Shown: piece by piece, positions 1 through 64,000 of the stretch
Layout of the letters: the number at the start of each line of letters is the position of its first letter
Numbering within the stretch: the first letter of the stretch is position 1
NCBI GenBank assembly: GCA_016841875.1
Contig: JAENYG010000005.1
Coordinates: 124,001-188,000 of the forward strand
Source of the DNA: Syntrophomonas sp.
GTDB taxonomy: Bacteria > Bacillota > Syntrophomonadia > Syntrophomonadales > Syntrophomonadaceae
DNA length: 64,000 bases
Reading direction: 5' to 3'
Made by a program: the position numbers and the translations under genes
The notes under the pieces: generated by a model
What the model saw: only the letters and a program-made list of their open reading frames with translations
Database searches by the model: none
Told to the model about the DNA's origin: nothing

Positions 1-589
1 CGGAGACTTAAAGTCCTTTGTTTCCTTTGGAGTTAAGGAAGCCCGCGAGTTTGCTGATGGCGTAGTTAAGACTTGTGCCATCGTTGCTGACATGCCTAAA
101 CCCACTATAGCCATGGTAGCTGGAATTGCCATGGGTGGAGGTACGGAGAGCCTTCTCAATCACGATTTAAGGATCTGTGCAGATAATGCCAAATTTGCTC
201 TACCCGAGATCAACGTAGGAATCTTTCCCGGTGGTGGGGGAACCCAAAAATTGCCGCAAATCATGCCGCTCAACAAAGCCAAGGAATTGGTTTTCTTTGG
301 TGAACCATTTGACGCTCAGACCGCTTTGGAAGTGGGTTTAGTCAACAAGGTGGTTCCCCTGGCAGAACTGGAAGAAGCCACCATGAAATGGGCGAAGAAA
401 TTAGCCAAAAAGCCGTCTTTCTCCTTGAGAATGGCCAAGGAAGCCTTGAATGCAGCCTGGAGTACCAGTTTAGAAAAAGGTCTGCAGATTGAAACTCACG
501 GCTGGGCCATGTGCTACGGCACCCAGGATCAGGAGGAAGGCATGACTGCATTTATTGAAAAGAGAAAACCTAATTATATCGGCAAGTAA
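1..589 (+). CDS. Enoyl-CoA hydratase/isomerase family protein, 5' end cut by window
   Basis: The reading frame is open from base 2, so the gene begins before the window; only the C-terminal ~195 residues are visible. It is a crotonase-fold protein, expected to hydrate 2-enoyl-CoA in beta-oxidation in the cytoplasm. Visible motifs are the oxyanion-hole stretch 'AGIAMGGGTE', whose Glu matches the first catalytic Glu of enoyl-CoA hydratase, and 'LPEINVGIFPGGGG', whose Glu matches the second. The C-terminal 'EGMTAFIEKRKP' is typical of the family. It resembles the second crotonase at 5733. A hairpin follows the stop codon, and the next gene converges on it. Substrate chain length cannot be read from the sequence. 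Confidence 0.9.
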   Translation, partial: GDLKSFVSFGVKEAREFADGVVKTCAIVADMPKPTIAMVAGIAMGGGTESLLNHDLRICADNAKFALPEINVGIFPGGGGTQKLPQIMPLNKAKELVFFGEPFDAQTALEVGLVNKVVPLAELEEATMKWAKKLAKKPSFSLRMAKEALNAAWSTSLEKGLQIETHGWAMCYGTQDQEEGMTAFIEKRKPNYIGK

Positions 590-627
590 TCACAGCAGCA
601 TAATATTTCAATAAGTTTCGATACCCA

Positions 628-661
628 ACAGGAGATGGTATGCTCGTATTCCATCTCCTGT
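628..661. terminator. Hairpin between convergent genes, possible bidirectional terminator
   Basis: An 11-bp perfect stem (ACAGGAGATGG / CCATCTCCTGT) with a 12-base loop lies between the stop of the enoyl-CoA hydratase and the 3' end of the convergent sigma-54 regulator. No clear T-run follows on either side, so its termination role is inferred from position. Confidence 0.5.
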
Positions 662-751
662 ACTAATGGTTGGTCTGGATATAGATAGGTTTAGCCAACT
701 AAGAGAGCAGCCCGGATAAAGGATAAAGGGGAACTGCTGCAAAAACAGGCA

Positions 752-2566
752 TCACTGGATGGAAATATTTTTTATATGGTTAAGCTTTCGATAGAGCGTA
801 CTGCGTGTAATTCCCAGAGCCCGCGCAGTTTCGGAAATATTACCGTTATTTTGATCTAAAAACTTCTTTATTATTTCCAGTTCGTGACCCTTTAAATCTT
901 TAGGTTGATCAGCTTCCTTGAAGTCAAGTAAACGGAAAGGCAGACACTCAGGGGTAATGGGATTACCTTCTGCAAAAACCACCGCATGTTCGATAACATT
1001 TCGTAGCTCCCTTACATTGCCCGGCCAGTTATAGGTCATCAAGACTTCCAGGGTTTCATTCTCAAGATGTGATATATCCTGGTAGACTTCCTGGCTTAGG
1101 TCTTGAATAATACTATTAACCAGCCCAGGTATATCTTCTTTTCTGTCACGAAGAGGAGGTAATTCAATCTTTATTACATTAAGACGATAGTAAAGATCGT
1201 CCCGGAATCTATTTTCTGAAACGGCTTCTTCTAAATCAATATTAGTTGCAGCAATTATACGTACATCAACATCTTTGGATTTGGCAGCACCGACGCGAAT
1301 GACTTTCTTATCCTGAAGAAATCTGAGCAAGCTGACCTGCATCTCCATAGGCATTTCTCCTATTTCATCTAAAAAAAGCGTTCCGCTATCAGCCATTTCA
1401 AATTTTCCTAATGACCCACCCTTTTTGGCTCCAGTAAAAGAACCTTCAATATATCCAAAAAGTTCACTCTGTAATAATTCTCTGGGAATTGCTCCACAAT
1501 TAATGGGCACCAGAGGCCCTTTGCGATTACTGGCACTATGAATGGCCTGGGCAAACATCTCTTTTCCTGTTCCACTCTCACCCGTGAGCAAAATAGTTGA
1601 ATTCACCCGGGCGGCTTTTGTGCCCAGTTTTACAATGTTTCTCCAGGTCGGACTACTACCTACCAGATCATCGAAAGTGAAAAGATGAGGGTGGGTTTTT
1701 AGCTTCGGAGGTCTTTTCGTAGTGGAGATATTATCAGAGAAAGAAAACAATATTACTGTTTCCTGAGGGTTGGTGGACTTACGAAGTTTCTGCTGAACCC
1801 GCAGAGTGCAGGTAAAGATTCTATTCCTGGTAATGATCTCAAAAGTATACTTATCCAGGGATTCTCCCATAAGAATTTCCAATAGATCTTTAGCATCAGG
1901 TACGTACATGCTTAATGGTTTGCTGATGATGTCTTTTCTATGATCAAGACCTAGCAACTCCTGTGTTCGCTTGTTGATATTGATTATGGTTCCATTACCA
2001 TCGATGATAAAAAGACCATATTGTAAACAATCAATAATCGAATCAATTTTCGTTTTCTCACTAACCTGACTACCGATAGTCTTAGCAGCAAAGCTGACAA
2101 TTTGTAAAATATCCTTGGGTAAATCATGAAAAGGGCTGATGACACAGACTGCACCTATGATTTCAGAATCACCTTTTATTGGTGCAGCAGCACTATTAAG
2201 TGAATGCAGACAGCGGCGGTAATGCTCATATCCACTAATCTCCAGAGGTCTTTCTTCAACCAGGGAAGTGCCTATACAATTGGTGCCGGCCTGGTTTTCC
2301 TTACATGGAGTCCCCGGGGGAAGAAATTCAGCATTGCCGATTACCTCCAAAACATATCCCTCATCATCTGCAATACATACCAGACCTTTACCTATCATAG
2401 CAAATAGCTCTTCCATAATAGGGCGGGCTGCCGACAAGAGCTCGCGGCTCTCATTCTGTTTAATATCCAGCATTTCCTCGGACAGCCTGGGTTTGAGTCC
2501 TTTGAGAGGATCTATATTCTTGCTCCTATGCCATGACTTAATTATTTCAGGCCGGAGCGAATCCAC
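752..2566 (-). CDS. Sigma-54-dependent transcriptional activator, AcoR-like (GAF-PAS-AAA+-Fis)
   Basis: This is a bacterial enhancer-binding protein that would open sigma-54 promoters by ATP hydrolysis. Domain order: AcoR-type N-terminus with 'RPEIIKSWHRS', a GAF-like sensor (about residues 45-165, 'NCIGTSLVEERP'), a PAS domain (about 170-270), an AAA+ domain with Walker A 'GESGTGKE' near 327 and the sigma-54 contact loop 'GSFTGA' near 373, and a C-terminal Fis helix-turn-helix. No receiver domain is present, so a small ligand is probably sensed. The GTG start at 2566 is the first conventional start, but the frame stays open and family-like for 25 more codons to a CTG at 2639-2641, just after a G7 tract. 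It diverges from the thiolase operon, whose -24/-12 promoter it probably controls. Confidence 0.93.
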   Translation of the reverse strand: MDSLRPEIIKSWHRSKNIDPLKGLKPRLSEEMLDIKQNESRELLSAARPIMEELFAMIGKGLVCIADDEGYVLEVIGNAEFLPPGTPCKENQAGTNCIGTSLVEERPLEISGYEHYRRCLHSLNSAAAPIKGDSEIIGAVCVISPFHDLPKDILQIVSFAAKTIGSQVSEKTKIDSIIDCLQYGLFIIDGNGTIININKRTQELLGLDHRKDIISKPLSMYVPDAKDLLEILMGESLDKYTFEIITRNRIFTCTLRVQQKLRKSTNPQETVILFSFSDNISTTKRPPKLKTHPHLFTFDDLVGSSPTWRNIVKLGTKAARVNSTILLTGESGTGKEMFAQAIHSASNRKGPLVPINCGAIPRELLQSELFGYIEGSFTGAKKGGSLGKFEMADSGTLFLDEIGEMPMEMQVSLLRFLQDKKVIRVGAAKSKDVDVRIIAATNIDLEEAVSENRFRDDLYYRLNVIKIELPPLRDRKEDIPGLVNSIIQDLSQEVYQDISHLENETLEVLMTYNWPGNVRELRNVIEHAVVFAEGNPITPECLPFRLLDFKEADQPKDLKGHELEIIKKFLDQNNGNISETARALGITRSTLYRKLNHIKNISIQ

Positions 2567-2672
2567 ACTGACGATCCCTTTTTCGATAAAAGAATGCCAG
2601 GCTTCCTTAATAGTCTTAGTTCTTGTATCTAAGTCAGCCAGAAGAACCCCCCCTTATTAAACTGTTGCACTC

Positions 2673-2701
2673 ATTATGGATAAATTTACCTGTTTTTCCA
2701 A
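2673..2701 (-). promoter_or_regulatory. Candidate sigma-A promoter for the AcoR-like regulator
   Basis: On the minus strand TTGGAA (2701-2696) is followed after 17 bases by CATAAT (2678-2673). The predicted transcript would start near 2666, only about 13 bases before the G7 tract that could act as ribosome binding site. This supports translation starting upstream of the GTG at 2566. Confidence 0.5.
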
Positions 2702-3042
2702 CAGATAATGACTGCCGATCCTCCACTGTATCAAAAAGAAATCAAACTGTATATTTATAATACAACTATGCAAGTCTTATGCCAAAGCAACTGGAAGGAT
2801 AGGCAGCAGCACAGCTTCGTCTGTACATCCCATAGAGAAGCAGTGCTTAATCTTATATCTTTCTCCCCGAAAGGATTTGTGCTCTTAAGATACCAGTAAT
2901 TGGACCGGAAAATTGTCCACCAACCCATACATATGTGCGGGTTAATGAACAGTGTTTTTGCTATAAGAAACTAAGCAACATTATGGCATAAAAACCTGAT
3001 TTACCGCCTTTTTTTGCAGGTACAAGTTCTGTTTAAATTGGT
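2702..3042. other. Intergenic control region between divergent regulator and beta-oxidation operon
   Basis: I see no convincing gene here. Short open frames lack ribosome binding sites. The region is AT-rich and should hold the activator's enhancer sites. I could not identify a convincing dyad; 'TGTACA' at 2822-2827 is only a 6-base palindrome. Confidence 0.4.
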
Positions 3043-3058
3043 TGGCATATAAATTGCG
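3043..3058 (+). promoter_or_regulatory. Sigma-54 (-24/-12) promoter for the thl-hbd-crt operon
   Basis: TGGCATATAAATTGCG matches the TGGCAC-N5-TTGC consensus, with GG and GC exactly 10 bases apart between elements. It lies on the sense strand for the thiolase at 3520 and next to a divergent sigma-54 activator. The transcript would start near 3070, leaving a leader of about 450 bases (3070-3519) in which I see no gene with a ribosome binding site. Confidence 0.75.
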
Positions 3059-3519
3059 TTTTAGTGATGCAAAGAGTGAAATATATGTTTATACCGTTGT
3101 ACTAGTATGAAAGAAGGTGGTATACCGGGCATATTATTAGAAGCATTTAGAACCATTATTAAATCTAGCAGCGTTCGATTATCTTATAATGATATTTTTC
3201 ACACGGATAGTATATCTTATCTTTAGTGGCACGCCAATAGATGCCCCTAAAATGCACAAAAAATTATAATTGGGCGGTACAACGATACCTATAAATTAGT
3301 TGATATGGGGTTTGGGCTTTGCCTGCGAGGACTATCTAAAAACGATATTAATGCCAAAACAAGCAGCGAGATTTCACCAGGGAGGTGCGGACCAGGGATA
3401 GGTTCAATGTTATGAAGTAATAAGAAACTGACATTTTCACCCTGAGGCTTTTAGCATATAGGATTATTGACTAGTATTTCGTAAAAAACTCTACTCTATA
3501 AAGAAAAGGGGAATGGTTT

Positions 3520-4701
3520 ATGAGAGAAGTATATGTAGTTTCAAGTGCCAGGACAGGTCTGGCCAAGGCTGGCAAGAATTCATGGTTTGCTAACCTGAGA
3601 GCAGATGACATGTCTGCCCTGGTCATGAATGAAGCCATCCGCCGGGCTGGTTTGGAAGACAAAAAAGACCAGATCGATGATGTGGTCTGGGGTGGTACCG
3701 CATTGATGAAAGACATGGGAGCGAATATTGGCCGCTATGCCAATATTATGGCTGGTTTACCTTACAAGGTATCAGGATGTACAGTAGACCGCTTCTGTTC
3801 TTCTGGTCTGCAGTCAATAGCTTTTGCTGTAGCCGCCATTAACATGGGCTGGGGAGAGATCATGCTGGCCGGTGGAGTTCAGCACATGACCCACATACCG
3901 ATGGGTTTCATGGCTGATCCTAACCCTCGTCTGGGTGAATTTGCCGATCCTAAAATGTCCAGCATGGGCTATACTGCAGAAGTAGTGGCCCGCAAATACG
4001 GCGTCAGCCGCGAGAAACAGGACAAGATGGCAGTGGAAAGTCATGCCAAGGCTCATAAAGCAACGGTTGATGGACTTTTCAAAGATGAAATTCTTCCGAT
4101 TGAAGTTGACGCTCCAACCAAAGACGGGGGCACTCAGAAAATGATAGTCGATAAGGATCAGGGAATCAGACCACAGACTACCATGGAAAGCCTGGCTCAA
4201 CTGCAGCCAGTATTCATGCAAGATGAACTGGCTACCGTAACAGCGGGTAATTCCAGTCAGACCAATGATGCTGCGGCTTGCGTCGTACTGGCCAGTAAAG
4301 AGAAATGCCAGGAACTGGGCTTGAAACCGCTCATGAAGTTAGTTTCTTATGCGGCAATAGGCTGTAATCCGGCAGAAATGGGTATCGGGCCGACCCTGGC
4401 GGTGCCATTAGCACTCAAGAGGGCTGGAATGACCATTAAAGACATAGAGCTATGGGAAGTAAATGAAGCCTTCGCATCTCAGGCCGTATACTGCACAGAG
4501 TTTTTGGGAATCAGGGATCATCAACTTCTGAATCCCAAAGGCAGCGGAATATCTTTAGGACATCCGCTGGGATGTACCGGTGCCCGTATAGCTACCACAA
4601 TTATGCACGAAATGCCCTATTACGGAGTGAAGTATGCAGTTGAGAGTATGTGTATCGGACATGGTCAGGGCGCAGCTGCTGTTTGGGAATGGGTTGGATA
4701 A
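3520..4701 (+). CDS. Acetyl-CoA acetyltransferase (thiolase)
   Basis: Type II thiolase that would cleave acetoacetyl-CoA or 3-ketoacyl-CoA with CoA to give acetyl-CoA, the last step of beta-oxidation; it can run in reverse. At 393 residues it has the usual length. All catalytic motifs are intact: nucleophilic Cys in 'DRFCSSGLQS', 'NEAFASQ', active-site His in 'GISLGHPLGCTG', and the second Cys in 'MCIGHGQGAA'. The ATG follows AAAAGGGG. It is the first gene after the -24/-12 promoter at 3043 and precedes hbd and crt, an order typical of butyrate metabolism. Chain-length preference cannot be judged. A hairpin separates it from hbd. Confidence 0.93.
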   Translation: MREVYVVSSARTGLAKAGKNSWFANLRADDMSALVMNEAIRRAGLEDKKDQIDDVVWGGTALMKDMGANIGRYANIMAGLPYKVSGCTVDRFCSSGLQSIAFAVAAINMGWGEIMLAGGVQHMTHIPMGFMADPNPRLGEFADPKMSSMGYTAEVVARKYGVSREKQDKMAVESHAKAHKATVDGLFKDEILPIEVDAPTKDGGTQKMIVDKDQGIRPQTTMESLAQLQPVFMQDELATVTAGNSSQTNDAAACVVLASKEKCQELGLKPLMKLVSYAAIGCNPAEMGIGPTLAVPLALKRAGMTIKDIELWEVNEAFASQAVYCTEFLGIRDHQLLNPKGSGISLGHPLGCTGARIATTIMHEMPYYGVKYAVESMCIGHGQGAAAVWEWVG

Positions 4702-4730
4702 CATAAACTAGTATTCTGAACCTTGTACAC

Positions 4731-4766
4731 GGGAAGGAGTCATCGCTGAGGATGCAACTCCTTCCT
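4731..4766 (+). terminator. Intercistronic hairpin between thl and hbd
   Basis: GGGAAGGAGT and ACTCCTTCCT form a stem of about 10 bp around a 16-base loop, followed by an AT-rich stretch without a true T-run. It may be a weak attenuator or mRNA-stabilising hairpin that lowers expression of the downstream genes relative to the thiolase. Confidence 0.4.
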
Positions 4767-4824
4767 GTATAATATAGGAAATTCGGCATAGCACTAAAAA
4801 TTATCAGAAAAGGAGCGAGAAAGA

Positions 4825-5712
4825 ATGGAAGTTAAAACTATCATGGTCGTAGGAGCTGGATTTATGGGAGCCGGTATTGCTCAAGTAGGAGCTCAGGCTG
4901 GTTATAAGATGCGTCTTTATGATATTTCAGAGGCAGCTGTGGAAAAAGGCATGGCTGGTATTAAGAAGATATTAAGCAGAAACGTTGAAAAAGGGAAAAT
5001 ATCCCAGGCTGATATGGATACAGCCATGGCATTAATCGTTCCCAGTACCAAACTTGAGGATGCAAAAGATTGTGAAATGGCCATTGAAGCCGTTTTTGAG
5101 AACTTTGAATTGAAAAAGGAAATCTTCCAGAAGCTAGAAGGAATTTGCCCTGCTGGAGCTGTTCTGGCCACCAATACATCTTCGATTCCTATCACCAAGA
5201 TTGCAGCAGCAGTTAAAAATCCTGCCAATTTTATCGGAATGCATTTCTTCAGTCCGGTACCGGTTATGAGACTATGCGAAATCATCCGCGGAATCAAGAC
5301 TTCCGATGAATGTGTAGCAATAACCACTGAAGTAGCCGAAAAAATGGGTAAAGTAACCGTAATCTCCAAAGACGTTCCCGGGTTTATCGTAAACCGCATC
5401 AATGCAGCATTCAGAAACGAAGCCTATCGCTGTATGGAAGAGGGCGTAGCAACTATTGAAGATATCGACAAAGCCATCAAGTTTGGACTAAATCACCCCA
5501 TGGGACCATTTGAACTGGCTGATTTCGTCGGTTTGGACGTAGGCTTTAATGTGGCCAGCACTTTATATGCTGGTTATAAGGATGCCCGTTTTGCACCAAA
5601 CGCCACTCTTGAGAAACTGAACATCTCCGGCGACCTGGGCAGAAAGACCGGCAAGGGCTGGTATGATTACAGCAGTGGAGAGAAGAAACCCAGAACCGAC
5701 GTAAAGTTCTAA
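4825..5712 (+). CDS. hbd: 3-hydroxybutyryl-CoA dehydrogenase
   Basis: NAD(P)-dependent oxidoreductase converting 3-hydroxybutyryl-CoA to acetoacetyl-CoA. The N-terminal Rossmann motif 'VGAGFMGAGIAQ' (residues ~8-20) marks the dinucleotide site. 'ATNTSSIPIT' and 'GMHFFSPVPVMRLCEII' carry the conserved Ser and His of the active site, and 'PGFIVNRI' begins the C-terminal dimerisation domain. The 295 residues fit the short single-domain form, without a fused hydratase. The ATG follows AGGAGCGAGAAAGA. It sits between a thiolase and a crotonase, so it probably works in butyrate or longer-chain beta-oxidation. Confidence 0.95.
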   Translation: MEVKTIMVVGAGFMGAGIAQVGAQAGYKMRLYDISEAAVEKGMAGIKKILSRNVEKGKISQADMDTAMALIVPSTKLEDAKDCEMAIEAVFENFELKKEIFQKLEGICPAGAVLATNTSSIPITKIAAAVKNPANFIGMHFFSPVPVMRLCEIIRGIKTSDECVAITTEVAEKMGKVTVISKDVPGFIVNRINAAFRNEAYRCMEEGVATIEDIDKAIKFGLNHPMGPFELADFVGLDVGFNVASTLYAGYKDARFAPNATLEKLNISGDLGRKTGKGWYDYSSGEKKPRTDVKF

Positions 5713-5732
5713 AGATAAAAGAGGTGAATAAA

Positions 5733-6515
5733 ATGGCTTACACTACCATTCTGGTAGAAAAGCTTGAGCAGGATAAGGTAGGGCTGATCACTTTAAACCG
5801 GCCGGAAGTACGTAATGCAATAGATTATGTTCTGCGGCAGGAAGTATACCAGGCAATAGCTGAATGGGAGCCTGACCCGGATGTGCGAGCAATCATCATT
5901 ACCGGAGGACCAAAAGTGTTTTCAGCGGGAGCAGATATAGCAGCTATGGTTAAGCAGACTGCTCACGAGGCATTTAACCGGATATCCTTATGGGAATTGG
6001 CCACCAAGATGGAAAGATCAAGAAAACCTATAATTGCTGCTGTGGCAGGCTTTGCTCTGGGTGGCGGCTGCGAGCTGGCTCTGGCCTGCGACATACGCAT
6101 AGCCGCAGAGAGTGCCGTTATGGGACAAACTGAGATCAACATAGGAATACTGCCAGGAGGAGGCGGACTTTCCCGTCTGCCCAAGCTGGTTGGGGTAGGG
6201 AAAGCCAAGGAACTCGTTTTGACTGGTAAGCCAGTTAAGGCGGAAGAAGCTCTAAGAATTAATCTTGTAAACAAAGTTGTTCCTGAGGATCAATTGATGG
6301 AAGAAGCTTTAAAGATGGCCAGGACGATAGCCCAGCACAGCCCGGTAGCACTGGGATTGGCCAAGTACGGTATCAATAATGCTATAAATATGGATATAAA
6401 CACGGCCGAATCCATAGAAAATGCCTGTTTCTCCCTGGCTTTTGCCAGTGATGATCAAAAAGAAGGAATGACGGCTTTCCTGGAAAAGCGGAAGCCGGTT
6501 TTTACAGGTAAATAA
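5733..6515 (+). CDS. Enoyl-CoA hydratase (crotonase)
   Basis: Crotonase-family hydratase expected to convert crotonyl-CoA to 3-hydroxybutyryl-CoA. Both catalytic glutamates are present, in 'GFALGGGCELALACD' and 'GQTEINIGILPGGGG'. I chose the ATG at 5733 because GAGGTG lies 7 bases upstream; this gives 260 residues, the family norm. A GTG at 5724 overlaps that ribosome site. It lies 20 bases after hbd and 44 before the second thiolase, so it is very likely cotranscribed. It is a paralogue of the truncated hydratase at the window start. Confidence 0.93.
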   Translation: MAYTTILVEKLEQDKVGLITLNRPEVRNAIDYVLRQEVYQAIAEWEPDPDVRAIIITGGPKVFSAGADIAAMVKQTAHEAFNRISLWELATKMERSRKPIIAAVAGFALGGGCELALACDIRIAAESAVMGQTEINIGILPGGGGLSRLPKLVGVGKAKELVLTGKPVKAEEALRINLVNKVVPEDQLMEEALKMARTIAQHSPVALGLAKYGINNAINMDINTAESIENACFSLAFASDDQKEGMTAFLEKRKPVFTGK

Positions 6516-6559
6516 CAAGCACTGCAGTTTTCTCCAGGTTAAATTAGGAGGGATTATAT

Positions 6560-7786
6560 ATGCGAGAAGTTGTCATAGTAGATATGGCAAGAAGCGCTGT
6601 CGGGAAACATGGTGGGACCATAAAAGATGTACCTCCCATCGAACTTGTTTCCCAGGTAGCAAAGGCGGTTGTGGATCGCAATAAGGGAAAAGTTAAGCCC
6701 CAGAATTATGATTACGTATTTTTAGGGCAAGTGAAACAGAATTCCAGCTGTGCTAATATCGCCAGAAACCTGGCTTTGAAAGCTGGGCTGCCAGATACTG
6801 TTCCCGGAATTAGCGTAACTATTGCCTGCGGGTCTGGCTTGCAGTCAATTATAGAAGGATACGAGTTTATCAAGAATGGTTTTGCCGATGTGGTACTGGC
6901 CGGAGGCGTGGAATCCATGAGCGGTGGGGAGTTCTTTTTAACCTATGGGACCAATAATGCTTTTGGCAATGGGGATGTACCACTCAGGGACTCCATCACT
7001 ACAGGCGGACCGGGAGCAGCCCCGGTAGAAAGATATGGAAATATTCCGATGGGTATCACTGCAGAAAACCTGGTGGATATTCACCAGATACCACGTGAAG
7101 AACAGGATGAATTTGGATTCCGAAGTCAGGAATTGGCACTTAAGGCCATTGCTGATGGAGCCTTTGAGGCCGAAATTATACCCATAACCTACCAGAAGGC
7201 TGATGGAAGTACCGGACTTTTCCAGGTTGATGAGTATCCCCGCGCAACTACACTGGAAGCGCTGGCCAAGCTTAAACCAGCCTTCAAAAAGGATGGATCA
7301 GTAACGGCGGGTAATTCATCTGGAAGAAATGACGGTGCAGCTATAGCATTAATTATGTCCCGGGAAAAAGCAGAGGAATTAGGAGTAAAACCTCGGGCTA
7401 AATTTTTAACCGCCGGTGTAGCTGGAGTTGACCCCACCATTATGGGCCGCGGTCCAGTTCCGGCAACGAAAATTGCTCTGGACAAAGCTGGCCTGACCCT
7501 GAAGGACATGGATGTTATTGAGTTGAACGAAGCATTTGCCGGTCAGAGCATAGCGGTTCTTCGTGAATGGGAAAAAGATTATGGTATTGATCCGGAGTGG
7601 TGTGATAAGCACATTAATCTCTGGGGTGGAGCTATTGCCATCGGACATCCCCTCGGCGGCAGCGGAGCCATTATTACCACAAAATTGTTGTATGGCCTGG
7701 AACGGACAGGAGGACGCTATGGCCTGTCTACGATGTGCTGCGGTGGTGGTATTGGCGTAGCCGGTATCATAGAACGTTTGGATTAG
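6560..7786 (+). CDS. Acetyl-CoA acetyltransferase / 3-ketoacyl-CoA thiolase (second paralogue)
   Basis: A second complete thiolase of 408 residues. The acylated Cys is in 'VTIACGSGLQS', the active-site His in 'IAIGHPLGGSG', the second Cys in 'MCCGGGIG', and 'NEAFAGQS' is intact. It carries an insertion around 'EWEKDYGIDPEWCDKH' before the His motif. The start follows AGGAGG. It is divergent from the first thiolase, and its own substrate range is likely, for instance longer or branched 3-ketoacyl-CoA; this is inference. It lies in the same operon, 18 bases before the third thiolase-like gene. Confidence 0.92.
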   Translation: MREVVIVDMARSAVGKHGGTIKDVPPIELVSQVAKAVVDRNKGKVKPQNYDYVFLGQVKQNSSCANIARNLALKAGLPDTVPGISVTIACGSGLQSIIEGYEFIKNGFADVVLAGGVESMSGGEFFLTYGTNNAFGNGDVPLRDSITTGGPGAAPVERYGNIPMGITAENLVDIHQIPREEQDEFGFRSQELALKAIADGAFEAEIIPITYQKADGSTGLFQVDEYPRATTLEALAKLKPAFKKDGSVTAGNSSGRNDGAAIALIMSREKAEELGVKPRAKFLTAGVAGVDPTIMGRGPVPATKIALDKAGLTLKDMDVIELNEAFAGQSIAVLREWEKDYGIDPEWCDKHINLWGGAIAIGHPLGGSGAIITTKLLYGLERTGGRYGLSTMCCGGGIGVAGIIERLD

Positions 7787-7804
7787 GAAAGTGAGGGGTT
7801 TGCT

Positions 7805-8989
7805 ATGCAGGAAGTCGTCATAATCGGTGCGGCGCGAACACCATTTGGACTGTACAAGGGCTCGATAGCGGATTTAAGGAGCCAGGATTTGGCCGCCAGT
7901 TCAATGAAGGAAGCCGTAATACGTGCTGGAATTGACTCATCGCAGTTGGATGCCAGTATTTTCAGCGAATCTATCCAAACCAGTTTGCCCGCCAATGTGG
8001 GAAGACACGGCTGGCTGCTGACCGGATTGGATGAGAATCCAGCTGGATATACATTAAACGCTCTGTGCGCTGGAGCACTTGAAACCATGATCAGTGGATT
8101 CAGTAAGATTGTGGCCGGGGAGTACCAGTCCATTTTAGCCGGGGGTGTGGAGACCAACAGTCAAGCACCTTACTATATTGAACATCCCAGGTATAATTTT
8201 GGACCACATAATTTCTGTTTCCATGACCAGAAAGTTGAAATAGAAACTAATGCCCAGCCGGCAGAGATATACGGAAGTCAGAGCACTGCTGATATTGCTG
8301 ACATTATCGCCAAGAATTATGGATTAAGCCGTGTACTTCTGGACGAATATGCTCTGGGAAGCAAGTCCAGAGCAGTGAATGCGGTCAAGAATGGATCGAT
8401 GAACCAGGCTATTACAGCTTTGACCAAAAAAGTAAAGAAAAAAGAAGTGGTTGTAGATAAGGACCAGGGTCCATCTGCAACTTCCATTGAAGAATTGATG
8501 GCCATACCGGCCATAAACCAGGATGGGACTGCCAGTAAAGGAAACATCGCCCCCCTGGCTGATGGATCGGCAGCGGTTATTCTGGCTTCGGCTGATAAAG
8601 CTAAAGAATGGGGAATCAGCCCGATTGCCAGCATGGCCGGGTTTGCTGTCACCGCAGGAAATCCTATATTAATCGAAAAAACATCAGTTAAGTCTATAGA
8701 AAAAGCTTTAAAATTCGCCAACCTGACCCTTAAGGATGTGGATTTCATAGATATCCACGAGCCATCTGCCGCCTATGCATTAGCTGTGGCTGACCAGCTT
8801 GGTCTTGATGCAGCAGGCAAGATCAATGCAGATGGGGGAAGCCTGGCCTATGGTCATGCTGGAGCCGCTACCGGTGGAGCCATGGTTGTTAACATGATTT
8901 ACCGGCTGCAGCAAATGGGAGCCAATACCGGGCTTATCAACGTAGGAGCTTTGGGAGGACAATCATTCACTATAATAATCAAAAGGTAA
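7805..8989 (+). CDS. Thiolase-family protein lacking the second active-site cysteine
   Basis: A thiolase-fold protein of 394 residues. The first Cys ('NALCAGALETM') and the His ('LAYGHAGAATG') are present. The 'NEAFA' motif is replaced by 'HEPSAA', and the C-terminal Cys-Gly-Gly-Gly motif reads 'VGALGGQS', so the general-acid Cys of classical thiolases is missing. It may act on unusual substrates like SCP2-type thiolases, serve as a partner subunit for a neighbouring thiolase, or have lost thiolysis. It is the last gene of the thl-hbd-crt-thl2 series and is followed by a strong terminator. The fold is certain; the reaction is not. Confidence 0.8.
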   Translation: MQEVVIIGAARTPFGLYKGSIADLRSQDLAASSMKEAVIRAGIDSSQLDASIFSESIQTSLPANVGRHGWLLTGLDENPAGYTLNALCAGALETMISGFSKIVAGEYQSILAGGVETNSQAPYYIEHPRYNFGPHNFCFHDQKVEIETNAQPAEIYGSQSTADIADIIAKNYGLSRVLLDEYALGSKSRAVNAVKNGSMNQAITALTKKVKKKEVVVDKDQGPSATSIEELMAIPAINQDGTASKGNIAPLADGSAAVILASADKAKEWGISPIASMAGFAVTAGNPILIEKTSVKSIEKALKFANLTLKDVDFIDIHEPSAAYALAVADQLGLDAAGKINADGGSLAYGHAGAATGGAMVVNMIYRLQQMGANTGLINVGALGGQSFTIIIKR

Positions 8990-9068
8990 ATAGATATTTG
9001 AGGCTGATACTCCTGGATTCATACTCTGCATCGTAATAATAAGATTTAGCCGGCCTCAAATTAATTTT

Positions 9069-9110
9069 GATTTCCTCCCCTGGTTTACCAGGAGAGGAAA
9101 TCATTTATTA
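9069..9110 (+). terminator. Rho-independent terminator of the beta-oxidation operon
   Basis: GATTTCCTCCCCTGG pairs with CCAGGAGAGGAAATC (one mismatch in 15 bp) around a TTTA loop, followed by ATTTATT. It lies 80 bases after the third thiolase-like gene and before the thioesterase. Confidence 0.75.
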
Positions 9111-9156
9111 TATAGAAGAATTAAATTAACAGCATATATAAGGAGGAGCTGACGTA

Positions 9157-9570
9157 ATGCAGATTACTCTGGAAGAGTGCCGGATGCATATGAACCGAGT
9201 TCCTGTCAACCAGTATTTCAACATACAGTTCCTGGATATTCAAGAAGGCTACTGTAAAATTAAAATGCCTTATAATCCTGTTTTCACTAACTCCTGGGAA
9301 AATACTCATGGCGGAGCTTTGCTGACCCTGGCCGATATAGCATTTTATTTTGCCATGGCTACCTTAACCGGTCTGGACATATCGGGAGATCTTTCTACCG
9401 CTGAATTAAAAACCAATTTTCTTAATCCTACCAGTCAGAGCGATCTCTATGCTGAAGCCCGGGTTATAAAGAATGGGAGAAGGCTGATTTTTGGTGATGT
9501 ACAGGTGATGGATGAGGAAGGTAAGAGTATTTCCCACTCTACGGTCACCTACATAAGAAGGGATCAATAA
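9157..9570 (+). CDS. Hotdog-fold acyl-CoA thioesterase, PaaI/4HBT family
   Basis: A 137-residue single hotdog domain. The motif 'NTHGGALLTLADIAFYFA' carries the His-Gly-Gly and the downstream Asp characteristic of PaaI-type thioesterases, which hydrolyse acyl- or aryl-CoA to free acid and CoA. The ATG has AAGGAGGAG upstream. It follows the operon terminator, so it may have its own promoter, which I could not identify. In this context it could release CoA from stalled beta-oxidation intermediates; that role is inferred. Confidence 0.85.
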   Translation: MQITLEECRMHMNRVPVNQYFNIQFLDIQEGYCKIKMPYNPVFTNSWENTHGGALLTLADIAFYFAMATLTGLDISGDLSTAELKTNFLNPTSQSDLYAEARVIKNGRRLIFGDVQVMDEEGKSISHSTVTYIRRDQ

Positions 9571-9701
9571 GGACAATTGAGAAAGAATCATCATAATCCC
9601 CGGAGTTAAATTCCTGTCAAAAAAACCGATGATCCAGCACCCAACTGCAACAAGGAACCATGAGGCCATAGCACGTTAAGCATGACTTGAGAGGAGCAAA
9701 C

Positions 9702-10577
9702 ATGATCATTCCTATAAACCGCCAGTTAAATTTAGTCAAATCTCACCAGGCTGGATTTCCTTATTGTTACTGCATACTGATTAAAGACCAATCACAGGTT
9801 TTAATCGATAGTGGCTGCAGCTCAGATATTGCTGCAGACCTCCGACAACAGGGGATTGATATAGTAATTAATACTCACTTTCATTGGGACCATACTCGTC
9901 AAAACCAGAACCTGGGGCAGGTGCAGGTATGGTGTCATGGCCTGGACGCTCCAGCTATCCGGTCTGCGGATATTTATATGGAGAGGTATGGTTTTAAGGC
10001 CTTTGCGGCAGAAGAAATAGGCCGACTTTTTATCCAGGCTAATAAAATAACCGACCGGCCCGTTCATCGTGAGCTTTATGACGGAGAAATACTGGATTTG
10101 GGAAAGGTGCATTTAAGAGTCATTCATACCCCTGGTCATACGCCGGGTCACTGTGTTTTCTTTGAAGAGCACACCGGTATACTGATTAGCGGTGATATTG
10201 ATTTGACTTCCTGGGGACCCTGGTACCTGCACATATGCAGTGACTTAGACGACTTGATCGGCTCTATTGAGAAATGTATGGAATTGAGACCGAGTATGGT
10301 AATATCTGGTCATAAGGGAATAGTGGATCATGACCTTCAAGCTCGTTTTTTAACCTATCGGGATTGCATATTACGTAAGGAAGACGAAGTTCTGAGGGCT
10401 CTGGATAAACCTTTGACACTGGAAGAACTGGGCGCATTTCGAATATTTTATGGATTCAAGACGAAATTTGATAAATATCTGCAGTTTTGGGAGCAGCAGG
10501 GTGTATATATACATTTGCAGAGGTTAATAAGGAAGGGATTGGTAAGGAGAGAAGCAGACCGCTATTTCCGAATATAA
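9702..10577 (+). CDS. Metallo-beta-lactamase-fold hydrolase
   Basis: A 291-residue MBL-fold hydrolase with the full dinuclear metal set: 'THFHWDH' for the first site, 'HTPGHTPGH', 'ISGDID' and a late 'SGHKG'. A C-terminal extension of about 80 residues is predicted helical and resembles the extra domain of LACTB2/glyoxalase-II-like MBL proteins. I start at ATG 9702, since GAGAGGAG lies just upstream. The substrate cannot be deduced; a thioester or lactone would fit the neighbourhood. It may form a unit with the thioesterase 130 bases upstream. Confidence 0.85.
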   Translation: MIIPINRQLNLVKSHQAGFPYCYCILIKDQSQVLIDSGCSSDIAADLRQQGIDIVINTHFHWDHTRQNQNLGQVQVWCHGLDAPAIRSADIYMERYGFKAFAAEEIGRLFIQANKITDRPVHRELYDGEILDLGKVHLRVIHTPGHTPGHCVFFEEHTGILISGDIDLTSWGPWYLHICSDLDDLIGSIEKCMELRPSMVISGHKGIVDHDLQARFLTYRDCILRKEDEVLRALDKPLTLEELGAFRIFYGFKTKFDKYLQFWEQQGVYIHLQRLIRKGLVRREADRYFRI

Positions 10578-10633
10578 GGAGGGAAGGTGCTTCCTTTCAT
10601 GAACAGTTTTATTAAATAATTGTTTGCGTGCCC

Positions 10634-10645
10634 GTACACCTGTAC
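10634..10645. promoter_or_regulatory. Candidate enhancer (UAS) for sigma-54 activator, copy 1
   Basis: GTACACCTGTAC is an inverted repeat (GTACA-CC-TGTAC) about 155 bases upstream of the -24/-12 promoter at 10800. The same 13 bases including a leading C occur at 20723-20735 upstream of another such promoter. Position and symmetry fit an activator binding site. The surrounding intergenic stretch 10578-10876 holds no gene that I can see. Confidence 0.6.
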
Positions 10646-10799
10646 ATATTACTGGACAATAAGGCTAAATTTAAAAAGGACTGTGGGCCAGTTTAGCAGC
10701 TTACCATGATGAAACAATGCGTTTTTCCTTCTGGGATTTCAGGCCTCAATGCACCCTGGATTGATGTGAAAAAGCTTAATATACGACAGCTACAATGGT

Positions 10800-10815
10800 T
10801 GGCACGATATCTGCA
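10800..10815 (+). promoter_or_regulatory. Sigma-54 promoter of the methylmalonyl-CoA operon
   Basis: TGGCACGATATCTGCA matches the -24 (TGGCACG) perfectly and the -12 (TTGCA) with one change, with correct spacing. The start would lie near 10826, giving a leader of about 50 bases before the TTG start at 10877. Confidence 0.8.
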
Positions 10816-10876
10816 TAGTTATATGATTGGTATAATGTGCTGGCGAGCATGAGGTATTCAGGAGGGGGGAGACATT

Positions 10877-11407
10877 TTGGCGGATAACAAAAAGGGTTAC
10901 GTTTTTGTACACACCGGAGACGGTAAGGGTAAAACTACGGCTGCGCTTGGATTAGCTATGCGAGCCATAGGCCATGGAAAGAGAGTGTTTATAGCCCAGT
11001 TCATGAAAGGGCGAGATTATGGTGAATCGCTGGCTGCAGCCAAATACCTGCCTGATCTGGTATTGCATAAATGTGGGCAGGACAGCTTTGTAATCAAAGG
11101 GGACCTCTCTCCGCTTGATATAGAATTAGCCCGTAAAGGCATGGAAAAAGCAAGAGAAGCGATTTTTTCCGGACAATATGATTTGGTGATTCTTGATGAG
11201 ATTAATGTAGCAGTCGATTTTAAACTTATACCTTTGGAATCAGTACTTGACCTTATTAAGAATAAGCCGGAAGGATTGTATTTAGGTTTGACAGGACGAT
11301 ACGCTCCACCGGAATTTATCGAACTGGCTGATCTGGTAACGGAAATGAAAGAGATCAAGCACCCTTATGCAAAAGGCTTTGCAGCCCGGAAAGGCTTTGA
11401 ATGGTAG
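10877..11407 (+). CDS. cobO: Cob(I)yrinic acid a,c-diamide / cob(I)alamin adenosyltransferase
   Basis: CobA/CobO/BtuR-type adenosyltransferase that moves the adenosyl group of ATP to reduced corrinoid, making the adenosylcobalamin needed by the mutase encoded downstream. Visible features are the P-loop 'HTGDGKGKTTAALG' (residues ~12-25), the 'VILDEINVAVDF' segment and the family end 'HPYAKGFAARKGFEW'. Length (176) is typical. The TTG start has a strong GGAGGGGGGAG site. It is the first gene after the sigma-54 promoter, 12 bases before meaB. No other cobalamin synthesis gene is nearby, so supply of cofactor to the mutase is the likely job. Confidence 0.93.
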   Translation: MADNKKGYVFVHTGDGKGKTTAALGLAMRAIGHGKRVFIAQFMKGRDYGESLAAAKYLPDLVLHKCGQDSFVIKGDLSPLDIELARKGMEKAREAIFSGQYDLVILDEINVAVDFKLIPLESVLDLIKNKPEGLYLGLTGRYAPPEFIELADLVTEMKEIKHPYAKGFAARKGFEW

Positions 11408-11419
11408 AGGAATATAAAT

Positions 11420-12382
11420 ATGCAATTACATGAAAAAATTTTACAGGGTAATGTACGTGCTGCTTCACGTTTGATAAGAAATATCGAGGATGGTTTCCCA
11501 GGAGCTAAAGCGACTATTGCAAAAATCTATCCTTACACCGGTAAGGCTCATGTAATAGGCATAACTGGTTCTCCCGGTGCCGGGAAAAGCACTCTGACTG
11601 ACGGAATAATCGCGGCGTTTAGGAAAAAGGGAAAAACAGTAGGCGTACTGGCGGTAGACCCTTCGAGTCCGTTTACCGGTGGTGCCATACTTGGTGACCG
11701 GGTACGGATGCAGCGCCATGCTGAAGATCCGGGTGTATTTATCAGGAGCCTGGCAACCAGGGGGGCATTGGGAGGTTTGTCTAGAGCAGTAGGTGATAGT
11801 ATTCATGTGCTTGACAGCATGGGTAAGGATATTATCATTGTCGAAACCGTGGGAACCGGCCAGCAGGAAGTTGAGATCATGAATTATGCCGATACGGTTA
11901 TCCTGGTACTAGTTCCCGGTATGGGTGATGCGGTACAGACATTAAAAGCAGGGATAATGGAGATTGCGGATATATTTGTTATCAATAAAGCTCAGCGTGA
12001 CGGTGCGGATATGCTCGATAGTGAAATTAATATCCTGCTGGATATGGCTTTACAAGATCCAAATGGATGGAGACCGCCGGTAAAACGGGTAGGAAGTAAA
12101 GATGAAGAACAGCATTTTATTAAGGGGATTGAAGAAATAGTATCACAAATTATTGAACATAGAGAATATTACTCAGGTAATCACGAGGCCTTAAACAAAC
12201 GGCATAGACGCAAGGCATTATTTGAAATCCAGGCGGCTCTCCAGGGGGCGGTTCTTCAGCCATTTATGGCCCAATTGGCTGCTGATAATACTCTGGAAGA
12301 TATGATTGAGCAGGTAATGAGCAGAAAGAGTGACCCCCATTCCACAGCTGAAGAGGCGGCCAGGAAATACCTGGGATCGTAA
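11420..12382 (+). CDS. meaB: MeaB GTPase, methylmalonyl-CoA mutase chaperone (ArgK family)
   Basis: G3E-family P-loop GTPase that gates cofactor loading and protects the B12-dependent mutase from inactivation. The P-loop is 'GITGSPGAGKSTLTDG' (residues ~48-62); 'VDPSSPFTGGAILGDRVRM' and 'ETVGTGQQEVEIM' are family signatures, and 'INKAQRDGAD' supplies guanine specificity. Length 320 is typical. It lies between the adenosyltransferase and an acyl-CoA dehydrogenase, with the mutase two genes on. A 150-base gap follows without an obvious terminator, so transcription probably continues. Confidence 0.95.
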   Translation: MQLHEKILQGNVRAASRLIRNIEDGFPGAKATIAKIYPYTGKAHVIGITGSPGAGKSTLTDGIIAAFRKKGKTVGVLAVDPSSPFTGGAILGDRVRMQRHAEDPGVFIRSLATRGALGGLSRAVGDSIHVLDSMGKDIIIVETVGTGQQEVEIMNYADTVILVLVPGMGDAVQTLKAGIMEIADIFVINKAQRDGADMLDSEINILLDMALQDPNGWRPPVKRVGSKDEEQHFIKGIEEIVSQIIEHREYYSGNHEALNKRHRRKALFEIQAALQGAVLQPFMAQLAADNTLEDMIEQVMSRKSDPHSTAEEAARKYLGS

Positions 12383-12533
12383 CTGCTTGATGATAAAGAG
12401 CATTAGCTTCAAAAGATTTATGTTTAAAAAATGATTCATGTTGTTACAGACGAGATGCAAAAGGGGGTAAAAACAAGTAAGAATAGCTTGGTGAAAATAT
12501 AAATTAGTTTTATTGAAAGAGGAGGCATTATTG

Positions 12534-13691
12534 ATGGATTTTGCATTAACAGAAGAACAGAAAATGGTACAAACTATGGCCAAAGATTTTGCTGAAAATG
12601 AGATAGCTCCTTTTGTGGATCAGGATGAGGAAAACCACTATTGGAGAAAAGAAATTTTTGACAAGATGGCCGAACTAGGTTTATTTGGCTTTTGTATTGA
12701 TGAGCAGTATGGCGGTAATGGGATGGGATTTCTGGAAGGTGCACTGGTTATTGAGCAGGTAGCTAGAGTTCATACCTCATGGCGCATGGCTTTTAATATG
12801 CAGTGCTGGGGACCGGCCTTGACCATACAAAAATTTGGGACCCAGGAGCAAAAGGAGCATTATATACCTAAATTTGCAAACGGAGAATATGTAGGCAGCT
12901 TTGCTATGACCGAGGCTGATGTAGGCTCGGATGTTGCAGCTATGAAATGCCGGGCCGAAGATAAAGGTGATTATTACCTCCTCAATGGACATAAAATGTG
13001 GATCACCAATGGGACTGTATGTGACCACGGGCTTTTATATGTAAAAACCGACAAAGATGGAGGAGCTAAAGGAATTACCTGTTTTATAATGGATTACAGT
13101 CTTCCCGGAATCACCAGGAATCCCATCAAGACCAAAGTGGGCTTATGGGCTTCTGATACGGCGGAGATAGTATTTGAAAATGTTAAAGTACCCAAGGAGC
13201 TTATTCTGGGGAAAGTCGGTCAGGGCTTCAGTATGTGTATGACCCAGCTCAATGCTACCCGTTTGGGTTGTGCTGCCGGTGCTCTGGGGCTATCCCAAGC
13301 TTGTCTGGAAGCTTCTATCCGCTATGCCAATGAGCGCACCCAATTTGGCCAGCCTATCGGAAAATATCAGTTGATTCAGCAGCAGATTGCAGAGATGAAG
13401 ATGGAGCATGCAGCCCTGGAAGCTATGGTTTATAAAGCGGCCTGGCTAAAGGACAACAATTTACCCAATCAGATGGAGACATCCATGGCCAAATTATTTG
13501 GTGCTAAAGCAGCAGTACATGGTGCCAACGAGTGTATGAAACTACATGGTTCCTTTGGTTATTCTACTGAATATCCGTGTGGAAGGTTCCTGAGAGACTG
13601 TAAGCAGTTTGAGACCCTGGAAGGCACTTCTAATATGCATACCCAGATCGTTGCCAATGCGGCCCTCGGTTTTTCAGCTAACCGGGCCTAA
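12534..13691 (+). CDS. Acyl-CoA dehydrogenase, short-chain type
   Basis: FAD-dependent acyl-CoA dehydrogenase of 385 residues that introduces the alpha-beta double bond and passes electrons to electron-transfer flavoprotein. Motifs: 'FAMTEADVGSDVAAM' (FAD/substrate contact), 'ERTQFGQPIGKYQ', 'KLHGSFGYSTEYP' and 'ETLEGTSNMHT', whose Glu aligns with the catalytic base of butyryl-CoA dehydrogenase. ATG 12534 is chosen because AGAGGAGG precedes it by about 9 bases. Its place between meaB and the mutase suggests a substrate whose degradation yields propionyl- or methylmalonyl-CoA, such as an odd-chain or 2-methyl acyl-CoA; this is inference. Confidence 0.92.
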   Translation: MDFALTEEQKMVQTMAKDFAENEIAPFVDQDEENHYWRKEIFDKMAELGLFGFCIDEQYGGNGMGFLEGALVIEQVARVHTSWRMAFNMQCWGPALTIQKFGTQEQKEHYIPKFANGEYVGSFAMTEADVGSDVAAMKCRAEDKGDYYLLNGHKMWITNGTVCDHGLLYVKTDKDGGAKGITCFIMDYSLPGITRNPIKTKVGLWASDTAEIVFENVKVPKELILGKVGQGFSMCMTQLNATRLGCAAGALGLSQACLEASIRYANERTQFGQPIGKYQLIQQQIAEMKMEHAALEAMVYKAAWLKDNNLPNQMETSMAKLFGAKAAVHGANECMKLHGSFGYSTEYPCGRFLRDCKQFETLEGTSNMHTQIVANAALGFSANRA

Positions 13692-13745
13692 GTAATTCCA
13701 GGTTAATGCTGGTAACTGACATTTAAGTATAAGGAGGCCATGATA

Positions 13746-15422
13746 GTGTCTTACAGCAAAGAAGAGTTAAGCGCAATCCAGGAAGCCATGGATAAATGGC
13801 AGGTCAATGTTGATAGAACTATTGCCAAACAGGGTGAAAGGAAAGATCCCTTTATCTCCAGCGGCTTCAATGAAATAAATCGCTTATATACTCCCCTTGA
13901 TGTTCAAGGGGAGTATAATGAAAAACTTGGGTTCCCGGGTGAGTACCCGTTTACTCGCGGACCACAGCCTACCATGTACAGGGGTAAATTATGGACCATG
14001 CGTATGTACGCTGGATTTTCAACCGCTGAAGAGTCAAATAAGCGCTATAAGTATTTACTTGACAACGGTAGTTCCGGATTATCAGTAGCATTTGATCTGC
14101 CCACTCAGATTGGCTACGATTCAGACCATCCCATGAGTGAAGGTGAAGTAGGCAAAGTCGGTGTGGCTATTGATTCCCTGGCCGATATGGAAATATTGTT
14201 TGACAGTATTCCTTTAGACAAAGTATCGACTTCAATGACTATCAATGCTCCCGCGGCAGTTTTACTGGCTATGTATATGGCAGTAGCAGAGAAACAGGGG
14301 GTTCCATTTGATAAATTAAGAGGAACCATCCAAAATGATATCCTAAAAGAGTATTCTGCCCGGGGAACTTATATATTTCCGGTACAGCCATCTATGCGGC
14401 TTATTACCAATATTTTTGAGTTTTGCTCCGAGCAAGTTCCTCAATGGAATACCATCAGCATTTCTGGTTACCACATAAGGGAAGCCGGATCTACTGCTGT
14501 TGATGAAATTGCTTTTACCTTTGCGAATGGTATGGCTTATGTGAAAGCTGCGATTAAAGCGGGAATGGATGTTGATAAATTTGCGGGACGGCTTTCCTTC
14601 TTTCTGAATGCGCATAACGATTTACTGGAGGAAGTATCCAAATTTAGAGCAGCCAGAAGACTTTGGGGTTATATAATGAAAGAACACTTCAAGGCCAAGG
14701 ACCCGCGTTCCTGGATGTTTAGAACCCACTCCCAGACCGCCGGGTCGATGTTGACCGCCCAGCAGGTTAACAATAATATTGTTCGGGTTTGCATTCAGGC
14801 TCTGGCAGCAGTTTTAGGTGGAACACAGTCATTGCATACCAATTCCAGGGATGAAGCACTGGCCCTGCCATCAGAGGAATCGGTAATGACTGCATTAAGG
14901 ACCCAGCAGGTCATAGCTTACGAATCCGGGGTGGCAGATACTATTGATCCCCTGGCAGGTTCGTATTACATTGAAGCCATGACCGATAAAATATATAACG
15001 AAGCCTGGGATAAGATACAGAAAATAGAAGAAATGGGCGGAGCAGAAAAAGCTATTGAGATAGGTTACATCCAGAGTGAAATTCAAAAAGCCGCCTACCA
15101 GTGGCAAAAAGATGTTGAATCCGGGGACAGAATCATAGTGGGCGTGAACAAGTTCCAGGTAAAAGAACCTGAACCATCAGGATTACTTAAAGTAGATCCT
15201 TCCGTACAGAAGACGCAGATCGATAAATTGAACGAACTAAAAAGCAAGCGTGATAATGAAGCCGTAGCTAACCGGCTTGAAGAACTCCGCCAGGCAGCAA
15301 GGGGCGACGCTAATATTATGCCCTATATTCTTAACGCGGTTAAAGTCTATGCTACTGAAGGGGAAATATGTGGTGTATTGCGTGAAGAGTGGGGCGAATA
15401 CGTTGCTGCGGTTTCTTTATAA
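13746..15422 (+). CDS. Methylmalonyl-CoA mutase, large (catalytic) subunit
   Basis: Adenosylcobalamin-dependent mutase interconverting methylmalonyl-CoA and succinyl-CoA. The 558-residue chain carries the TIM-barrel substrate domain but lacks the B12 domain, which is encoded separately next door; isobutyryl-CoA mutase has the same split. Two active-site residues separate them: Tyr in 'MRMYAGFST' (residue 88) and Arg in 'KEYSARGTY' (residue 206) match methylmalonyl-CoA mutase, where isobutyryl-CoA mutase has Phe and Gln. '[11 protein letters not shown]' and 'THSQTAG' carry the usual His residues. GTG 13746 lies 8 bases after GGAGG; the ATG at 13740 lies only 2 bases after it. A perfect 14-bp inverted repeat lies inside the gene at 13887-13917. 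Confidence 0.93.
13887..13917 (+). repeat. Perfect inverted repeat inside the mutase gene
   Basis: Two 14-base arms (TATACTCCCCTTGA and its complement) flank a 3-base loop about 140 bases into the coding region. The arms encode ordinary family residues, so the repeat is compatible with the protein. As RNA it would form a strong hairpin. Confidence 0.7.
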
Positions 15423-15453
15423 GCCCTGACCAGAGAAATAGGAGGGTTTTCAA

Positions 15454-15858
15454 ATGACAATAAGGAAAATAAGAGTATTGGTAGCCAAACCGGGTCTGGA
15501 TGGGCACGACCGGGGGGCGAAAGTAATAGCTCAGGCTTTCAGAGATGCAGGCTTTGAAGTTATTTATACCGGGCTGAGACAAACACCAGAGAGTATAGTA
15601 GCAACAGCTGAACAGGAGGATGTGGATTGCATCGCGATGAGCATGTTATCCGGATCTCACCTCACCTTAATGCCCAAAGTCACTCGCCTGCTAAAAGAGA
15701 AAGAGATGGAGGACATTCTGGTCATAGGGGGAGGAGTTATCCCGAGTGAAGACATTCCCCTGTTAAAAGAAGCAGGGATCGCCGAAATATTTACTCCCGG
15801 TACCCCCACCAGTTTATGTGTAGAATACGTCAAAAACAATGTCACTGAAAAGGCTTGA
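15454..15858 (+). CDS. Methylmalonyl-CoA mutase, small (cobalamin-binding) subunit
   Basis: A 134-residue stand-alone B12-binding domain that pairs with the large subunit upstream. The signature 'DGHDRG' (residues 16-21) contains the Asp-x-His-x-x-Gly motif whose His replaces dimethylbenzimidazole as lower cobalt ligand. 'MSMLSGSH' and 'VIGGGVIP' are the Ser-x-Leu and Gly-Gly loops that hold the nucleotide tail. The ATG follows AGGAGGG. It starts 31 bases after the large subunit, so they are surely coexpressed. Confidence 0.94.
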
Positions 15859-15898
15859 GAATATTTGATATCATTAAATGAACGGGAGGTAGTAAATA

Positions 15899-16309
15899 AT
15901 GAAGGTCATATGTGTTGATCACATCGGCATTGCTGTGAAAAGCATCGATGAGAGTGCTAAATTTTACACGGATCTGCTGGATCTAAAGCTTACCGGAACC
16001 GAGGTAGTAGCAGAACAGAAGGTTAAAACGGCCTTTATTCCTGCCGGTGAATCAGAAATTGAACTGCTGGAATCCCTATCTCCTGATGGACCAATTGGAA
16101 GGTTTATCGAAAAAAATGGAGAGGGAATTCAGCATATTGCTCTGCGGGTAGAAGATATTGAATCTGCTTTAGATGAGTTAAAGAATAATGGTATTAAGCT
16201 GATTGATGAAAAACCCCGCTATGGTGCGGGGGGAGCTAAGATTGCCTTTATTCATCCCAAGGCTACCGGAGGAGTACTGCTGGAGTTGTGCCAGCGGGAC
16301 CACGACTAA
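15899..16309 (+). CDS. mce: Methylmalonyl-CoA epimerase
   Basis: Vicinal-oxygen-chelate protein of 136 residues that interconverts the (R) and (S) forms of methylmalonyl-CoA, linking the mutase to carboxylation or decarboxylation. Metal ligands are visible in 'VDHIGIAV' (His 8), 'GIQHIALRV' and 'GVLLELCQ' (late Glu). Length and motifs match the family closely. It follows the small mutase subunit by 40 bases and precedes the carboxyltransferase by 47. Confidence 0.94.
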
Positions 16310-16356
16310 GTTGAGGGTATAACCATAGAAATACAAGGGTGAGGAGGGTTTTCGGG

Positions 16357-17895
16357 GTGGCAACCAATCAAGAAAAAATTGAACAATTCAAAGAGAGATC
16401 CCGGCATATCGAACAGGGTGGCGGGGAAGCTGCTCTTGCCAAGCTAAAGGCGAAAGGGCGGCTATCGACCAGAGAAAGAATAGATTTACTATTCGACCCG
16501 GGTACTTTTGTAGAACTGGATAAATTTGTGGAGCACCGCTGTACTAATTTCGGCATGGATAAGATGGAGATTCCGGGAGAGGGAGTAGTCACTGGATTTG
16601 GCCAGGTCAACGGCCGAACTGTATTCGCATATGCTCAGGACTTCAGTGTTATGGGCGGGTCCCTGGGTGAGATGCATGCTGCCAAAATAGTAAAATGTAT
16701 GGATAAGGCCATGACGGCAGGATGTCCAATTGTGGCATTATGTGATTCTGGCGGTGCACGGATACAGGAAGCAGTTGATTCCCTGGCTGGATATGGCCGG
16801 GTATTCTTCAAAAACACTATGGCTTCGGGTGCAATACCGCAAATAGCAGCTATTATGGGACCGTCGGCCGGTGGAGCTGTATATTCGCCTGCTTTGATGG
16901 ATTTTATTTATATGGTTAAACAGGATTATGCCCAGATGTTCATAACCGGGCCTCAGGTAATCAAGGCTACAACCGGGGAAGAGATCGGAGCGATTGAACT
17001 CGGCGGAGCTATGACTCATAATACCAAGAGCGGAGTTGCTCACTTTGCAGCTGAAGATGATGCTGATTGTATTGAACAAATAAAGATTTTGCTGAGTTAT
17101 CTTCCTTCCAGTTTCAGGGACCATCCTGCTCGACAGGAGTGTGCGGATCCTATCGACCGTCGAGAGGAAAAACTGAATACCATCATCCCCGATAAAAGCA
17201 GCCGTCCTTACGATATGAAGAAAGTTATAAAAATGATTGTAGATGATGGTACATTTTATGAAAATCAGCAGCATTTCGCCAAAAATATCATTACCTGTTT
17301 TGCCCGGATGGATGGAGCTACAGTAGGTATCATAGCAAATCAACCTATGGTAATGGCTGGATCTCTGGATATTAATGCATCAGATAAGGCAGCGCGGTTT
17401 ATTAACTTCTGCGATTGCTTTAATATCCCGATAATTACCCTGGTTGATGTACCGGGTTATCTTCCAGGTACCAGTCAGGAGTTCGGCGGTATTATTAGAC
17501 ACGGGGCTAAATTGCTGTATGTTTATCCAGAGGCCACCGTACCCAAGATAACTGTTGTTTTAAGGAAGGCTTATGGTGGGTCATTCCTGGGCATGTGTTC
17601 TGCCCAGGCGGGAGCTGATATGGTAATTGCCTGGCCGACTGCTGAGATAGCGGTTATGGGAGCGGCCGGGGCAGCGAATATAATCTTCCGCACTGAATCT
17701 GAAGAGCAGAAGCAGGCAAAAATCGAAGAATATATTGATACATTCTCAACGCCGTACCAGGCAGCACAGCGGGGATTTGTAGATCAGATCATTGAACCGC
17801 AGGATACTCGTCCGGTTATCATCAATGCTTTGAGGCTCCTGGAGAACAAAACCTGTGAACTGCCCCCCAAGAAACATGGAAATATCCCGCTATAG
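16357..17895 (+). CDS. mmdA: Methylmalonyl-CoA decarboxylase/propionyl-CoA carboxylase carboxyltransferase subunit
   Basis: A 512-residue carboxyltransferase with two crotonase-like halves, as in MmdA, PccB and transcarboxylase 12S. Typical stretches are 'GQVNGRTVFAYAQDFSVMGGS', 'ALCDSGGARIQEAV', 'GPSAGGAVYSPAL' and, in the second half, 'DVPGYLPGTSQEFGGIIRHGAK' and 'KAYGGSFLGM' (quoted in parts). It moves CO2 between methylmalonyl-CoA and biotin. GTG 16357 lies 8 bases after GAGGAGGG. No biotin-carrier, membrane decarboxylase or carboxylase-alpha gene is in the window, so the partner must lie elsewhere, and whether it decarboxylates or transfers carboxyl groups is open. Confidence 0.88.
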   Translation: MATNQEKIEQFKERSRHIEQGGGEAALAKLKAKGRLSTRERIDLLFDPGTFVELDKFVEHRCTNFGMDKMEIPGEGVVTGFGQVNGRTVFAYAQDFSVMGGSLGEMHAAKIVKCMDKAMTAGCPIVALCDSGGARIQEAVDSLAGYGRVFFKNTMASGAIPQIAAIMGPSAGGAVYSPALMDFIYMVKQDYAQMFITGPQVIKATTGEEIGAIELGGAMTHNTKSGVAHFAAEDDADCIEQIKILLSYLPSSFRDHPARQECADPIDRREEKLNTIIPDKSSRPYDMKKVIKMIVDDGTFYENQQHFAKNIITCFARMDGATVGIIANQPMVMAGSLDINASDKAARFINFCDCFNIPIITLVDVPGYLPGTSQEFGGIIRHGAKLLYVYPEATVPKITVVLRKAYGGSFLGMCSAQAGADMVIAWPTAEIAVMGAAGAANIIFRTESEEQKQAKIEEYIDTFSTPYQAAQRGFVDQIIEPQDTRPVIINALRLLENKTCELPPKKHGNIPL

Positions 17896-18229
17896 CAGTT
17901 AGGTGTTAGATCGAATTATCTATCCTGGTATGTCAAGAGAACCGTTCCTGTGATACAAAGGGCTGTTATTAACATCCGGATCAGTTCCGTTTTGTATAGC
18001 CCGGATGCCTGTAAAGGCTTTAGTTTTAACGAGCCATTCTGAAATATTTGGCATTGACCAGACATCTTTGATTGTGCCAAAGTGGAGAGGGTGGCTCATT
18101 CATTTTATTACCAGAGTTTCCTGCACCGGGTCTGTGTTTATTTGTGTTAGGGTGGCATTCTTAGGGCTCTTGATTTTAACTGTATAGGTTATAATAATAA
18201 AAAAGATAAAAATTAAAGGGGTGAGTAGG
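17896..18229 (+). other. Intergenic region before the second sigma-54 activator
   Basis: No gene is supported here. CATCCGG (17975-17981) and CCGGATG (about 18001-18007) could pair as a weak terminator after mmdA. TGGCATTCTTAGGGC at 18153-18167 has GG and GC at -24/-12 spacing but a poor -12 element. TATAAT at 18190-18195 could be a sigma-A -10 box with a poorly spaced TTGATT. Confidence 0.35.
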
Positions 18230-20341
18230 TTGAATGCAAAAAGCGGCACTGGGAGTATATGGCTGTCAGTAAAGCACATGATGAATACAGATTATGAGGT
18301 TATTCATCCCGATGATACCTTGAGGACAGTAATCGAGATTTATAAGAATACCAAACTTGATACCCTACCTGTTGTTAACGAGGAGGGAGTTCTGGTAGGG
18401 GTAATGCCCAAGGGCAGGTTGTATAAAGCCCTGTTGGATGGTGCTAGCATTAATGATTCCTGCACCCCTTACATTGTAACCTCTCCGATAACTGTTCAAT
18501 CGGATCTCAGTTATGATGAGGTATCCCTGGGAGTTAGAGTTAATAAGAGCCAGGTGGGTACCGTACCGGTATTAGATAAACAAGGTAAAGTAATAGGAAT
18601 GGCAGGGAAAATGGAGTACATGAGAGCCGGATTATATATGGCGACGGCAACCAGTGCAGTCCTCGAATCCATATTCCAGGCTGTGCATGAGGGAATGATA
18701 GCAACTAACAAAGAGGGTTACATTATCAGGGTAAATAATGCCATAGGAAAAATGTTTGATATTTCGGGTGATGAAGTTATGGGTCTGCACCTGGAAGAAG
18801 TGTTTCCTGAAATCAATTACAGCAGTGGATTTAAACTGGGAGTAAGGAATACCTTAAGAAGTGTTCCAGTCATAATCAATCAGGTTCCTATAATAGAAAA
18901 TCACCAGCAGAGCGGTACTAATTTCGTGTTTTTGGATATATCGGATATAGAAAAAATAGCTCAGGAACTTGAATCGGTTAAAGAACTGCAGACCACTCTG
19001 AGCGGGGTTCTTAGTGCCTCCTCGGATGGGGTCTTTGTTACGGATCAATCTGGGATCATAAAATATGCCAATGAGATGGCAGTTCAGTTAATAGGATCTC
19101 CGGCTGATCAACTAACCGGTAAACCGATAGAGAATATTCTGCGTACCAGCTATCCAGTGCAGGTAGCCCGAACTGGAATTGCCGAAGTTGATGTATGCAA
19201 TATTAAAGGAAGAAACTGTGTGGTTTCTCATGTGCCGATAAAAGCAGGCAGTAAAACAGATAGTAAGCCCGTGGGTACGGTCAGCACATTGTATCTGGCG
19301 GATAATAAGCTTACGGAGGAAATAACCAGAAAATGGTTTTCTATGCAGCAGCAGGTTCAATATTACCGGGATGAGTTGGAAAAACAAGGTGGAAGCGAAA
19401 AGAATAACTTTGACGAGATAGTAACTCAAAATGTCCAGTTTATGGCCATGAAAAAGGAAGGTCAGCGGATTGCCCAGAGCAGCTCAACAGTTCTTCTAAC
19501 CGGGGAAAGCGGAGTTGGTAAGGATATGTTTGCCCGGGCCATACATGCGGCTAGTCCCAGAGCGAGAAGGCCATTCATTAAGGTGAATTGTGCGGCAATT
19601 CCAGAAACCCTGCTGGAGTCCGAGTTGTTCGGATATGCACCTGGATCTTTTACTGGTGCATCAAAGAAAGGTAAGCCGGGATATTTTGAACAAGCTCATG
19701 AGGGTACCATTTTCCTGGATGAAATTGGTGATACTCCGTTATCGATTCAAGTTAAAATATTACAGGTACTGCAGGAGAAGCAGTTTATGCGAGTAGGCGG
19801 AACCAAAACTCAGACTGTTGATGTTAGAATAATTGCCGCCACCAACCGTAACCTGCGCGAAGCTATGGGCCGGGGGGAGTTTAGGGAAGACCTTTATTAC
19901 CGCCTTAACGTAATAGAATTCTATCTGCCGCCTTTGCGGGTACGATTTGAAGATATAATCCCCCTGGCGGAAATGTTCATAAACAAATACAATTCCATAC
20001 TGCATACTCAGGTAACAGGAATAAGTAAAGAAGCTAAAGAAGCCCTGCAGCGATATTCATGGGCCGGTAATATCCGTGAATTGGAAAATGCCATTGAAAG
20101 AGCAGCCAATTATGTATGGGAAGGGGAAATCAGGATTGAACATCTTCCTGCACATATACTGCAATCACAAGAAGAACATAGAGGACAATCATCATACCGT
20201 ATGGTACTAGATGATATTGATAAAGAAATTATACTGGATACTTTAAGAAAGACGGAAGGCAATAAAAGTGCGGCCGCACGGATGTTAAATATTAGCCGGT
20301 CCGCATTTTATGAAAAGTTAGCTAAATACGGAATCAAGTAA
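18230..20341 (+). CDS. Sigma-54-dependent activator with CBS pair and PAS sensors
   Basis: Enhancer-binding protein of 703 residues. An N-terminal CBS pair (about 10-130; 'NTDYEVIHPDDTLRTVIEI' and 'GTVPVLDKQGKVIGMAG') suggests sensing of adenine nucleotides. Two PAS-like domains follow (about 145-245 and 255-370), then AAA+ with Walker A 'GESGVGKD' near 425, contact loop 'GSFTGA' near 471 and 'RRNLREAM'-type arginine region, and a C-terminal Fis helix-turn-helix. TTG 18230 fits the AAAGGGGTGAG site; GTG 18221 overlaps it. It lies between the mutase operon and an acyl-CoA dehydrogenase, both preceded by -24/-12 promoters and the same 13-base site, so it is their likely regulator. Confidence 0.92.
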   Translation: MNAKSGTGSIWLSVKHMMNTDYEVIHPDDTLRTVIEIYKNTKLDTLPVVNEEGVLVGVMPKGRLYKALLDGASINDSCTPYIVTSPITVQSDLSYDEVSLGVRVNKSQVGTVPVLDKQGKVIGMAGKMEYMRAGLYMATATSAVLESIFQAVHEGMIATNKEGYIIRVNNAIGKMFDISGDEVMGLHLEEVFPEINYSSGFKLGVRNTLRSVPVIINQVPIIENHQQSGTNFVFLDISDIEKIAQELESVKELQTTLSGVLSASSDGVFVTDQSGIIKYANEMAVQLIGSPADQLTGKPIENILRTSYPVQVARTGIAEVDVCNIKGRNCVVSHVPIKAGSKTDSKPVGTVSTLYLADNKLTEEITRKWFSMQQQVQYYRDELEKQGGSEKNNFDEIVTQNVQFMAMKKEGQRIAQSSSTVLLTGESGVGKDMFARAIHAASPRARRPFIKVNCAAIPETLLESELFGYAPGSFTGASKKGKPGYFEQAHEGTIFLDEIGDTPLSIQVKILQVLQEKQFMRVGGTKTQTVDVRIIAATNRNLREAMGRGEFREDLYYRLNVIEFYLPPLRVRFEDIIPLAEMFINKYNSILHTQVTGISKEAKEALQRYSWAGNIRELENAIERAANYVWEGEIRIEHLPAHILQSQEEHRGQSSYRMVLDDIDKEIILDTLRKTEGNKSAAARMLNISRSAFYEKLAKYGIK

Positions 20342-20456
20342 TGTAATTTTGCTGTATTATTCATACTATTATCATAACCGCCATAAGCAGTAGATGATGG
20401 CGAAAGGATAATGTATTATATTATTTGATAACTGATTAAATCCCAGTCGGCCGATT

Positions 20457-20505
20457 TATATAGGGAACCTGCAGGTATCATTCGCAGGTTCCCTATATAT
20501 TTATC
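20457..20505 (+). terminator. Rho-independent terminator of the CBS-PAS activator
   Basis: A perfect 16-bp stem (TATATAGGGAACCTGC and complement) with an 11-base loop, ending in an AT-rich run, 116 bases after the activator's stop. The remaining stretch 20506-20720 shows nothing I recognise. Confidence 0.75.
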
Positions 20506-20723
20506 CATCCTGGTCATTTCCCGCTTAAATCAATTCCTGCGCCATCTTTAGTCCAAGATATAGCTATGATTAAGTGTTAACCCTTAATTTCCCAGCAGCA
20601 AATCTTAGTCTGTTCTGGTAGGCATATTTCTCTGTCTCCATCGATTACCTCTTTTCAACAGCCCCCGAGCTCAATCTATGAGGCTGACCTCTTTTTGCCT
20701 TGCATCAGGCAGATAAGTATGAC

Positions 20724-20735
20724 GTACACCTGTAC
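20724..20735. promoter_or_regulatory. Candidate enhancer (UAS) for sigma-54 activator, copy 2
   Basis: GTACACCTGTAC, identical to the copy at 10634-10645, lies 78 bases upstream of the -24/-12 promoter at 20813, a normal distance for an enhancer site. Confidence 0.6.
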
Positions 20736-20812
20736 GGAAAAGGCTACAACCAGAAGCAGGCTGGATCAGCTCACAGGCTCTGTTGTACCATATTTTAGGG
20801 CAGTTATCAATA

Positions 20813-20828
20813 TGGCATGGTTTTTGCT
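20813..20828 (+). promoter_or_regulatory. Sigma-54 promoter of the long acyl-CoA dehydrogenase
   Basis: TGGCATGGTTTTTGCT has consensus GG and GC with correct spacing and a TTTGC -12 core. The start would be near 20840, leaving a leader of about 240 bases before ATG 21082 with no credible gene in it. Confidence 0.8.
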
Positions 20829-21081
20829 ATTTCAATATACAGATTTGTATTTAAACGCAGTAATCTTAATAAACGGTCAGAGTGCAGCAGAGAGAGGAAG
20901 AAGAAAGGAGGAAAGCAGGAGTACCCAGGAAGACTCAGCCGAACTACCAGATTAAGAATAATTTATCAATGTAAAAATAACCGCTCCGGTGCAATCAGGA
21001 CCACCAAGGCCCGGTTGGTAACCATGTTATAAGAAGCTTTTTGCGGAGCGGACTGTTACAGCTTAATGGGAGGAATAAACA

Positions 21082-22905
21082 ATGGAATTTAAATATGATG
21101 TACGCGATCTAAAATTTATATTGAAGGAATGGATATCGCTGGAGGAAGTCTTATCCTGCGATCGCTTTAAGGACTTCTACAGTCTTGATGATATTGATCC
21201 TATTATAACCGAGGGGTATAAAGTCGCCCGTCAGGTTGTGAGCCCCATTAATGCGGCTGGTGACAAAGAACCGGTTAAGTTTGAAAACGGTGTGGTCACC
21301 AATCCTCCAGGCTATAAGGAGGTTTACAAATTTATTCATGAAAATGGATGGGGATCTAACAGCGAATGTGTTGAGATCGAAGGGGCGATGCCGCTTACCC
21401 TTTACAAGGCCGTTTTCGAAATTATAGGTGCCGCTTGTCCTGCCATGGGTTCCAATGTGAAACTGACCACCGGTGTAGCTAACCTGATTATTAAATTTGG
21501 GACTGAGGAGGATAAGAACAGATTTCTTCCCAAGCTGCTGAGTGGTGACTGGCAGGGAACCATGAATCTGACCGAACCTTCAGCTGGTTCAGATGTTGGT
21601 GATGCCCTGGCACGGGCTTATCCAACCGAAGATCCACGGATTTATAAGATAAAAGGAACTAAAATGTTCATTACCGCCGGAGATGGTTCTATATGTGAAA
21701 ACACCATTCATATGGTTCTGGCCCGTCCGCCTCAGGGAGCGAAAGGATCTTCCGGATTGGGATTATATATAGTTCCCAAAACATGGGTCAACGAGGACGG
21801 CAGTCTGGGTAAGCCTAATGATGTTACTACTATATCAGTTGAACATAAGATGGGTATGAATGGATCAGCTACTTGTTTGTTAAACTATGGTGAAAATGAC
21901 GAGTGTTATGGCTATATGTTAGGAGACCCCCCAGACGAAAAAGGCCGCTCCAAAGGTCTGGCTATGATGTTCAACATGATGAATGAATCACGCATCGGTA
22001 CCGGTCACAATGCCAATTATCAAGCCTCAGCAGCTTATGCCTTCGCTTCCCAGTATGCTCCTGATCGAATTCAAGGTTATATCAAGGGCGAACGAGTACC
22101 CATAATCAAACATGCCGATGTTCGCAGAATGCTGATGGACATGAAGGCCCATACTGAAGGAATAAGAGCCATGATATTGAAGGGCTTCTGGTACCTGGAC
22201 CTGGCAGAAAACTCCAATGATAAAGCGCTGGCCAAAGAATGTGCTGATATGGCGGCCATATTGACTCCCATAATCAAGTGCTACGGCAGCGAAACTGCTG
22301 TGATGATGACATCGGAGGCTATACAGGTTCTAGGCGGCGTAGGTTATACCAAGGAATACCCGGTGGAACAGTACATGCGCGATTCAAAGATACTTACCAT
22401 ATGGGAAGGAACGTCTTTTATCCATGCCAATGATCTGGTGGGACGGAAAATGACCATGGAAAATAGCGAGCCTTTTAAGAAATGGATGAACAAGATCAAA
22501 GGTTTTGTGGATAATAACAAGAAAACAGCTGGATTAGAAAAAGAAATTGCTGTTCTGGAAAAAGCGTACGGATGTGCAGATGAAATAATGAACCTCTGTT
22601 ACTCCTGGCAGGCCAACAAAGCAGAGAAAGCTGATCTGATTAACCTGTATGCAATCCGGGTTCTGTTTGTTTTTGCCCAGCTGTATGTAGCTATGATGCT
22701 TCTCGATCAAGCTATCCTGGCCAATAAGATTATTGCCGGCTTAGCCGCCGATCATTTTGATATGAATTTCTATCAGGGCAAAATAGCCAGTGCCACTTAC
22801 TATGTGAATAACATATTACCAAATGTATTTACGCAAATCGAAGTAATAAAAAATGCAGATACAACAGTTTTAGAAGTACCGGAAGACTCTTTACTAATCA
22901 GTTAG
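21082..22905 (+). CDS. Acyl-CoA dehydrogenase with C-terminal extension (~600-residue class)
   Basis: A 607-residue FAD enzyme, about 220 residues longer than ordinary acyl-CoA dehydrogenases, with the extra C-terminal helical region seen in FadE5/VLCAD-like and 3-methylmercaptopropionyl-CoA dehydrogenase-like proteins. Motifs: 'MNLTEPSAGSDVGDA', 'VEHKMGMNGSATC', 'QVLGGVGYTKEYPVEQ' and 'TIWEGTSFIHANDL', whose Glu fits the catalytic base. The substrate cannot be read from the sequence; longer acyl-CoA is possible. It is alone between hairpins, has its own -24/-12 promoter and candidate enhancer, and starts after GGGAGGAA. Confidence 0.9.
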   Translation: MEFKYDVRDLKFILKEWISLEEVLSCDRFKDFYSLDDIDPIITEGYKVARQVVSPINAAGDKEPVKFENGVVTNPPGYKEVYKFIHENGWGSNSECVEIEGAMPLTLYKAVFEIIGAACPAMGSNVKLTTGVANLIIKFGTEEDKNRFLPKLLSGDWQGTMNLTEPSAGSDVGDALARAYPTEDPRIYKIKGTKMFITAGDGSICENTIHMVLARPPQGAKGSSGLGLYIVPKTWVNEDGSLGKPNDVTTISVEHKMGMNGSATCLLNYGENDECYGYMLGDPPDEKGRSKGLAMMFNMMNESRIGTGHNANYQASAAYAFASQYAPDRIQGYIKGERVPIIKHADVRRMLMDMKAHTEGIRAMILKGFWYLDLAENSNDKALAKECADMAAILTPIIKCYGSETAVMMTSEAIQVLGGVGYTKEYPVEQYMRDSKILTIWEGTSFIHANDLVGRKMTMENSEPFKKWMNKIKGFVDNNKKTAGLEKEIAVLEKAYGCADEIMNLCYSWQANKAEKADLINLYAIRVLFVFAQLYVAMMLLDQAILANKIIAGLAADHFDMNFYQGKIASATYYVNNILPNVFTQIEVIKNADTTVLEVPEDSLLIS

Positions 22906-22933
22906 AGAGGGAAAAACTGAAGCAATAGAATAC

Positions 22934-22967
22934 GGTGAGCAGGGTGGTTTTAACCACCCTGCTCACC
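22934..22967. repeat. Palindromic hairpin repeat, copy 1 (likely terminator)
   Basis: A 34-base palindrome with 16-bp arms (GGTGAGCAGGGTGGTT and complement) 28 bases after the acyl-CoA dehydrogenase stop. It could terminate that transcript, though only a short TTG follows. A near copy lies 176 bases further on. Confidence 0.65.
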
Positions 22968-23113
22968 TTGTCGACAAAGTCGGCAAGATGACAGGCCGAT
23001 GACAGAAGCGAAGATCAAGGCATGAAAGAAGCCCGTGATTGAGGCGTACTCAAGTACGTTGATTAAGCGGGCTTATTGAAATAACGCAGATATTGGCTTG
23101 TGTCATTGGTCTG

Positions 23114-23139
23114 AGCAGGGTGGTTTTAACCACCCTGCT
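23114..23139. repeat. Palindromic hairpin repeat, copy 2
   Basis: AGCAGGGTGGTT-TT-AACCACCCTGCT repeats copy 1 with flanks GAG...ACCTTGTC shared, giving direct repeats of about 36 bases at 22937 and 23113. The spacer holds another hairpin (AAGCCCG near 23027 / CGGGCTT near 23068), with CGTACT/AGTACG arms at 23045-23058 inside it. Function unknown. Confidence 0.6.
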
Positions 23140-23404
23140 TACCTTGTCTTGATGTACCTTCATTTCATTGCGGTACAAATAAGGGTGCAGTTTGGGTTCA
23201 TTGTGCTCGAAATTTACAAGAAACCAGGATCAACAAAAGAAGCACGTCTGGGAGTTACGCTGTGCCTACAGCAAATTATGATACCACTGGGAAAGCTGCG
23301 TTAGTAAATTAATTACTATATAACGGTATTAGTATAAATGATTTTAATTCGTACACCATGTGTATAAGGATAATACAAGTTAAGAAGATACGCCTCTCGC
23401 TTGG

Positions 23405-23470
23405 AATGTGTAGTCACTGTAAACAATATTGCTACTGGGTAAACAATATTGTTTACAGTGACTACACATT
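23405..23470. repeat. Perfect 26-bp inverted repeat
   Basis: Arms at 23405-23430 and 23445-23470 are exact complements (AATGTGTAGTCACTGTAAAC plus AATATT), with a 14-base spacer. It lies 170 bases upstream of the sigma-54 promoter at 23640. It could be a cruciform or RNA hairpin, a protein-binding dyad, or a remnant of a small mobile element; no transposase is nearby. Confidence 0.75.
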
Positions 23471-23639
23471 TGTTTACGGGTTTAAGTTACCCCAGCAAAT
23501 CTGCCAGACCTGCATAGGAAAAAATATTGATGATGAGGCCCACTAAAGGAGCTTCAATTATGAGCGGGTATGTTTTTTAGCACCTGCAAAGACTTTTATT
23601 AGCAAAGTAGTTGGCCATATTTATTTCTAGGCAGATAGC

Positions 23640-23655
23640 TGGCATAGATTTTGCT
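23640..23655 (+). promoter_or_regulatory. Sigma-54 promoter upstream of the unknown membrane protein
   Basis: TGGCATAGATTTTGCT has GG and GC at exact spacing. The start would be near 23667, so the transcript toward the gene at 24107 has a leader of about 440 bases. CGTACACC at 23350-23357 resembles half of the enhancer seen at two other promoters. Confidence 0.7.
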
Positions 23656-23737
23656 ACTTTAATATTAACGAGTCCCCAAAAAATGTTTAGTCTGGTTTGC
23701 AGACCATTAGGAAGGAGGATAGGAGGATAGGAGGAGT

Positions 23738-23791
23738 ATGAGAGCATGCACCATCAGGACATGCTGCAAGAAAAGGAAGAAATATCTGTAA
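23738..23791 (+). CDS. Possible 17-residue leader peptide
   Basis: An ATG follows three closely spaced GGAGG motifs (AGGAGGATAGGAGGATAGGA, then GGAGT). The peptide reads MRACTIRTCCKKRKKYL and ends at TAA 23789. It would be the first open frame of the sigma-54 transcript starting near 23667. It is small and unlike any family I know. It is Cys- and Lys/Arg-rich, which could suit a translation-coupled leader. The repeated Shine-Dalgarno sites are the main support; it may be chance. Confidence 0.35.
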   Translation: MRACTIRTCCKKRKKYL

Positions 23792-24106
23792 TTAAATCAA
23801 GTTTCCTCAGAATCAGGGCTGGAGAATAGTCCAGGCAGAAGAGCGCATGTCAAGCTCGCAGCACCAAGTAATAAGAGACGTTGTGGGTTATTAAAGCGGT
23901 GCACCAGTGCGGCATTGCATGTGGGGGAGAAAAACCTTGCATGTGGCCGAGTGAGTTGTTTAAAGGGTATGAAAAACCACGGAGTATGGAGTTGTGCAAT
24001 AAGAAAATTGTTACCATTCAGAACACTGTAACTATTTAGAACACATTGCAGACCACATAATCCATTTTGGCAGGGTTTAATCTAAAAATAGGGAGGTTAT
24101 TAATAA

Positions 24107-24796
24107 ATGGATAAAATATTTGCGAAGCCTAAAATGTTATTTATGGTCGTAATACTACTTACCATCGTTGTAGGTGAATACATTCTGCATCCCAATCACT
24201 GGGATACCTGGCCGGCTTTTATGTGTATGGTTTTCTTCTTCTGTGTGCATAGAGATTTCAAGCAAGCTCCCCATATTCTAATTGGAGGAGCCTTCGGTAT
24301 TTTCCAGATCTGGTTGATTAAAAAATGGTATGCAGTCATGGTCCCTGTATTTGGTGGAGATCTCACTAAATATACTGACCCCCATACCCAGCATGCACTG
24401 TTTAATTCGAAGCTTATATATATACTGATATTCGTAGCTTTAATAGTATTGTTAAAAGATACCATACCACATCTCTTCAATGACTTTACTTTCATGTTCT
24501 TTATCGCGGCTGGCATAGCTGCCGGTGCCGATACAAGCATTGCTGTAGCATCCAAAACTGTTGCTGCCTATGCTAACGGAGTTGCTGCCGCAGCCGGAAA
24601 CCCTGCCTTGATAGAGGGCATGAAAGGTGCGACAGATAAAGCACTGGCATCTGTTATCCCGGTTACCAATGTATTCGAGTGGATGATGATTTGTGTAGTT
24701 GGCGGCGGATTAATCATTCTTGCTCTTCATTACGGTGGCATACTGGTTGGTAAAATTCTGGGAGCAGGTTCTGCCCCACCTCCATCGAACCATTAA
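24107..24796 (+). CDS. Unknown integral membrane protein
   Basis: I do not recognise this 229-residue protein. It has an N-terminal hydrophobic helix (about residues 10-27), further likely membrane segments near 35-47, 56-70, 101-116 and 125-140, and a last one near 190-216. An Ala/Gly-rich stretch follows residue 130, and the tail is Pro-rich ('SAPPPSNH'). His and Trp residues cluster near residues 28-36 ('HPNHWDTWP'). The ATG is preceded by GGGAGG. It stands alone after a sigma-54 promoter and a long leader, next to fatty-acid genes, so a transport or membrane redox accessory role is possible but not shown. Confidence 0.75.
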   Translation: MDKIFAKPKMLFMVVILLTIVVGEYILHPNHWDTWPAFMCMVFFFCVHRDFKQAPHILIGGAFGIFQIWLIKKWYAVMVPVFGGDLTKYTDPHTQHALFNSKLIYILIFVALIVLLKDTIPHLFNDFTFMFFIAAGIAAGADTSIAVASKTVAAYANGVAAAAGNPALIEGMKGATDKALASVIPVTNVFEWMMICVVGGGLIILALHYGGILVGKILGAGSAPPPSNH

Positions 24797-24944
24797 GAAT
24801 TATAAATAGGATACTGACATCAAAGGAAGATTACAGGATATTGAATAGGCTAGGATTTTGTTAGCACAAGAAGTTTGTTTTCCTTTGATGTAATCAGACT
24901 TAGCTTACAAGGTTTTACATGAGAGAAATCAGGTCTTTCAATAG

Positions 24945-24981
24945 GGCTTCCCACCTGGATATATTATCCAGGCGGGAAGCC
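24945..24981. terminator. Strong hairpin after the membrane protein gene
   Basis: GGCTTCCCACCTGGA pairs with TCCAGGCGGGAAGCC (one mismatch) around a 7-base loop. No T-run follows. A second, wide inverted repeat (ACATCAAAGGAA at 24817 / TTCCTTTGATGT at 24880) lies just before it. Confidence 0.5.
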
Positions 24982-25026
24982 ATCATGTTGTAGAATCCAC
25001 TATTATAAACAAAAGGAAGTGATTGA

Positions 25027-25851
25027 ATGGCCAGTTGGATTCTGGATAATTTCCCAGCCATATCAAAATGCATGAACCAGATTATACCAACCGATTATAT
25101 TTTTTATTCAACTGATTTAAGTAAGATTCTTTTTGTAGATGAAACCCATTGGGAAGCTAAAGCCAAAGCTGGAATGGAGCTTCAGAAAAATTCTACTGCC
25201 ATAAAAGTCATAGAATCTAAACAACGAGTTGAGATAGAGGTTGATCCGGCATTGTATGGAGTCGCACTGAAAATGGTTGCTATTCCAGTATACGATGATG
25301 ATGACCCCAGCCAGATAGTAGGCACCATAGGTGTAAACGTCAGGCGCAACAACGCGTTCCAACTTCGGGATATAGCTGATACCTATGAAAAAGGAATGCA
25401 TGAGATATCGGCCGCTATACAGCAGACAGCCGTATCTGCTGGGGAGATCAGCAACAGCCAGAAGGTTTTGAATGAAAAGATTACTCTAATTGACGGCACT
25501 ACTGAAAATATTGGCAAAATTCTGGATTTAATAAAAAATATGGCTGATCAAACTAAAATGCTGGGATTGAATGCCGCTATTGAAGCTGCTCGGGCTGGTG
25601 AAGCCGGCCGGGGATTTGACATTGTAGCTTCAGAAATCCGCAAACTGGCAGAAGTATCTAAGGATGCCGCCAAGCAGATAGGCGAGTTTACTAAGGAAAT
25701 AGAAAGCAGCATCAACTCGGTGGTCGATAGTTCACGCGTTTCTTTGCACGCTACGGAAGAGCAAGCAGCTGCGGCCCAGGAAATTGTCGCCAGTATTCAG
25801 GAGCTGACTGCCCTTATAGAGAAACTGCAGGAAGTAGCAGTTGCTATTTAA
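25027..25851 (+). CDS. Soluble methyl-accepting chemotaxis-like signalling protein
   Basis: A 274-residue protein whose C-terminal half is a methyl-accepting signalling domain: the hairpin tip reads '[38 protein letters not shown]' in parts, with heptad coiled-coil flanks. The N-terminal ~115 residues ('[20 protein letters not shown]') look like a small sensor domain. There is no membrane segment, so it is a cytoplasmic receptor, and it is shorter than usual transducers. It could signal to a CheA kinase or act as a stand-alone energy or ligand sensor. It has its own AAGGAAGTGA ribosome site and no close operon partner. Confidence 0.85.
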
Positions 25852-25987
25852 TTTTTTGAGGCTGCAGGTTTTAACAGAATTAACAGGCATTATTTTAAAA
25901 AAAATACGATTTCATGTTATACATCAAAATCCCTGACCTTTAATAAAACAATATTGCAGAAGGAAAATAAGCGCAGGACAATCGGCG

Positions 25988-26016
25988 TTGACATTGTGCT
26001 GATACCTGCATATAAT
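25988..26016 (+). promoter_or_regulatory. Sigma-A promoter of the cysE-cysS T-box transcript
   Basis: TTGACA, 17 bases, TATAAT: a perfect consensus promoter. Transcription would begin near 26023, just before the T-box leader. The stretch 25852-25987 shows nothing else. Confidence 0.85.
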
Positions 26017-26040
26017 AACAGTAATCAAATAAATAAATGC

Positions 26041-26286
26041 AGAGAACGGGATAAGTAGGACTTTTATCGCTGCCAGAGAGAAGGGGTCACCGGCTGAGAG
26101 CCTTTTCACAGTAAGAGATCGTCTGAATCTGCGCCCGGGAGCAGGTATGCTGAATATAATGGTAGGCATATCCGGTTGAACCGTTATGAAATGAAGTGGA
26201 GTATATGAATTATTTATATACTCAAGTAGAGTGGAACCACGGAAGTATAGCCTTTCGTCTCTAAGGGAGACGGAAGGCTTCTTTTA
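26041..26286 (+). ncRNA. T-box riboswitch leader, cysteine specific
   Basis: The conserved T-box core GTGGAACCACGG is at 26231-26242, and the intrinsic terminator (stem AGCCTTTCGTCTC / GAGACGGAAGGCT, then TTCTTTTA) is at 26249-26286. In the stem-I region GTCTGAATCTGCGCC, the specifier fits TGC (26130-26132), a Cys codon, in agreement with the serine acetyltransferase and cysteinyl-tRNA synthetase genes downstream. Uncharged tRNA-Cys would bind and prevent termination. Confidence 0.9.
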
Positions 26287-26301
26287 TTTAAGGAGGTCAC
26301 T

Positions 26302-27018
26302 ATGTTTACAACTCTGAAGAATGAGATTGATGTTATTTTTGAAAGGGATCCGGCTGCTAGAAGCGTACTGGAAGTATTGTTTTGTTATCCTGGATTTCAC
26401 GCGGTGATCCATCATCGGATGGCATACTTTTTCTACAGAAAACGGTGGTTTTTTATGGCCCGCTTAATTTCACATTTCAGCCGTTTTTTGACTGGGATTG
26501 AGATCCATCCCGGAGCCACTATAGGCCGGGGCTTTTTTATTGATCATGGGGGTGGGGTAGTTATTGGCGAAACTGCAGAAGTAGGAGATAATGTTACCAT
26601 ATACCAGGGAGTCACTCTGGGAGGTACTGGAAAAGAAAAAGGGAAAAGACATCCTACCATAGGAAATAATGTAACTATAAGTGCTGGTGCCAAAGTATTG
26701 GGTTCTTTTACTGTGGGAGATAATGTTAAAATAGGTGGAGGGTCGGTAGTGTTAAATAGTGTTCCCCCGGATTGTACAGTTGTCGGAGTACCGGGAAGAA
26801 TAGTAGTCAGGGAAGGAGCCAAAATAAATAATGAAGGGGCAGACCTGGAGCATCATATGCTGCCAGACCCGGTAGCAGATATGCTAACCGCCCTGCAGGA
26901 AAAAATTAATGACCTGGAGCAAAGGATAGAATCTTATGAAAAGGAGGCTGCCCAGCATGAAAATATACAATACCCTGAGTGGGAAAAAAGAAGAATTGGT
27001 GACGTTGAATCCGCATAA
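26302..27018 (+). CDS. cysE: Serine O-acetyltransferase
   Basis: Makes O-acetylserine from serine and acetyl-CoA, the first step of cysteine synthesis. The 238-residue chain has the N-terminal helical domain ('[14 protein letters not shown]') and then left-handed beta-helix hexapeptide repeats ('[19 protein letters not shown]', '[19 protein letters not shown]'), with the catalytic His in '[11 protein letters not shown]' context. The C-terminal tail after about 185 is charged and longer than in short CysE forms. Controlled by the T-box leader. Its 3' end overlaps cysS by 62 bases. Confidence 0.94.
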
Positions 27019-28549
27019 AGTAAACATCTATGTGTGTGGGCCTACCACCTATAATTATATTCATTTGGGAAACGCCCGGCCCCTGGTGGTATTCGATACT
27101 GTGAGGCGCTATTTGGCTCATAAGGGCTATGATGTGACTTATATACAGAATTTTACCGATGTAGATGATAAGATAATAAACCGGGCTAAAGAAGAAGAAA
27201 TGGATGCCCTGGAACTGGGCCGAAGATATATGGAAGAATATTTCCAGGATGCAGACGCCCTTAATGTTTTAAGAGCCGATGTCCACCCATGTGTAAGTGA
27301 ACACATACCGGAAATAGTGGAAGCAGTAAAGGGATTAATTGATAAGGGTTACGCTTATGAAGTTGATGGTGATGTATACTTTAGAGTTAAGGCATTTGAA
27401 GGGTATGGTAAACTATCCGGAAGAACCCTGGATGATATGATGGCGGGAGCCAGGGTAGAAGTTGATGAACGCAAGGAAGAAGCGGTTGATTTCGCGCTCT
27501 GGAAGGCAGCTAAAGAGGGTGAACCGGCCTGGGATAGTCCATGGGGTAAGGGAAGGCCTGGTTGGCACATAGAATGCTCGGTAATGTCAACTAAATATTT
27601 AGGCGATACATTTGATATTCATGGGGGAGGAAGTGATCTTATCTTTCCTCACCATGAGAACGAAATAGCACAGGCGGAAGCACTTACCGGGCAGGAATTC
27701 GTTAAATATTGGATACACAATGGATTTATTACTGTAAATAATGAAAAAATGTCCAAATCATTGGGAAATTTCTTCATTCTCCGGGATATACTGGCCAGCT
27801 ATCCAGCAGACGTGGTTAGATATTATCTTATATCCACTCATTATAGGAGTCCGCTGGATTTCGATGACGGTAAACTTGAGGAAGCTCGTAAAGCTCTGGG
27901 ACGGCTTAAAACCACCCTTATGCTAGCTGATGAATTTGTAGTTATTAAGGAAAACTCTATAATAATAGCAGGCCCGGCCCAGGATTTCCTAAACTCTCTG
28001 GCGGCATTAAAAGATGAATTTATCGGGGCCATGGATGACGACTTTAATACTGCCAAAGCGGTCGGGTTCCTGTTTGAGATGGCTCACCAGATTAACTCAT
28101 ATATAGCCGGAGCTGATACGGACAGCCTGATGGATCAGAGGGCAGTAGAGCAGGGCAGCAGCGTATTAAGGGAACTGGGTGAAGTCCTGGGTATTTTTAT
28201 GGAGGCCGGATATGATGAACAAGGAATAGTAGATAAAATATTGGATATTCTGGTAAACTTGAGGCAAACTGCCCGACAGGAGAAGGATTATCAAGTGGCA
28301 GATATTCTGCGGGACTTTTTAACCACCCTGGAAGTAAGTATCGAAGATACCAGCAGCGGCAGCCGGCTTAGATACCAGAAACAACCGGAACTTGCCGGTC
28401 TGCTGGACAAATTGCTGGAAATGAGAGCCACGTTTAAACAAAAGGGGAATTATGAGCGGGCTGATTATATAAGAGATGCCCTGCTGGAGAGAGGTATAGT
28501 CATTGAAGATACCCGGGAAGGAGTTAGATGGAAATTTGTTAATGCATGA
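26957..28549 (+). CDS. cysS: Cysteinyl-tRNA synthetase with duplicated C-terminal segment
   Basis: Class I synthetase that charges tRNA-Cys. The zinc ligand Cys27 is in '[15 protein letters not shown]', which also holds the HIGH-like HLGN; 'WHIECSVMS' and 'HHENEIAQ' supply the other zinc ligands; 'EKMSKSLGN' is the KMSKS loop. ATG 26957 has AAGGAGG ten bases before it and lies inside cysE. At 530 residues it is about 60 longer than usual: the tail segment '[17 protein letters not shown]...IEDT' (from about residue 431) appears again as '[18 protein letters not shown]...IEDT' (from about 486), a tandem duplication. Confidence 0.95.
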
Positions 28550-28931
28550 AAGGCCGGATATTAATAAACTCAACGAATATTCGGCTGTTATCCTGGCTTA
28601 TATTGGCGATGCAGTATTTGAACTAATAGTGAGAGAACATACTATCGCATCCGGCCCACGCAAGATGAAGGATATCCATCATGATACAGTGGATATGGTG
28701 AAGGCAAAAAATCAGGCCCACGCCATAAGACGATTATATGAAGAACTCAGCGAAGAAGAGAAGGATATAGCCAGGAGGGGAAGAAACGCAAAAAGCTCAC
28801 CCCCTAAACATGCAGATGTAATAGAATACCGTATGAGTACCGGATTTGAAGCCCTGCTGGGATATCTTTATTTAAAAGGTGATCAGGAACGCTTGCTGTA
28901 TCTGACCGGAAAAGTGCTGGAGGAGAACTAA
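28542..28931 (+). CDS. mrnC: Mini-ribonuclease III
   Basis: RNase III catalytic domain without an RNA-binding domain, which in Bacillus matures 23S rRNA. 'LAYIGDAVFELIVREH' holds the signature Asp, and 'FEALLGYLYLKGD' the late Glu/Asp pair. Starts considered are ATG 28542 and TTG 28536 (AAGGAG at 28518); both overlap the end of cysS. The 129-residue product has the family's usual length. The gene order cysS-mrnC-thyX-rlmB is common in Firmicutes. Confidence 0.92.
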   Translation: MHERPDINKLNEYSAVILAYIGDAVFELIVREHTIASGPRKMKDIHHDTVDMVKAKNQAHAIRRLYEELSEEEKDIARRGRNAKSSPPKHADVIEYRMSTGFEALLGYLYLKGDQERLLYLTGKVLEEN

Positions 28932-28961
28932 CGGATAAAGGAAAGGGGAGACGTAGAGCGT

Positions 28962-29648
28962 ATGCTTGTAATACAACCAGAAATAAGGGTGCCTGCCTCA
29001 CAGTTGGATGAAGCTGTAATGCTTCGCTTGGAGCGTTGTGCCAGAATCTGCTACAAATCAGAAGACAAAATGGATGATGCATATAACGAAGCATTTCTTA
29101 AGCGAATCGTTAATAGTGGTCATGAATCGGTAATAGAACATGAAAAAGTTACCGCCCTGTTTATTATAGACCGGGGGATATCCCATGAATTGGTAAGACA
29201 CCGGATTGGCAGCTACAGCCAGGAATCGACCCGGTACTGCAATTATAGCAAGGACAAGTTTGGCAGCGAAATCAGCGTTATAAAACCATTTTTCTACATA
29301 CCCGGGACTGAAACTTATTCCCTGTGGGAGGAGAGCTGTCTCCTGGCTGAAAAAAATTACCTGGAATTGCTGGCCCAAGGTTCTACCCCCCAGGAAGCCC
29401 GGTCCATACTGCCTACTTGCTTAAAGACCGAAATCGCGGTTACTTATAATATCAGGGAATGGAGGCACTTTTTTTATATGAGATGTTCTCCAGCTGCCCA
29501 CCCACAGATGAGACAGGCAGCCATTCCCTTACTTTTATTGTTCCAGGATAAATTCAAGGTGCTGTTTGATACCATTCCGTATGATACTGCCTTCCCAGTG
29601 GAAAATTATGCAGAAGTACTCATAAGTGATGATTTATTTGATATATAA
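28962..29648 (+). CDS. thyX: Flavin-dependent thymidylate synthase
   Basis: Makes dTMP from dUMP using FAD, NADPH and methylenetetrahydrofolate. The ThyX motif is visible as 'RHRIGSYSQESTRYCNY' (RHR-x7-8-S). 'SVIEHEKVTALFIIDRGISHEL' precedes it, quoted only in part here, and 'LPTCLKTEIAVTYNIREWRHF' follows with the nucleotide-binding Arg/His. Length 228 is typical. The ATG comes 30 bases after mrnC, in the same direction. Confidence 0.95.
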   Translation: MLVIQPEIRVPASQLDEAVMLRLERCARICYKSEDKMDDAYNEAFLKRIVNSGHESVIEHEKVTALFIIDRGISHELVRHRIGSYSQESTRYCNYSKDKFGSEISVIKPFFYIPGTETYSLWEESCLLAEKNYLELLAQGSTPQEARSILPTCLKTEIAVTYNIREWRHFFYMRCSPAAHPQMRQAAIPLLLLFQDKFKVLFDTIPYDTAFPVENYAEVLISDDLFDI

Positions 29649-29663
29649 AAAGAACGTGTGTCA

Positions 29664-29772
29664 CGGGGGCGATTCTATTTGACAACGTTTTATATGGGGA
29701 CATTCCTTCACCCGGGAGCCAAAAGGTGATGTATCCCCATTCCACTGTAGGGTGTCAAATGGAACCGTCCCT
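29664..29772. repeat. REP-like imperfect inverted repeat (GGGACGGTTCC type)
   Basis: ATTTGACA (29677-29684) and TGTCAAAT (29753-29760) enclose ATGGGGACAT and ATGTATCCCCAT arms, and GGAACCGTCCC on the right mirrors a degenerate left copy. The whole could fold as one long hairpin. Such G-rich repeats recur in many clostridial genomes. Confidence 0.55.
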
Positions 29773-29806
29773 CTTTACATCTTGACCTAGATACAGGAGG
29801 AAGTGC

Positions 29807-30544
29807 ATGAAGGAAAAACTTGCTGGTATAAACAGCGTAATGGAAGCATTAAAAGGAAGAAGGAAGATTGAAAAGATACTGGTCCAGGAGGGCCGGCAGG
29901 GCAAAAGAATAGATGAATTAATTAAACTAGCCCAAAAAAAGGGAGTATATGTTCAGACGGTTGAAAAAACCCGCCTGGATAAAATTTACACCATCGGCAA
30001 CCATCAAGGGATAATCGCGGTGGTTGATGCTTATAGTTACAGTACCCTGGAGGAGGTGCTGGAGTATGCCGCGTTGAGAAACGAACCACCCTTTTTAATA
30101 ATGCTGGACGGCATAGAGGATCCCAGAAATTTTGGAGCTATCGTACGAACTGCTGAAAGTGCAGGAGTTCATGGCATAATTATTCCCCGGCACAACTCAG
30201 TCCAGGTGAATGAAGTGGTATCCAGGGCTTCCGCGGGTGCGGTTGAATATATGCATATTATTCAAGAAACCAATTTAGTTAACATGATGAGAGTGCTTAA
30301 AGGGCAGGGTATGTGGATAATTGGTGCAGACATGGATGCCCGGGAAAACTATTTTAATGCTTCTATTCCCACTCCAACTATTCTGGTGGTTGGGGGCGAG
30401 GGTAAAGGATTAAGGCGGCTGGTGAAAGAGAACTGTGATCTGTTGCTTAAAATCCCCATGAAGGGCAAGTTGGGTTCATTAAATGCATCTGTGGCAGCAG
30501 CGCTTTTAATTTACGAGATACTCAGACAGCGAGAAATTAAGTAA
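29807..30544 (+). CDS. rlmB: 23S rRNA (guanosine-2'-O)-methyltransferase, SpoU/TrmH family
   Basis: SPOUT-fold methyltransferase that methylates the ribose of a 23S rRNA guanosine. Family motifs: 'DGIEDPRNFGAIVRTAES' (motif 1 with Asn/Arg), 'VVGGEGKGLRR' (motif 2) and 'IPMKGKLGSLNASVAAA' (motif 3, knot). The N-terminal ~75 residues are the L30e-like substrate-binding domain. Length 245 is normal. It lies between thyX and sigH as in other Firmicutes, with a REP-like element upstream. Confidence 0.93.
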   Translation: MKEKLAGINSVMEALKGRRKIEKILVQEGRQGKRIDELIKLAQKKGVYVQTVEKTRLDKIYTIGNHQGIIAVVDAYSYSTLEEVLEYAALRNEPPFLIMLDGIEDPRNFGAIVRTAESAGVHGIIIPRHNSVQVNEVVSRASAGAVEYMHIIQETNLVNMMRVLKGQGMWIIGADMDARENYFNASIPTPTILVVGGEGKGLRRLVKENCDLLLKIPMKGKLGSLNASVAAALLIYEILRQREIK

Positions 30545-30730
30545 AATCAGGCAATATTAATTTATGGGGATACTTACCAGTAAACTGCTAGGGGGTTAAA
30601 TCAAGGAAAATTTCGGGCTTTTTTACTAAATAATTTGTTTTTACAAATCGATAAAGAAAATTAGATAGTTTTAAATGGAATAATATGTTTTGAATATTTT
30701 AGAGAAGTCCATTGCAAACCTGCGGACACC

Positions 30731-30759
30731 TTGACGATTCAGGGGTCACCGACTATAAT
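30731..30759 (+). promoter_or_regulatory. Sigma-A promoter of sigH
   Basis: TTGACG, 17 bases, TATAAT, placed about 75 bases before the sigH start. The preceding 30545-30730 is AT-rich and holds no feature I recognise. Confidence 0.8.
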
Positions 30760-30833
30760 GATTTATAGTGTTCCAAATGTAACAAACTTTTTTGTCAGTA
30801 CAGTAGATTAAATAGCTAATGGAGGCGACTGAA

Positions 30834-31484
30834 TTGCTTAGTTCTCTCGCTGCTCAGCAATACTACCTAACATACGCAGATATGACCGACGAGGAAATAG
30901 TAGAATTAGCTCAACAAGGGGAACAGTTTGCGGTTGAGTATCTGGTAGACAAGTATAAGAACTTTGTTCGGGCCAAGGCCAGATCGTATTTTCTGATCGG
31001 AGCCGATAAAGAAGATATTATTCAAGAAGGAATGATAGGCTTATTTAAAGCCATCCGAGACTATAAATTAGACAAATTAACGTCTTTCAGAGCATTTGCC
31101 GAATTATGTATAACCAGGCAGATAATAACTGCTATAAAAACTGCGACCCGTCAGAAACATATTCCATTAAACTCCTATGTATCTTTAAACAAACCTGTTT
31201 ATGATGAAGAATCAGATAGAACTCTAATAGATATTTTATCCACCACTAAAATCACCAATCCAGAAGAAATAATAATAAGCAGAGAAGAATTCATATTTAT
31301 TGAGAAGAAAATGGGAGAAATACTCAGCTCTTTGGAATGGAAAGTTTTAATGGCTTATCTTGAAGGCAAGTCCTATCAGGAGATAGCTGTTGAGTTAAAA
31401 AGGCACGTTAAATCTATCGATAATGCCCTGCAGAGGGTAAAAAGAAAGCTGGAAAAGTATCTCGAAGATAGGCACGAACTGTAA
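30834..31484 (+). CDS. sigH: RNA polymerase sigma-H factor (sporulation/transition-state type)
   Basis: Sigma-70 family factor very close to Bacillus SigH: region 2 'DKYKNFVRAKARSYFLIGAD' and 'EDIIQEGMIGLFKAIRDY', 'FAELCITRQIITAIKTATRQ', and region 4 'YLEGKSYQEIAVELKRHVKS' with the end 'VKRKLEKYLE'. In spore formers it directs early sporulation and stationary-phase genes. TTG 30834 is chosen since GGAGG lies 8 bases before it; the ATG at 30819 overlaps that site. The product has 216 residues. Its presence suggests a spore-forming ancestry. Confidence 0.95.
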   Translation: MLSSLAAQQYYLTYADMTDEEIVELAQQGEQFAVEYLVDKYKNFVRAKARSYFLIGADKEDIIQEGMIGLFKAIRDYKLDKLTSFRAFAELCITRQIITAIKTATRQKHIPLNSYVSLNKPVYDEESDRTLIDILSTTKITNPEEIIISREEFIFIEKKMGEILSSLEWKVLMAYLEGKSYQEIAVELKRHVKSIDNALQRVKRKLEKYLEDRHEL

Positions 31485-31624
31485 GTGCCTAATGGACAGT
31501 ATGATTTAACATGGAATACAACCTCGAGTTGTTTTATGGCTATAAGGCAAATCTAAATTGGCCGTCTTTTTTTCCCTCAGCAGTGCACCATATTATGTAA
31601 ACGACTTGAATCAATACTTACCTA

Positions 31625-31653
31625 TTGACTTTGTTAGGCTCAGCGTATACAAT
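31625..31653 (+). promoter_or_regulatory. Sigma-A promoter of the tRNA cluster
   Basis: TTGACT, 17 bases, TACAAT, ending 12 bases before the first tRNA. The short gap after sigH (31485-31624) includes a T-rich run at 31568-31576 that may end the sigH transcript. Confidence 0.8.
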
Positions 31654-31665
31654 ATTACTTGCTGA

Positions 31666-31741
31666 GCCGAGCTAGCTCAATCGGTAGAGCAGCTGATTTG
31701 TAATCAGCAGGTTGCGGGTTCAAGTCCTGTGCTCGGCTCCA
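31666..31741 (+). tRNA. tRNA-Thr (TGT)
   Basis: Seven-base acceptor stem GCCGAGC/GCTCGGC, anticodon arm GCTGA-TTTGTAA-TCAGC with anticodon TGT, T-loop TTCAAGT, encoded CCA end. 76 bases. Confidence 0.97.
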
Positions 31742-31755
31742 AAAATGAATTTCTT

Positions 31756-31840
31756 GGAGGGATACCCAAGCGGCCAAAGGGGGCAGACTGTAAATCTGTT
31801 GGCGACGCCTTCGAAGGTTCGAATCCTTCTCCCTCCACCA
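31756..31840 (+). tRNA. tRNA-Tyr (GTA)
   Basis: Acceptor stem GGAGGGA/TCCCTCC, long variable arm typical of bacterial tRNA-Tyr, anticodon loop CTGTAAA (GTA), encoded CCA. 85 bases. Confidence 0.97.
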
Positions 31841-31847
31841 TGATCAA

Positions 31848-31923
<76 letters not shown>

Positions 31924-31940
31924 TGAATTATTATTCCCAA

Positions 31941-32035
31941 CAGGGAATTGAGATAAGTAGTCCCCGCAAGGGGGCAACCAAAAAAATTCATTCTCACAGG
32001 GAATTGAAATAAGTAGTCCCCGTAAGGGGCAACCA
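31941..32035. repeat. Two direct repeats, period 56, between tRNA genes
   Basis: CAGGGAATTGAGATAAGTAG followed by a TCCCCGCAAGGGGG hairpin and CAACCA (31941-31980) recurs with few changes at 31997-32035. Both copies end in GCAACCA, as does the preceding tRNA-fMet, so the unit may have copied the tRNA 3' end. Confidence 0.7.
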
Positions 32036-32044
32036 TGTATATTT

Positions 32045-32120
32045 GCCCTTATAGCTCAGTCGGCAGAGCGCATCCTTGGTAAGGATGAGGTCACCGGTTC
32101 AAGTCCGGTTAAGGGCTCCA
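32045..32120 (+). tRNA. tRNA-Thr (GGT)
   Basis: Acceptor GCCCTTA/TAAGGGC, anticodon arm CATCC-TTGGTAA-GGATG (GGT), T-loop TTCAAGT, encoded CCA. 76 bases. Confidence 0.97.
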
Positions 32121-32124
32121 TCCG

Positions 32125-32201
32125 GGCGGCGTAGCTCAGCTGGCTAGAGCATACGGTTCATACCCGTAGTGTCAGGGGTTCGAATCCCTTCGCCGCTACC
32201 A
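32125..32201 (+). tRNA. Elongator tRNA-Met (CAT)
   Basis: Acceptor GGCGGCG/CGCCGCT, anticodon arm TACGG-TTCATAC-CCGTA (CAT), encoded CCA, 77 bases. The body closely resembles Bacillus elongator tRNA-Met; a CAT-anticodon tRNA-Ile2 is less likely. Confidence 0.92.
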
Positions 32202-32214
32202 TATATAAAAAACC

Positions 32215-32250
32215 AGGAGTGAGAAATATACTCACTCCTATTATTTTATT
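32215..32250 (+). terminator. Terminator of the tRNA cluster
   Basis: AGGAGTGAG pairs with CTCACTCCT around AAATATA, followed by ATTATTTTATT. Confidence 0.75.
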
Positions 32251-32256
32251 CATATA

Positions 32257-32285
32257 TTGGGTAAAATGATATCAAGCAATATAGT
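32257..32285 (+). promoter_or_regulatory. Candidate promoter of tuf copy 1
   Basis: TTGGGT, 17 bases, TATAGT, just after the tRNA terminator and 35 bases before the tuf start. The -10 is one base off consensus, the -35 weaker. Confidence 0.5.
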
Positions 32286-32319
32286 TATACTTTTAGAAAG
32301 GGGAAAGGTGAGTTAGAAA

Positions 32320-33519
32320 ATGGCAAAGCAGAAGTTTCAAAGGACAAAACCTCATCTTAACATTGGCACGATAGGTCACGTAGACCATGGTAAGACGACT
32401 TTAACAGCAGCGATAACCCTGGTATTATCAAAAGTCGGTGGTGCAGTAGCAACATCTTACGACTCGATAGACAAGGCGCCGGAAGAAAGAGAAAGAGGAA
32501 TCACGATCAATACCGCGCATGTAGAATACGAGACCGAAAGCAGACATTATGCACACGTAGATTGCCCGGGTCATGCCGACTACATAAAGAACATGATAAC
32601 CGGAGCAGCGCAAATGGATGGATCAATACTGGTAGTATCGGCAGCCGATGGACCGATGCCGCAGACCAGAGAACATATACTCTTATCCGGACAGGTAGGA
32701 GTACAATACATGGTAGTATTCATGAACAAGATAGACATGGTAGACGACGACGAATTACTAGAGCTGGTAGAAATGGAGATCCGGGAATTACTGAGTGATT
32801 ATGACTATCCAGGAGACGACATTCCGGTAGTAATGGGATCAGCATTAAAGGCTATGGAATGTGGATGCGGAGATCGGGAATGCGAATGGTGCGGGAAGAT
32901 ATGGGCACTGATGGATGCCGTAGACAGTTATATACCACTGCCGGAAAGAGCAACCGACAAACCGTTTCTGATGCCGATAGAGGACGTATTTACGATAACC
33001 GGAAGAGGAACCGTAACCACCGGTAGAGTAGAAAGAGGAACAGTAAAAGTAGGGGACGAAGTAGCGATAGTAGGCTTAAGAGATGAAATCAGGAAGACGG
33101 TATGTACCGGAGTAGAAATGTTCCGGAAACTGTTAGACTATGCCGAAGCAGGAGACAACATAGGGACCCTGTTAAGGGGAGTAGACCGGAAAGAAGTAGA
33201 AAGAGGAATGGTACTGGCGAAGCCCGGGAGCATTCAACCGCTGACCAAATTCACAGCTCAGGTATACGTATTGACTAAAGAAGAAGGCGGAAGACATACT
33301 CCGTTTTTCGGAGGATACCGTCCGCAGTTTTACTTCCGTACCACAGACGTAACCGGAGTAATTGAACTGCCCGAGGGAGTAGAGATGGTAATGCCGGGAG
33401 ACCATATCAATATGAAAATTGAATTAATCACACCGATAGCCATCGAAGAAGGTCTGAGATTTGCTATAAGAGAAGGCGGAAGAACTGTCGGTGCTGGCGC
33501 TGTTATCGGTATCGAATAG
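32320..33519 (+). CDS. tuf: Elongation factor Tu, copy 1
   Basis: GTPase that delivers aminoacyl-tRNA to the ribosome. G1 'GHVDHGKTT', G3 'DCPGHADY', G4 'NKID' (as 'NKIDMVDD') and G5 'GSALKA' are intact; 399 residues. An insertion '[14 protein letters not shown]' near residue 187 supplies four Cys and is known in Clostridia. The product is identical to copy 2 at 48643, and the DNA also appears identical over the whole gene. In most of the gene Val is almost always GTA and Ile mostly ATA, unlike neighbouring ribosomal genes; the two ends use other codons. It follows five tRNA genes, as tufB does in Escherichia coli. Confidence 0.98.
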
Positions 33520-33562
33520 GAAGCTATGAGAAATTATTGCTAAATAATGTGATTATTAGCTG

Positions 33563-33596
33563 CAGCAGGGGTCAATCCCCTGCTGTGTTTTCTCTT
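33563..33596 (+). terminator. Terminator of tuf copy 1
   Basis: CAGCAGGGG pairs with CCCCTGCTG around TCAAT, followed by TGTTTTCTCTT. Confidence 0.85.
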
Positions 33597-33615
33597 ATTG
33601 CTAAGCAACAGATTA

Positions 33616-33645
33616 TTGACACATGCTCTTCCATTATGATAGAGT
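33616..33645 (+). promoter_or_regulatory. Candidate promoter of rpmG-secE-nusG
   Basis: TTGACA followed after 18 bases by TAGAGT, 40 bases before rpmG. The -35 is perfect and the -10 weak. Confidence 0.5.
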
Positions 33646-33685
33646 ATTGTAGGATTTTTGCGTACAGGATGGAGGTGCTAACATA

Positions 33686-33835
33686 ATGCGAGTAGGAATT
33701 ACTCTTGCATGTACTGAATGCAAACAACGTAATTATATGACCACTAAAGACAAGAAGAAACAGACCGAAAAACTGGAGTTCAAAAAGTATTGCAAGTTCT
33801 GTAATGCACATACTGTACACAGGGAGATTAAGTAA
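33686..33835 (+). CDS. rpmG: Ribosomal protein L33
   Basis: A 49-residue protein of the large subunit, too short for many gene finders. 'CTEC' and 'CKFC' form a complete zinc ribbon, so it is the zinc-binding type. ATG 33686 follows GGAGG. It is 19 bases upstream of secE, the usual Firmicute order rpmG-secE-nusG. Confidence 0.95.
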
Positions 33836-33854
33836 TAACAGGGATGTGAAGATC

Positions 33855-34103
33855 TTGGCTAATAAAACCAATAATACCACCGCCAAAAAAGACGGTAACG
33901 TAATTAGCCTGTATCAAAAAGCAAAGTCGTATCTAACCAGTGTTTATAACGAACTGAAGAAAGTCCACTGGCCAGGTAGGACCCAATTGATTGCATATAC
34001 AGGAGTTGTACTAATATCAGTTGTAGTAGTAGGATTTATTATCTGGCTGTTTGATACCGGGTTGGGTTTTTTGCTGGAAAAACTATTTAATGCCTTTGCA
34101 TGA
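33855..34103 (+). CDS. secE: Preprotein translocase subunit SecE
   Basis: Small essential subunit of the Sec channel. The 82-residue form has the conserved 'NELKKVHWPGRTQL' amphipathic segment and one C-terminal membrane helix ('VVLISVVVVGFIIWLF'). TTG 33855 gives the common 'ANKT' start; GTG 33846 is an alternative with poor spacing. Confidence 0.93.
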   Translation: MANKTNNTTAKKDGNVISLYQKAKSYLTSVYNELKKVHWPGRTQLIAYTGVVLISVVVVGFIIWLFDTGLGFLLEKLFNAFA

Positions 34104-34113
34104 CCAAAAGGAG

Positions 34114-34713
34114 GTGGATGCAATTACCATAGAAGAACAACTAGACCAGAAGCCCCCGCAGGATGAAAACACAGATGCACGTGAAAATCAGGGTGAATGG
34201 TATGTGGTACATACTTACTCGGGATATGAGAATAAAATAAAGGTTGACCTGGCCAAAAGAGTAGAATCGATGAATATGCAGGATAAAATCTTTGATGTCA
34301 TTATTCCCGAGGAACAGGAAGTAGAGTTTAAAGGCGGGAAAAAGAAGGTTACCAATAAAAGAGTATTCCCGGGTTATGTTATAGTGAATATGATCATGGG
34401 TGAAGATTCATGGTATGTTGTACGCCATACTCCTGGAGTAACTGGATTTGTTGGTAGTGGTGGTAAGCCCATACCCCTTCGTGAAGATGAAATAAAAAAA
34501 ATTCTTAAACAAATGGGTCTGGCTGATAGCAAACCCAAATTCATCGATATTGATATTGGAGAAAATATTAAAGTTAAGTCTGGACCGTTTGCTAATTTTA
34601 CCGGGGTAGTAAGAGAATTGCTTCCCGACCGCGGTAAGGTAAGGGTCAATATTACTATGTTTGGCAGAGAAACACCTGTTGAACTTGATTATGAACAAAT
34701 AGATAAAACATAA
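34114..34713 (+). CDS. nusG: Transcription termination/antitermination protein NusG
   Basis: Binds RNA polymerase and links transcription to translation or Rho. The NGN domain begins at 'EWYVVHTYSGYENKIK', with 'RVFPGYVIVNM' and the KOW domain 'KVKSGPFANFTGVVREL'. An acidic extension of about 25 residues precedes the NGN domain. The start is unclear: AAGGAGG (34108-34114) overlaps the GTG at 34114, and the codon 8 bases downstream is ATT (34123), which would be an infC-like rare start. Confidence 0.93.
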   Translation: MDAITIEEQLDQKPPQDENTDARENQGEWYVVHTYSGYENKIKVDLAKRVESMNMQDKIFDVIIPEEQEVEFKGGKKKVTNKRVFPGYVIVNMIMGEDSWYVVRHTPGVTGFVGSGGKPIPLREDEIKKILKQMGLADSKPKFIDIDIGENIKVKSGPFANFTGVVRELLPDRGKVRVNITMFGRETPVELDYEQIDKT

Positions 34714-34725
34714 GGAGGTGAAATA

Positions 34726-35151
34726 GTGGCAAAAAGAGTAATGGGTAAAGTTTCGTTGCAAATAGCAGCAGGCAAGGCTACACCTGCACCTCCGGTTGGT
34801 CCGGCATTGGGTCAATATGGAGTAAATATAATGGGCTTTTGCAAAGAATATAATGCCAGGACAGCCAATCAAACGGGCTATATTGTCCCAGTTGAGATCA
34901 GTGTATACGAAGACAGGTCATTTTCATTTGTACTCAAGTCTCCGCCTGCATCTGACCTCTTAAAAAAAGCTGCTAATGTTGACAAGGGTTCTGGTCAGCC
35001 AAACTTAAAAAAGGTTGGAAAAGTACCCCGGGCTAAATTAATTGAGATTGCTGAATTGAAAAAAGAAGATTTGAATGCCGCCGATATCGAAGCAGCAGTC
35101 AGGATGATTGAAGGAACTGCGCGCAGTATGGGATTAGAAGTAGTAGACTGA
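34726..35151 (+). CDS. rplK: Ribosomal protein L11
   Basis: 141-residue large-subunit protein of the GTPase-associated centre. '[20 protein letters not shown]' and '[13 protein letters not shown]' are typical. GTG start after AAGGAGGTG, 12 bases after nusG; cotranscribed with rplA. Confidence 0.97.
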
Positions 35152-35221
35152 GAAAAACTAACTAAGTAGTAGATAAAAATGTGGGAGGATTTTATCCGTT
35201 TAACCACCAGGAGGTAAAAAC

Positions 35222-35923
35222 ATGAAACATGGCAAAGTATATCAAGAACAGGGTAAAAAATACGACAAAGATGTACTCTTTGATCCGGCTGAAGCTCTAA
35301 AAATAGTGAAAGAGCTGGCGGCAGCCAAATTTGATGAGACAGTAGAAGTTCATGTCAAATTGGGAGTTGATCCTCGTCATGCTGATCAGCAGGTCAGAGG
35401 AACTGTAAGTCTTCCGCATGGCACTGGAAAGACCAGGAAAGTACTGGTTTTTGCTAAAGGAGAGAAGCAGAAAGAGGCTGAAACAGCCGGAGCTGATTAC
35501 GTAGGAGCTGAAGAGCTGGCAGAAAAAATTCAGGGTGGATGGTTTGATTTTGATGTGGCAGTAGCTACACCGGATATGATGGCAGTGGTCGGAAAACTGG
35601 GTAAAATACTGGGTCCGAGAGGTTTAATGCCTAACCCCAAAGCCGGTACCGTTACCTTCGATGTTGAAAGAACCGTGAATGAATTAAAAGCGGGTCGAAT
35701 CGAATATCGGGTCGATAAAACTTCCATAATACATGCTCCGATCGGCAGGGTATCCTTCGATATTGAAAAGTTGCAGGATAACTTGAATGTTCTGGCCGAA
35801 GCGCTTATTAAAGCGAAGCCTGCTGCAGCCAAAGGGCAGTATATGAGATCTGTAAGTGTGTGTTCTACCATGGGACCAGGAATTAAAATAAATCCCCTGG
35901 TATTGATGGCTGCCAACAAATAA
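35222..35923 (+). CDS. rplA: Ribosomal protein L1
   Basis: 233-residue L1-stalk protein, which in many bacteria also represses its own L11-L1 mRNA. '[20 protein letters not shown]' and '[14 protein letters not shown]' are family motifs. Strong AGGAGG before the ATG. Confidence 0.97.
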
Positions 35924-35939
35924 TATATAGTACCGCGGT

Positions 35940-36090
35940 ACTAATCAACAACTGCAAATTGAAGCTTTAGACAGCCGGTGGCCGATGCCTTAAAGAACAA
36001 AAGTTCGCCTGCCGAGGTTATGATATAAATACTGATTATTTAGTAGTCAATATTCAACCTCTGCACGTCTGCGGAGGTTTTTGATTTGTA
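35940..36090 (+). ncRNA. L10 (rplJ) leader RNA
   Basis: The gap between rplA and rplJ holds the elements of the Firmicute L10 leader: CAACAACTGCAAATTGAAGC, AGACAGCCGGTGGC and CCTGCCGAGGTT, ending in an attenuator hairpin AACCTCTGC/GCGGAGGTT followed by TTTTT (36056-36085). The L10-L12 complex would bind here and stop its own synthesis. Confidence 0.75.
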
Positions 36091-36140
36091 GTAAGAAGTA
36101 AATGCAAGGTAAAGATGATAAAAAGGGGGTGAAATTAGAA

Positions 36141-36665
36141 ATGCCCAAAATAGAACAAAAACAAAAAGTAGTAAAAGACATAGAGCAGAAGCTGCAGGAT
36201 GCTGCGTTAGTCGTTTTTACCGATTACCGGGGTATCAACGTTGAAGAAATGACCGTACTGAGAGATAGACTGAGAGCTCCCGGGGTTGAATACCGGGTGG
36301 TGAAAAATACTATGACCGAATTTGCCCTTAAAAATACGGGTTATGAAGAGGTCATAGCTAAACTGGAGGGGCCCAATGCGGTTCTGTTCAGCAATGAAGA
36401 TCCGGTGGGGCCTGCTAAGAAGATTTTTGAGTTTATCAAGCAATATAAAAAGTTGGAAGTTAAAGTTGGTATACTTGAGGGGCAGGTAGTTTCCGCCGAA
36501 AAAATAAAGAACCTGGCAGATTTGCCACCTCGGGACGTGCTGCTGGCTCAAGTAGTGGGTACCATGCAGGCGCCTATTACCAGTTTCGTATACGTGCTTA
36601 ATGCCAATCTGACCGGACTGGTTAGAGCACTGGATCAGATTAAAGAACAAAAAGAGGCCAGTTAA
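36141..36665 (+). CDS. rplJ: Ribosomal protein L10
   Basis: 174 residues, the base of the L12 stalk. 'FTDYRGINVEEMTVLRDRLR' and 'EYRVVKNTM' mark the rRNA-binding domain; the C-terminal helix binds L12 dimers. ATG 36141 lies 9 bases after GGGGGTG. An in-frame upstream extension exists but is not family-like. Confidence 0.96.
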   Translation: MPKIEQKQKVVKDIEQKLQDAALVVFTDYRGINVEEMTVLRDRLRAPGVEYRVVKNTMTEFALKNTGYEEVIAKLEGPNAVLFSNEDPVGPAKKIFEFIKQYKKLEVKVGILEGQVVSAEKIKNLADLPPRDVLLAQVVGTMQAPITSFVYVLNANLTGLVRALDQIKEQKEAS

Positions 36666-36697
36666 GAAAAATGAAATTTATTAGGAGGTAATATATA

Positions 36698-37069
36698 ATG
36701 AGTAAAGTGCAGGAAGTTATCGATATCGTCAAGGAATTAACAGTTCTTGAATTATCTGAATTGGTTAAAGCGTTGGAAGAAGAATTTGGTGTAAGTGCTG
36801 CTGCTCCGATGGCAGTTGCAGCTGCACCTGCAGCTGCGGCTGAAGCTGTAGAAGAACAAACCGAATTTGATGTAATACTGACTTCTTCAGGAGAGAAGAA
36901 GATTAATGTTATTAAAGTCGTGCGAGAAATTACAGGTCTGGGACTGAAAGAAGCTAAAGCTCTAGTTGATGAAGCTCCCAACCCGGTAAAAGAAAAAATA
37001 AACAAAGAAGAAGCCGAAGCCATCAAGGCTAAAATTGAAGAAGCTGGCGGAAGTGTAGACGTAAAATAG
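36698..37069 (+). CDS. rplL: Ribosomal protein L7/L12
   Basis: 123-residue acidic stalk protein. N-terminal dimerisation segment, Ala-rich hinge ('[17 protein letters not shown]') and the factor-binding domain '[20 protein letters not shown]' with '[16 protein letters not shown]'. Followed by a strong terminator. Confidence 0.98.
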
Positions 37070-37091
37070 CAAAAAGATACATTTATCTTTC

Positions 37092-37124
37092 AAAAGAGGT
37101 GCCTGTACAGGCACCTCTTTTTTA
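37092..37124 (+). terminator. Terminator after rplL
   Basis: A perfect palindrome AAAAGAGGTGCCTG-TA-CAGGCACCTCTTTT ends in T-rich sequence; a canonical Rho-independent terminator. Confidence 0.85.
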
Positions 37125-37200
37125 ATAGGACACGGGGACAGGTTCCTTGTCCCATCCTCAATTCAAAAAGTGGGACAAGGAACCTGTCCCCGTGTCCTAT
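37125..37200. repeat. REP-like perfect 30-bp inverted repeat (GGGACAGGTTCC type)
   Basis: Arms at 37125-37154 and 37171-37200 are exact complements (core GGGGACAGGTTCCTTGTCCC) around a 16-base spacer. This G-rich repeat resembles elements dispersed in many clostridial and other genomes and mobilised by REP-associated transposases. It lies directly behind the rplL terminator. Confidence 0.75.
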
Positions 37201-37228
37201 TCTTGTAGATAAGAATTACTCTTTATAG

Positions 37229-37255
37229 TTGAATTCCACTATTTTCTGGTATAAT
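37229..37255 (+). promoter_or_regulatory. Candidate promoter of the exported protein gene
   Basis: TATAAT (37250-37255) has an extended TGG before it and TTGAAT 15 bases upstream; the extended -10 can offset the short spacer. Confidence 0.55.
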
Positions 37256-37296
37256 CTTAAATAATGATATTTTTCATGGAGAGGGGGGGATTAGAT

Positions 37297-37989
37297 GTGA
37301 ATAAATATATTCTAGCGATATTTATGGTTTGGTTAATCGTGTTAGGTTTTACCCCTGCAGCTCTGGCTGGACAATACGAATGGCAGTTGGTAACTGACCA
37401 ACAAGGTAATATTCATGAAACGCTGAGCATACAGGATTCAGAGCCAAGTCTTAATACCGATGGATGGGATTCTAGCAGCGGGGATGGAATACTAAAACTG
37501 GAACGGGTTCATAGAGACTGGTATCAATACAGTGCGAAATCAAATGGACTTCCCATAAAAACTGAAGTCAAAAACTATTTAATATTTTCAACTACTACGC
37601 TAAGTTATGATAATCAATCCAACCAGCACAACCTGTTCAACGAACTGGTATCTAACGTGGATGGAGATATTAGTATTCAAGCAGCAGGTATCATACAAGA
37701 GAGTTCGGCTTCGGAAGCAAATAATCTTGACCAGGATCCTACTGCTATCTGGCATTTGACAGCGGAACAAGGGAAAAATACCGTGGCGCAAGCACCCATA
37801 TTTTTGCAAGTAATTACCTTTAACGGGCTGGTGATTAGTTTAACCATTTTGCTGTTCGGATTTATAGGCATAACCATATGGTATCTAACTTATATCAGAC
37901 GAGTCAACAAATTGATTGCGGAAGAATATTCTCTGACTAATATTGAAAAATTATTAGAAAAAGACGAAGAAGAAAAAGAAAATGATTAA
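37297..37989 (+). CDS. Unknown exported, membrane-anchored protein
   Basis: I do not recognise this 230-residue protein. It starts with a signal peptide ('MVWLIVLGFTPAALA', cleavage probable after Ala-Leu-Ala), followed by an extracellular domain of about 140 residues rich in Gln, Asn, Ser and Trp ('EWQLVTDQQGNIHETLSI'), one membrane helix near 175-197 ('LVISLTILLFGFIGITIWYL'), and a charged cytoplasmic tail 'EKDEEEKEND'. GTG 37297 is chosen for the GAGGGGGGG site. It sits between rplL and rpoB, which are normally adjacent, with its own promoter and a REP-like repeat, so it looks inserted. Confidence 0.8.
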   Translation: MNKYILAIFMVWLIVLGFTPAALAGQYEWQLVTDQQGNIHETLSIQDSEPSLNTDGWDSSSGDGILKLERVHRDWYQYSAKSNGLPIKTEVKNYLIFSTTTLSYDNQSNQHNLFNELVSNVDGDISIQAAGIIQESSASEANNLDQDPTAIWHLTAEQGKNTVAQAPIFLQVITFNGLVISLTILLFGFIGITIWYLTYIRRVNKLIAEEYSLTNIEKLLEKDEEEKEND

Positions 37990-38004
37990 AATAAGCTGAT
38001 TAGC

Positions 38005-38031
38005 TTGACGACTAAGAAGTATTGTGATAAT
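38005..38031 (+). promoter_or_regulatory. Candidate promoter of rpoB-rpoC
   Basis: TTGACG with GATAAT 15 bases on; a second -10-like TATAAT lies at 38055-38060. Either would give rpoB its own promoter after the inserted gene, with a leader of 100-130 bases. Confidence 0.45.
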
Positions 38032-38163
38032 ATTAGTACTTGCCATTTGCATTGTATAATGGTGCATTTATGGCTGAGTTTAGAGCTTGGACTTGAAAGC
38101 GAGGTTTACCAAGGAGCCTTGCTTTTCACTCTTTTAGGAAATTTTATAAGGGGTGAGCATCAG

Positions 38164-41100
38164 TTGCCAAAAATTGAGGAATACGGAAAAAGTAAAAGGT
38201 TAGGTTATTCACGAATTGAAGAACCAATCGACCTGCCAAACCTTATTGAGATTCAACTCAGTTCATACAAGTGGTTTCTTAAATCAGGTCTGCGTGACGC
38301 CCTCCAAGAAGTCTTTCCTATTTCTGATTTCACCGGGAATCTTGAACTAGACTTTATCGATTACAGCTTGGGAGATCCCAAGTATGATGTAAACGAATGT
38401 AAAGAAAGAGATGTAAGCTTTCAAGCACCGCTTAAGCTTAAGGTGAGATTGACTGACAAGGAAAATGGGGAAATAAAGGAATCTGAAGTCTATATGGGCG
38501 ACCTGCCGTTAATGACTGATAAGGGGACTTTCATAATCAATGGTGCGGAACGGGTGGTTGTAAGCCAGCTGGTTAAGTCACCCGGGGTTTATTTTAGCGA
38601 GCGTTTCGATGTGGCTGGAAACAAATTATTTGGAGCAACCATTATACCCAACCGGGGAGCCTGGTTTGAACTTGAAATGGATAGTGCAGGTATAATATAC
38701 ACTAGAATTGACAAAACCAGAAAAATACCGGTATCAGTACTGCTGAGATCTATTGGATATGAAAGTAATCAAGATATTTTAGATTTGTATGACAATCATG
38801 ATACGATCGCGCGCACTCTGGACAAGGATACTACCAACAACAAAAAGGAAGCCTTGATCGAGTTTTATAGAAGATTAAGGCCCGGAGAAATGGCTACCGA
38901 AGACGCGGCTGAGCAGTTATTAAAGAACTTGTTCTTTGATCCCCGCCGCTATGATATGGCTATCGTAGGACGCTATAAAGTGAATAAGAAATTGAAGCTG
39001 AATATCCCGGAGGAAGTCAGATATCTTACTCTGGAGGATATTACTTCAACTATTGGCTATCTGCTTAAATTAATAAACGGGGAAGGGAAAACCGATGTTA
39101 TAGACCATCTGGGCAACAGAAGGTTAAGGTCTATAGGTGAGCTCCTCCAGAACCAGTTTAGAACTGGTCTCGTTAGAATGGAGAGAGTAGTACGAGAAAG
39201 AATGAGCATTCATGATGTAGAAACCCTTACTCCCCAGGTTTTGATTAATATCAGGCCAATTACTGCTGCGGTTAAGGAGTTTTTTGGCAGCTCACAGCTT
39301 TCCCAGTTCATGGACCAAACTAATCCACTGGCAGAATTAACTCATAAAAGAAGACTCAGCGCCCTGGGCCCCGGAGGGTTGACCCGGGAAAGAGCAGGGT
39401 TTCAGGTAAGGGACGTTCACCATTCTCATTATGGCAGAATATGCCCCATAGAAACTCCAGAAGGACCTAATATCGGATTAATAGGTTCGCTGGCTACCTT
39501 TGGTAAAGTAAATGATTTTGGATTTATTGAGACCCCTTATAGAAAAGTAGACAAAGAAGCTGGACGTGTGATGGATGTGATTGATTACCTGTCAGCTGAT
39601 GAAGAGGAAGAGTATCATATCGCCCAGGCTAATGCCCCCCTGGACGAAGATGGATATTTTATTGAAGAGCGGGTAGAGGCCAGGTTTGGGGAAGAAATTA
39701 TGGAAATACCAGTCAGCCGGGCGGATTACATGGATGTCTCCCCTAAACAGGTATTCAGCGTAGCTACTTCATTAATACCCTTTCTCGAGAACGATGATGC
39801 TAACCGGGCTTTGATGGGTGCCAACATGCAGAGGCAGGCGGTACCACTGGTAAAAACAGAAGCACCTATTGTCGGTACTGGTCTTGAGTACAAGGCGGCC
39901 AAAGATTCTGGAGCAACTGTCATTACGAAAAATTCGGGATTAGTAACCAACGTCAGCGCAGATAAAATAGTGATACAAACCGACCAGGGTGCAAAAGAAA
40001 AACATAATTTACATAAATTTGTCAGGTCTAATCAGGGAACCTGTTATAACCAGAGGCCTATTGTGCAAGTGGGCGAAAGAGTAGAGGCCAACACCATTAT
40101 TGCGGATGGACCAAGTACCGATTTTGGCGAACTGGCACTGGGTCGTAATGTATTGGTTGCTTTCATGCCCTGGGAAGGATATAACTACGAAGACGCGATT
40201 CTTATTTCTGAAAAGCTAGTTAAGGATGATGTTTTTACATCTATTCATATAGAAGAATATGAGTGTGAAGCAAGAGATACCAAACTAGGTCCCGAGGAGA
40301 TAACCAGGGATATTCCCAACGTATCTGAAGATATGCTGAAAAACCTGGATGACCAGGGTGTTATCAGAATCGGAGCTGAAGTTAGGCCAGACGATATTTT
40401 GGTAGGAAAAGTTACACCCAAAGGTGAGACCGAGCTTACTCCAGAAGAGAGGTTGCTGCGGGCCATATTTGGAGAAAAAGCCCGTGAGGTAAGAGACTCT
40501 TCCTTGAGGGTACCCCATGGTGAAGCGGGTAAGGTGGTTGCGGTTAAGCGTTTCTCACGGGAAAAAGGTGATGAATTACCACCTGGCGTTAATCAGCTGG
40601 TCAGAGTTTATATAGCTCAGAAGAGAAAAATATCTGAAGGCGATAAGATGGCCGGAAGGCATGGTAACAAAGGGGTTATATCTAGAATTTTACCAGAAGA
40701 AGATATGCCCTTCCTGGAAGATGGAACTCCAGTTGAAATAGTCTTGAATCCGCTGGGGGTGCCATCTCGAATGAATATCGGGCAGATACTGGAGTGCCAT
40801 ATGGGTTGGGCTGCTAAGAAACTGGGATTGAAAATTGCTACTCCGGTTTTTGATGGTGCTTCAGAAGATGATATATTTGAGGCGCTGAGGAAAGCAGGAC
40901 TGCCTGAAACCGGTAAAATGGTGCTCTTGGATGGTAGAACCGGGGAGCGTTTTGATCAGAATATAACGGTTGGATATGTCTATATGCTTAAACTGGCTCA
41001 TCTGGTTGATGATAAGATCCATGCCAGATCCATTGGACCCTATTCCCTGGTTACCCAGCAGCCGCTGGGAGGTAAAGCTCAGTTTGGAGGCCAGAGATTC

Positions 41101-41538
41101 GGAGAAATGGAAGTGTGGGCGTTGGAAGCCTACGGAGCAGCTTATACTCTACAGGAAATACTTACTGTGAAATCCGATGACGTAGTAGGTAGATTGAAAA
41201 CCTATGAGTCTATAGTTAAGGGAGAAAATATTCCCGAACCTGGTGTGCCGGAAGGCTTCAAGGTACTGATTAAGGAACTGCAAAGCTTATCATTAGATGT
41301 AAGGATCTTATCCCAGGATGATAAGGAGATTCAAATAAAAGACGCCGATTATGAACTCAATGAAAAGGAGAAAGCCAAAGAGTTGGGTATAGAATTAAAT
41401 GAACCGGCTATAGTAAGAACTCCTGACCTAGCAGATGATGAAATAGAACCAACTATCCCGGAAGAAGGGGAGCTGCTGGAGGACCTAGATGATGATCCTG
41501 ATTTAATGGCTGAAATAGAAGAAACAGAAGACTCCTAA
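38164..41538 (+). CDS. rpoB: RNA polymerase beta subunit
   Basis: 1124 residues. '[20 protein letters not shown]' and '[18 protein letters not shown]' form the rifampicin region; '[11 protein letters not shown]' is the late active-centre motif. TTG 38164 follows AAGGGGTGA by 7 bases and gives the normal 'PKIEEYG' N-terminus; the upstream in-frame extension is not family-like. An acidic tail ('[19 protein letters not shown]') ends the chain. It is followed by rpoC after 97 bases. Confidence 0.97.
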
Positions 41539-41635
41539 CGTTAAGGTTGAAAGCCAAAGATCAAAGCAGTTTAGATCGAGACATTCTTGCGACTGTATGG
41601 GTAATTTACCAATCTTCTTGAAGGGAGAGAATAAA

Positions 41636-44600
41636 TTGTTAGACGTTAATAATTTCGACAGAATAAAAATATCCCTGGCTTCTCCGGAGCAGATACGTTC
41701 ATGGAGTAGTGGAGAAGTAAAGAAACCCGAAACTATAAATTATCGCACCTTAAGGCCGGAAAAGGAAGGGCTGTTTTGCGAGAAAATATTTGGGCCGGTC
41801 AAAGATTGGGAATGCCATTGCGGCAAATATAAAAGGGTACGCCATAGAGGCATAGTATGTGACCGTTGTGGAGTAGAAGTAACCACATCTAAAGTTAGAC
41901 GGGAAAGAATGGGGCATATAGAGTTAGCGGCTCCAGTTTGCCATATATGGTACCTAAAAGGAATTCCTAGCCGGATGGGTTTGCTTCTGGATATGTCTCC
42001 CAAGGTGCTGGAAAAAGTCATTTATTTCGTCAATTACATTGTTATAGATACCGGGGATACCCCGCTGCTCAAAAAACAGCTTTTAAATGAAAGAGAATAT
42101 AGAGAAAACCGGGATAGATACGGTGACTCGTTCGAGGCCGGAATCGGTGCTGAAGCTGTAAAAATGCTGCTTTCTGACCTGGATTTAGAGACTATGGCCT
42201 CTGAATTAAAAGAAGAGATTGGCAGCAGCACGGGACAGAGAAAAAGCAGAGCCATCAAAAGATTGGAAGTAGTGGAAGCATTTAGATTGTCCGGGAACAA
42301 TCCCCAGTGGATGATTATGGATGTTCTGCCGGTAATACCTCCTGAACTCAGGCCCATGGTACAGCTGGATGGAGGTAGATTTGCTACTTCTGACCTGAAT
42401 GATCTTTACCGCAGGGTAATCAACCGTAATAATCGTCTGAAAAGACTGTTGGACCTGGGAGCCCCTGATATTATAGTCAGGAATGAAAAGAGAATGCTGC
42501 AGGAAGCGGTAGATGCTCTGGTTGACAACGGAAGAAGAGGCCGACCAGTTACCGGCCCGGGTAATCGCCCCCTCAAGTCTTTAAGCGATATGTTAAAGGG
42601 AAAACAGGGACGGTTCAGGCAAAACTTGTTAGGCAAAAGGGTTGATTATTCAGGCCGGTCAGTAATTGTGGTGGGCCCCAACCTGAAAATGCATCAGTGC
42701 GGACTTCCCAAAGAAATGGCCCTGGAGTTATTTAAACCATTTGTGATGAAGAAACTAGTTGACCGGGGTATTTCATCTAATATAAAGAGTGCCAAGAAAA
42801 TGGTAGAAAGAGGCAGAGAAGAAGTTTGGGATATACTGGATGACGTTATTAAAGAACACCCGGTATTATTAAACCGGGCTCCCACTTTGCATAGATTAGG
42901 AATACAGGCATTTGAACCAGTTCTGGTAGAGGGCCGTGCCTTACAGCTTCATCCCCTGGTTTGTACTGCATACAATGCTGACTTTGATGGAGACCAGATG
43001 GCAGTACACGTACCGCTGTCAGCTGAAGCACAAACAGAGGCCAGACTGCTCATGCTAGCCAGTAATAACATATTGAACCCCAAGGATGGAAAGCCGGTAT
43101 GTACACCAACTCAGGATATGGTTATTGGTATGTATTACTTAACTTATATGGGGGAGGCCGATAGGAATATTGAGCACCCGCATGCGTTTAGCACTGCCAA
43201 TGAGGCCCAAATGGCTTATGAGTTAGGACGCGCCACCCTTCATGAAAAAATATTAGTTAAAATAAATATGCTGATAAATGATGAATTGGTAGAAAAGTTA
43301 ATTGAAACATCCGTAGGCAGAACAATATTTAATGAAGTAATACCGAATAGCTTAGGTTATTACAACGAGGTCATTGATAAAAAGAAATTGGGTAACATAG
43401 TTTACGATTGCTATAGAGTAGAAGGCAATGCTGCTACTGCGGAAATGCTGGATGGCATGAAACGAATCGGATACAAGTATAGTACTAGAGCTGGTATAAG
43501 CGTAGGAGTTACTGATTTTGAGCCTCCGGTGGAAAAAGCCCAGATACTAAAAGAGGCCGACATGGTAGTTGATGGAATCGAAGCCGACTTCCAAATTGGT
43601 TTGATCACCGAGGATGAGCGACATGCCCAGGTGGTGGATATCTGGAATCAGGCTACGGATGACGTAACTGATGCCTTAAAGGCCTCATTATCCGAGGATA
43701 ATCCGGTATACATGATGGCTACTTCGGGAGCCCGAGGCAATTTCCAGCAAATCAGGCAATTAGCAGGTATGCGCGGATTAATGGCAGATCCTCAGGGAAA
43801 AATTATTGACCTGCCTATCAAAGCTAATTTCCGTGAGGGATTAACGGTTCTCGAATACTTCATATCTACCCACGGGGCGCGAAAAGGTTTAGCGGATACC
43901 GCGCTGCGCACCGCTGATTCAGGATATTTGACCCGCAGATTGGTTGATGTATCCCAGGATGTTATTGTAAGAGAAATAGACTGTGAGTCTGTCGAAGGTA
44001 TCTGGGTAGACCGAATAACTGAAGGATCACAATTAATAGAACCCCTGCATCAAAGAATTATCGGGAGGACTTCTGTAGACACCATAGTTCACCCGGAAAC
44101 CGGGGAAATAATTGTGGAAGAAAACCAGATGATAGATGATGAGGCAGGATATGAAATAGAAAAAGTAGGAATTAAGAAAGTGAAAATCCGGAGTGTATTG
44201 ACCTGTAAAACCAAGCACGGAGTTTGCAGGAAATGTTATGGCAGAAATCTAGCTACCGGATATGATGTAGAAATTGGAGAAGCAGTTGGTACCCTCGCTG
44301 CCCAGTCCATTGGGGAACCGGGCACCCAGTTAACCATGCGTACCTTTCACACCGGGGGGGTAGCAGGTGAGGACATAACCCGCGGCTTGCCCCGAGTAGA
44401 AGAATTATTTGAAGTTAGGAAACCAAAAGGTCAGGCCGTGGTGTCTGAAGCGACGGGTTCGGTTAGATTTGGAGAGAATAAAGGAAGACGAGAGATCGAG
44501 GTATTAGGTGAAAATGAAGAAGTTATGGGTGCTTATATAGTGCATTATGGTTCCCGCCTAAAAGTTGCTGAAGGTGACATGGTGGAAATTGGAGATGCCC

Positions 44601-45145
44601 TTTCAGAAGGCCCATTAAATCCCCATGACATATTAAAAACCAAGGGATTACAGGATGTTCAAAGATATATCCTGCAGGAAGTACAAAAAGTGTATCGTTC
44701 TCAAGGGGTAGATATAAGTGACAAGCATATTGAAATAATGATCAGGCAGATGTTAAAAAAGGTCAAGATAGAGGATTCTGGAGATACATCTCTTCTGCCG
44801 GGAGCTTTCATCGATATATCTGCTTTTGAAGATGAAAACATTAAAATAATGGAATATGGAGGACTGCCAGCTATCTGTTCACCCATGTTGCTGGGAATCA
44901 CCAAAGCTTCCTTGAACACCGACTCATTTTTGTCAGCTGCTTCATTCCAGGAAACCACCAAAGTACTAACCGAGGCAGCCATTAAAGGTAAAGTAGATAA
45001 TTTAATAGGATTAAAGGAAAATGTCATTATTGGCAAGCTGATACCTGCGGGTACAGGATATCCAGCCTACCGAAATATAAATATAGATGAAAACGTAGTT
45101 CAAAAGGAACAGGAATTTAGCATAGAGGAAGCATATGTGGACTGA
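41636..45145 (+). CDS. rpoC: RNA polymerase beta' subunit
   Basis: 1169 residues. The N-terminal zinc ribbon '[19 protein letters not shown]', the catalytic magnesium loop '[12 protein letters not shown]' and the second zinc site '[17 protein letters not shown]' are all present. TTG 41636 follows AAGGGAGAG; the earlier in-frame ATG at 41597 has no ribosome site. Confidence 0.97.
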
Positions 45146-45198
45146 TTTGTGTTGATCAAAAAGATAGATTTTTATTTGAGGTAAAAGCACAACTTTAG

Positions 45199-45227
45199 TT
45201 GACTGTGGGCGCATCAGATGCTAAAAT
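45199..45227 (+). promoter_or_regulatory. Promoter of the rplGB-rpsL-rpsG-fusA operon
   Basis: TTGACT, 17 bases, TAAAAT, after the end of rpoC. The transcript leader would contain a small hairpin GGCGC/GCGCC (45247-45268) before the ribosome site. Confidence 0.65.
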
Positions 45228-45300
45228 GTCTAAGTGCGTGCGAATCGGCGCTGCTAAATTATTGCGCCTAACTTTATTTGCACAAAGGAGGGTAATAACT

Positions 45301-45546
45301 TTGTCCCTTGAAGAACTTCGAATTGGTTCTAAAGTGATAGGGGCTAAGCAGGTCAAAAAGGCCATAACTAAAGGCTTGGCTAAAAAAGTATATCTTGCTG
45401 ATGATGCCGAACCTCATATTACCGAACCTATAAAAGCACTATGTTTACAACATGAAGTAGACTATCAGCTGACTGATAGTATGAAACAACTGGGCGATGC
45501 ATGTGGTATTGATGTAGGATCTGCAGCAGTAGCATTGATCAATTAA
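45301..45546 (+). CDS. rplGB: L7Ae-family K-turn RNA-binding protein (YbxF-like)
   Basis: 81-residue L7Ae/L30e-fold protein found before rpsL in Firmicutes; its Bacillus relatives bind RNA kink-turns. '[20 protein letters not shown]' and '[17 protein letters not shown]' are family-like. TTG 45301 follows AAAGGAGGG; the long upstream frame is not conserved-looking. Confidence 0.9.
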
Positions 45547-45571
45547 TAAACCCTGGGAAGGAGGTGCAGGC

Positions 45572-46434
<863 letters not shown>

Positions 46435-46459
46435 GCAACCTTGGCGAGGAGTGGTATAA

Positions 46460-48544
46460 ATGCCTGAAAAGGTAGATCTAGCTGCTATAAGAAATATTGG
46501 GATCATGGCTCATATTGATGCCGGAAAGACTACAACCACTGAGCGGATACTCTTTTATTCTGGGAAAGTCCATAAAATGGGTGAGGTAGACAAAGGAACT
46601 GCTACCATGGATTGGATGAGCCAGGAACAGGAAAGAGGTATTACTATTACATCCGCTGCTACTACATGTAAGTGGGATAATTGTGTAATAAACATTATCG
46701 ATACGCCTGGGCATGTGGACTTTACGGTTGAGGTCGAGCGGTCATTAAGAGTGCTTGATGGAGCAATTGGAATATTCTGCGGAGTGGCTGGAGTGCAACC
46801 TCAATCCGAAACAGTATGGAGACAGGCTGATAGATATAATGTTCCTCGCATAGCTTATGTTAATAAAATGGACAGAATAGGTGCTGATTACCTGAGGGTA
46901 GTCAGGATGATCCGTGAAACACTTGGAAGTGAGGCTTATCCAATAAATTTACCTGTGGGAGTAGAGGATTCCTTTTACGGGGTTATAGATTTAATTAACC
47001 TTAAGGCTTATATTTATGAAGATGAATTGGGAGCTGGCTATATAACCAGGGATTTGACCAATGATGAGCTAGAAGAAGTGATGGAGCACCGCAATATGCT
47101 TCTAGAGAAATTAGCTGAAAATGACGACCAAATACTGGAAAAATACCTGGAAGGACATAGCATTTCACCTGATGAAATAAACCAGGCCTTAAGAAGATTA
47201 ACCATTTCCAATAAGATAGTGCCGGTATTATGCGGCTCATCTTTTAAGAATAAAGGAGTTCAGATGCTGCTGGATGCCATAGTTAGTTTTTTGCCGGCGC
47301 CAGTAGATGTACCAGCGGTCACAGGAATTGAACCTGCTACCGGCATTGAAATTCAGAGAAAAGCTGATACCAGGGAAGCAATGTGTGCGCTGGCGTTTAA
47401 GGTAGTAGTTGATCCTTATGTAGGTAAACTAACATATTTCAGGGTGTATTCTGGAAAAATAAAAGTTGGATCAAATGTTCTTAATAGTGAAAAAAACAAA
47501 AAGGAACGCATTGCCAGAATCTTAAAAATGCATGCCAATCATCGTGAAGAGATTGCAGAAGCAAATGCAGGAGACATCGTAGCTGGAGTAGGACTAAGAG
47601 ACACAGTAACTGGAGACACACTGTGTGATGAAAAGAATCCTATTCTATTAGAATCGATTAAGTTCCCTGATCCAGTAGTTGATGTGGCTATTGAACCGAA
47701 AACCAAGAATGATCAGGATAAAATTGGTGAAAGTTTGAGAAGACTGGCGGAAGAAGACCCGACCTTTAGGACTAGAATCAATGAGGATACCGGCCAAACC
47801 ATAATATCGGGTATGGGTGAATTGCATCTAGAAATTATCATAGATCGCCTATTAAAAGAGTTTAAAGTAAATGCTAATGTCGGTAATCCCCAGGTATCTT
47901 ATAAGGAAACTATAAAAAAGAAACACCAGGCAGAAGCAGTATTTGAAAAACAGGCAGGAGGACGCGGGCAATACGCCCATGTAATCCTACAGTTAAGCCC
48001 TCTTGAAGAAGGTGAAGGTAAACGATTTATCAATAAATCTAAAACCGAAGAAATACCTCCAGAGTTCATCAGGGCCATAGAAGCTGGAAGCCTGGAGTCT
48101 ATGCAGGGAGGAATTCTGGCTGGTTATCCAGTCGATGATGTGGAAATTACTCTAGTAGGGGGAAGTTTTCATGAAGTAGATTCAACCGAGCAATCATTTA
48201 AAATTGCCACTGGAATGGCGGTAAGAGAAGCTCTCCTGGCGGCGGAAATTGTTCTGCTGGAACCCATAATGGATGTTGAAATACTATGTCCAGAAGAATA
48301 TGTGGGGGAGGTAATATCTGACCTCAATGCTCGCAGAGGCAGAGTGCTGGGATTTGAAGACAATAAGGGAAGTAAGATCGTCAAAGCGTTAGTACCGCTG
48401 GCAGAGACCTTCGGTTATGCCACCAGTTTGAGATCGGCGAGTCAGGGTCGAGCTAGTTTCTCAATGCAGATTAAAAACTTTGCTGAGGTTCCTGCATCAA
48501 AAAGCAAAGAAATAGTTGCTAAACGATATGGCTTGTCGATGTGA
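46460..48544 (+). CDS. fusA: Elongation factor G
   Basis: 694-residue translocation GTPase. G1 '[15 protein letters not shown]', G3 'DTPGHVDFT', G4 'NKMDRIGAD', domain IV '[13 protein letters not shown]' and domain V '[16 protein letters not shown]' are intact. 'GAGG' ribosome site before the ATG. Confidence 0.98.
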
Positions 48545-48642
48545 TACAATATCAAATTAGTGATATGGAATATTAAAATTCCAGAAGATAAATATTTAGA
48601 TCCAATTAATAAGAATTATTTGAAAGGAAAGGTGAGAGAGAA

Positions 48643-49842
48643 ATGGCAAAGCAGAAGTTTCAAAGGACAAAACCTCATCTTAACATTGGCACGATAGGTC
48701 ACGTAGACCATGGTAAGACGACTTTAACAGCAGCGATAACCCTGGTATTATCAAAAGTCGGTGGTGCAGTAGCAACATCTTACGACTCGATAGACAAGGC
48801 GCCGGAAGAAAGAGAAAGAGGAATCACGATCAATACCGCGCATGTAGAATACGAGACCGAAAGCAGACATTATGCACACGTAGATTGCCCGGGTCATGCC
48901 GACTACATAAAGAACATGATAACCGGAGCAGCGCAAATGGATGGATCAATACTGGTAGTATCGGCAGCCGATGGACCGATGCCGCAGACCAGAGAACATA
49001 TACTCTTATCCGGACAGGTAGGAGTACAATACATGGTAGTATTCATGAACAAGATAGACATGGTAGACGACGACGAATTACTAGAGCTGGTAGAAATGGA
49101 GATCCGGGAATTACTGAGTGATTATGACTATCCAGGAGACGACATTCCGGTAGTAATGGGATCAGCATTAAAGGCTATGGAATGTGGATGCGGAGATCGG
49201 GAATGCGAATGGTGCGGGAAGATATGGGCACTGATGGATGCCGTAGACAGTTATATACCACTGCCGGAAAGAGCAACCGACAAACCGTTTCTGATGCCGA
49301 TAGAGGACGTATTTACGATAACCGGAAGAGGAACCGTAACCACCGGTAGAGTAGAAAGAGGAACAGTAAAAGTAGGGGACGAAGTAGCGATAGTAGGCTT
49401 AAGAGATGAAATCAGGAAGACGGTATGTACCGGAGTAGAAATGTTCCGGAAACTGTTAGACTATGCCGAAGCAGGAGACAACATAGGGACCCTGTTAAGG
49501 GGAGTAGACCGGAAAGAAGTAGAAAGAGGAATGGTACTGGCGAAGCCCGGGAGCATTCAACCGCTGACCAAATTCACAGCTCAGGTATACGTATTGACTA
49601 AAGAAGAAGGCGGAAGACATACTCCGTTTTTCGGAGGATACCGTCCGCAGTTTTACTTCCGTACCACAGACGTAACCGGAGTAATTGAACTGCCCGAGGG
49701 AGTAGAGATGGTAATGCCGGGAGACCATATCAATATGAAAATTGAATTAATCACACCGATAGCCATCGAAGAAGGTCTGAGATTTGCTATAAGAGAAGGC
49801 GGAAGAACTGTCGGTGCTGGCGCTGTTATCGGTATCGAATAG
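48643..49842 (+). CDS. tuf: Elongation factor Tu, copy 2
   Basis: The 399-residue product equals copy 1 at 32320 in every residue, and the nucleotide text also matches from ATG to GAA after the stop. Flanks diverge at once on both sides, apart from a similar GAAAGG..AAAGGTGAG ribosome site. This points to ongoing gene conversion. It sits in the classical str-operon place after fusA. No clear promoter of its own is seen in the 98-base gap. Confidence 0.98.
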
Positions 49843-49861
49843 GAAATAACTGCCGGAAAAT

Positions 49862-49891
49862 GCAGTGAAGGATATTAATATCCTTCACTGC
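49862..49891. terminator. Palindromic hairpin between tuf2 and rpsJ
   Basis: GCAGTGAAGGATATT and its exact complement form a 15-bp stem without loop bases; CTGCCG/CGGCAG flank it as an outer pair. No T-run follows, so it may be a processing or partial termination site between the str and S10 gene sets. Confidence 0.5.
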
Positions 49892-49943
49892 CACACACTC
49901 GGCAGCGTGTATTAAGCAAGTGACTAAGGAGGTTTTTGTTCGA

Positions 49944-50255
49944 GTGAATGTCCAGCAAAAAGTAAGGATTAGATTGAAAGCATTTGACCACAAATTATTA
50001 GACCAATCATCACAAAAAATAGTAGAAACTGCTAAGAAAAATGGTGCAAACGTATCTGGTCCGATACCGCTACCTACAGAAAAAAATATTTATACCATAT
50101 TAAGGTCGCCCCATGTAAACAAAGATTCCCGGGAGCAGTTCGAAATGAGGACTCACAAACGTTTAATAGATATACTGGATCCTACCCCCAAGGCAATAGA
50201 TGCACTTATGCATTTAGATTTGCCTTCCGGCGTAGATATTGAAATTAAACTCTAA
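49944..50255 (+). CDS. rpsJ: Ribosomal protein S10 / NusE
   Basis: 103 residues from GTG 49944, which follows AAGGAGG by 11 bases and gives the normal '[14 protein letters not shown]' start; an upstream GTG at 49920 overlaps that site. '[20 protein letters not shown]' is the hallmark. First gene of the S10 series. Confidence 0.96.
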
Positions 50256-50371
50256 CAAATACCGGGCTGAGGAATCAGTGGGGAAAAATGATTTCGAGGC
50301 GAAATAATTATAGAAGTGACGTTGGTTTTCCCACTACCAACCTATCACTGAGAAAAAGGAGGAAGCTTAAG

Positions 50372-51007
50372 ATGTCCAAACAAGCTCAGGCTATATTGGG
50401 TATAAAAATTGGTATGTCGCAAATATTCGATAACGATGGAAAAGCCATTCCCGTTACCATAGTTGAAGCCGGGCCATGTAAAGTCCTGCAGAAAAAAAAT
50501 CAGGCCACAGATGGATACCATGCCATTCAGGTGGGTTTCCGGGAAATTAAGGAAAATAAAGTTAACAAGCCAGCTAAAGGGCATTTCCAAAAGGCCAATA
50601 TAAAACCACTACGGCATATAAAGGAATTCCTGGTTGAAAATGCAGATGTCTATGAAATTGGCCAGGAGATCAAGGTTGATATATTTGAAGCAGGCAGTAA
50701 GGTGGATGTTGTGGGTACATCTAAAGGCAAAGGGTTTGCTGGAGGAGTAAAGAGACACAACTTTGCACGAGGCTCCATGGGACACGGTTCAAAGTACCAC
50801 CGTCGTCCAGGATCTCTAGCGGCTAAAGGCCCAGCGAGAGTATTTAAAGGAAGAAAATTACCCGGCAGATTAGGTGGAGAGAGGGTCACCGTGCAGGGAT
50901 TAGAAATAGCCAAAATATATCCCGAAAGAAATTTGATTTTAATAAAAGGTTCAATTCCAGGGCCCAGAAGAGGTCTGGTCATGATAAAAGGTTCAGTAAA
51001 GGCATAA
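50372..51007 (+). CDS. rplC: Ribosomal protein L3
   Basis: 211 residues from ATG 50372, behind AAAAAGGAGG. 'AILGIKIGMSQIFDNDGKAI' and 'GSMGHGSKYHRRPGSL' are typical. The upstream in-frame extension to 50288 lacks a ribosome site. Confidence 0.96.
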   Translation: MSKQAQAILGIKIGMSQIFDNDGKAIPVTIVEAGPCKVLQKKNQATDGYHAIQVGFREIKENKVNKPAKGHFQKANIKPLRHIKEFLVENADVYEIGQEIKVDIFEAGSKVDVVGTSKGKGFAGGVKRHNFARGSMGHGSKYHRRPGSLAAKGPARVFKGRKLPGRLGGERVTVQGLEIAKIYPERNLILIKGSIPGPRRGLVMIKGSVKA

Positions 51008-51031
51008 CTGAATTTGAAGGAGGTTATGAAA

Positions 51032-51655
51032 ATGCCTAAAGTTGCACTGTATGACGTTAGCGGGGCCCAAATTGGAGAGCTAGAATTAAACGATAATATC
51101 TTTGGAATAGAGCCCAATGAGGCTGTATTATATGATTTTGTAAAAATGCAGTTGGCGAATAAACGCGTGGGAACCGCATCAACTAAAACCAGAGCTGAAG
51201 TGAGAGGCGGAGGCAAGAAACCCTGGAGACAAAAGGGAACAGGACGTGCGCGGGTAGGAAGTTCACGCAACCCGGTATGGAAGGGTGGCGGAATTACCTT
51301 TGGGCCTAAACCCAGAGATTATTCATATAAACTGCCTAAAAAAGTCAGAAGACTGGCAATGAAATCTGCTTTGTCCAGCAAAGTGATCGATAACAGCATT
51401 ATTGTACTAGATCAATTAACAATGGATGAGCCTAAAACCAAAGCTTTTGAGAGAATTCTGGATTCACTCAATATAGACAATGGAACTCTGGTAGTCACCA
51501 CCAACGATAATAACAATGTATCTAAGTCAGCCCGAAATATACCTGGAGTTAAGTCGGTCAAGGTAGATTTCATTAATGTATATGATTTATTAAAATACGA
51601 CACCCTGCTCATAACTCAAGATGCAGTCGCAAGAATTGAGGAGGTGTTCGCATAA
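51032..51655 (+). CDS. rplD: Ribosomal protein L4
   Basis: 207 residues from ATG 51032, 8 bases after GGAGG. '[20 protein letters not shown]' is the rRNA-binding loop. In some bacteria L4 represses the S10 operon. One-base overlap with rplW. Confidence 0.96.
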
Positions 51656-51942
51656 TGCGAGATCATCGAGACATAATCATAAAGCCGGTAATTACAGAAA
51701 AAACCATGAATTTGCTGGTGGAAAACAAATACACCTTCATCGTTGACAAAAGAGCCAACAAGACAGAAATTAAAAATGCCATCGAAAGTATTTTTAATGT
51801 TAAGGTTGATAAAGTATACACCATGAACGTTAAGGGAAAACCCAAAAGGATGGGTAGGTCGGTGGGCAAAACTCCTAATAGGAAGAAAGCTATTGTAGCC
51901 CTCAAACCTGGACAAAAAATACCACTATTTGAAGGAATATAA
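51655..51942 (+). CDS. rplW: Ribosomal protein L23
   Basis: 95 residues; part of the exit-tunnel docking site. '[20 protein letters not shown]' is the family start. The ATG overlaps the rplD stop (TAATG), so translation is probably coupled. Confidence 0.97.
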
Positions 51943-51978
51943 GGTCCCGTTGCTCTTGTTTAAGGAGGTAATTATAAG

Positions 51979-52803
51979 ATGGGCATAAAAAAATTCAGGC
52001 CTACAACACCGAGTAGAAGAGAAATGACTGTATTGACTTTTGATGAAATAACCAAAACCAAACCTGAAAAAAGTCTTACCGTACCTTTGAAAAAAACCGG
52101 TGGGCGCAATAGTAAGGGTCGTCTCACGGTCAGGCATATTGGTGGCCGTCACAAGCGGTTATATAGGATTATAGATTTCAAAAGAATAAAAGACTCTGTA
52201 CCGGCCAAGGTAGCTGCTATTGAGTATGATCCCAACCGTTCTGCCAATATAGCACTATTACATTACGCTGACGGAACTAAAACATACATCCTGGCACCCC
52301 AGGGATTAAAAGTGGGAGACACTGTAGTTTCCGGTTCTAAAGCGGATATAAAAGTTGGCAATACACTGCCGTTGAAAGATATTCCAGTTGGGTCCCTCAT
52401 TCATAATGTGGAACTCAGGCCAGGAAAAGGCGGTCAGCTGGCCAGGTCGGCCGGGACAGTTGCTCAATTAATGGCTAGAGAGGGTAATTATGCACACGTT
52501 AGGCTTCCCTCTGGTGAGGTAAGATTAGTACATGTTACCTGCCGGGCTACCATAGGGCAGGTTGGCAACTTGGACTATGAAAATCAGACTATTGGAAAAG
52601 CCGGAAGATCACGGTGGTTAGGCATAAGGCCAACCGTAAGGGGTTCGGTTATGAATCCAACCGATCATCCTCATGGCGGTGGTGAGGGGCGTGCTCCCAT
52701 TGGGAGAAAGTATCCCGTATCTCCATGGGGTAAAATTGCTATCGGCGGCAAAACTCGGAAAAAGAAAGCTTCTGACAAGATGATAGTCAGGAAAAGGAAA
52801 TAA
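51979..52803 (+). CDS. rplB: Ribosomal protein L2
   Basis: 274-residue peptidyl-transferase-centre protein. '[20 protein letters not shown]' and '[18 protein letters not shown]' with the conserved late His are intact. AAGGAGG before the ATG. Confidence 0.98.
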
Positions 52804-52818
52804 AGGAGGTCTATATAG

Positions 52819-53103
52819 ATGTCAAGGTCATTGAAAAAAGGACCTTATTGCGAAGAAAAGCTGCTCAATAAAGTAGAAGCTATGGGTCAATCGGGTCAGA
52901 AAAGCGTAATTAAGACATGGTCGAGACGATCTACAATAATGCCGCAAATGATCGGATTTACTTTTGCAGTTCATGATGGTAGAAGACATATACCTGTTTA
53001 TATAACCGAGGATATGGTGGGAATGAAGTTAGGTGAATTTGCACCAACCAGAACCTACCGAGGGCATGCAGGAAAGTCTGAAAAATCCAGCAGATCAAGA
53101 TAG
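52819..53103 (+). CDS. rpsS: Ribosomal protein S19
   Basis: 94-residue small-subunit head protein. '[19 protein letters not shown]' and '[20 protein letters not shown]' are typical. AAAGGAGG before the ATG. Confidence 0.98.
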
Positions 53104-53123
53104 AAAGGAGGAGCGATAAGAAG

Positions 53124-53465
53124 ATGGAAGCTAAATCAATAGGGCGTTATCTTAGAGTATCTCCTTTTAAAGCTCGTCAGGTGGCGAATCTGGTTCGGGG
53201 TAAGGATGCTAATGAGGCAGTTGCCATGCTAAAATATACCAACAAAAAGTCAGCTCCCTTAATCGGCAAAATAGTTAAATCTGCTATTGCCAATGCTGAA
53301 CATAACTACGATATGGATGTAGATGAATTATTCATCGCCGAAATATTTGTTGATGAAGGACCAACCTTGAAGAGAATGAAGCCTAGAGCATATGGCAGGG
53401 CAGACGTAAGAAGGCATAGAACAAGCCATATTACGGTGGTAGTAAAAGAAAGGGAGGTTAAATAG
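53124..53465 (+). CDS. rplV: Ribosomal protein L22
   Basis: 113 residues; its hairpin lines the exit tunnel. '[20 protein letters not shown]' and '[15 protein letters not shown]' are typical. Its stop overlaps the rpsC start by one base. Confidence 0.97.
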
Positions 53466-54139
53466 TGGGGCAAAAGGTTCATCCTAAGGGCTTTAGAATA
53501 GGAATTATCAGAGACTGGGATTCTAACTGGTATGCGGATCGCGATTATACCGAATTGCTGCATGAGGACTACCGGATTAGAGCTCATATCAAAGAACGTT
53601 TTTACATGGCTGGTGTGTCCAGAATTCAGATACAGAGAACTGGCAACAAGGTTAGAATTACTATTCATACCGCCAAGCCAGGGATAATTATTGGCCGGGG
53701 AGGTACTGAAGTAGAACAACTGAAGGTTACCTTGACCAAAATGACTGGGAAGAATATTAATATAAACATCCAGGAAATAAAAAAACCGGAATTAGATGCT
53801 CAAATCGTGGCGGAAAACATAGCCCAGCAGTTAGAAAAAAGAATTGCTTTTCGCAGGGCTATGAAGCAGACCGTTGGAAGAACTATGAGAGCAAATGGAG
53901 TAGGCATAAAGGTAGCTATATCAGGTCGGTTAGGTGGAGCTGAAATAGCCAGAACCGAGTGGTATTCTGAAGGTAAAGTGCCTCTTCATACTTTGCGAGC
54001 TGATGTAGATTATGGTTTTGCTGAAGCTAACACTACCTATGGTAAAATAGGCATAAAAGTCTGGATTAACCGGGGCGAGATAATGCCTGAGGCAAAACAA
54101 AGACCAACCGATCATAAAAAGGAGGAGGCAGATAAGTAA
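53465..54139 (+). CDS. rpsC: Ribosomal protein S3
   Basis: 224 residues with a KH domain ('[20 protein letters not shown]'). Start '[19 protein letters not shown]'. GTG start overlapping the rplV stop, after AGGGAGG; also overlaps the start of rplP. Confidence 0.97.
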
Positions 54140-54576
54140 TGCTTACCCCTAAAAGAATTAAATACAGAAAGCAGCACCGGCCGAGAAACATGGCAGGTAA
54201 TGCTAACAAAGGTAATGAAATTACTTATGGCGATTTCGGACTTCAGGCCTTAGAACCAGCCTGGGTGACCAATAGACAGATAGAAGCAGCACGTATTGCT
54301 ATTAACCGCTATATAAAAAGAGGCGGGAAATTATGGATAAAGATATTTCCCGATCGGCCCATTACTGTTAAGCCGGCTGAAACTCGGATGGGAAAAGGAA
54401 AAGGTTCCCCCGAGCACTGGATAGCGGTTGTTAAACCAGGGCGAGTTATGTTTGAATTATCAGGGGTTAACGAAGAAGTTGCCCGGGAAGCAATGAGATT
54501 AGCATCTCATAAGCTGCCCATAAAATGTAAATTTGTAAAAAGAGAAGAAATAGGTGGTGAGGTTAGTGAAGGCTAG
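54139..54576 (+). CDS. rplP: Ribosomal protein L16
   Basis: 145 residues near the A site. '[20 protein letters not shown]' and '[19 protein letters not shown]' are typical. The 3' end overlaps rpmC by 11 bases. Confidence 0.97.
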
Positions 54577-54772
54577 CAACATAAGGGAACTAACCGATGA
54601 GGAATTAAAACAGAAGGTTTCAAATTATAAGGAAGAACTGTTCAATTTAAGATTTCAGCTGGCCACCGGGCAGCTGGATAATCCCATGAGAATCAGGGAT
54701 GTTAGAAAGAACATTGCTAGATGCAAGACGATTTTACGCGAAAGAGAAATCGCGCAGCATCAGAACGCATAA
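54566..54772 (+). CDS. rpmC: Ribosomal protein L29
   Basis: 68 residues from GTG 54566, giving '[20 protein letters not shown]'; the GTGAGG within rplP acts as ribosome site. '[13 protein letters not shown]' is the family core. Confidence 0.94.
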
Positions 54773-54785
54773 AGGAGGTCTAAGG

Positions 54786-55055
54786 GTGGCGGAAAAACCT
54801 GGTAATAGAAAGGTTATAATGGGAACAGTTTCCAGCAACAAGATGGATAAAACCATAACAGTAAGTGTTGAAACTGTGAAACAGCATCCTCTATACAAAA
54901 AAACCATTAAAACCAGTAAAAAATATAAGGCTCATGATGAAAATAATGAAGCCGGAGCGGGTGACATTGTAAAAATCATGGAAACCAGACCCATAAGTAA
55001 AGATAAGAGATGGAAACTCATTGAAATAATACAAAAAGCTAAGACTTTGCAGTAG
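54786..55055 (+). CDS. rpsQ: Ribosomal protein S17
   Basis: 89 residues from GTG 54786, after AAAGGAGG. '[20 protein letters not shown]' is typical OB-fold S17 sequence. An in-frame extension back to 54699 lies inside rpmC and is not used. Confidence 0.95.
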
Positions 55056-55086
55056 ATGAGTAGGACGCTAGAAGGGAGGATAAGCA

Positions 55087-55455
55087 GTGATTCAGCAAGA
55101 GACAATGCTCCAGGTTGGTGATAATACCGGCGCCAAAAAAGTGCTTTGTATAAAGGTTCTGGGTGGTTCCACAAGAAAGTACGCAACCGTTGGAGATATA
55201 ATAGTGGCAGCGGTCAAAGAAGCGGCGCCAGGTGGAGTTGTCAAAAAGGGCGATGTGGTAAAAGCTGTAGTTGTGAGAACCAGAAAAGAGATCAGGCGTA
55301 AAGATGGTTCATATATAGCTTTCTCTGAAAATGCTGCCGTAATTATAGATGACAACAAGAATCCTAAAGGTACTCGAATATTTGGACCCGTTGCTAGGGA
55401 ATTAAGGGAAAAGAACTTCATGAAGATCGTATCTCTAGCTCCGGAGGTTCTATAA
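55087..55455 (+). CDS. rplN: Ribosomal protein L14
   Basis: 122 residues at the subunit interface. '[20 protein letters not shown]' and '[20 protein letters not shown]' are typical. GTG start after GGGAGG. Confidence 0.98.
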
Positions 55456-55473
55456 ACGAGGGAGGTGTTTCAG

Positions 55474-55785
55474 GTGCATGTAAAAAAAGGTGACATTGTT
55501 ATAGTAACCAGCGGCAAAGATAAAGGCAAAAAGGGCAAAATCCTGAGGTCATTGCCGGATCAAAAAAAAGTAGTAATCGAAGGCATAAACAAAATGAAAA
55601 AACATCAAAAACCCAGTCGTGCAATTCCTCAAGGCGGAATTTTGCAGATCGAAGCACCCATTAACATAAGTAATGTTATGTATTTATGTAAAAAATGCAA
55701 TAAACCGACCCGTCTGGGCAGTAAGGTATTAGACAATAACGAAAGAGTCAGAGTCTGCAAGAGATGCGGAGAAATAGCAGACTAG
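55474..55785 (+). CDS. rplX: Ribosomal protein L24
   Basis: 103 residues from GTG 55474, 8 bases after GGAGG, giving the KOW start '[18 protein letters not shown]'. Two CxxC pairs ('[11 protein letters not shown]', 'CKRCGEIAD') near the C-terminus suggest a zinc site. Confidence 0.95.
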
Positions 55786-55811
55786 CAAATCTAGGAAAGG
55801 AGGCCAGTAGA

Positions 55812-56348
55812 ATGGCCAGGCTACACGACCTATACAAGCAAGAAATAGTTCCTAGGTTGATGGAGAGATTTAATTATAAAAACGTAATGCAAGCTCCTAA
55901 AGTGGACAGAGTTGTAATAAATATCGGAGTTGGAGAAGCGATACAGAATTCTAAAGCACTTGATGGTGCAGTTAATGATTTATCAACCATATCAGGACAA
56001 AAACCGGTAATTACCAAAGCAAAAAAGTCCATCGCGGGATTCAAACTAAGAGAAGGAATGCCCATTGGATGTAAGGTCACTTTACGCGGCGAGAGAATGT
56101 ATGAATTCCTGGATCGGTTAATAAACCTTTCTTTACCCCGTGTACGAGATTTCAGGGGTGTATCCCCCCAGGCTTTTGACGGTAGAGGTAACTACTCACT
56201 GGGGATAAAAGAGCAGACCATCTTCCCCGAGATATACTATGACAGGATCGATAAAATAAGAGGTCTTGAAGTAGTAATAGTCACTACGGCTAAAACGGAC
56301 GAAGAAGGAAGGGAACTATTAAAAGGCTTAGGAATGCCATTTAGATAG
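55812..56348 (+). CDS. rplE: Ribosomal protein L5
   Basis: 178 residues from ATG 55812, after AAAGGAGG, giving '[16 protein letters not shown]'. Binds 5S rRNA; '[14 protein letters not shown]' and '[20 protein letters not shown]' are typical. Confidence 0.97.
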
Positions 56349-56363
56349 GAGGTAAATTATCAG

Positions 56364-56549
56364 ATGGCTAAGAAGGCTATGATTGAAAAGCAAAAAAGGG
56401 AACCTAGATTTAAGGTTCGTCATTATAACAGATGTAAAATATGCGGACGGCCTAGAGCCTATATGCGTAAATTTGGCATGTGCAGAATATGTTTCAGGGA
56501 ACTGGCCCACAAAGGTGAACTCCCTGGAGTTACCAAGTCGAGTTGGTAA
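56364..56549 (+). CDS. rpsZ: Ribosomal protein S14, zinc-binding type
   Basis: 61 residues, the short C+ form with '[20 protein letters not shown]' as complete zinc knuckle. AGGAGG precedes the ATG; 15 bases after rplE. Confidence 0.97.
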
Positions 56550-56575
56550 GCTTTATAATAAAGGAGGTTTAGGAT

Positions 56576-56974
56576 ATGGTCATGACTGATCCAGTAGCTG
56601 ATTTCCTGACCAGAATCAGGAACGGTAATATGGTCATGCATGAGACCGTTGAAGCACCCTCATCTAAAATAAAAGTTTCAATAGCTGAAATTATGAAAGA
56701 AGAAGGGTACATCAAGGATTATGAATATATCCAGGACGGTAAGCAGGGGATCATAAGAGTATATCTCAAATACGGCCCTAATAAAGAAAAGGTCATTACC
56801 GGGATCAAGAGAATCAGCAAACCCGGTTTGAGAGTATATGTTAAGAAAGACGAAATACCTAAAGTCTTAGGAGGACTTGGAACTGCAGTTATTTCAACCT
56901 CCAAAGGGTTAATGACCGATAAAAGTGCACGTAAAACTGGACTTGGCGGAGAAGTAGTATGTTATATCTGGTAG
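56576..56974 (+). CDS. rpsH: Ribosomal protein S8
   Basis: 132 residues. '[20 protein letters not shown]' start; ATG 56576 is 8 bases after AAGGAGG, better than the ATG at 56582. C-terminal 'GGEVVCYIW' is typical. Confidence 0.97.
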
Positions 56975-56992
56975 CAGAAGGAGGGGTGAACA

Positions 56993-57532
56993 GTGTCTCG
57001 AATAGGTAAAAAACCTATCAATCTGCCTAAAGGGGTAGAAGTTAAAATAGAAGATGATACAGTTACTGTAAAAGGCCCCCGGGGTGAATTGATTCAGCAG
57101 TTGCCTGCAGATATTAGTTTGAACATAAGTGATGACGAAATATTAGTCACTAGACCGAGCGATGCCAAAAAGCACCGAGCTTATCATGGGTTGAGCCGCG
57201 CTCTGGTTGCCAATATGGTGGAAGGCGTCACCAATGGCTTTGAGAAAAAGCTGGAACTGGTAGGCGTTGGCTATAGAGCGCAAATGCAGGGCAGCAAACT
57301 TATGCTTACTGTTGGGTATTCCCATCCCATACTGATAGATGCACCGGAAGGTATCGTGTTTGAGGTGCCAGCAGTAACCAAGATAACGGTTAGAGGTATT
57401 GATAAACAGCTGGTGGGAAACACTGCAGCGCATATTCGTGCTATAAGAAAACCGGAACCTTATAAAGGTAAAGGAATCAAGTATGAAAATGAAATAATCA
57501 GACGTAAGGCTGGTAAATCAGGCATCAAATAA
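56993..57532 (+). CDS. rplF: Ribosomal protein L6
   Basis: 179 residues. '[19 protein letters not shown]' start, '[20 protein letters not shown]' and '[19 protein letters not shown]' near the end. GTG start after GGAGGGG. Confidence 0.97.
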
Positions 57533-57552
57533 CTAGGAAAGGAGTGGCAGTA

Positions 57553-57918
57553 TTGTTTAAGAAACCCAGTAGTACATCACTCAGGCAGAGTAAACATAAA
57601 CGAGTGCGTAAAAAAGTCTCCGGTACCACAGAAGTGCCCAGACTATGTGTTTACAAAAGCCTTAATCATATATATGCTCAAATAATCGATGACGAAAAGA
57701 GTGAGACCTTGGTAGCTGCTTCAACCCTGGAAAAAGATTTCGCAGAGCTTGAATCCAAGACTAATAAAGAAGCAGCAAAAATAATCGGCAGCAGAATTGC
57801 TGAGAAAGCAAAGGAAAAGGGTATTATGCAGGTGGTGTTTGACCGCAATGGGTACAAATATCACGGCTGTGTAGCATCTTTAGCCGACGCTGCCAGAGAA
57901 AAAGGTTTACAATTTTAA
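57553..57918 (+). CDS. rplR: Ribosomal protein L18
   Basis: 121 residues from TTG 57553, 8 bases after AAAGGAG; GTG 57544 overlaps that site. '[20 protein letters not shown]' and '[20 protein letters not shown]' are typical. Binds 5S rRNA. Confidence 0.95.
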
Positions 57919-57948
57919 TGCAGGATCCACTTAGTAAGGAGGGAAACG

Positions 57949-58452
57949 ATGAACGACAGAGATATGGCTGCTCCGGAATTAATTGAAAAGATAGTTAATA
58001 TTAGAAGAGTTGCCAAAGTTGTCAAGGGTGGCCGTAGATTCAGCTTCAGTGCCCAGGTAGTGGTTGGCGATGGAGCCGGTAAAGTAGGTACCGGGAAAGG
58101 CAAAGCCAATGAAGTACCTGAAGCCATTAGAAAAGCGGTTGAGAATGCTAAGAAGAATATGATAGATGTCCCATTAATTGATGAAAGAACCATTCCCCAT
58201 GAAATCACCGGCCGGTTTGGAGCTGGCAGGGTGTTTCTTAAACCTGCTTCTGCTGGTACAGGCGTTATAGCCGGCGGACCAGTACGTGCGGTTTTAGAAG
58301 CAGCGGGGATTAAAGACATTCTGACTAAGTCACTGGGATCCTCTAATTCAAACAATATGGTTCATGCTACTATGGAAGGGCTAAAGAATTTGAAGAAAGC
58401 GGACCAGGTTGCGAAATTAAGGGGCAAGACCATAGATGAGTTGATTAATTGA
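57949..58452 (+). CDS. rpsE: Ribosomal protein S5
   Basis: 167 residues. '[20 protein letters not shown]' and '[20 protein letters not shown]' are the family motifs. AAGGAGGG before the ATG. Confidence 0.98.
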
Positions 58453-58465
58453 GGAGGGATATGAC

Positions 58466-58651
58466 TTGGCTAAGCAGATTAAAATTACCTGGACCAAAAG
58501 TTATATCGGCTGCCCCAAAACCCAAAGATCTACGATAAAAAGCTTGGGATTAAGGAAATTGCAGCATAGCGTTATTAAAGAAGACTGTCCGGAAATTAGA
58601 GGACAGGTAGGCAAAGTACAGCATCTCGTTACTGTAGAAGAGATAGATTAA
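58466..58651 (+). CDS. rpmD: Ribosomal protein L30
   Basis: 61 residues, TTG start 8 bases after GAGGAGG; an ATG five bases upstream is out of frame. 'IKITWTKSYIGCPKTQRSTI' is typical. Confidence 0.95.
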   Translation: MAKQIKITWTKSYIGCPKTQRSTIKSLGLRKLQHSVIKEDCPEIRGQVGKVQHLVTVEEID

Positions 58652-58669
58652 ATTCAGGGAGGTTTTATT

Positions 58670-59113
58670 GTGAAACTTGATGAGTTAAAATCTCCACCAG
58701 GCAGTACCAAGCGCATCAAAAGAGTAGGGCGCGGTATGGGTTCCGGGCATGGAAAAACATCTGCCCGGGGACACAAAGGCCAGAAGTCAAGATCTGGTGG
58801 TGGAATAAGACCTGGTTTTGAAGGCGGTCAAATGCCGTTACAAAGGAGAATACCCAAAAGAGGTTTTACCAATATATTCAAGACTGACTATGCCATCGTA
58901 AATGTAAAAGATCTCAATGTTTTTGAAGATGGTACCATAATAACTCCAGAATTATTACTCAACCAGGGTATAATTAAAAAGGTGAAAAGCGGTGGAGTTA
59001 AGATATTGGGCGATGGAGAGCTGCAGAGAAAACTGATAGTCAAGGCTAATAAAATCAGCAAACAAGCAGCTGAAAAAATTGCGGACCTAGGTGGGGAGAT
59101 AGAGGTGATTTAA
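58670..59113 (+). CDS. rplO: Ribosomal protein L15
   Basis: 147 residues. '[20 protein letters not shown]' and '[20 protein letters not shown]' are typical. GTG start after GGGAGG; stop overlaps the secY ATG (TAATG). Confidence 0.97.
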
Positions 59114-60378
59114 TGCTGGGATCCATGCAGCAAGCTTTTAAAATCGGGGATTTAAGGAGTAAGCTATTATTCACCCTGCTGATGCTCCTAGTATTTAGAT
59201 TGGGAGCGCATATTCCGGCCCCCAACATAAATCCGGAGGCAATTCAGCAGTTTCTGAGCGGACAATTGTTTAGTTTTTTTGATGTAGTTTCAGGTGGTGC
59301 ATTTAAACGCTTTAGTATTTTCGCGATGAGTATCACACCATATATAAACGCATCAATTATCATGAATCTTCTCCAGGTAGTTATCCCCCGGCTGGAAGAA
59401 CTGGCTAAAGAAGGGGAAGAAGGCAAGAAAGTTATTGCACAGTACACCCGTTATGGAACGGTAGTATTAGCCTTTATACAGGCCCTGGGTATGGCGGCTG
59501 CGCTGGGAAACAACAATGCTATTATTAATCCTGGTGTGGTAACCTACTTGATTATCGCTATCTCCCTGACTGCGGGAACAGCTGTTTTAATGTGGATCGG
59601 GGAAATGATAACCGAACATGGAATAGGAAATGGTATATCCTTGATTATTTTCGCCGGAATAGTATCCAGAATGCCCAGCCAGATAGGTGGGGTTGTACAG
59701 GAGCTTTCCGGAGGGATAATTGGGTACTTCAATATCCTGTTATTTATAGTTCTGGCACTGGCTATAATAGTAGCCATAATAGCAGTAAATGAGGGTCAAA
59801 GACGCTTACCGGTTCAATACGCCAAAAGGGTGGTAGGACGTAAGATGTACGGAGGTCAAAGTACTTTCTTACCCCTAAAAGTTAACGCAGCCGGTGTTAT
59901 CCCGATAATATTTGCTATGTCTTTGATGATGTTTCCGGCTACCATAGGATCCTGGACGAGTCCGACCGGAGGATTCAATCAGTTTTTGAATACTTATTTT
60001 AATTTCGGCAGTCCAGCCTATAATATAATGTATTTCTTATTGATTGTATTCTTTACGTATTTTTATGTAGCCATAATATTTAACCCGGCCGATGTAGCTG
60101 AGAATATTAAAAAATATGGCGGTTTTGTACCGGGGATACGACCCGGCCGTCCGACAGCAGAATACATAGACCGGATTTTGTCGAGGTTAACTCTAGCCGG
60201 AGGTATATTCCTGGGCTTGATAGCTGTTCTACCTAATTTCGTTATCGCACTGACTGGAATCACCAGTTTGTGGTTTGGTGGAACATCGCTGCTGATTGTA
60301 GTAGGTGTAGCGCTTGATACCATGAAACAAATAGAATCTCACTTACTGTTAAGAAGTTATGAAGGCTTTGTTAAATAG
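59113..60378 (+). CDS. secY: Preprotein translocase subunit SecY
   Basis: 421-residue channel protein with ten expected membrane helices. '[20 protein letters not shown]', '[20 protein letters not shown]' and '[20 protein letters not shown]' are hallmark segments. Coupled to rplO by overlap; followed by adk after 11 bases. Confidence 0.98.
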
Positions 60379-60389
60379 GAGATGATAAT

Positions 60390-61037
60390 ATGAACTTAAT
60401 ATTAATGGGACCTCCAGGAGCCGGAAAAGGAACTCAGGCAGAATTTATCAAGGCAAAATATACGGTACCTCATATATCTACCGGAGATATGTTCAGGGAT
60501 GCGGTAAAAAAGGGGACTCCAATGGGGCAAGAAGCTAAAAAGTATATGAACGAAGGAAAATTAGTCCCAGACCAAGTCACCATAGGTATTGTTGAAGATC
60601 GACTTGCTGAAGATGATTGCCAGGCTGGTTTCTTATTAGATGGTTTTCCAAGGACCATTAATCAAGCTGAAGCCCTTGATCGAGTAATGGAAAAACTTGG
60701 TAAGAAAATTGACGCGGCCATCAATATATTCGTACCGGAAAAAATCCTGATTGAAAGAATGTCCGGCAGAGTTAGCTGCAAAGAATGTGGTACAGTATAT
60801 CATCTTGTATTTAATCCTCCCTCCCAATCAGGAAAATGTGATAAATGCAGCGGTGAACTGATCCAACGCAGTGATGATAATGCTGAAACAGGAGCTAATC
60901 GTCTGCAGGTATATATAGAACAAACTAGTCCATTGCTGGATTACTATGAGAATAAAGGGCTGCTGAAAGATGTAGATGGAAACCGGGACAGCAAATCAGT
61001 TGGCTCCGATATAGAAGCGATTTTAAATGGACTGTAG
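60390..61037 (+). CDS. adk: Adenylate kinase, zinc type
   Basis: 215 residues, interconverts AMP, ADP and ATP. P-loop '[14 protein letters not shown]', '[12 protein letters not shown]', and a LID with four Cys ('CKECGTVYH' and 'CDKCSGEL') that bind zinc as in Gram-positive enzymes. In most Firmicutes map follows; here it does not. Confidence 0.97.
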
Positions 61038-61152
61038 GCAGGCCTCTTTAGGTGCAGAACCAAAGACAGCAAGTAGATTAGAATATGATTTTAGGTGCAA
61101 ACTTAATCATTTAAGGGAGTTCTAATGAAGAAGTCATTTTATTTGAAAAGTA

Positions 61153-61488
61153 ATGATCATCTATCGCACCGAGTTATGGGGGTGTCTGAAAATCCGGAAT
61201 GATTTAATAGGCCGAGTAGTTTATTCAAAGTCGGGTCGCGATAAAGGCAGGATCATGGTGGTTATCGATTTAGTCAACGAGCAGTATTGTATGGTGGCCG
61301 ATGGAGATCTGAGGAAGATTGAAAAACCCAAGATCAAGAATATAAAACACCTACAGCTCACTAATATGAAAGCAGATTCTGTTTTGGAGTGTCTGGCTAG
61401 AGGAGAAGTACCGGAAAATCATGTAATAAAAAACTATCTGAGTGCATTTAAAGGGACTGGAGAAATAGAAGGGAAGGAGGGCTGGTAA
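61153..61488 (+). CDS. KOW-domain protein, L14e/L6e/L27e-like
   Basis: A small RNA-binding-like protein seen in Firmicutes just before infA. 'DLIGRVVYSKSGRDKGRIMV' is the KOW-type start, followed by 'MVADGDLRKIEKPKIKNIKH'. The start is unsure: ATG 61153 lacks a good ribosome site, and the conserved part begins around codon 15, near a GGGGGTGT that would favour a non-standard CTG at 61186. It follows adk by 115 bases and overlaps nothing; infA starts directly after its stop. Confidence 0.85.
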   Translation: MIIYRTELWGCLKIRNDLIGRVVYSKSGRDKGRIMVVIDLVNEQYCMVADGDLRKIEKPKIKNIKHLQLTNMKADSVLECLARGEVPENHVIKNYLSAFKGTGEIEGKEGW

Positions 61489-61710
61489 ATGGCTAATAAG
61501 GACGATGTTATTGAGGTCGAGGGAAAGGTAATAGAACCACTTCCGAATGCCATGTTCAGGGTGGAACTAGAAAACGGCCATAAGGTCCTCGCCCATATAT
61601 CTGGTAAAATGAGAATGAATTTTATAAGGATATTACCCGGTGATAGGGTAATGGTAGAATTATCACCATACGATCTCAATCGTGGAAGAATAGTATATCG
61701 GTTCAAATAA
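61489..61710 (+). CDS. infA: Translation initiation factor IF-1
   Basis: 73-residue OB-fold factor. '[20 protein letters not shown]' and '[20 protein letters not shown]' are typical. AAGGAGG precedes the ATG; the gene abuts the KOW protein gene. Confidence 0.98.
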
Positions 61711-61753
61711 TTACTTACTGCATACGCATGTTAAATTAAGGAGGTATTGAAAA

Positions 61754-61867
61754 TTGAAGGTGAAACCCTCAGTGAAACCCATGTGCGAAAAATGCAAAAT
61801 AATAAAACGCAATGGTAAAGTAATGGTAATATGTGAAAATCCCAAACACAAGCAAGTTCAGGGCTGA
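61754..61867 (+). CDS. rpmJ: Ribosomal protein L36
   Basis: 37 residues, '[20 protein letters not shown]' with three Cys and a His making the zinc ribbon. TTG start after AAGGAGGT. Too short for many gene finders. Confidence 0.95.
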
Positions 61868-61887
61868 TTAATGGGAGGTGAATGATT

Positions 61888-62256
61888 ATGGCAAGAATAG
61901 CAGGTGTTGATTTACCCAGGGATAAAAGGATAGAAGTTTCTTTAACATATATTTATGGTTTAGGCAGATCATCAGCTAAGGCAATATTGGCAGCAACTGG
62001 TATAAATCCCGATACCAGGGTGAAAGATTTAACAGAAGAAGAAGTATCTAAATTAAGGGAAGTAATAGAAAAAAGGTATCAGGTCGAAGGAGATCTGCGC
62101 AGACAGATCAGCATGGATATTAAGAGACTGATGGATTTAGGTTGCTATAGAGGTCTGCGCCATCGTCGTGGTTTACCAGTACGTGGTCAAAAGACTAAGA
62201 CTAATGCCCGTACCCGAAAAGGACCTAAACGTACTGCCGGCGGCAGGAAGAAATAG
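61888..62256 (+). CDS. rpsM: Ribosomal protein S13
   Basis: 122 residues from ATG 61888, 9 bases after GGAGG; ATG 61882 is only 3 bases from it. '[20 protein letters not shown]' and '[20 protein letters not shown]' are typical. Confidence 0.97.
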
Positions 62257-62276
62257 CATATAAGGAGGATAAATGA

Positions 62277-62669
62277 GTGGCACGAAAGACATCCACCAGA
62301 GTTAAGAGGCGGGAAAAGAAGAATATTGAATCTGGAATTGCTCATATAAAATCTACATTTAACAATACCATGATTTCTATTACCGATAAAAAGGGCAATG
62401 CTATATCCTGGGCCAGTGCCGGAACGGTTGGATTTAAAGGTTCAAGAAAAAGCACTCCTTTTGCGGCTCAGCAAGCTGCCGAAAATGCAGCTAGAGCAGC
62501 TATGGAACATGGCTTAAAAGAAGTGGAATGTTACGTAAAGGGTCCGGGAGCAGGCCGTGAGGCAGCTATCCGTTCCTTGCAAGCTGCAGGGCTAGAAGTT
62601 AGTGTGATCAAAGATGTCACGCCTATTCCACACAATGGATGTAGACCACCAAAAAGAAGAAGAGTATAA
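62277..62669 (+). CDS. rpsK: Ribosomal protein S11
   Basis: 130 residues. '[20 protein letters not shown]' and '[20 protein letters not shown]' are typical. GTG start after AAGGAGG; an ATG four bases earlier is out of frame. Confidence 0.97.
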
Positions 62670-62685
62670 GGAGGTATATAGATAA

Positions 62686-63315
62686 GTGGGAAGATATACT
62701 GATTCGGTCTGCCGCCAGTGCCGTAGGGAAGGCGAAAAATTATTCCTTAAGGGAGACCGCTGTTATTCAGAAAAGTGTGCAGTCGAAAGAAAGCCATATC
62801 CACCCGGTTCCACTGCACGAAAACGCAGACAAAAACAGAGTGAATATGGATTACAATTAAGAGAAAAGCAAAAAACCAGAAAAATCTACGGAGTATTGGA
62901 GAAACAATTCCGCAACTACTTTAAGAAAGCTGATAGACAGCAGGGTATAACCGGTACTAATCTACTGGTCTTGCTGGAGAGAAGGCTGGACAATATAGTA
63001 TATAGATTAGGTTTTGCATCATCTCGGGCAGAAGCTCGGCAGCTGGTTAACCATGGCCACTTCACAATCAACGGTAGAAAGGCCACTATTCCGTCGATGC
63101 TGGTTAAAGTAGGTGATGTTATTCAGGTTAAAGAGAATAGTAAAGAAGCGGTTAAATTTCAGGAGATCAAGGATCAGGCTGCATACAAAACACCACCTGA
63201 GTGGCTGAGTGTAGATGCGGAGAATTTGACTGGCAGTATGCTGGCCTATCCGATTAGAGAGCAGATAGATACCACTGTAAATGAGCAGCTTATAATAGAA
63301 TTGTACTCTAGATAA
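62686..63315 (+). CDS. rpsD: Ribosomal protein S4, zinc-type N-terminus
   Basis: 209 residues. '[20 protein letters not shown]' plus '[13 protein letters not shown]' supply four Cys, the zinc-type form; '[20 protein letters not shown]' and '[16 protein letters not shown]' are the S4 domain. GTG start after AAGGAGG. Confidence 0.97.
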
Positions 63316-63345
63316 CACCTCTAAAATTAAGGAGGGGATAAATAG

Positions 63346-64000
63346 ATGCTAGAGATGGAAAAACCTCGTATTGAGTGTGTTGAAAAAGATGTTGAAAGAA
63401 ATTATGGTAAGTTTGTTATTGAGCCGCTGGAAAGAGGATACGGAACTACCCTGGGGAATTCTCTGCGGCGGGTTCTCTTATCATCCTTACCAGGAGCAGC
63501 AGTTACTTCCGTAAAAATCGATGGGGTATTACATGAATTCTCTACCATTCCCAATGTAGTGGAAGATACCACCGAGATGATACTTAATATCAAGAAAATG
63601 GTATTAAAGTATGACGGAAACGAACGGAAAATAATCCGGATATCCCAGCAGGGCAAAAAGGCAATAACCGCTGGCGATATAGAGCAGGATGCAGAAGTTG
63701 ATATCTTAAATCCAGATTTGCATATAGCCACTCTGGATCAGGGTGCCAATGTGGAAATGGAAATGACGGTTGAAAGAGGCAGAGGCTATGTAACTGCCGA
63801 CCAGCAGCCCATTAAGAACGAAGATATCGTTGGTCTGGTACCGATTGATTCCATATTTACTCCGGTCAATCGAGTTAACTATACTATTGACAATGCCCGA
63901 GTAGGAAAAAGAACTGATTACGACAGCCTGACCCTGGAGGTGTGGACTAACGGCAGCATCAGCCCGGAGGAGGCCATCAGTTTATCAGCCCAGATACTTA
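63346..64000 (+). CDS. rpoA: RNA polymerase alpha subunit, 3' end cut by window
   Basis: The first ~218 residues are present. '[20 protein letters not shown]' and '[20 protein letters not shown]' are the conserved N-terminal dimerisation segments. AAGGAGGGG precedes the ATG, 30 bases after rpsD. The gene runs off the window, so the C-terminal DNA-binding domain is not seen. Confidence 0.97.

Follow-up and report, generated by a model that had tools for sequence, protein, structure and literature searches.

Organization of the rplL-rpoB interval

The window, i.e., the whole stretch of 64,000 nucleotides that was analyzed, corresponds to positions 124001 to 188000 of contig C31 of genome G000 (3.97 Mb). 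Its translations, read in order, place nusG, rplK, rplA, an L10 leader, rplJ, rplL, an open reading frame (ORF) which is here termed X, rpoB, and rpoC in succession, where rplJ was identified by Pfam, the leader by Rfam, and the remaining genes from their translations. Elsewhere in the window, a T-box leader is located at positions 26033 to 26265 (Rfam, 125.7 bits), and five tRNA genes (Thr, Tyr, Met, Thr, and Met) are clustered at 31666 to 32201. The features of the interval and its flanks, with the evidence for each, are as follows.

35947 to 36093, + strand: L10 leader (RF00557) of rplJL; 54.4 bits against a gathering threshold of 44
36698 to 37069, + strand: rplL (L7/L12); ORF named from its translation, orthologs found
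37092 to 37121, + strand: intrinsic terminator of rplJL; perfect 15-bp arms followed by a T-run, z -6.0
37124 to 37201, no strand assigned: REP doublet forming a hairpin (REPIN), 31-nt arms and 16-nt loop; folding and genome-wide copies
37229 to 37255, + strand: promoter-like site of X, TTGAAT-15-TATAAT with TGG before the second hexamer; sequence and scoring
37297 to 37989, + strand: X, with signal peptide, LppM-like ectodomain, one membrane helix, and cytosolic tail; ORF, relatives, profile, and models
37375 to 37821, + strand: ectodomain of X (amino acids 27 to 175), LppM/DUF3153-like predicted fold; profiles, Foldseek, and VIA
37828 to 37887, + strand: membrane helix of X (amino acids 178 to 197); hydrophobic stretch by eye, helix in both models
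37888 to 37941, + strand: juxtamembrane motif RRVNxLIxEEYSLxN of X (amino acids 198 to 215); best-conserved stretch
38005 to 38047, + strand: rpoB promoter TTGACG-17-TAATAT (extended -10) with TGA before the second hexamer, plus start region ATTAGTACTTGCCATT
38096 to 38125, + strand: rpoB leader hairpin AAAGCGAGG...CCTTGCTTT; folding, upstream survey, exact pattern, and alignment
38126 to 38156, + strand: second stem, TCACTCTTT (38126 to 38134) with AAGGGGTGA (38148 to 38156), covering the rpoB ribosome-binding site; RNAalifold, 22 sequences
38164 to 38166, + strand: rpoB start codon (TTG); ORF frame and ortholog matches

A sequence-only reading of this interval had described a terminator, a perfect repeat, a promoter, an exported single-pass protein, and a further promoter candidate between rplL and rpoB. 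The terminator is present with perfect arms, just outside the start of the region given for study (37125), and a hairpin of -11 kcal/mol or lower precedes a T-run after rplL at 22 of 23 loci, a count which includes the present locus and was made without a shuffled control. Promoter-like sites were likewise recovered on both sides of the ORF (37229 to 37255 and 38005 to 38033), and its product bears the signal peptide and single membrane helix expected of an exported single-pass protein. The repeat is indeed perfect, being 100% complementary, but it is inverted rather than direct and its arms are 31 nt long.

Promoter and leader of rpoBC

The rpoB promoter, whose hexamers span positions 38005 to 38033, was recovered as a pattern at 55 of 56 loci of the order (mononucleotide shuffles, 0.5), with the exception of G001, and at 30 of 30 loci from other families (mononucleotide shuffles, 0.24), the latter not representing a random sample because they were reached through the leader model. 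The start region, as TTGC[CG]AT, was present at 54 of 56 order loci and at none of the 30 loci from other families, 16 of which carry a looser form. Within the order, the start region TTGCCATT (38034 to 38047) is thus about as conserved as the promoter itself. Across 29 aligned X-rpoB gaps, a shared arrangement was apparent, consisting of cTTGAC-N-TGnTAnnATtAnTAnTTGCcATT, a variable linker, AGCgaGGTT..CCTTGCTTTTCaCTctTT, and aAGGGGTGA; a single, mismatch-free copy of TAAYATTARTAMTTGCCATT lies in the window, and at up to three mismatches 11 of 100 shuffles also matched. Both promoter and leader are retained in the three genomes read (L135 to L137) of the X-less sister family f2, and in X-less relatives belonging to other families.

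The exact pattern of the hairpin at 38096 to 38125, AAGCGAGG-N7-24-CCTTGCTT, was found in 100 of 398 phylum genomes, mostly as a single copy, with the reversed pattern yielding 8 matches. Among the approximately 108 places at which the pattern occurs, the presence of rpoB was checked at 30, many from related genera, and at others which are among the covariance-model and order loci; 28 of the 30 lie ahead of rpoB. A covariance model matched 116 of 398 phylum genomes at an E value of 0.01 or lower, which is not to be taken as a count of rpoB leaders since generic hairpins occur among the low-scoring matches. Of the 30 best loci, 26 lie ahead of rpoB and 4 are without it; of 40 further loci, 20 lie ahead of rpoB and 20 are without it. 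By a tally of the loci read, rpoB-linked cases occur in 17 families besides the order.

When up to two changes per arm were permitted, the hairpin was present in 83 of 88 rpoB upstream regions, some of which had been reached through the hairpin model itself; the five upstream regions without a match all belong to one family and carry AAAAGCAGG..CCT(T/C)GCTTTT. The G-C pairs at positions 4, 8, and 9 are fixed in 83 of 83 sequences and a G-U pair is kept at position 6 in 76 of 83, the latter being more readily reconciled with an RNA stem than with a DNA dyad. Covariation lends weak support because the outer stem hardly varies: both partners are changed in 2 of 20 pairs, and the proportion of paired cells is 97.7%, compared to 97.1% in column shuffles; pairing of the inner stem is modestly above that of shuffles. 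Rfam 15 gave no match to the leader in the window or at 14 loci beyond a chance match (E value of 0.85; 15.3 bits versus 66). A literature search returned no paper on the hairpin or on X, which does not show that none exists.

Two further elements near the hairpin were noted. In family f14 (L156, L157, L159, L162, and L168), a second similar stretch, approximately GGGAATAnTAnAnAGATGnnGGAT, is visible by eye between the promoter and the hairpin. A boxA-type antitermination site at CTCTTT after the hairpin was considered and set aside; the 16S leader of the same genome (L139), judged by eye, differs there.

The second stem, in which 97.0% of cells are paired across 22 sequences, is not a general property of the leader. 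Among 57 upstream regions of the order, 46 have its arm and 11 lack it, and the arm was found in 0 of 30 from other families; on the sequences compared, it is a property of most of the order.

The main rival to a factor-binding leader RNA is a leaky terminator, whereby the hairpin at 38096 to 38125 would function as an intrinsic attenuator whose read-through sets the level of RNA polymerase and which also stops transcripts arriving from X. A terminator-like site is listed at the hairpin in the window, and the stem is usually preceded by A residues and followed by approximately four T residues, often with more T residues further on. However, only about four T residues precede other bases, they can pair with the upstream A residues, and the fixed sequence of the stem appears to exceed what a terminator needs. 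We regard such an attenuator as possible rather than probable.

Distribution and genomic position of X

X encodes 230 amino acids from the GTG at 37297, which is preceded by a G-rich ribosome-binding site, or 241 amino acids from the ATG at 37264, and in either case ends at 37989. The best-scoring -10 element of X lies 30 to 46 nt ahead of its start at 25 of 29 loci (own locus included; without a shuffled control). Of the 54 family genomes, 43 were matched by a single-sequence search with X and 45 by a 17-row profile, while in the sister families the profile matched 0 of 5 genomes in f2 and 1 of 4 in f3. Against 398 phylum genomes, the profile gave 14 matches, comprising 12 within the family and 2 weak ones among the 382 genomes outside the order, neither of which is flanked by rplL or rpoB in the 1.5 kb examined to either side.

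X is located immediately upstream of rpoB at all 30 loci first fetched, with rplL upstream of X at 24 of these, including one (L055) at which rplL lies approximately 1.4 kb away with other ORFs between. No rplL was found within the 1.5 kb read upstream of X at L043, L044, and L060, other genes occupy the rest of the contig upstream of X at L056 and L057, and the sequence of L059 ends at X. Because other genes are situated upstream at L043, L044, L056, L057, and L060, it is evident that X keeps to rpoB even without an adjoining rplL. From a second set of 28 loci, a further 14 family genomes were found to carry all or part of X ahead of rpoB, as was G061 of f3. Nine family genomes gave no match. 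In G001, 337 nt devoid of any X-like ORF separate rplL from rpoB, and G019 and G031 carry a different sequence ahead of rpoB; the region is masked in G028, G051 and G052 end at rpoB, and no rpoB start was found in G011, G012, and G023.

The dN/dS values of X against two congeners (0.16 and 0.17; 0.02 and 0.05 for rplL) indicate moderate constraint on X and hence a genuine gene. The family-wide occurrence of X and its constant place ahead of rpoB rule out a recent insertion: X has long been established in this bacterial family. The occurrence of the same gene at this place throughout Clostridia, which the sequence-only reading had named as the observation that would count against an insertion, holds within the family and does not extend to wider Clostridia (1 of 9 sister-family genomes).

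Reduced forms were also encountered at the X site. In the family genome G034, a 109-amino-acid protein retains a signal peptide, a membrane helix, and an RLIDEYYSLE tail with no ectodomain, and in G062 and G059 (f3) ORFs of approximately 57 and 72 amino acids consist of a membrane helix and an RxxxLIEE tail. G030 displays the opposite loss, namely, a piece of the ectodomain without the tail. The forms in G034, G062, and G059 hint, as far as their sequences go, that the helix and tail may matter most, and the small f3 ORFs could be unrelated to X.

Architecture and predicted fold of X

The membrane helix of X is located near the C-terminal end and is followed by a short, charged tail, as judged by eye. 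Pairwise column identity is 0.56 in the juxtamembrane motif versus 0.32 in the ectodomain, and the YSL of this motif is invariant in 17 of 17 rows. The sequence-only reading had taken the protein to be of unknown family, and single-sequence Pfam and NCBIfam scans bear this out in assigning it to none; profile and fold comparisons make that statement less apt. Pfam LppM was detected weakly in 4 of 17 X members (best E value of 0.012; 16.3 bits against a cutoff of 27), although the X protein of the window itself gave no LppM match and no member reached the curated cutoff; unrelated families outscore LppM in one member each, i.e., CD34_antigen (E value of 0.0011) and FtsL (E value of 0.0066). A PF21946 search of the own genome gave no match, a PDB sequence search returned nothing at an E value of 1 or lower, PHROGs gave one weak match to a protein of unknown function (E value of 0.0028), and PADLOC gave none. 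The two distant phylum matches of the X profile outside the order were L109 (E value of 1.2e-4), a DUF3153 protein (24.5 bits, above the cutoff of 21.4), and L110 (E value of 6.1e-4), which is LppM-like (23.6 bits, below the cutoff of 27).

Two AlphaFold models were compared with known structures, that of the window X protein (pLDDT 60) and that of a relative (pLDDT 75). For both, the sole PDB match reported by Foldseek at an E value of 0.001 or lower was the LppM domain of Mycobacterium tuberculosis (E values of 2e-4 and 5e-6 for the two models; probability of 1.00), with TM-scores of just 0.34 to 0.44. In VIA, the better model aligned to LppM with a Z score of 8.9 and an rmsd of 4.3 over 126 residues, the next row having a Z score of 6.9, and for the weaker model LppM was tied at a Z score of 6.5 with oligosaccharyltransferase and aminopeptidase domains. 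The ectodomain of X is, on these models, likely to be LppM/DUF3153-like in its predicted fold, while it remains below the curated Pfam score for membership. X is an uncharacterized membrane protein that offers a likely fold and a well-defined motif for testing.

A functional tie between X and RNA polymerase or rpoB expression, in which the inner motif would recruit or sense a partner encoded by the flanking genes and X would for that reason stay before rpoB, would account for the family-wide position, including at the five loci without an adjoining rplL, for the inner motif being the best-conserved part of the protein, and for the small helix-plus-tail ORFs kept without an ectodomain in three genomes (L127, L128, and L131). 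Yet X may have remained close to rpoB through inertia, the resemblance of the small ORFs of L128 and L131 is confined to a generic RxxxLIEE tail, the ectodomain piece of G030 lacks the tail altogether, and rpoB is found without X in G001, G019, and G031. We consider this tie unlikely.

A dispersed inverted repeat after rplL

The arms of the repeat following the rplJL terminator (37124 to 37154 and 37171 to 37201) are predicted to form a hairpin of -63.4 kcal/mol (z -13.0). Its half-site has two matches in the window at up to three mismatches, both at this doublet (0.01 expected). In the genome, with as many as two mismatches allowed, 56 and 51 matches fall on the two strands, against 0 for the reversed control; one half-site can count on both strands because it is nearly palindromic. 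When rows with no or one mismatch were counted and their partners were allowed up to two, G000 was found to harbor no fewer than 24 inverted doublets and 7 singles; of 18 distinct sites read, 15 showed the same doublet architecture. Inverted doublets that are separated by a spacer, form a hairpin, and are dispersed over the genome are the features of a REPIN, and the repeat of G000 matches the arrangement of inverted REP doublets set out in PMC3116915. MicroRNA and other Rfam families matched the REP at scores far below their gathering thresholds, and these were set aside as chance matches on a long hairpin.

The genome contains eight Y1 transposase (Y1_Tnp) genes. The sole one bracketed by this REP is located at positions 1244 to 2214 of L097 (contig C22 of G000); it is apparently broken and, judging by its sequence, is perhaps the decayed partner of these REPs. 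At the X site, the repeat is common to close species only: the closest congener (L032) has what appears to be a decayed remnant of the doublet, L033 has a doublet that belongs to a different REP class, and no REP doublet occurs in L034 or L035. In the sister family f2, REP-like stretches (GAACCGTCCCCTTGACACC) were observed in the rplL-rpoB gap of G054 (L136, positions 915 to 1488), and this gap may thus be a repeated landing site for REPs.

It is conceivable that the doublet insulates rplL from X with respect to transcription or supercoiling, as it directly follows the terminator and a doublet of another class occupies the same place in L033; its absence from two congeners, its apparent decay in a third, and the scattering of copies over the genome render this very improbable. 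The same missing or varying doublet in congeners also rules out the REP as the cause of any uncoupling; it is the younger element.

Interpretation of the interval

Separate control of rpoBC is likely because rplJL ends in a terminator and rpoBC has its own promoter, and on this anatomy control separate from that of rplJL is plausible. The earlier proposal, that an insertion may have uncoupled rpoBC from L10/L12 control, is upheld as to the separate control but not as to the insertion as its cause. That X uncoupled rpoBC in this lineage agrees with a terminator ahead of X and a promoter behind it but is scarcely credible given the promoter and leader of X-less families and the family-wide place of X before rpoB. 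The start signals of rpoBC are older than X, and X did not cause the separate control; recognizing the supposed insertion as an old resident avoids a wrong account of recent uncoupling.

It is considered probable that three separate things share the rplL-rpoB gap, namely, the promoter and leader of rpoBC, the family-specific X, and a REPIN which lies outside the control circuit. We propose that transcription of rpoBC begins at an ancient extended -10 promoter of its own and yields a 5' leader carrying a near-invariant hairpin. This leader would most likely gate the expression of beta and beta' at the RNA level, as set by a factor that binds the hairpin, for which RNA polymerase or an associated factor would be the natural candidate. 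X would be a family-specific single-pass membrane protein, probably separately promoted, placed just ahead of the rpoB promoter. LppM/DUF3153-type domains bind lipids, and the LppM-like outer domain of X may bind a lipid or envelope ligand, while its conserved inner motif may bind a cytosolic partner. The REPIN would have settled in the noncoding gap within the genus.

A more specific proposal is offered tentatively. The element AAAGCGAGG...CCUUGCUUU may constitute an undescribed, phylum-wide RNA through which RNA polymerase, or a factor that travels with it, senses its own level and tunes beta and beta', to which a second-stem translational gate would have been joined in most of the order and a membrane protein, in front, in one family. 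The regulation of core RNA polymerase levels has been well studied in E. coli; to our knowledge, it is little known in Firmicutes. The near-fixed hairpin ahead of rpoB offers a concrete and easily mutated candidate for such control.

Comparison with known systems

G000 resembles REPIN/RAYT systems in its inverted hairpin doublets scattered over the genome and in the presence of Y1 genes, and it differs in that its single REP-bracketed Y1 gene looks broken. The ectodomain of X is similar in predicted fold to the LppM domain (PF21946; M. tuberculosis Rv2171, PDB 2nc8) and to DUF3153 (PF11353), whose distant representatives L109 and L110 share, by eye, the X-like order of signal peptide, domain, and membrane helix. 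The RRVNxLIxEEYSLE cytosolic motif and the place ahead of rpoB, in contrast, are specific to the family of X.

With regard to the leader, the Lacto-rpoB RNA motif (RF01709), which is named in a table of PMC2864571, is likewise a conserved RNA ahead of rpoB in Firmicutes, and its two matches among the 398 genomes (one above the cutoff) adjoin rpoB. It is a different RNA: neither match belongs to this order, the 400 nt around them contain no AAGCGAGG hairpin, RF01709 is absent among matches up to an E value of 10 in window positions 38000 to 38180, and G000 has no match to it. The L10 leader (RF00557) is a leader RNA of the same gene cluster, but it precedes rplJ and the rpoB leader falls outside Rfam families. 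In its conserved position and structure ahead of one gene, the rpoB leader corresponds to what is seen for cis-regulatory leader RNAs.
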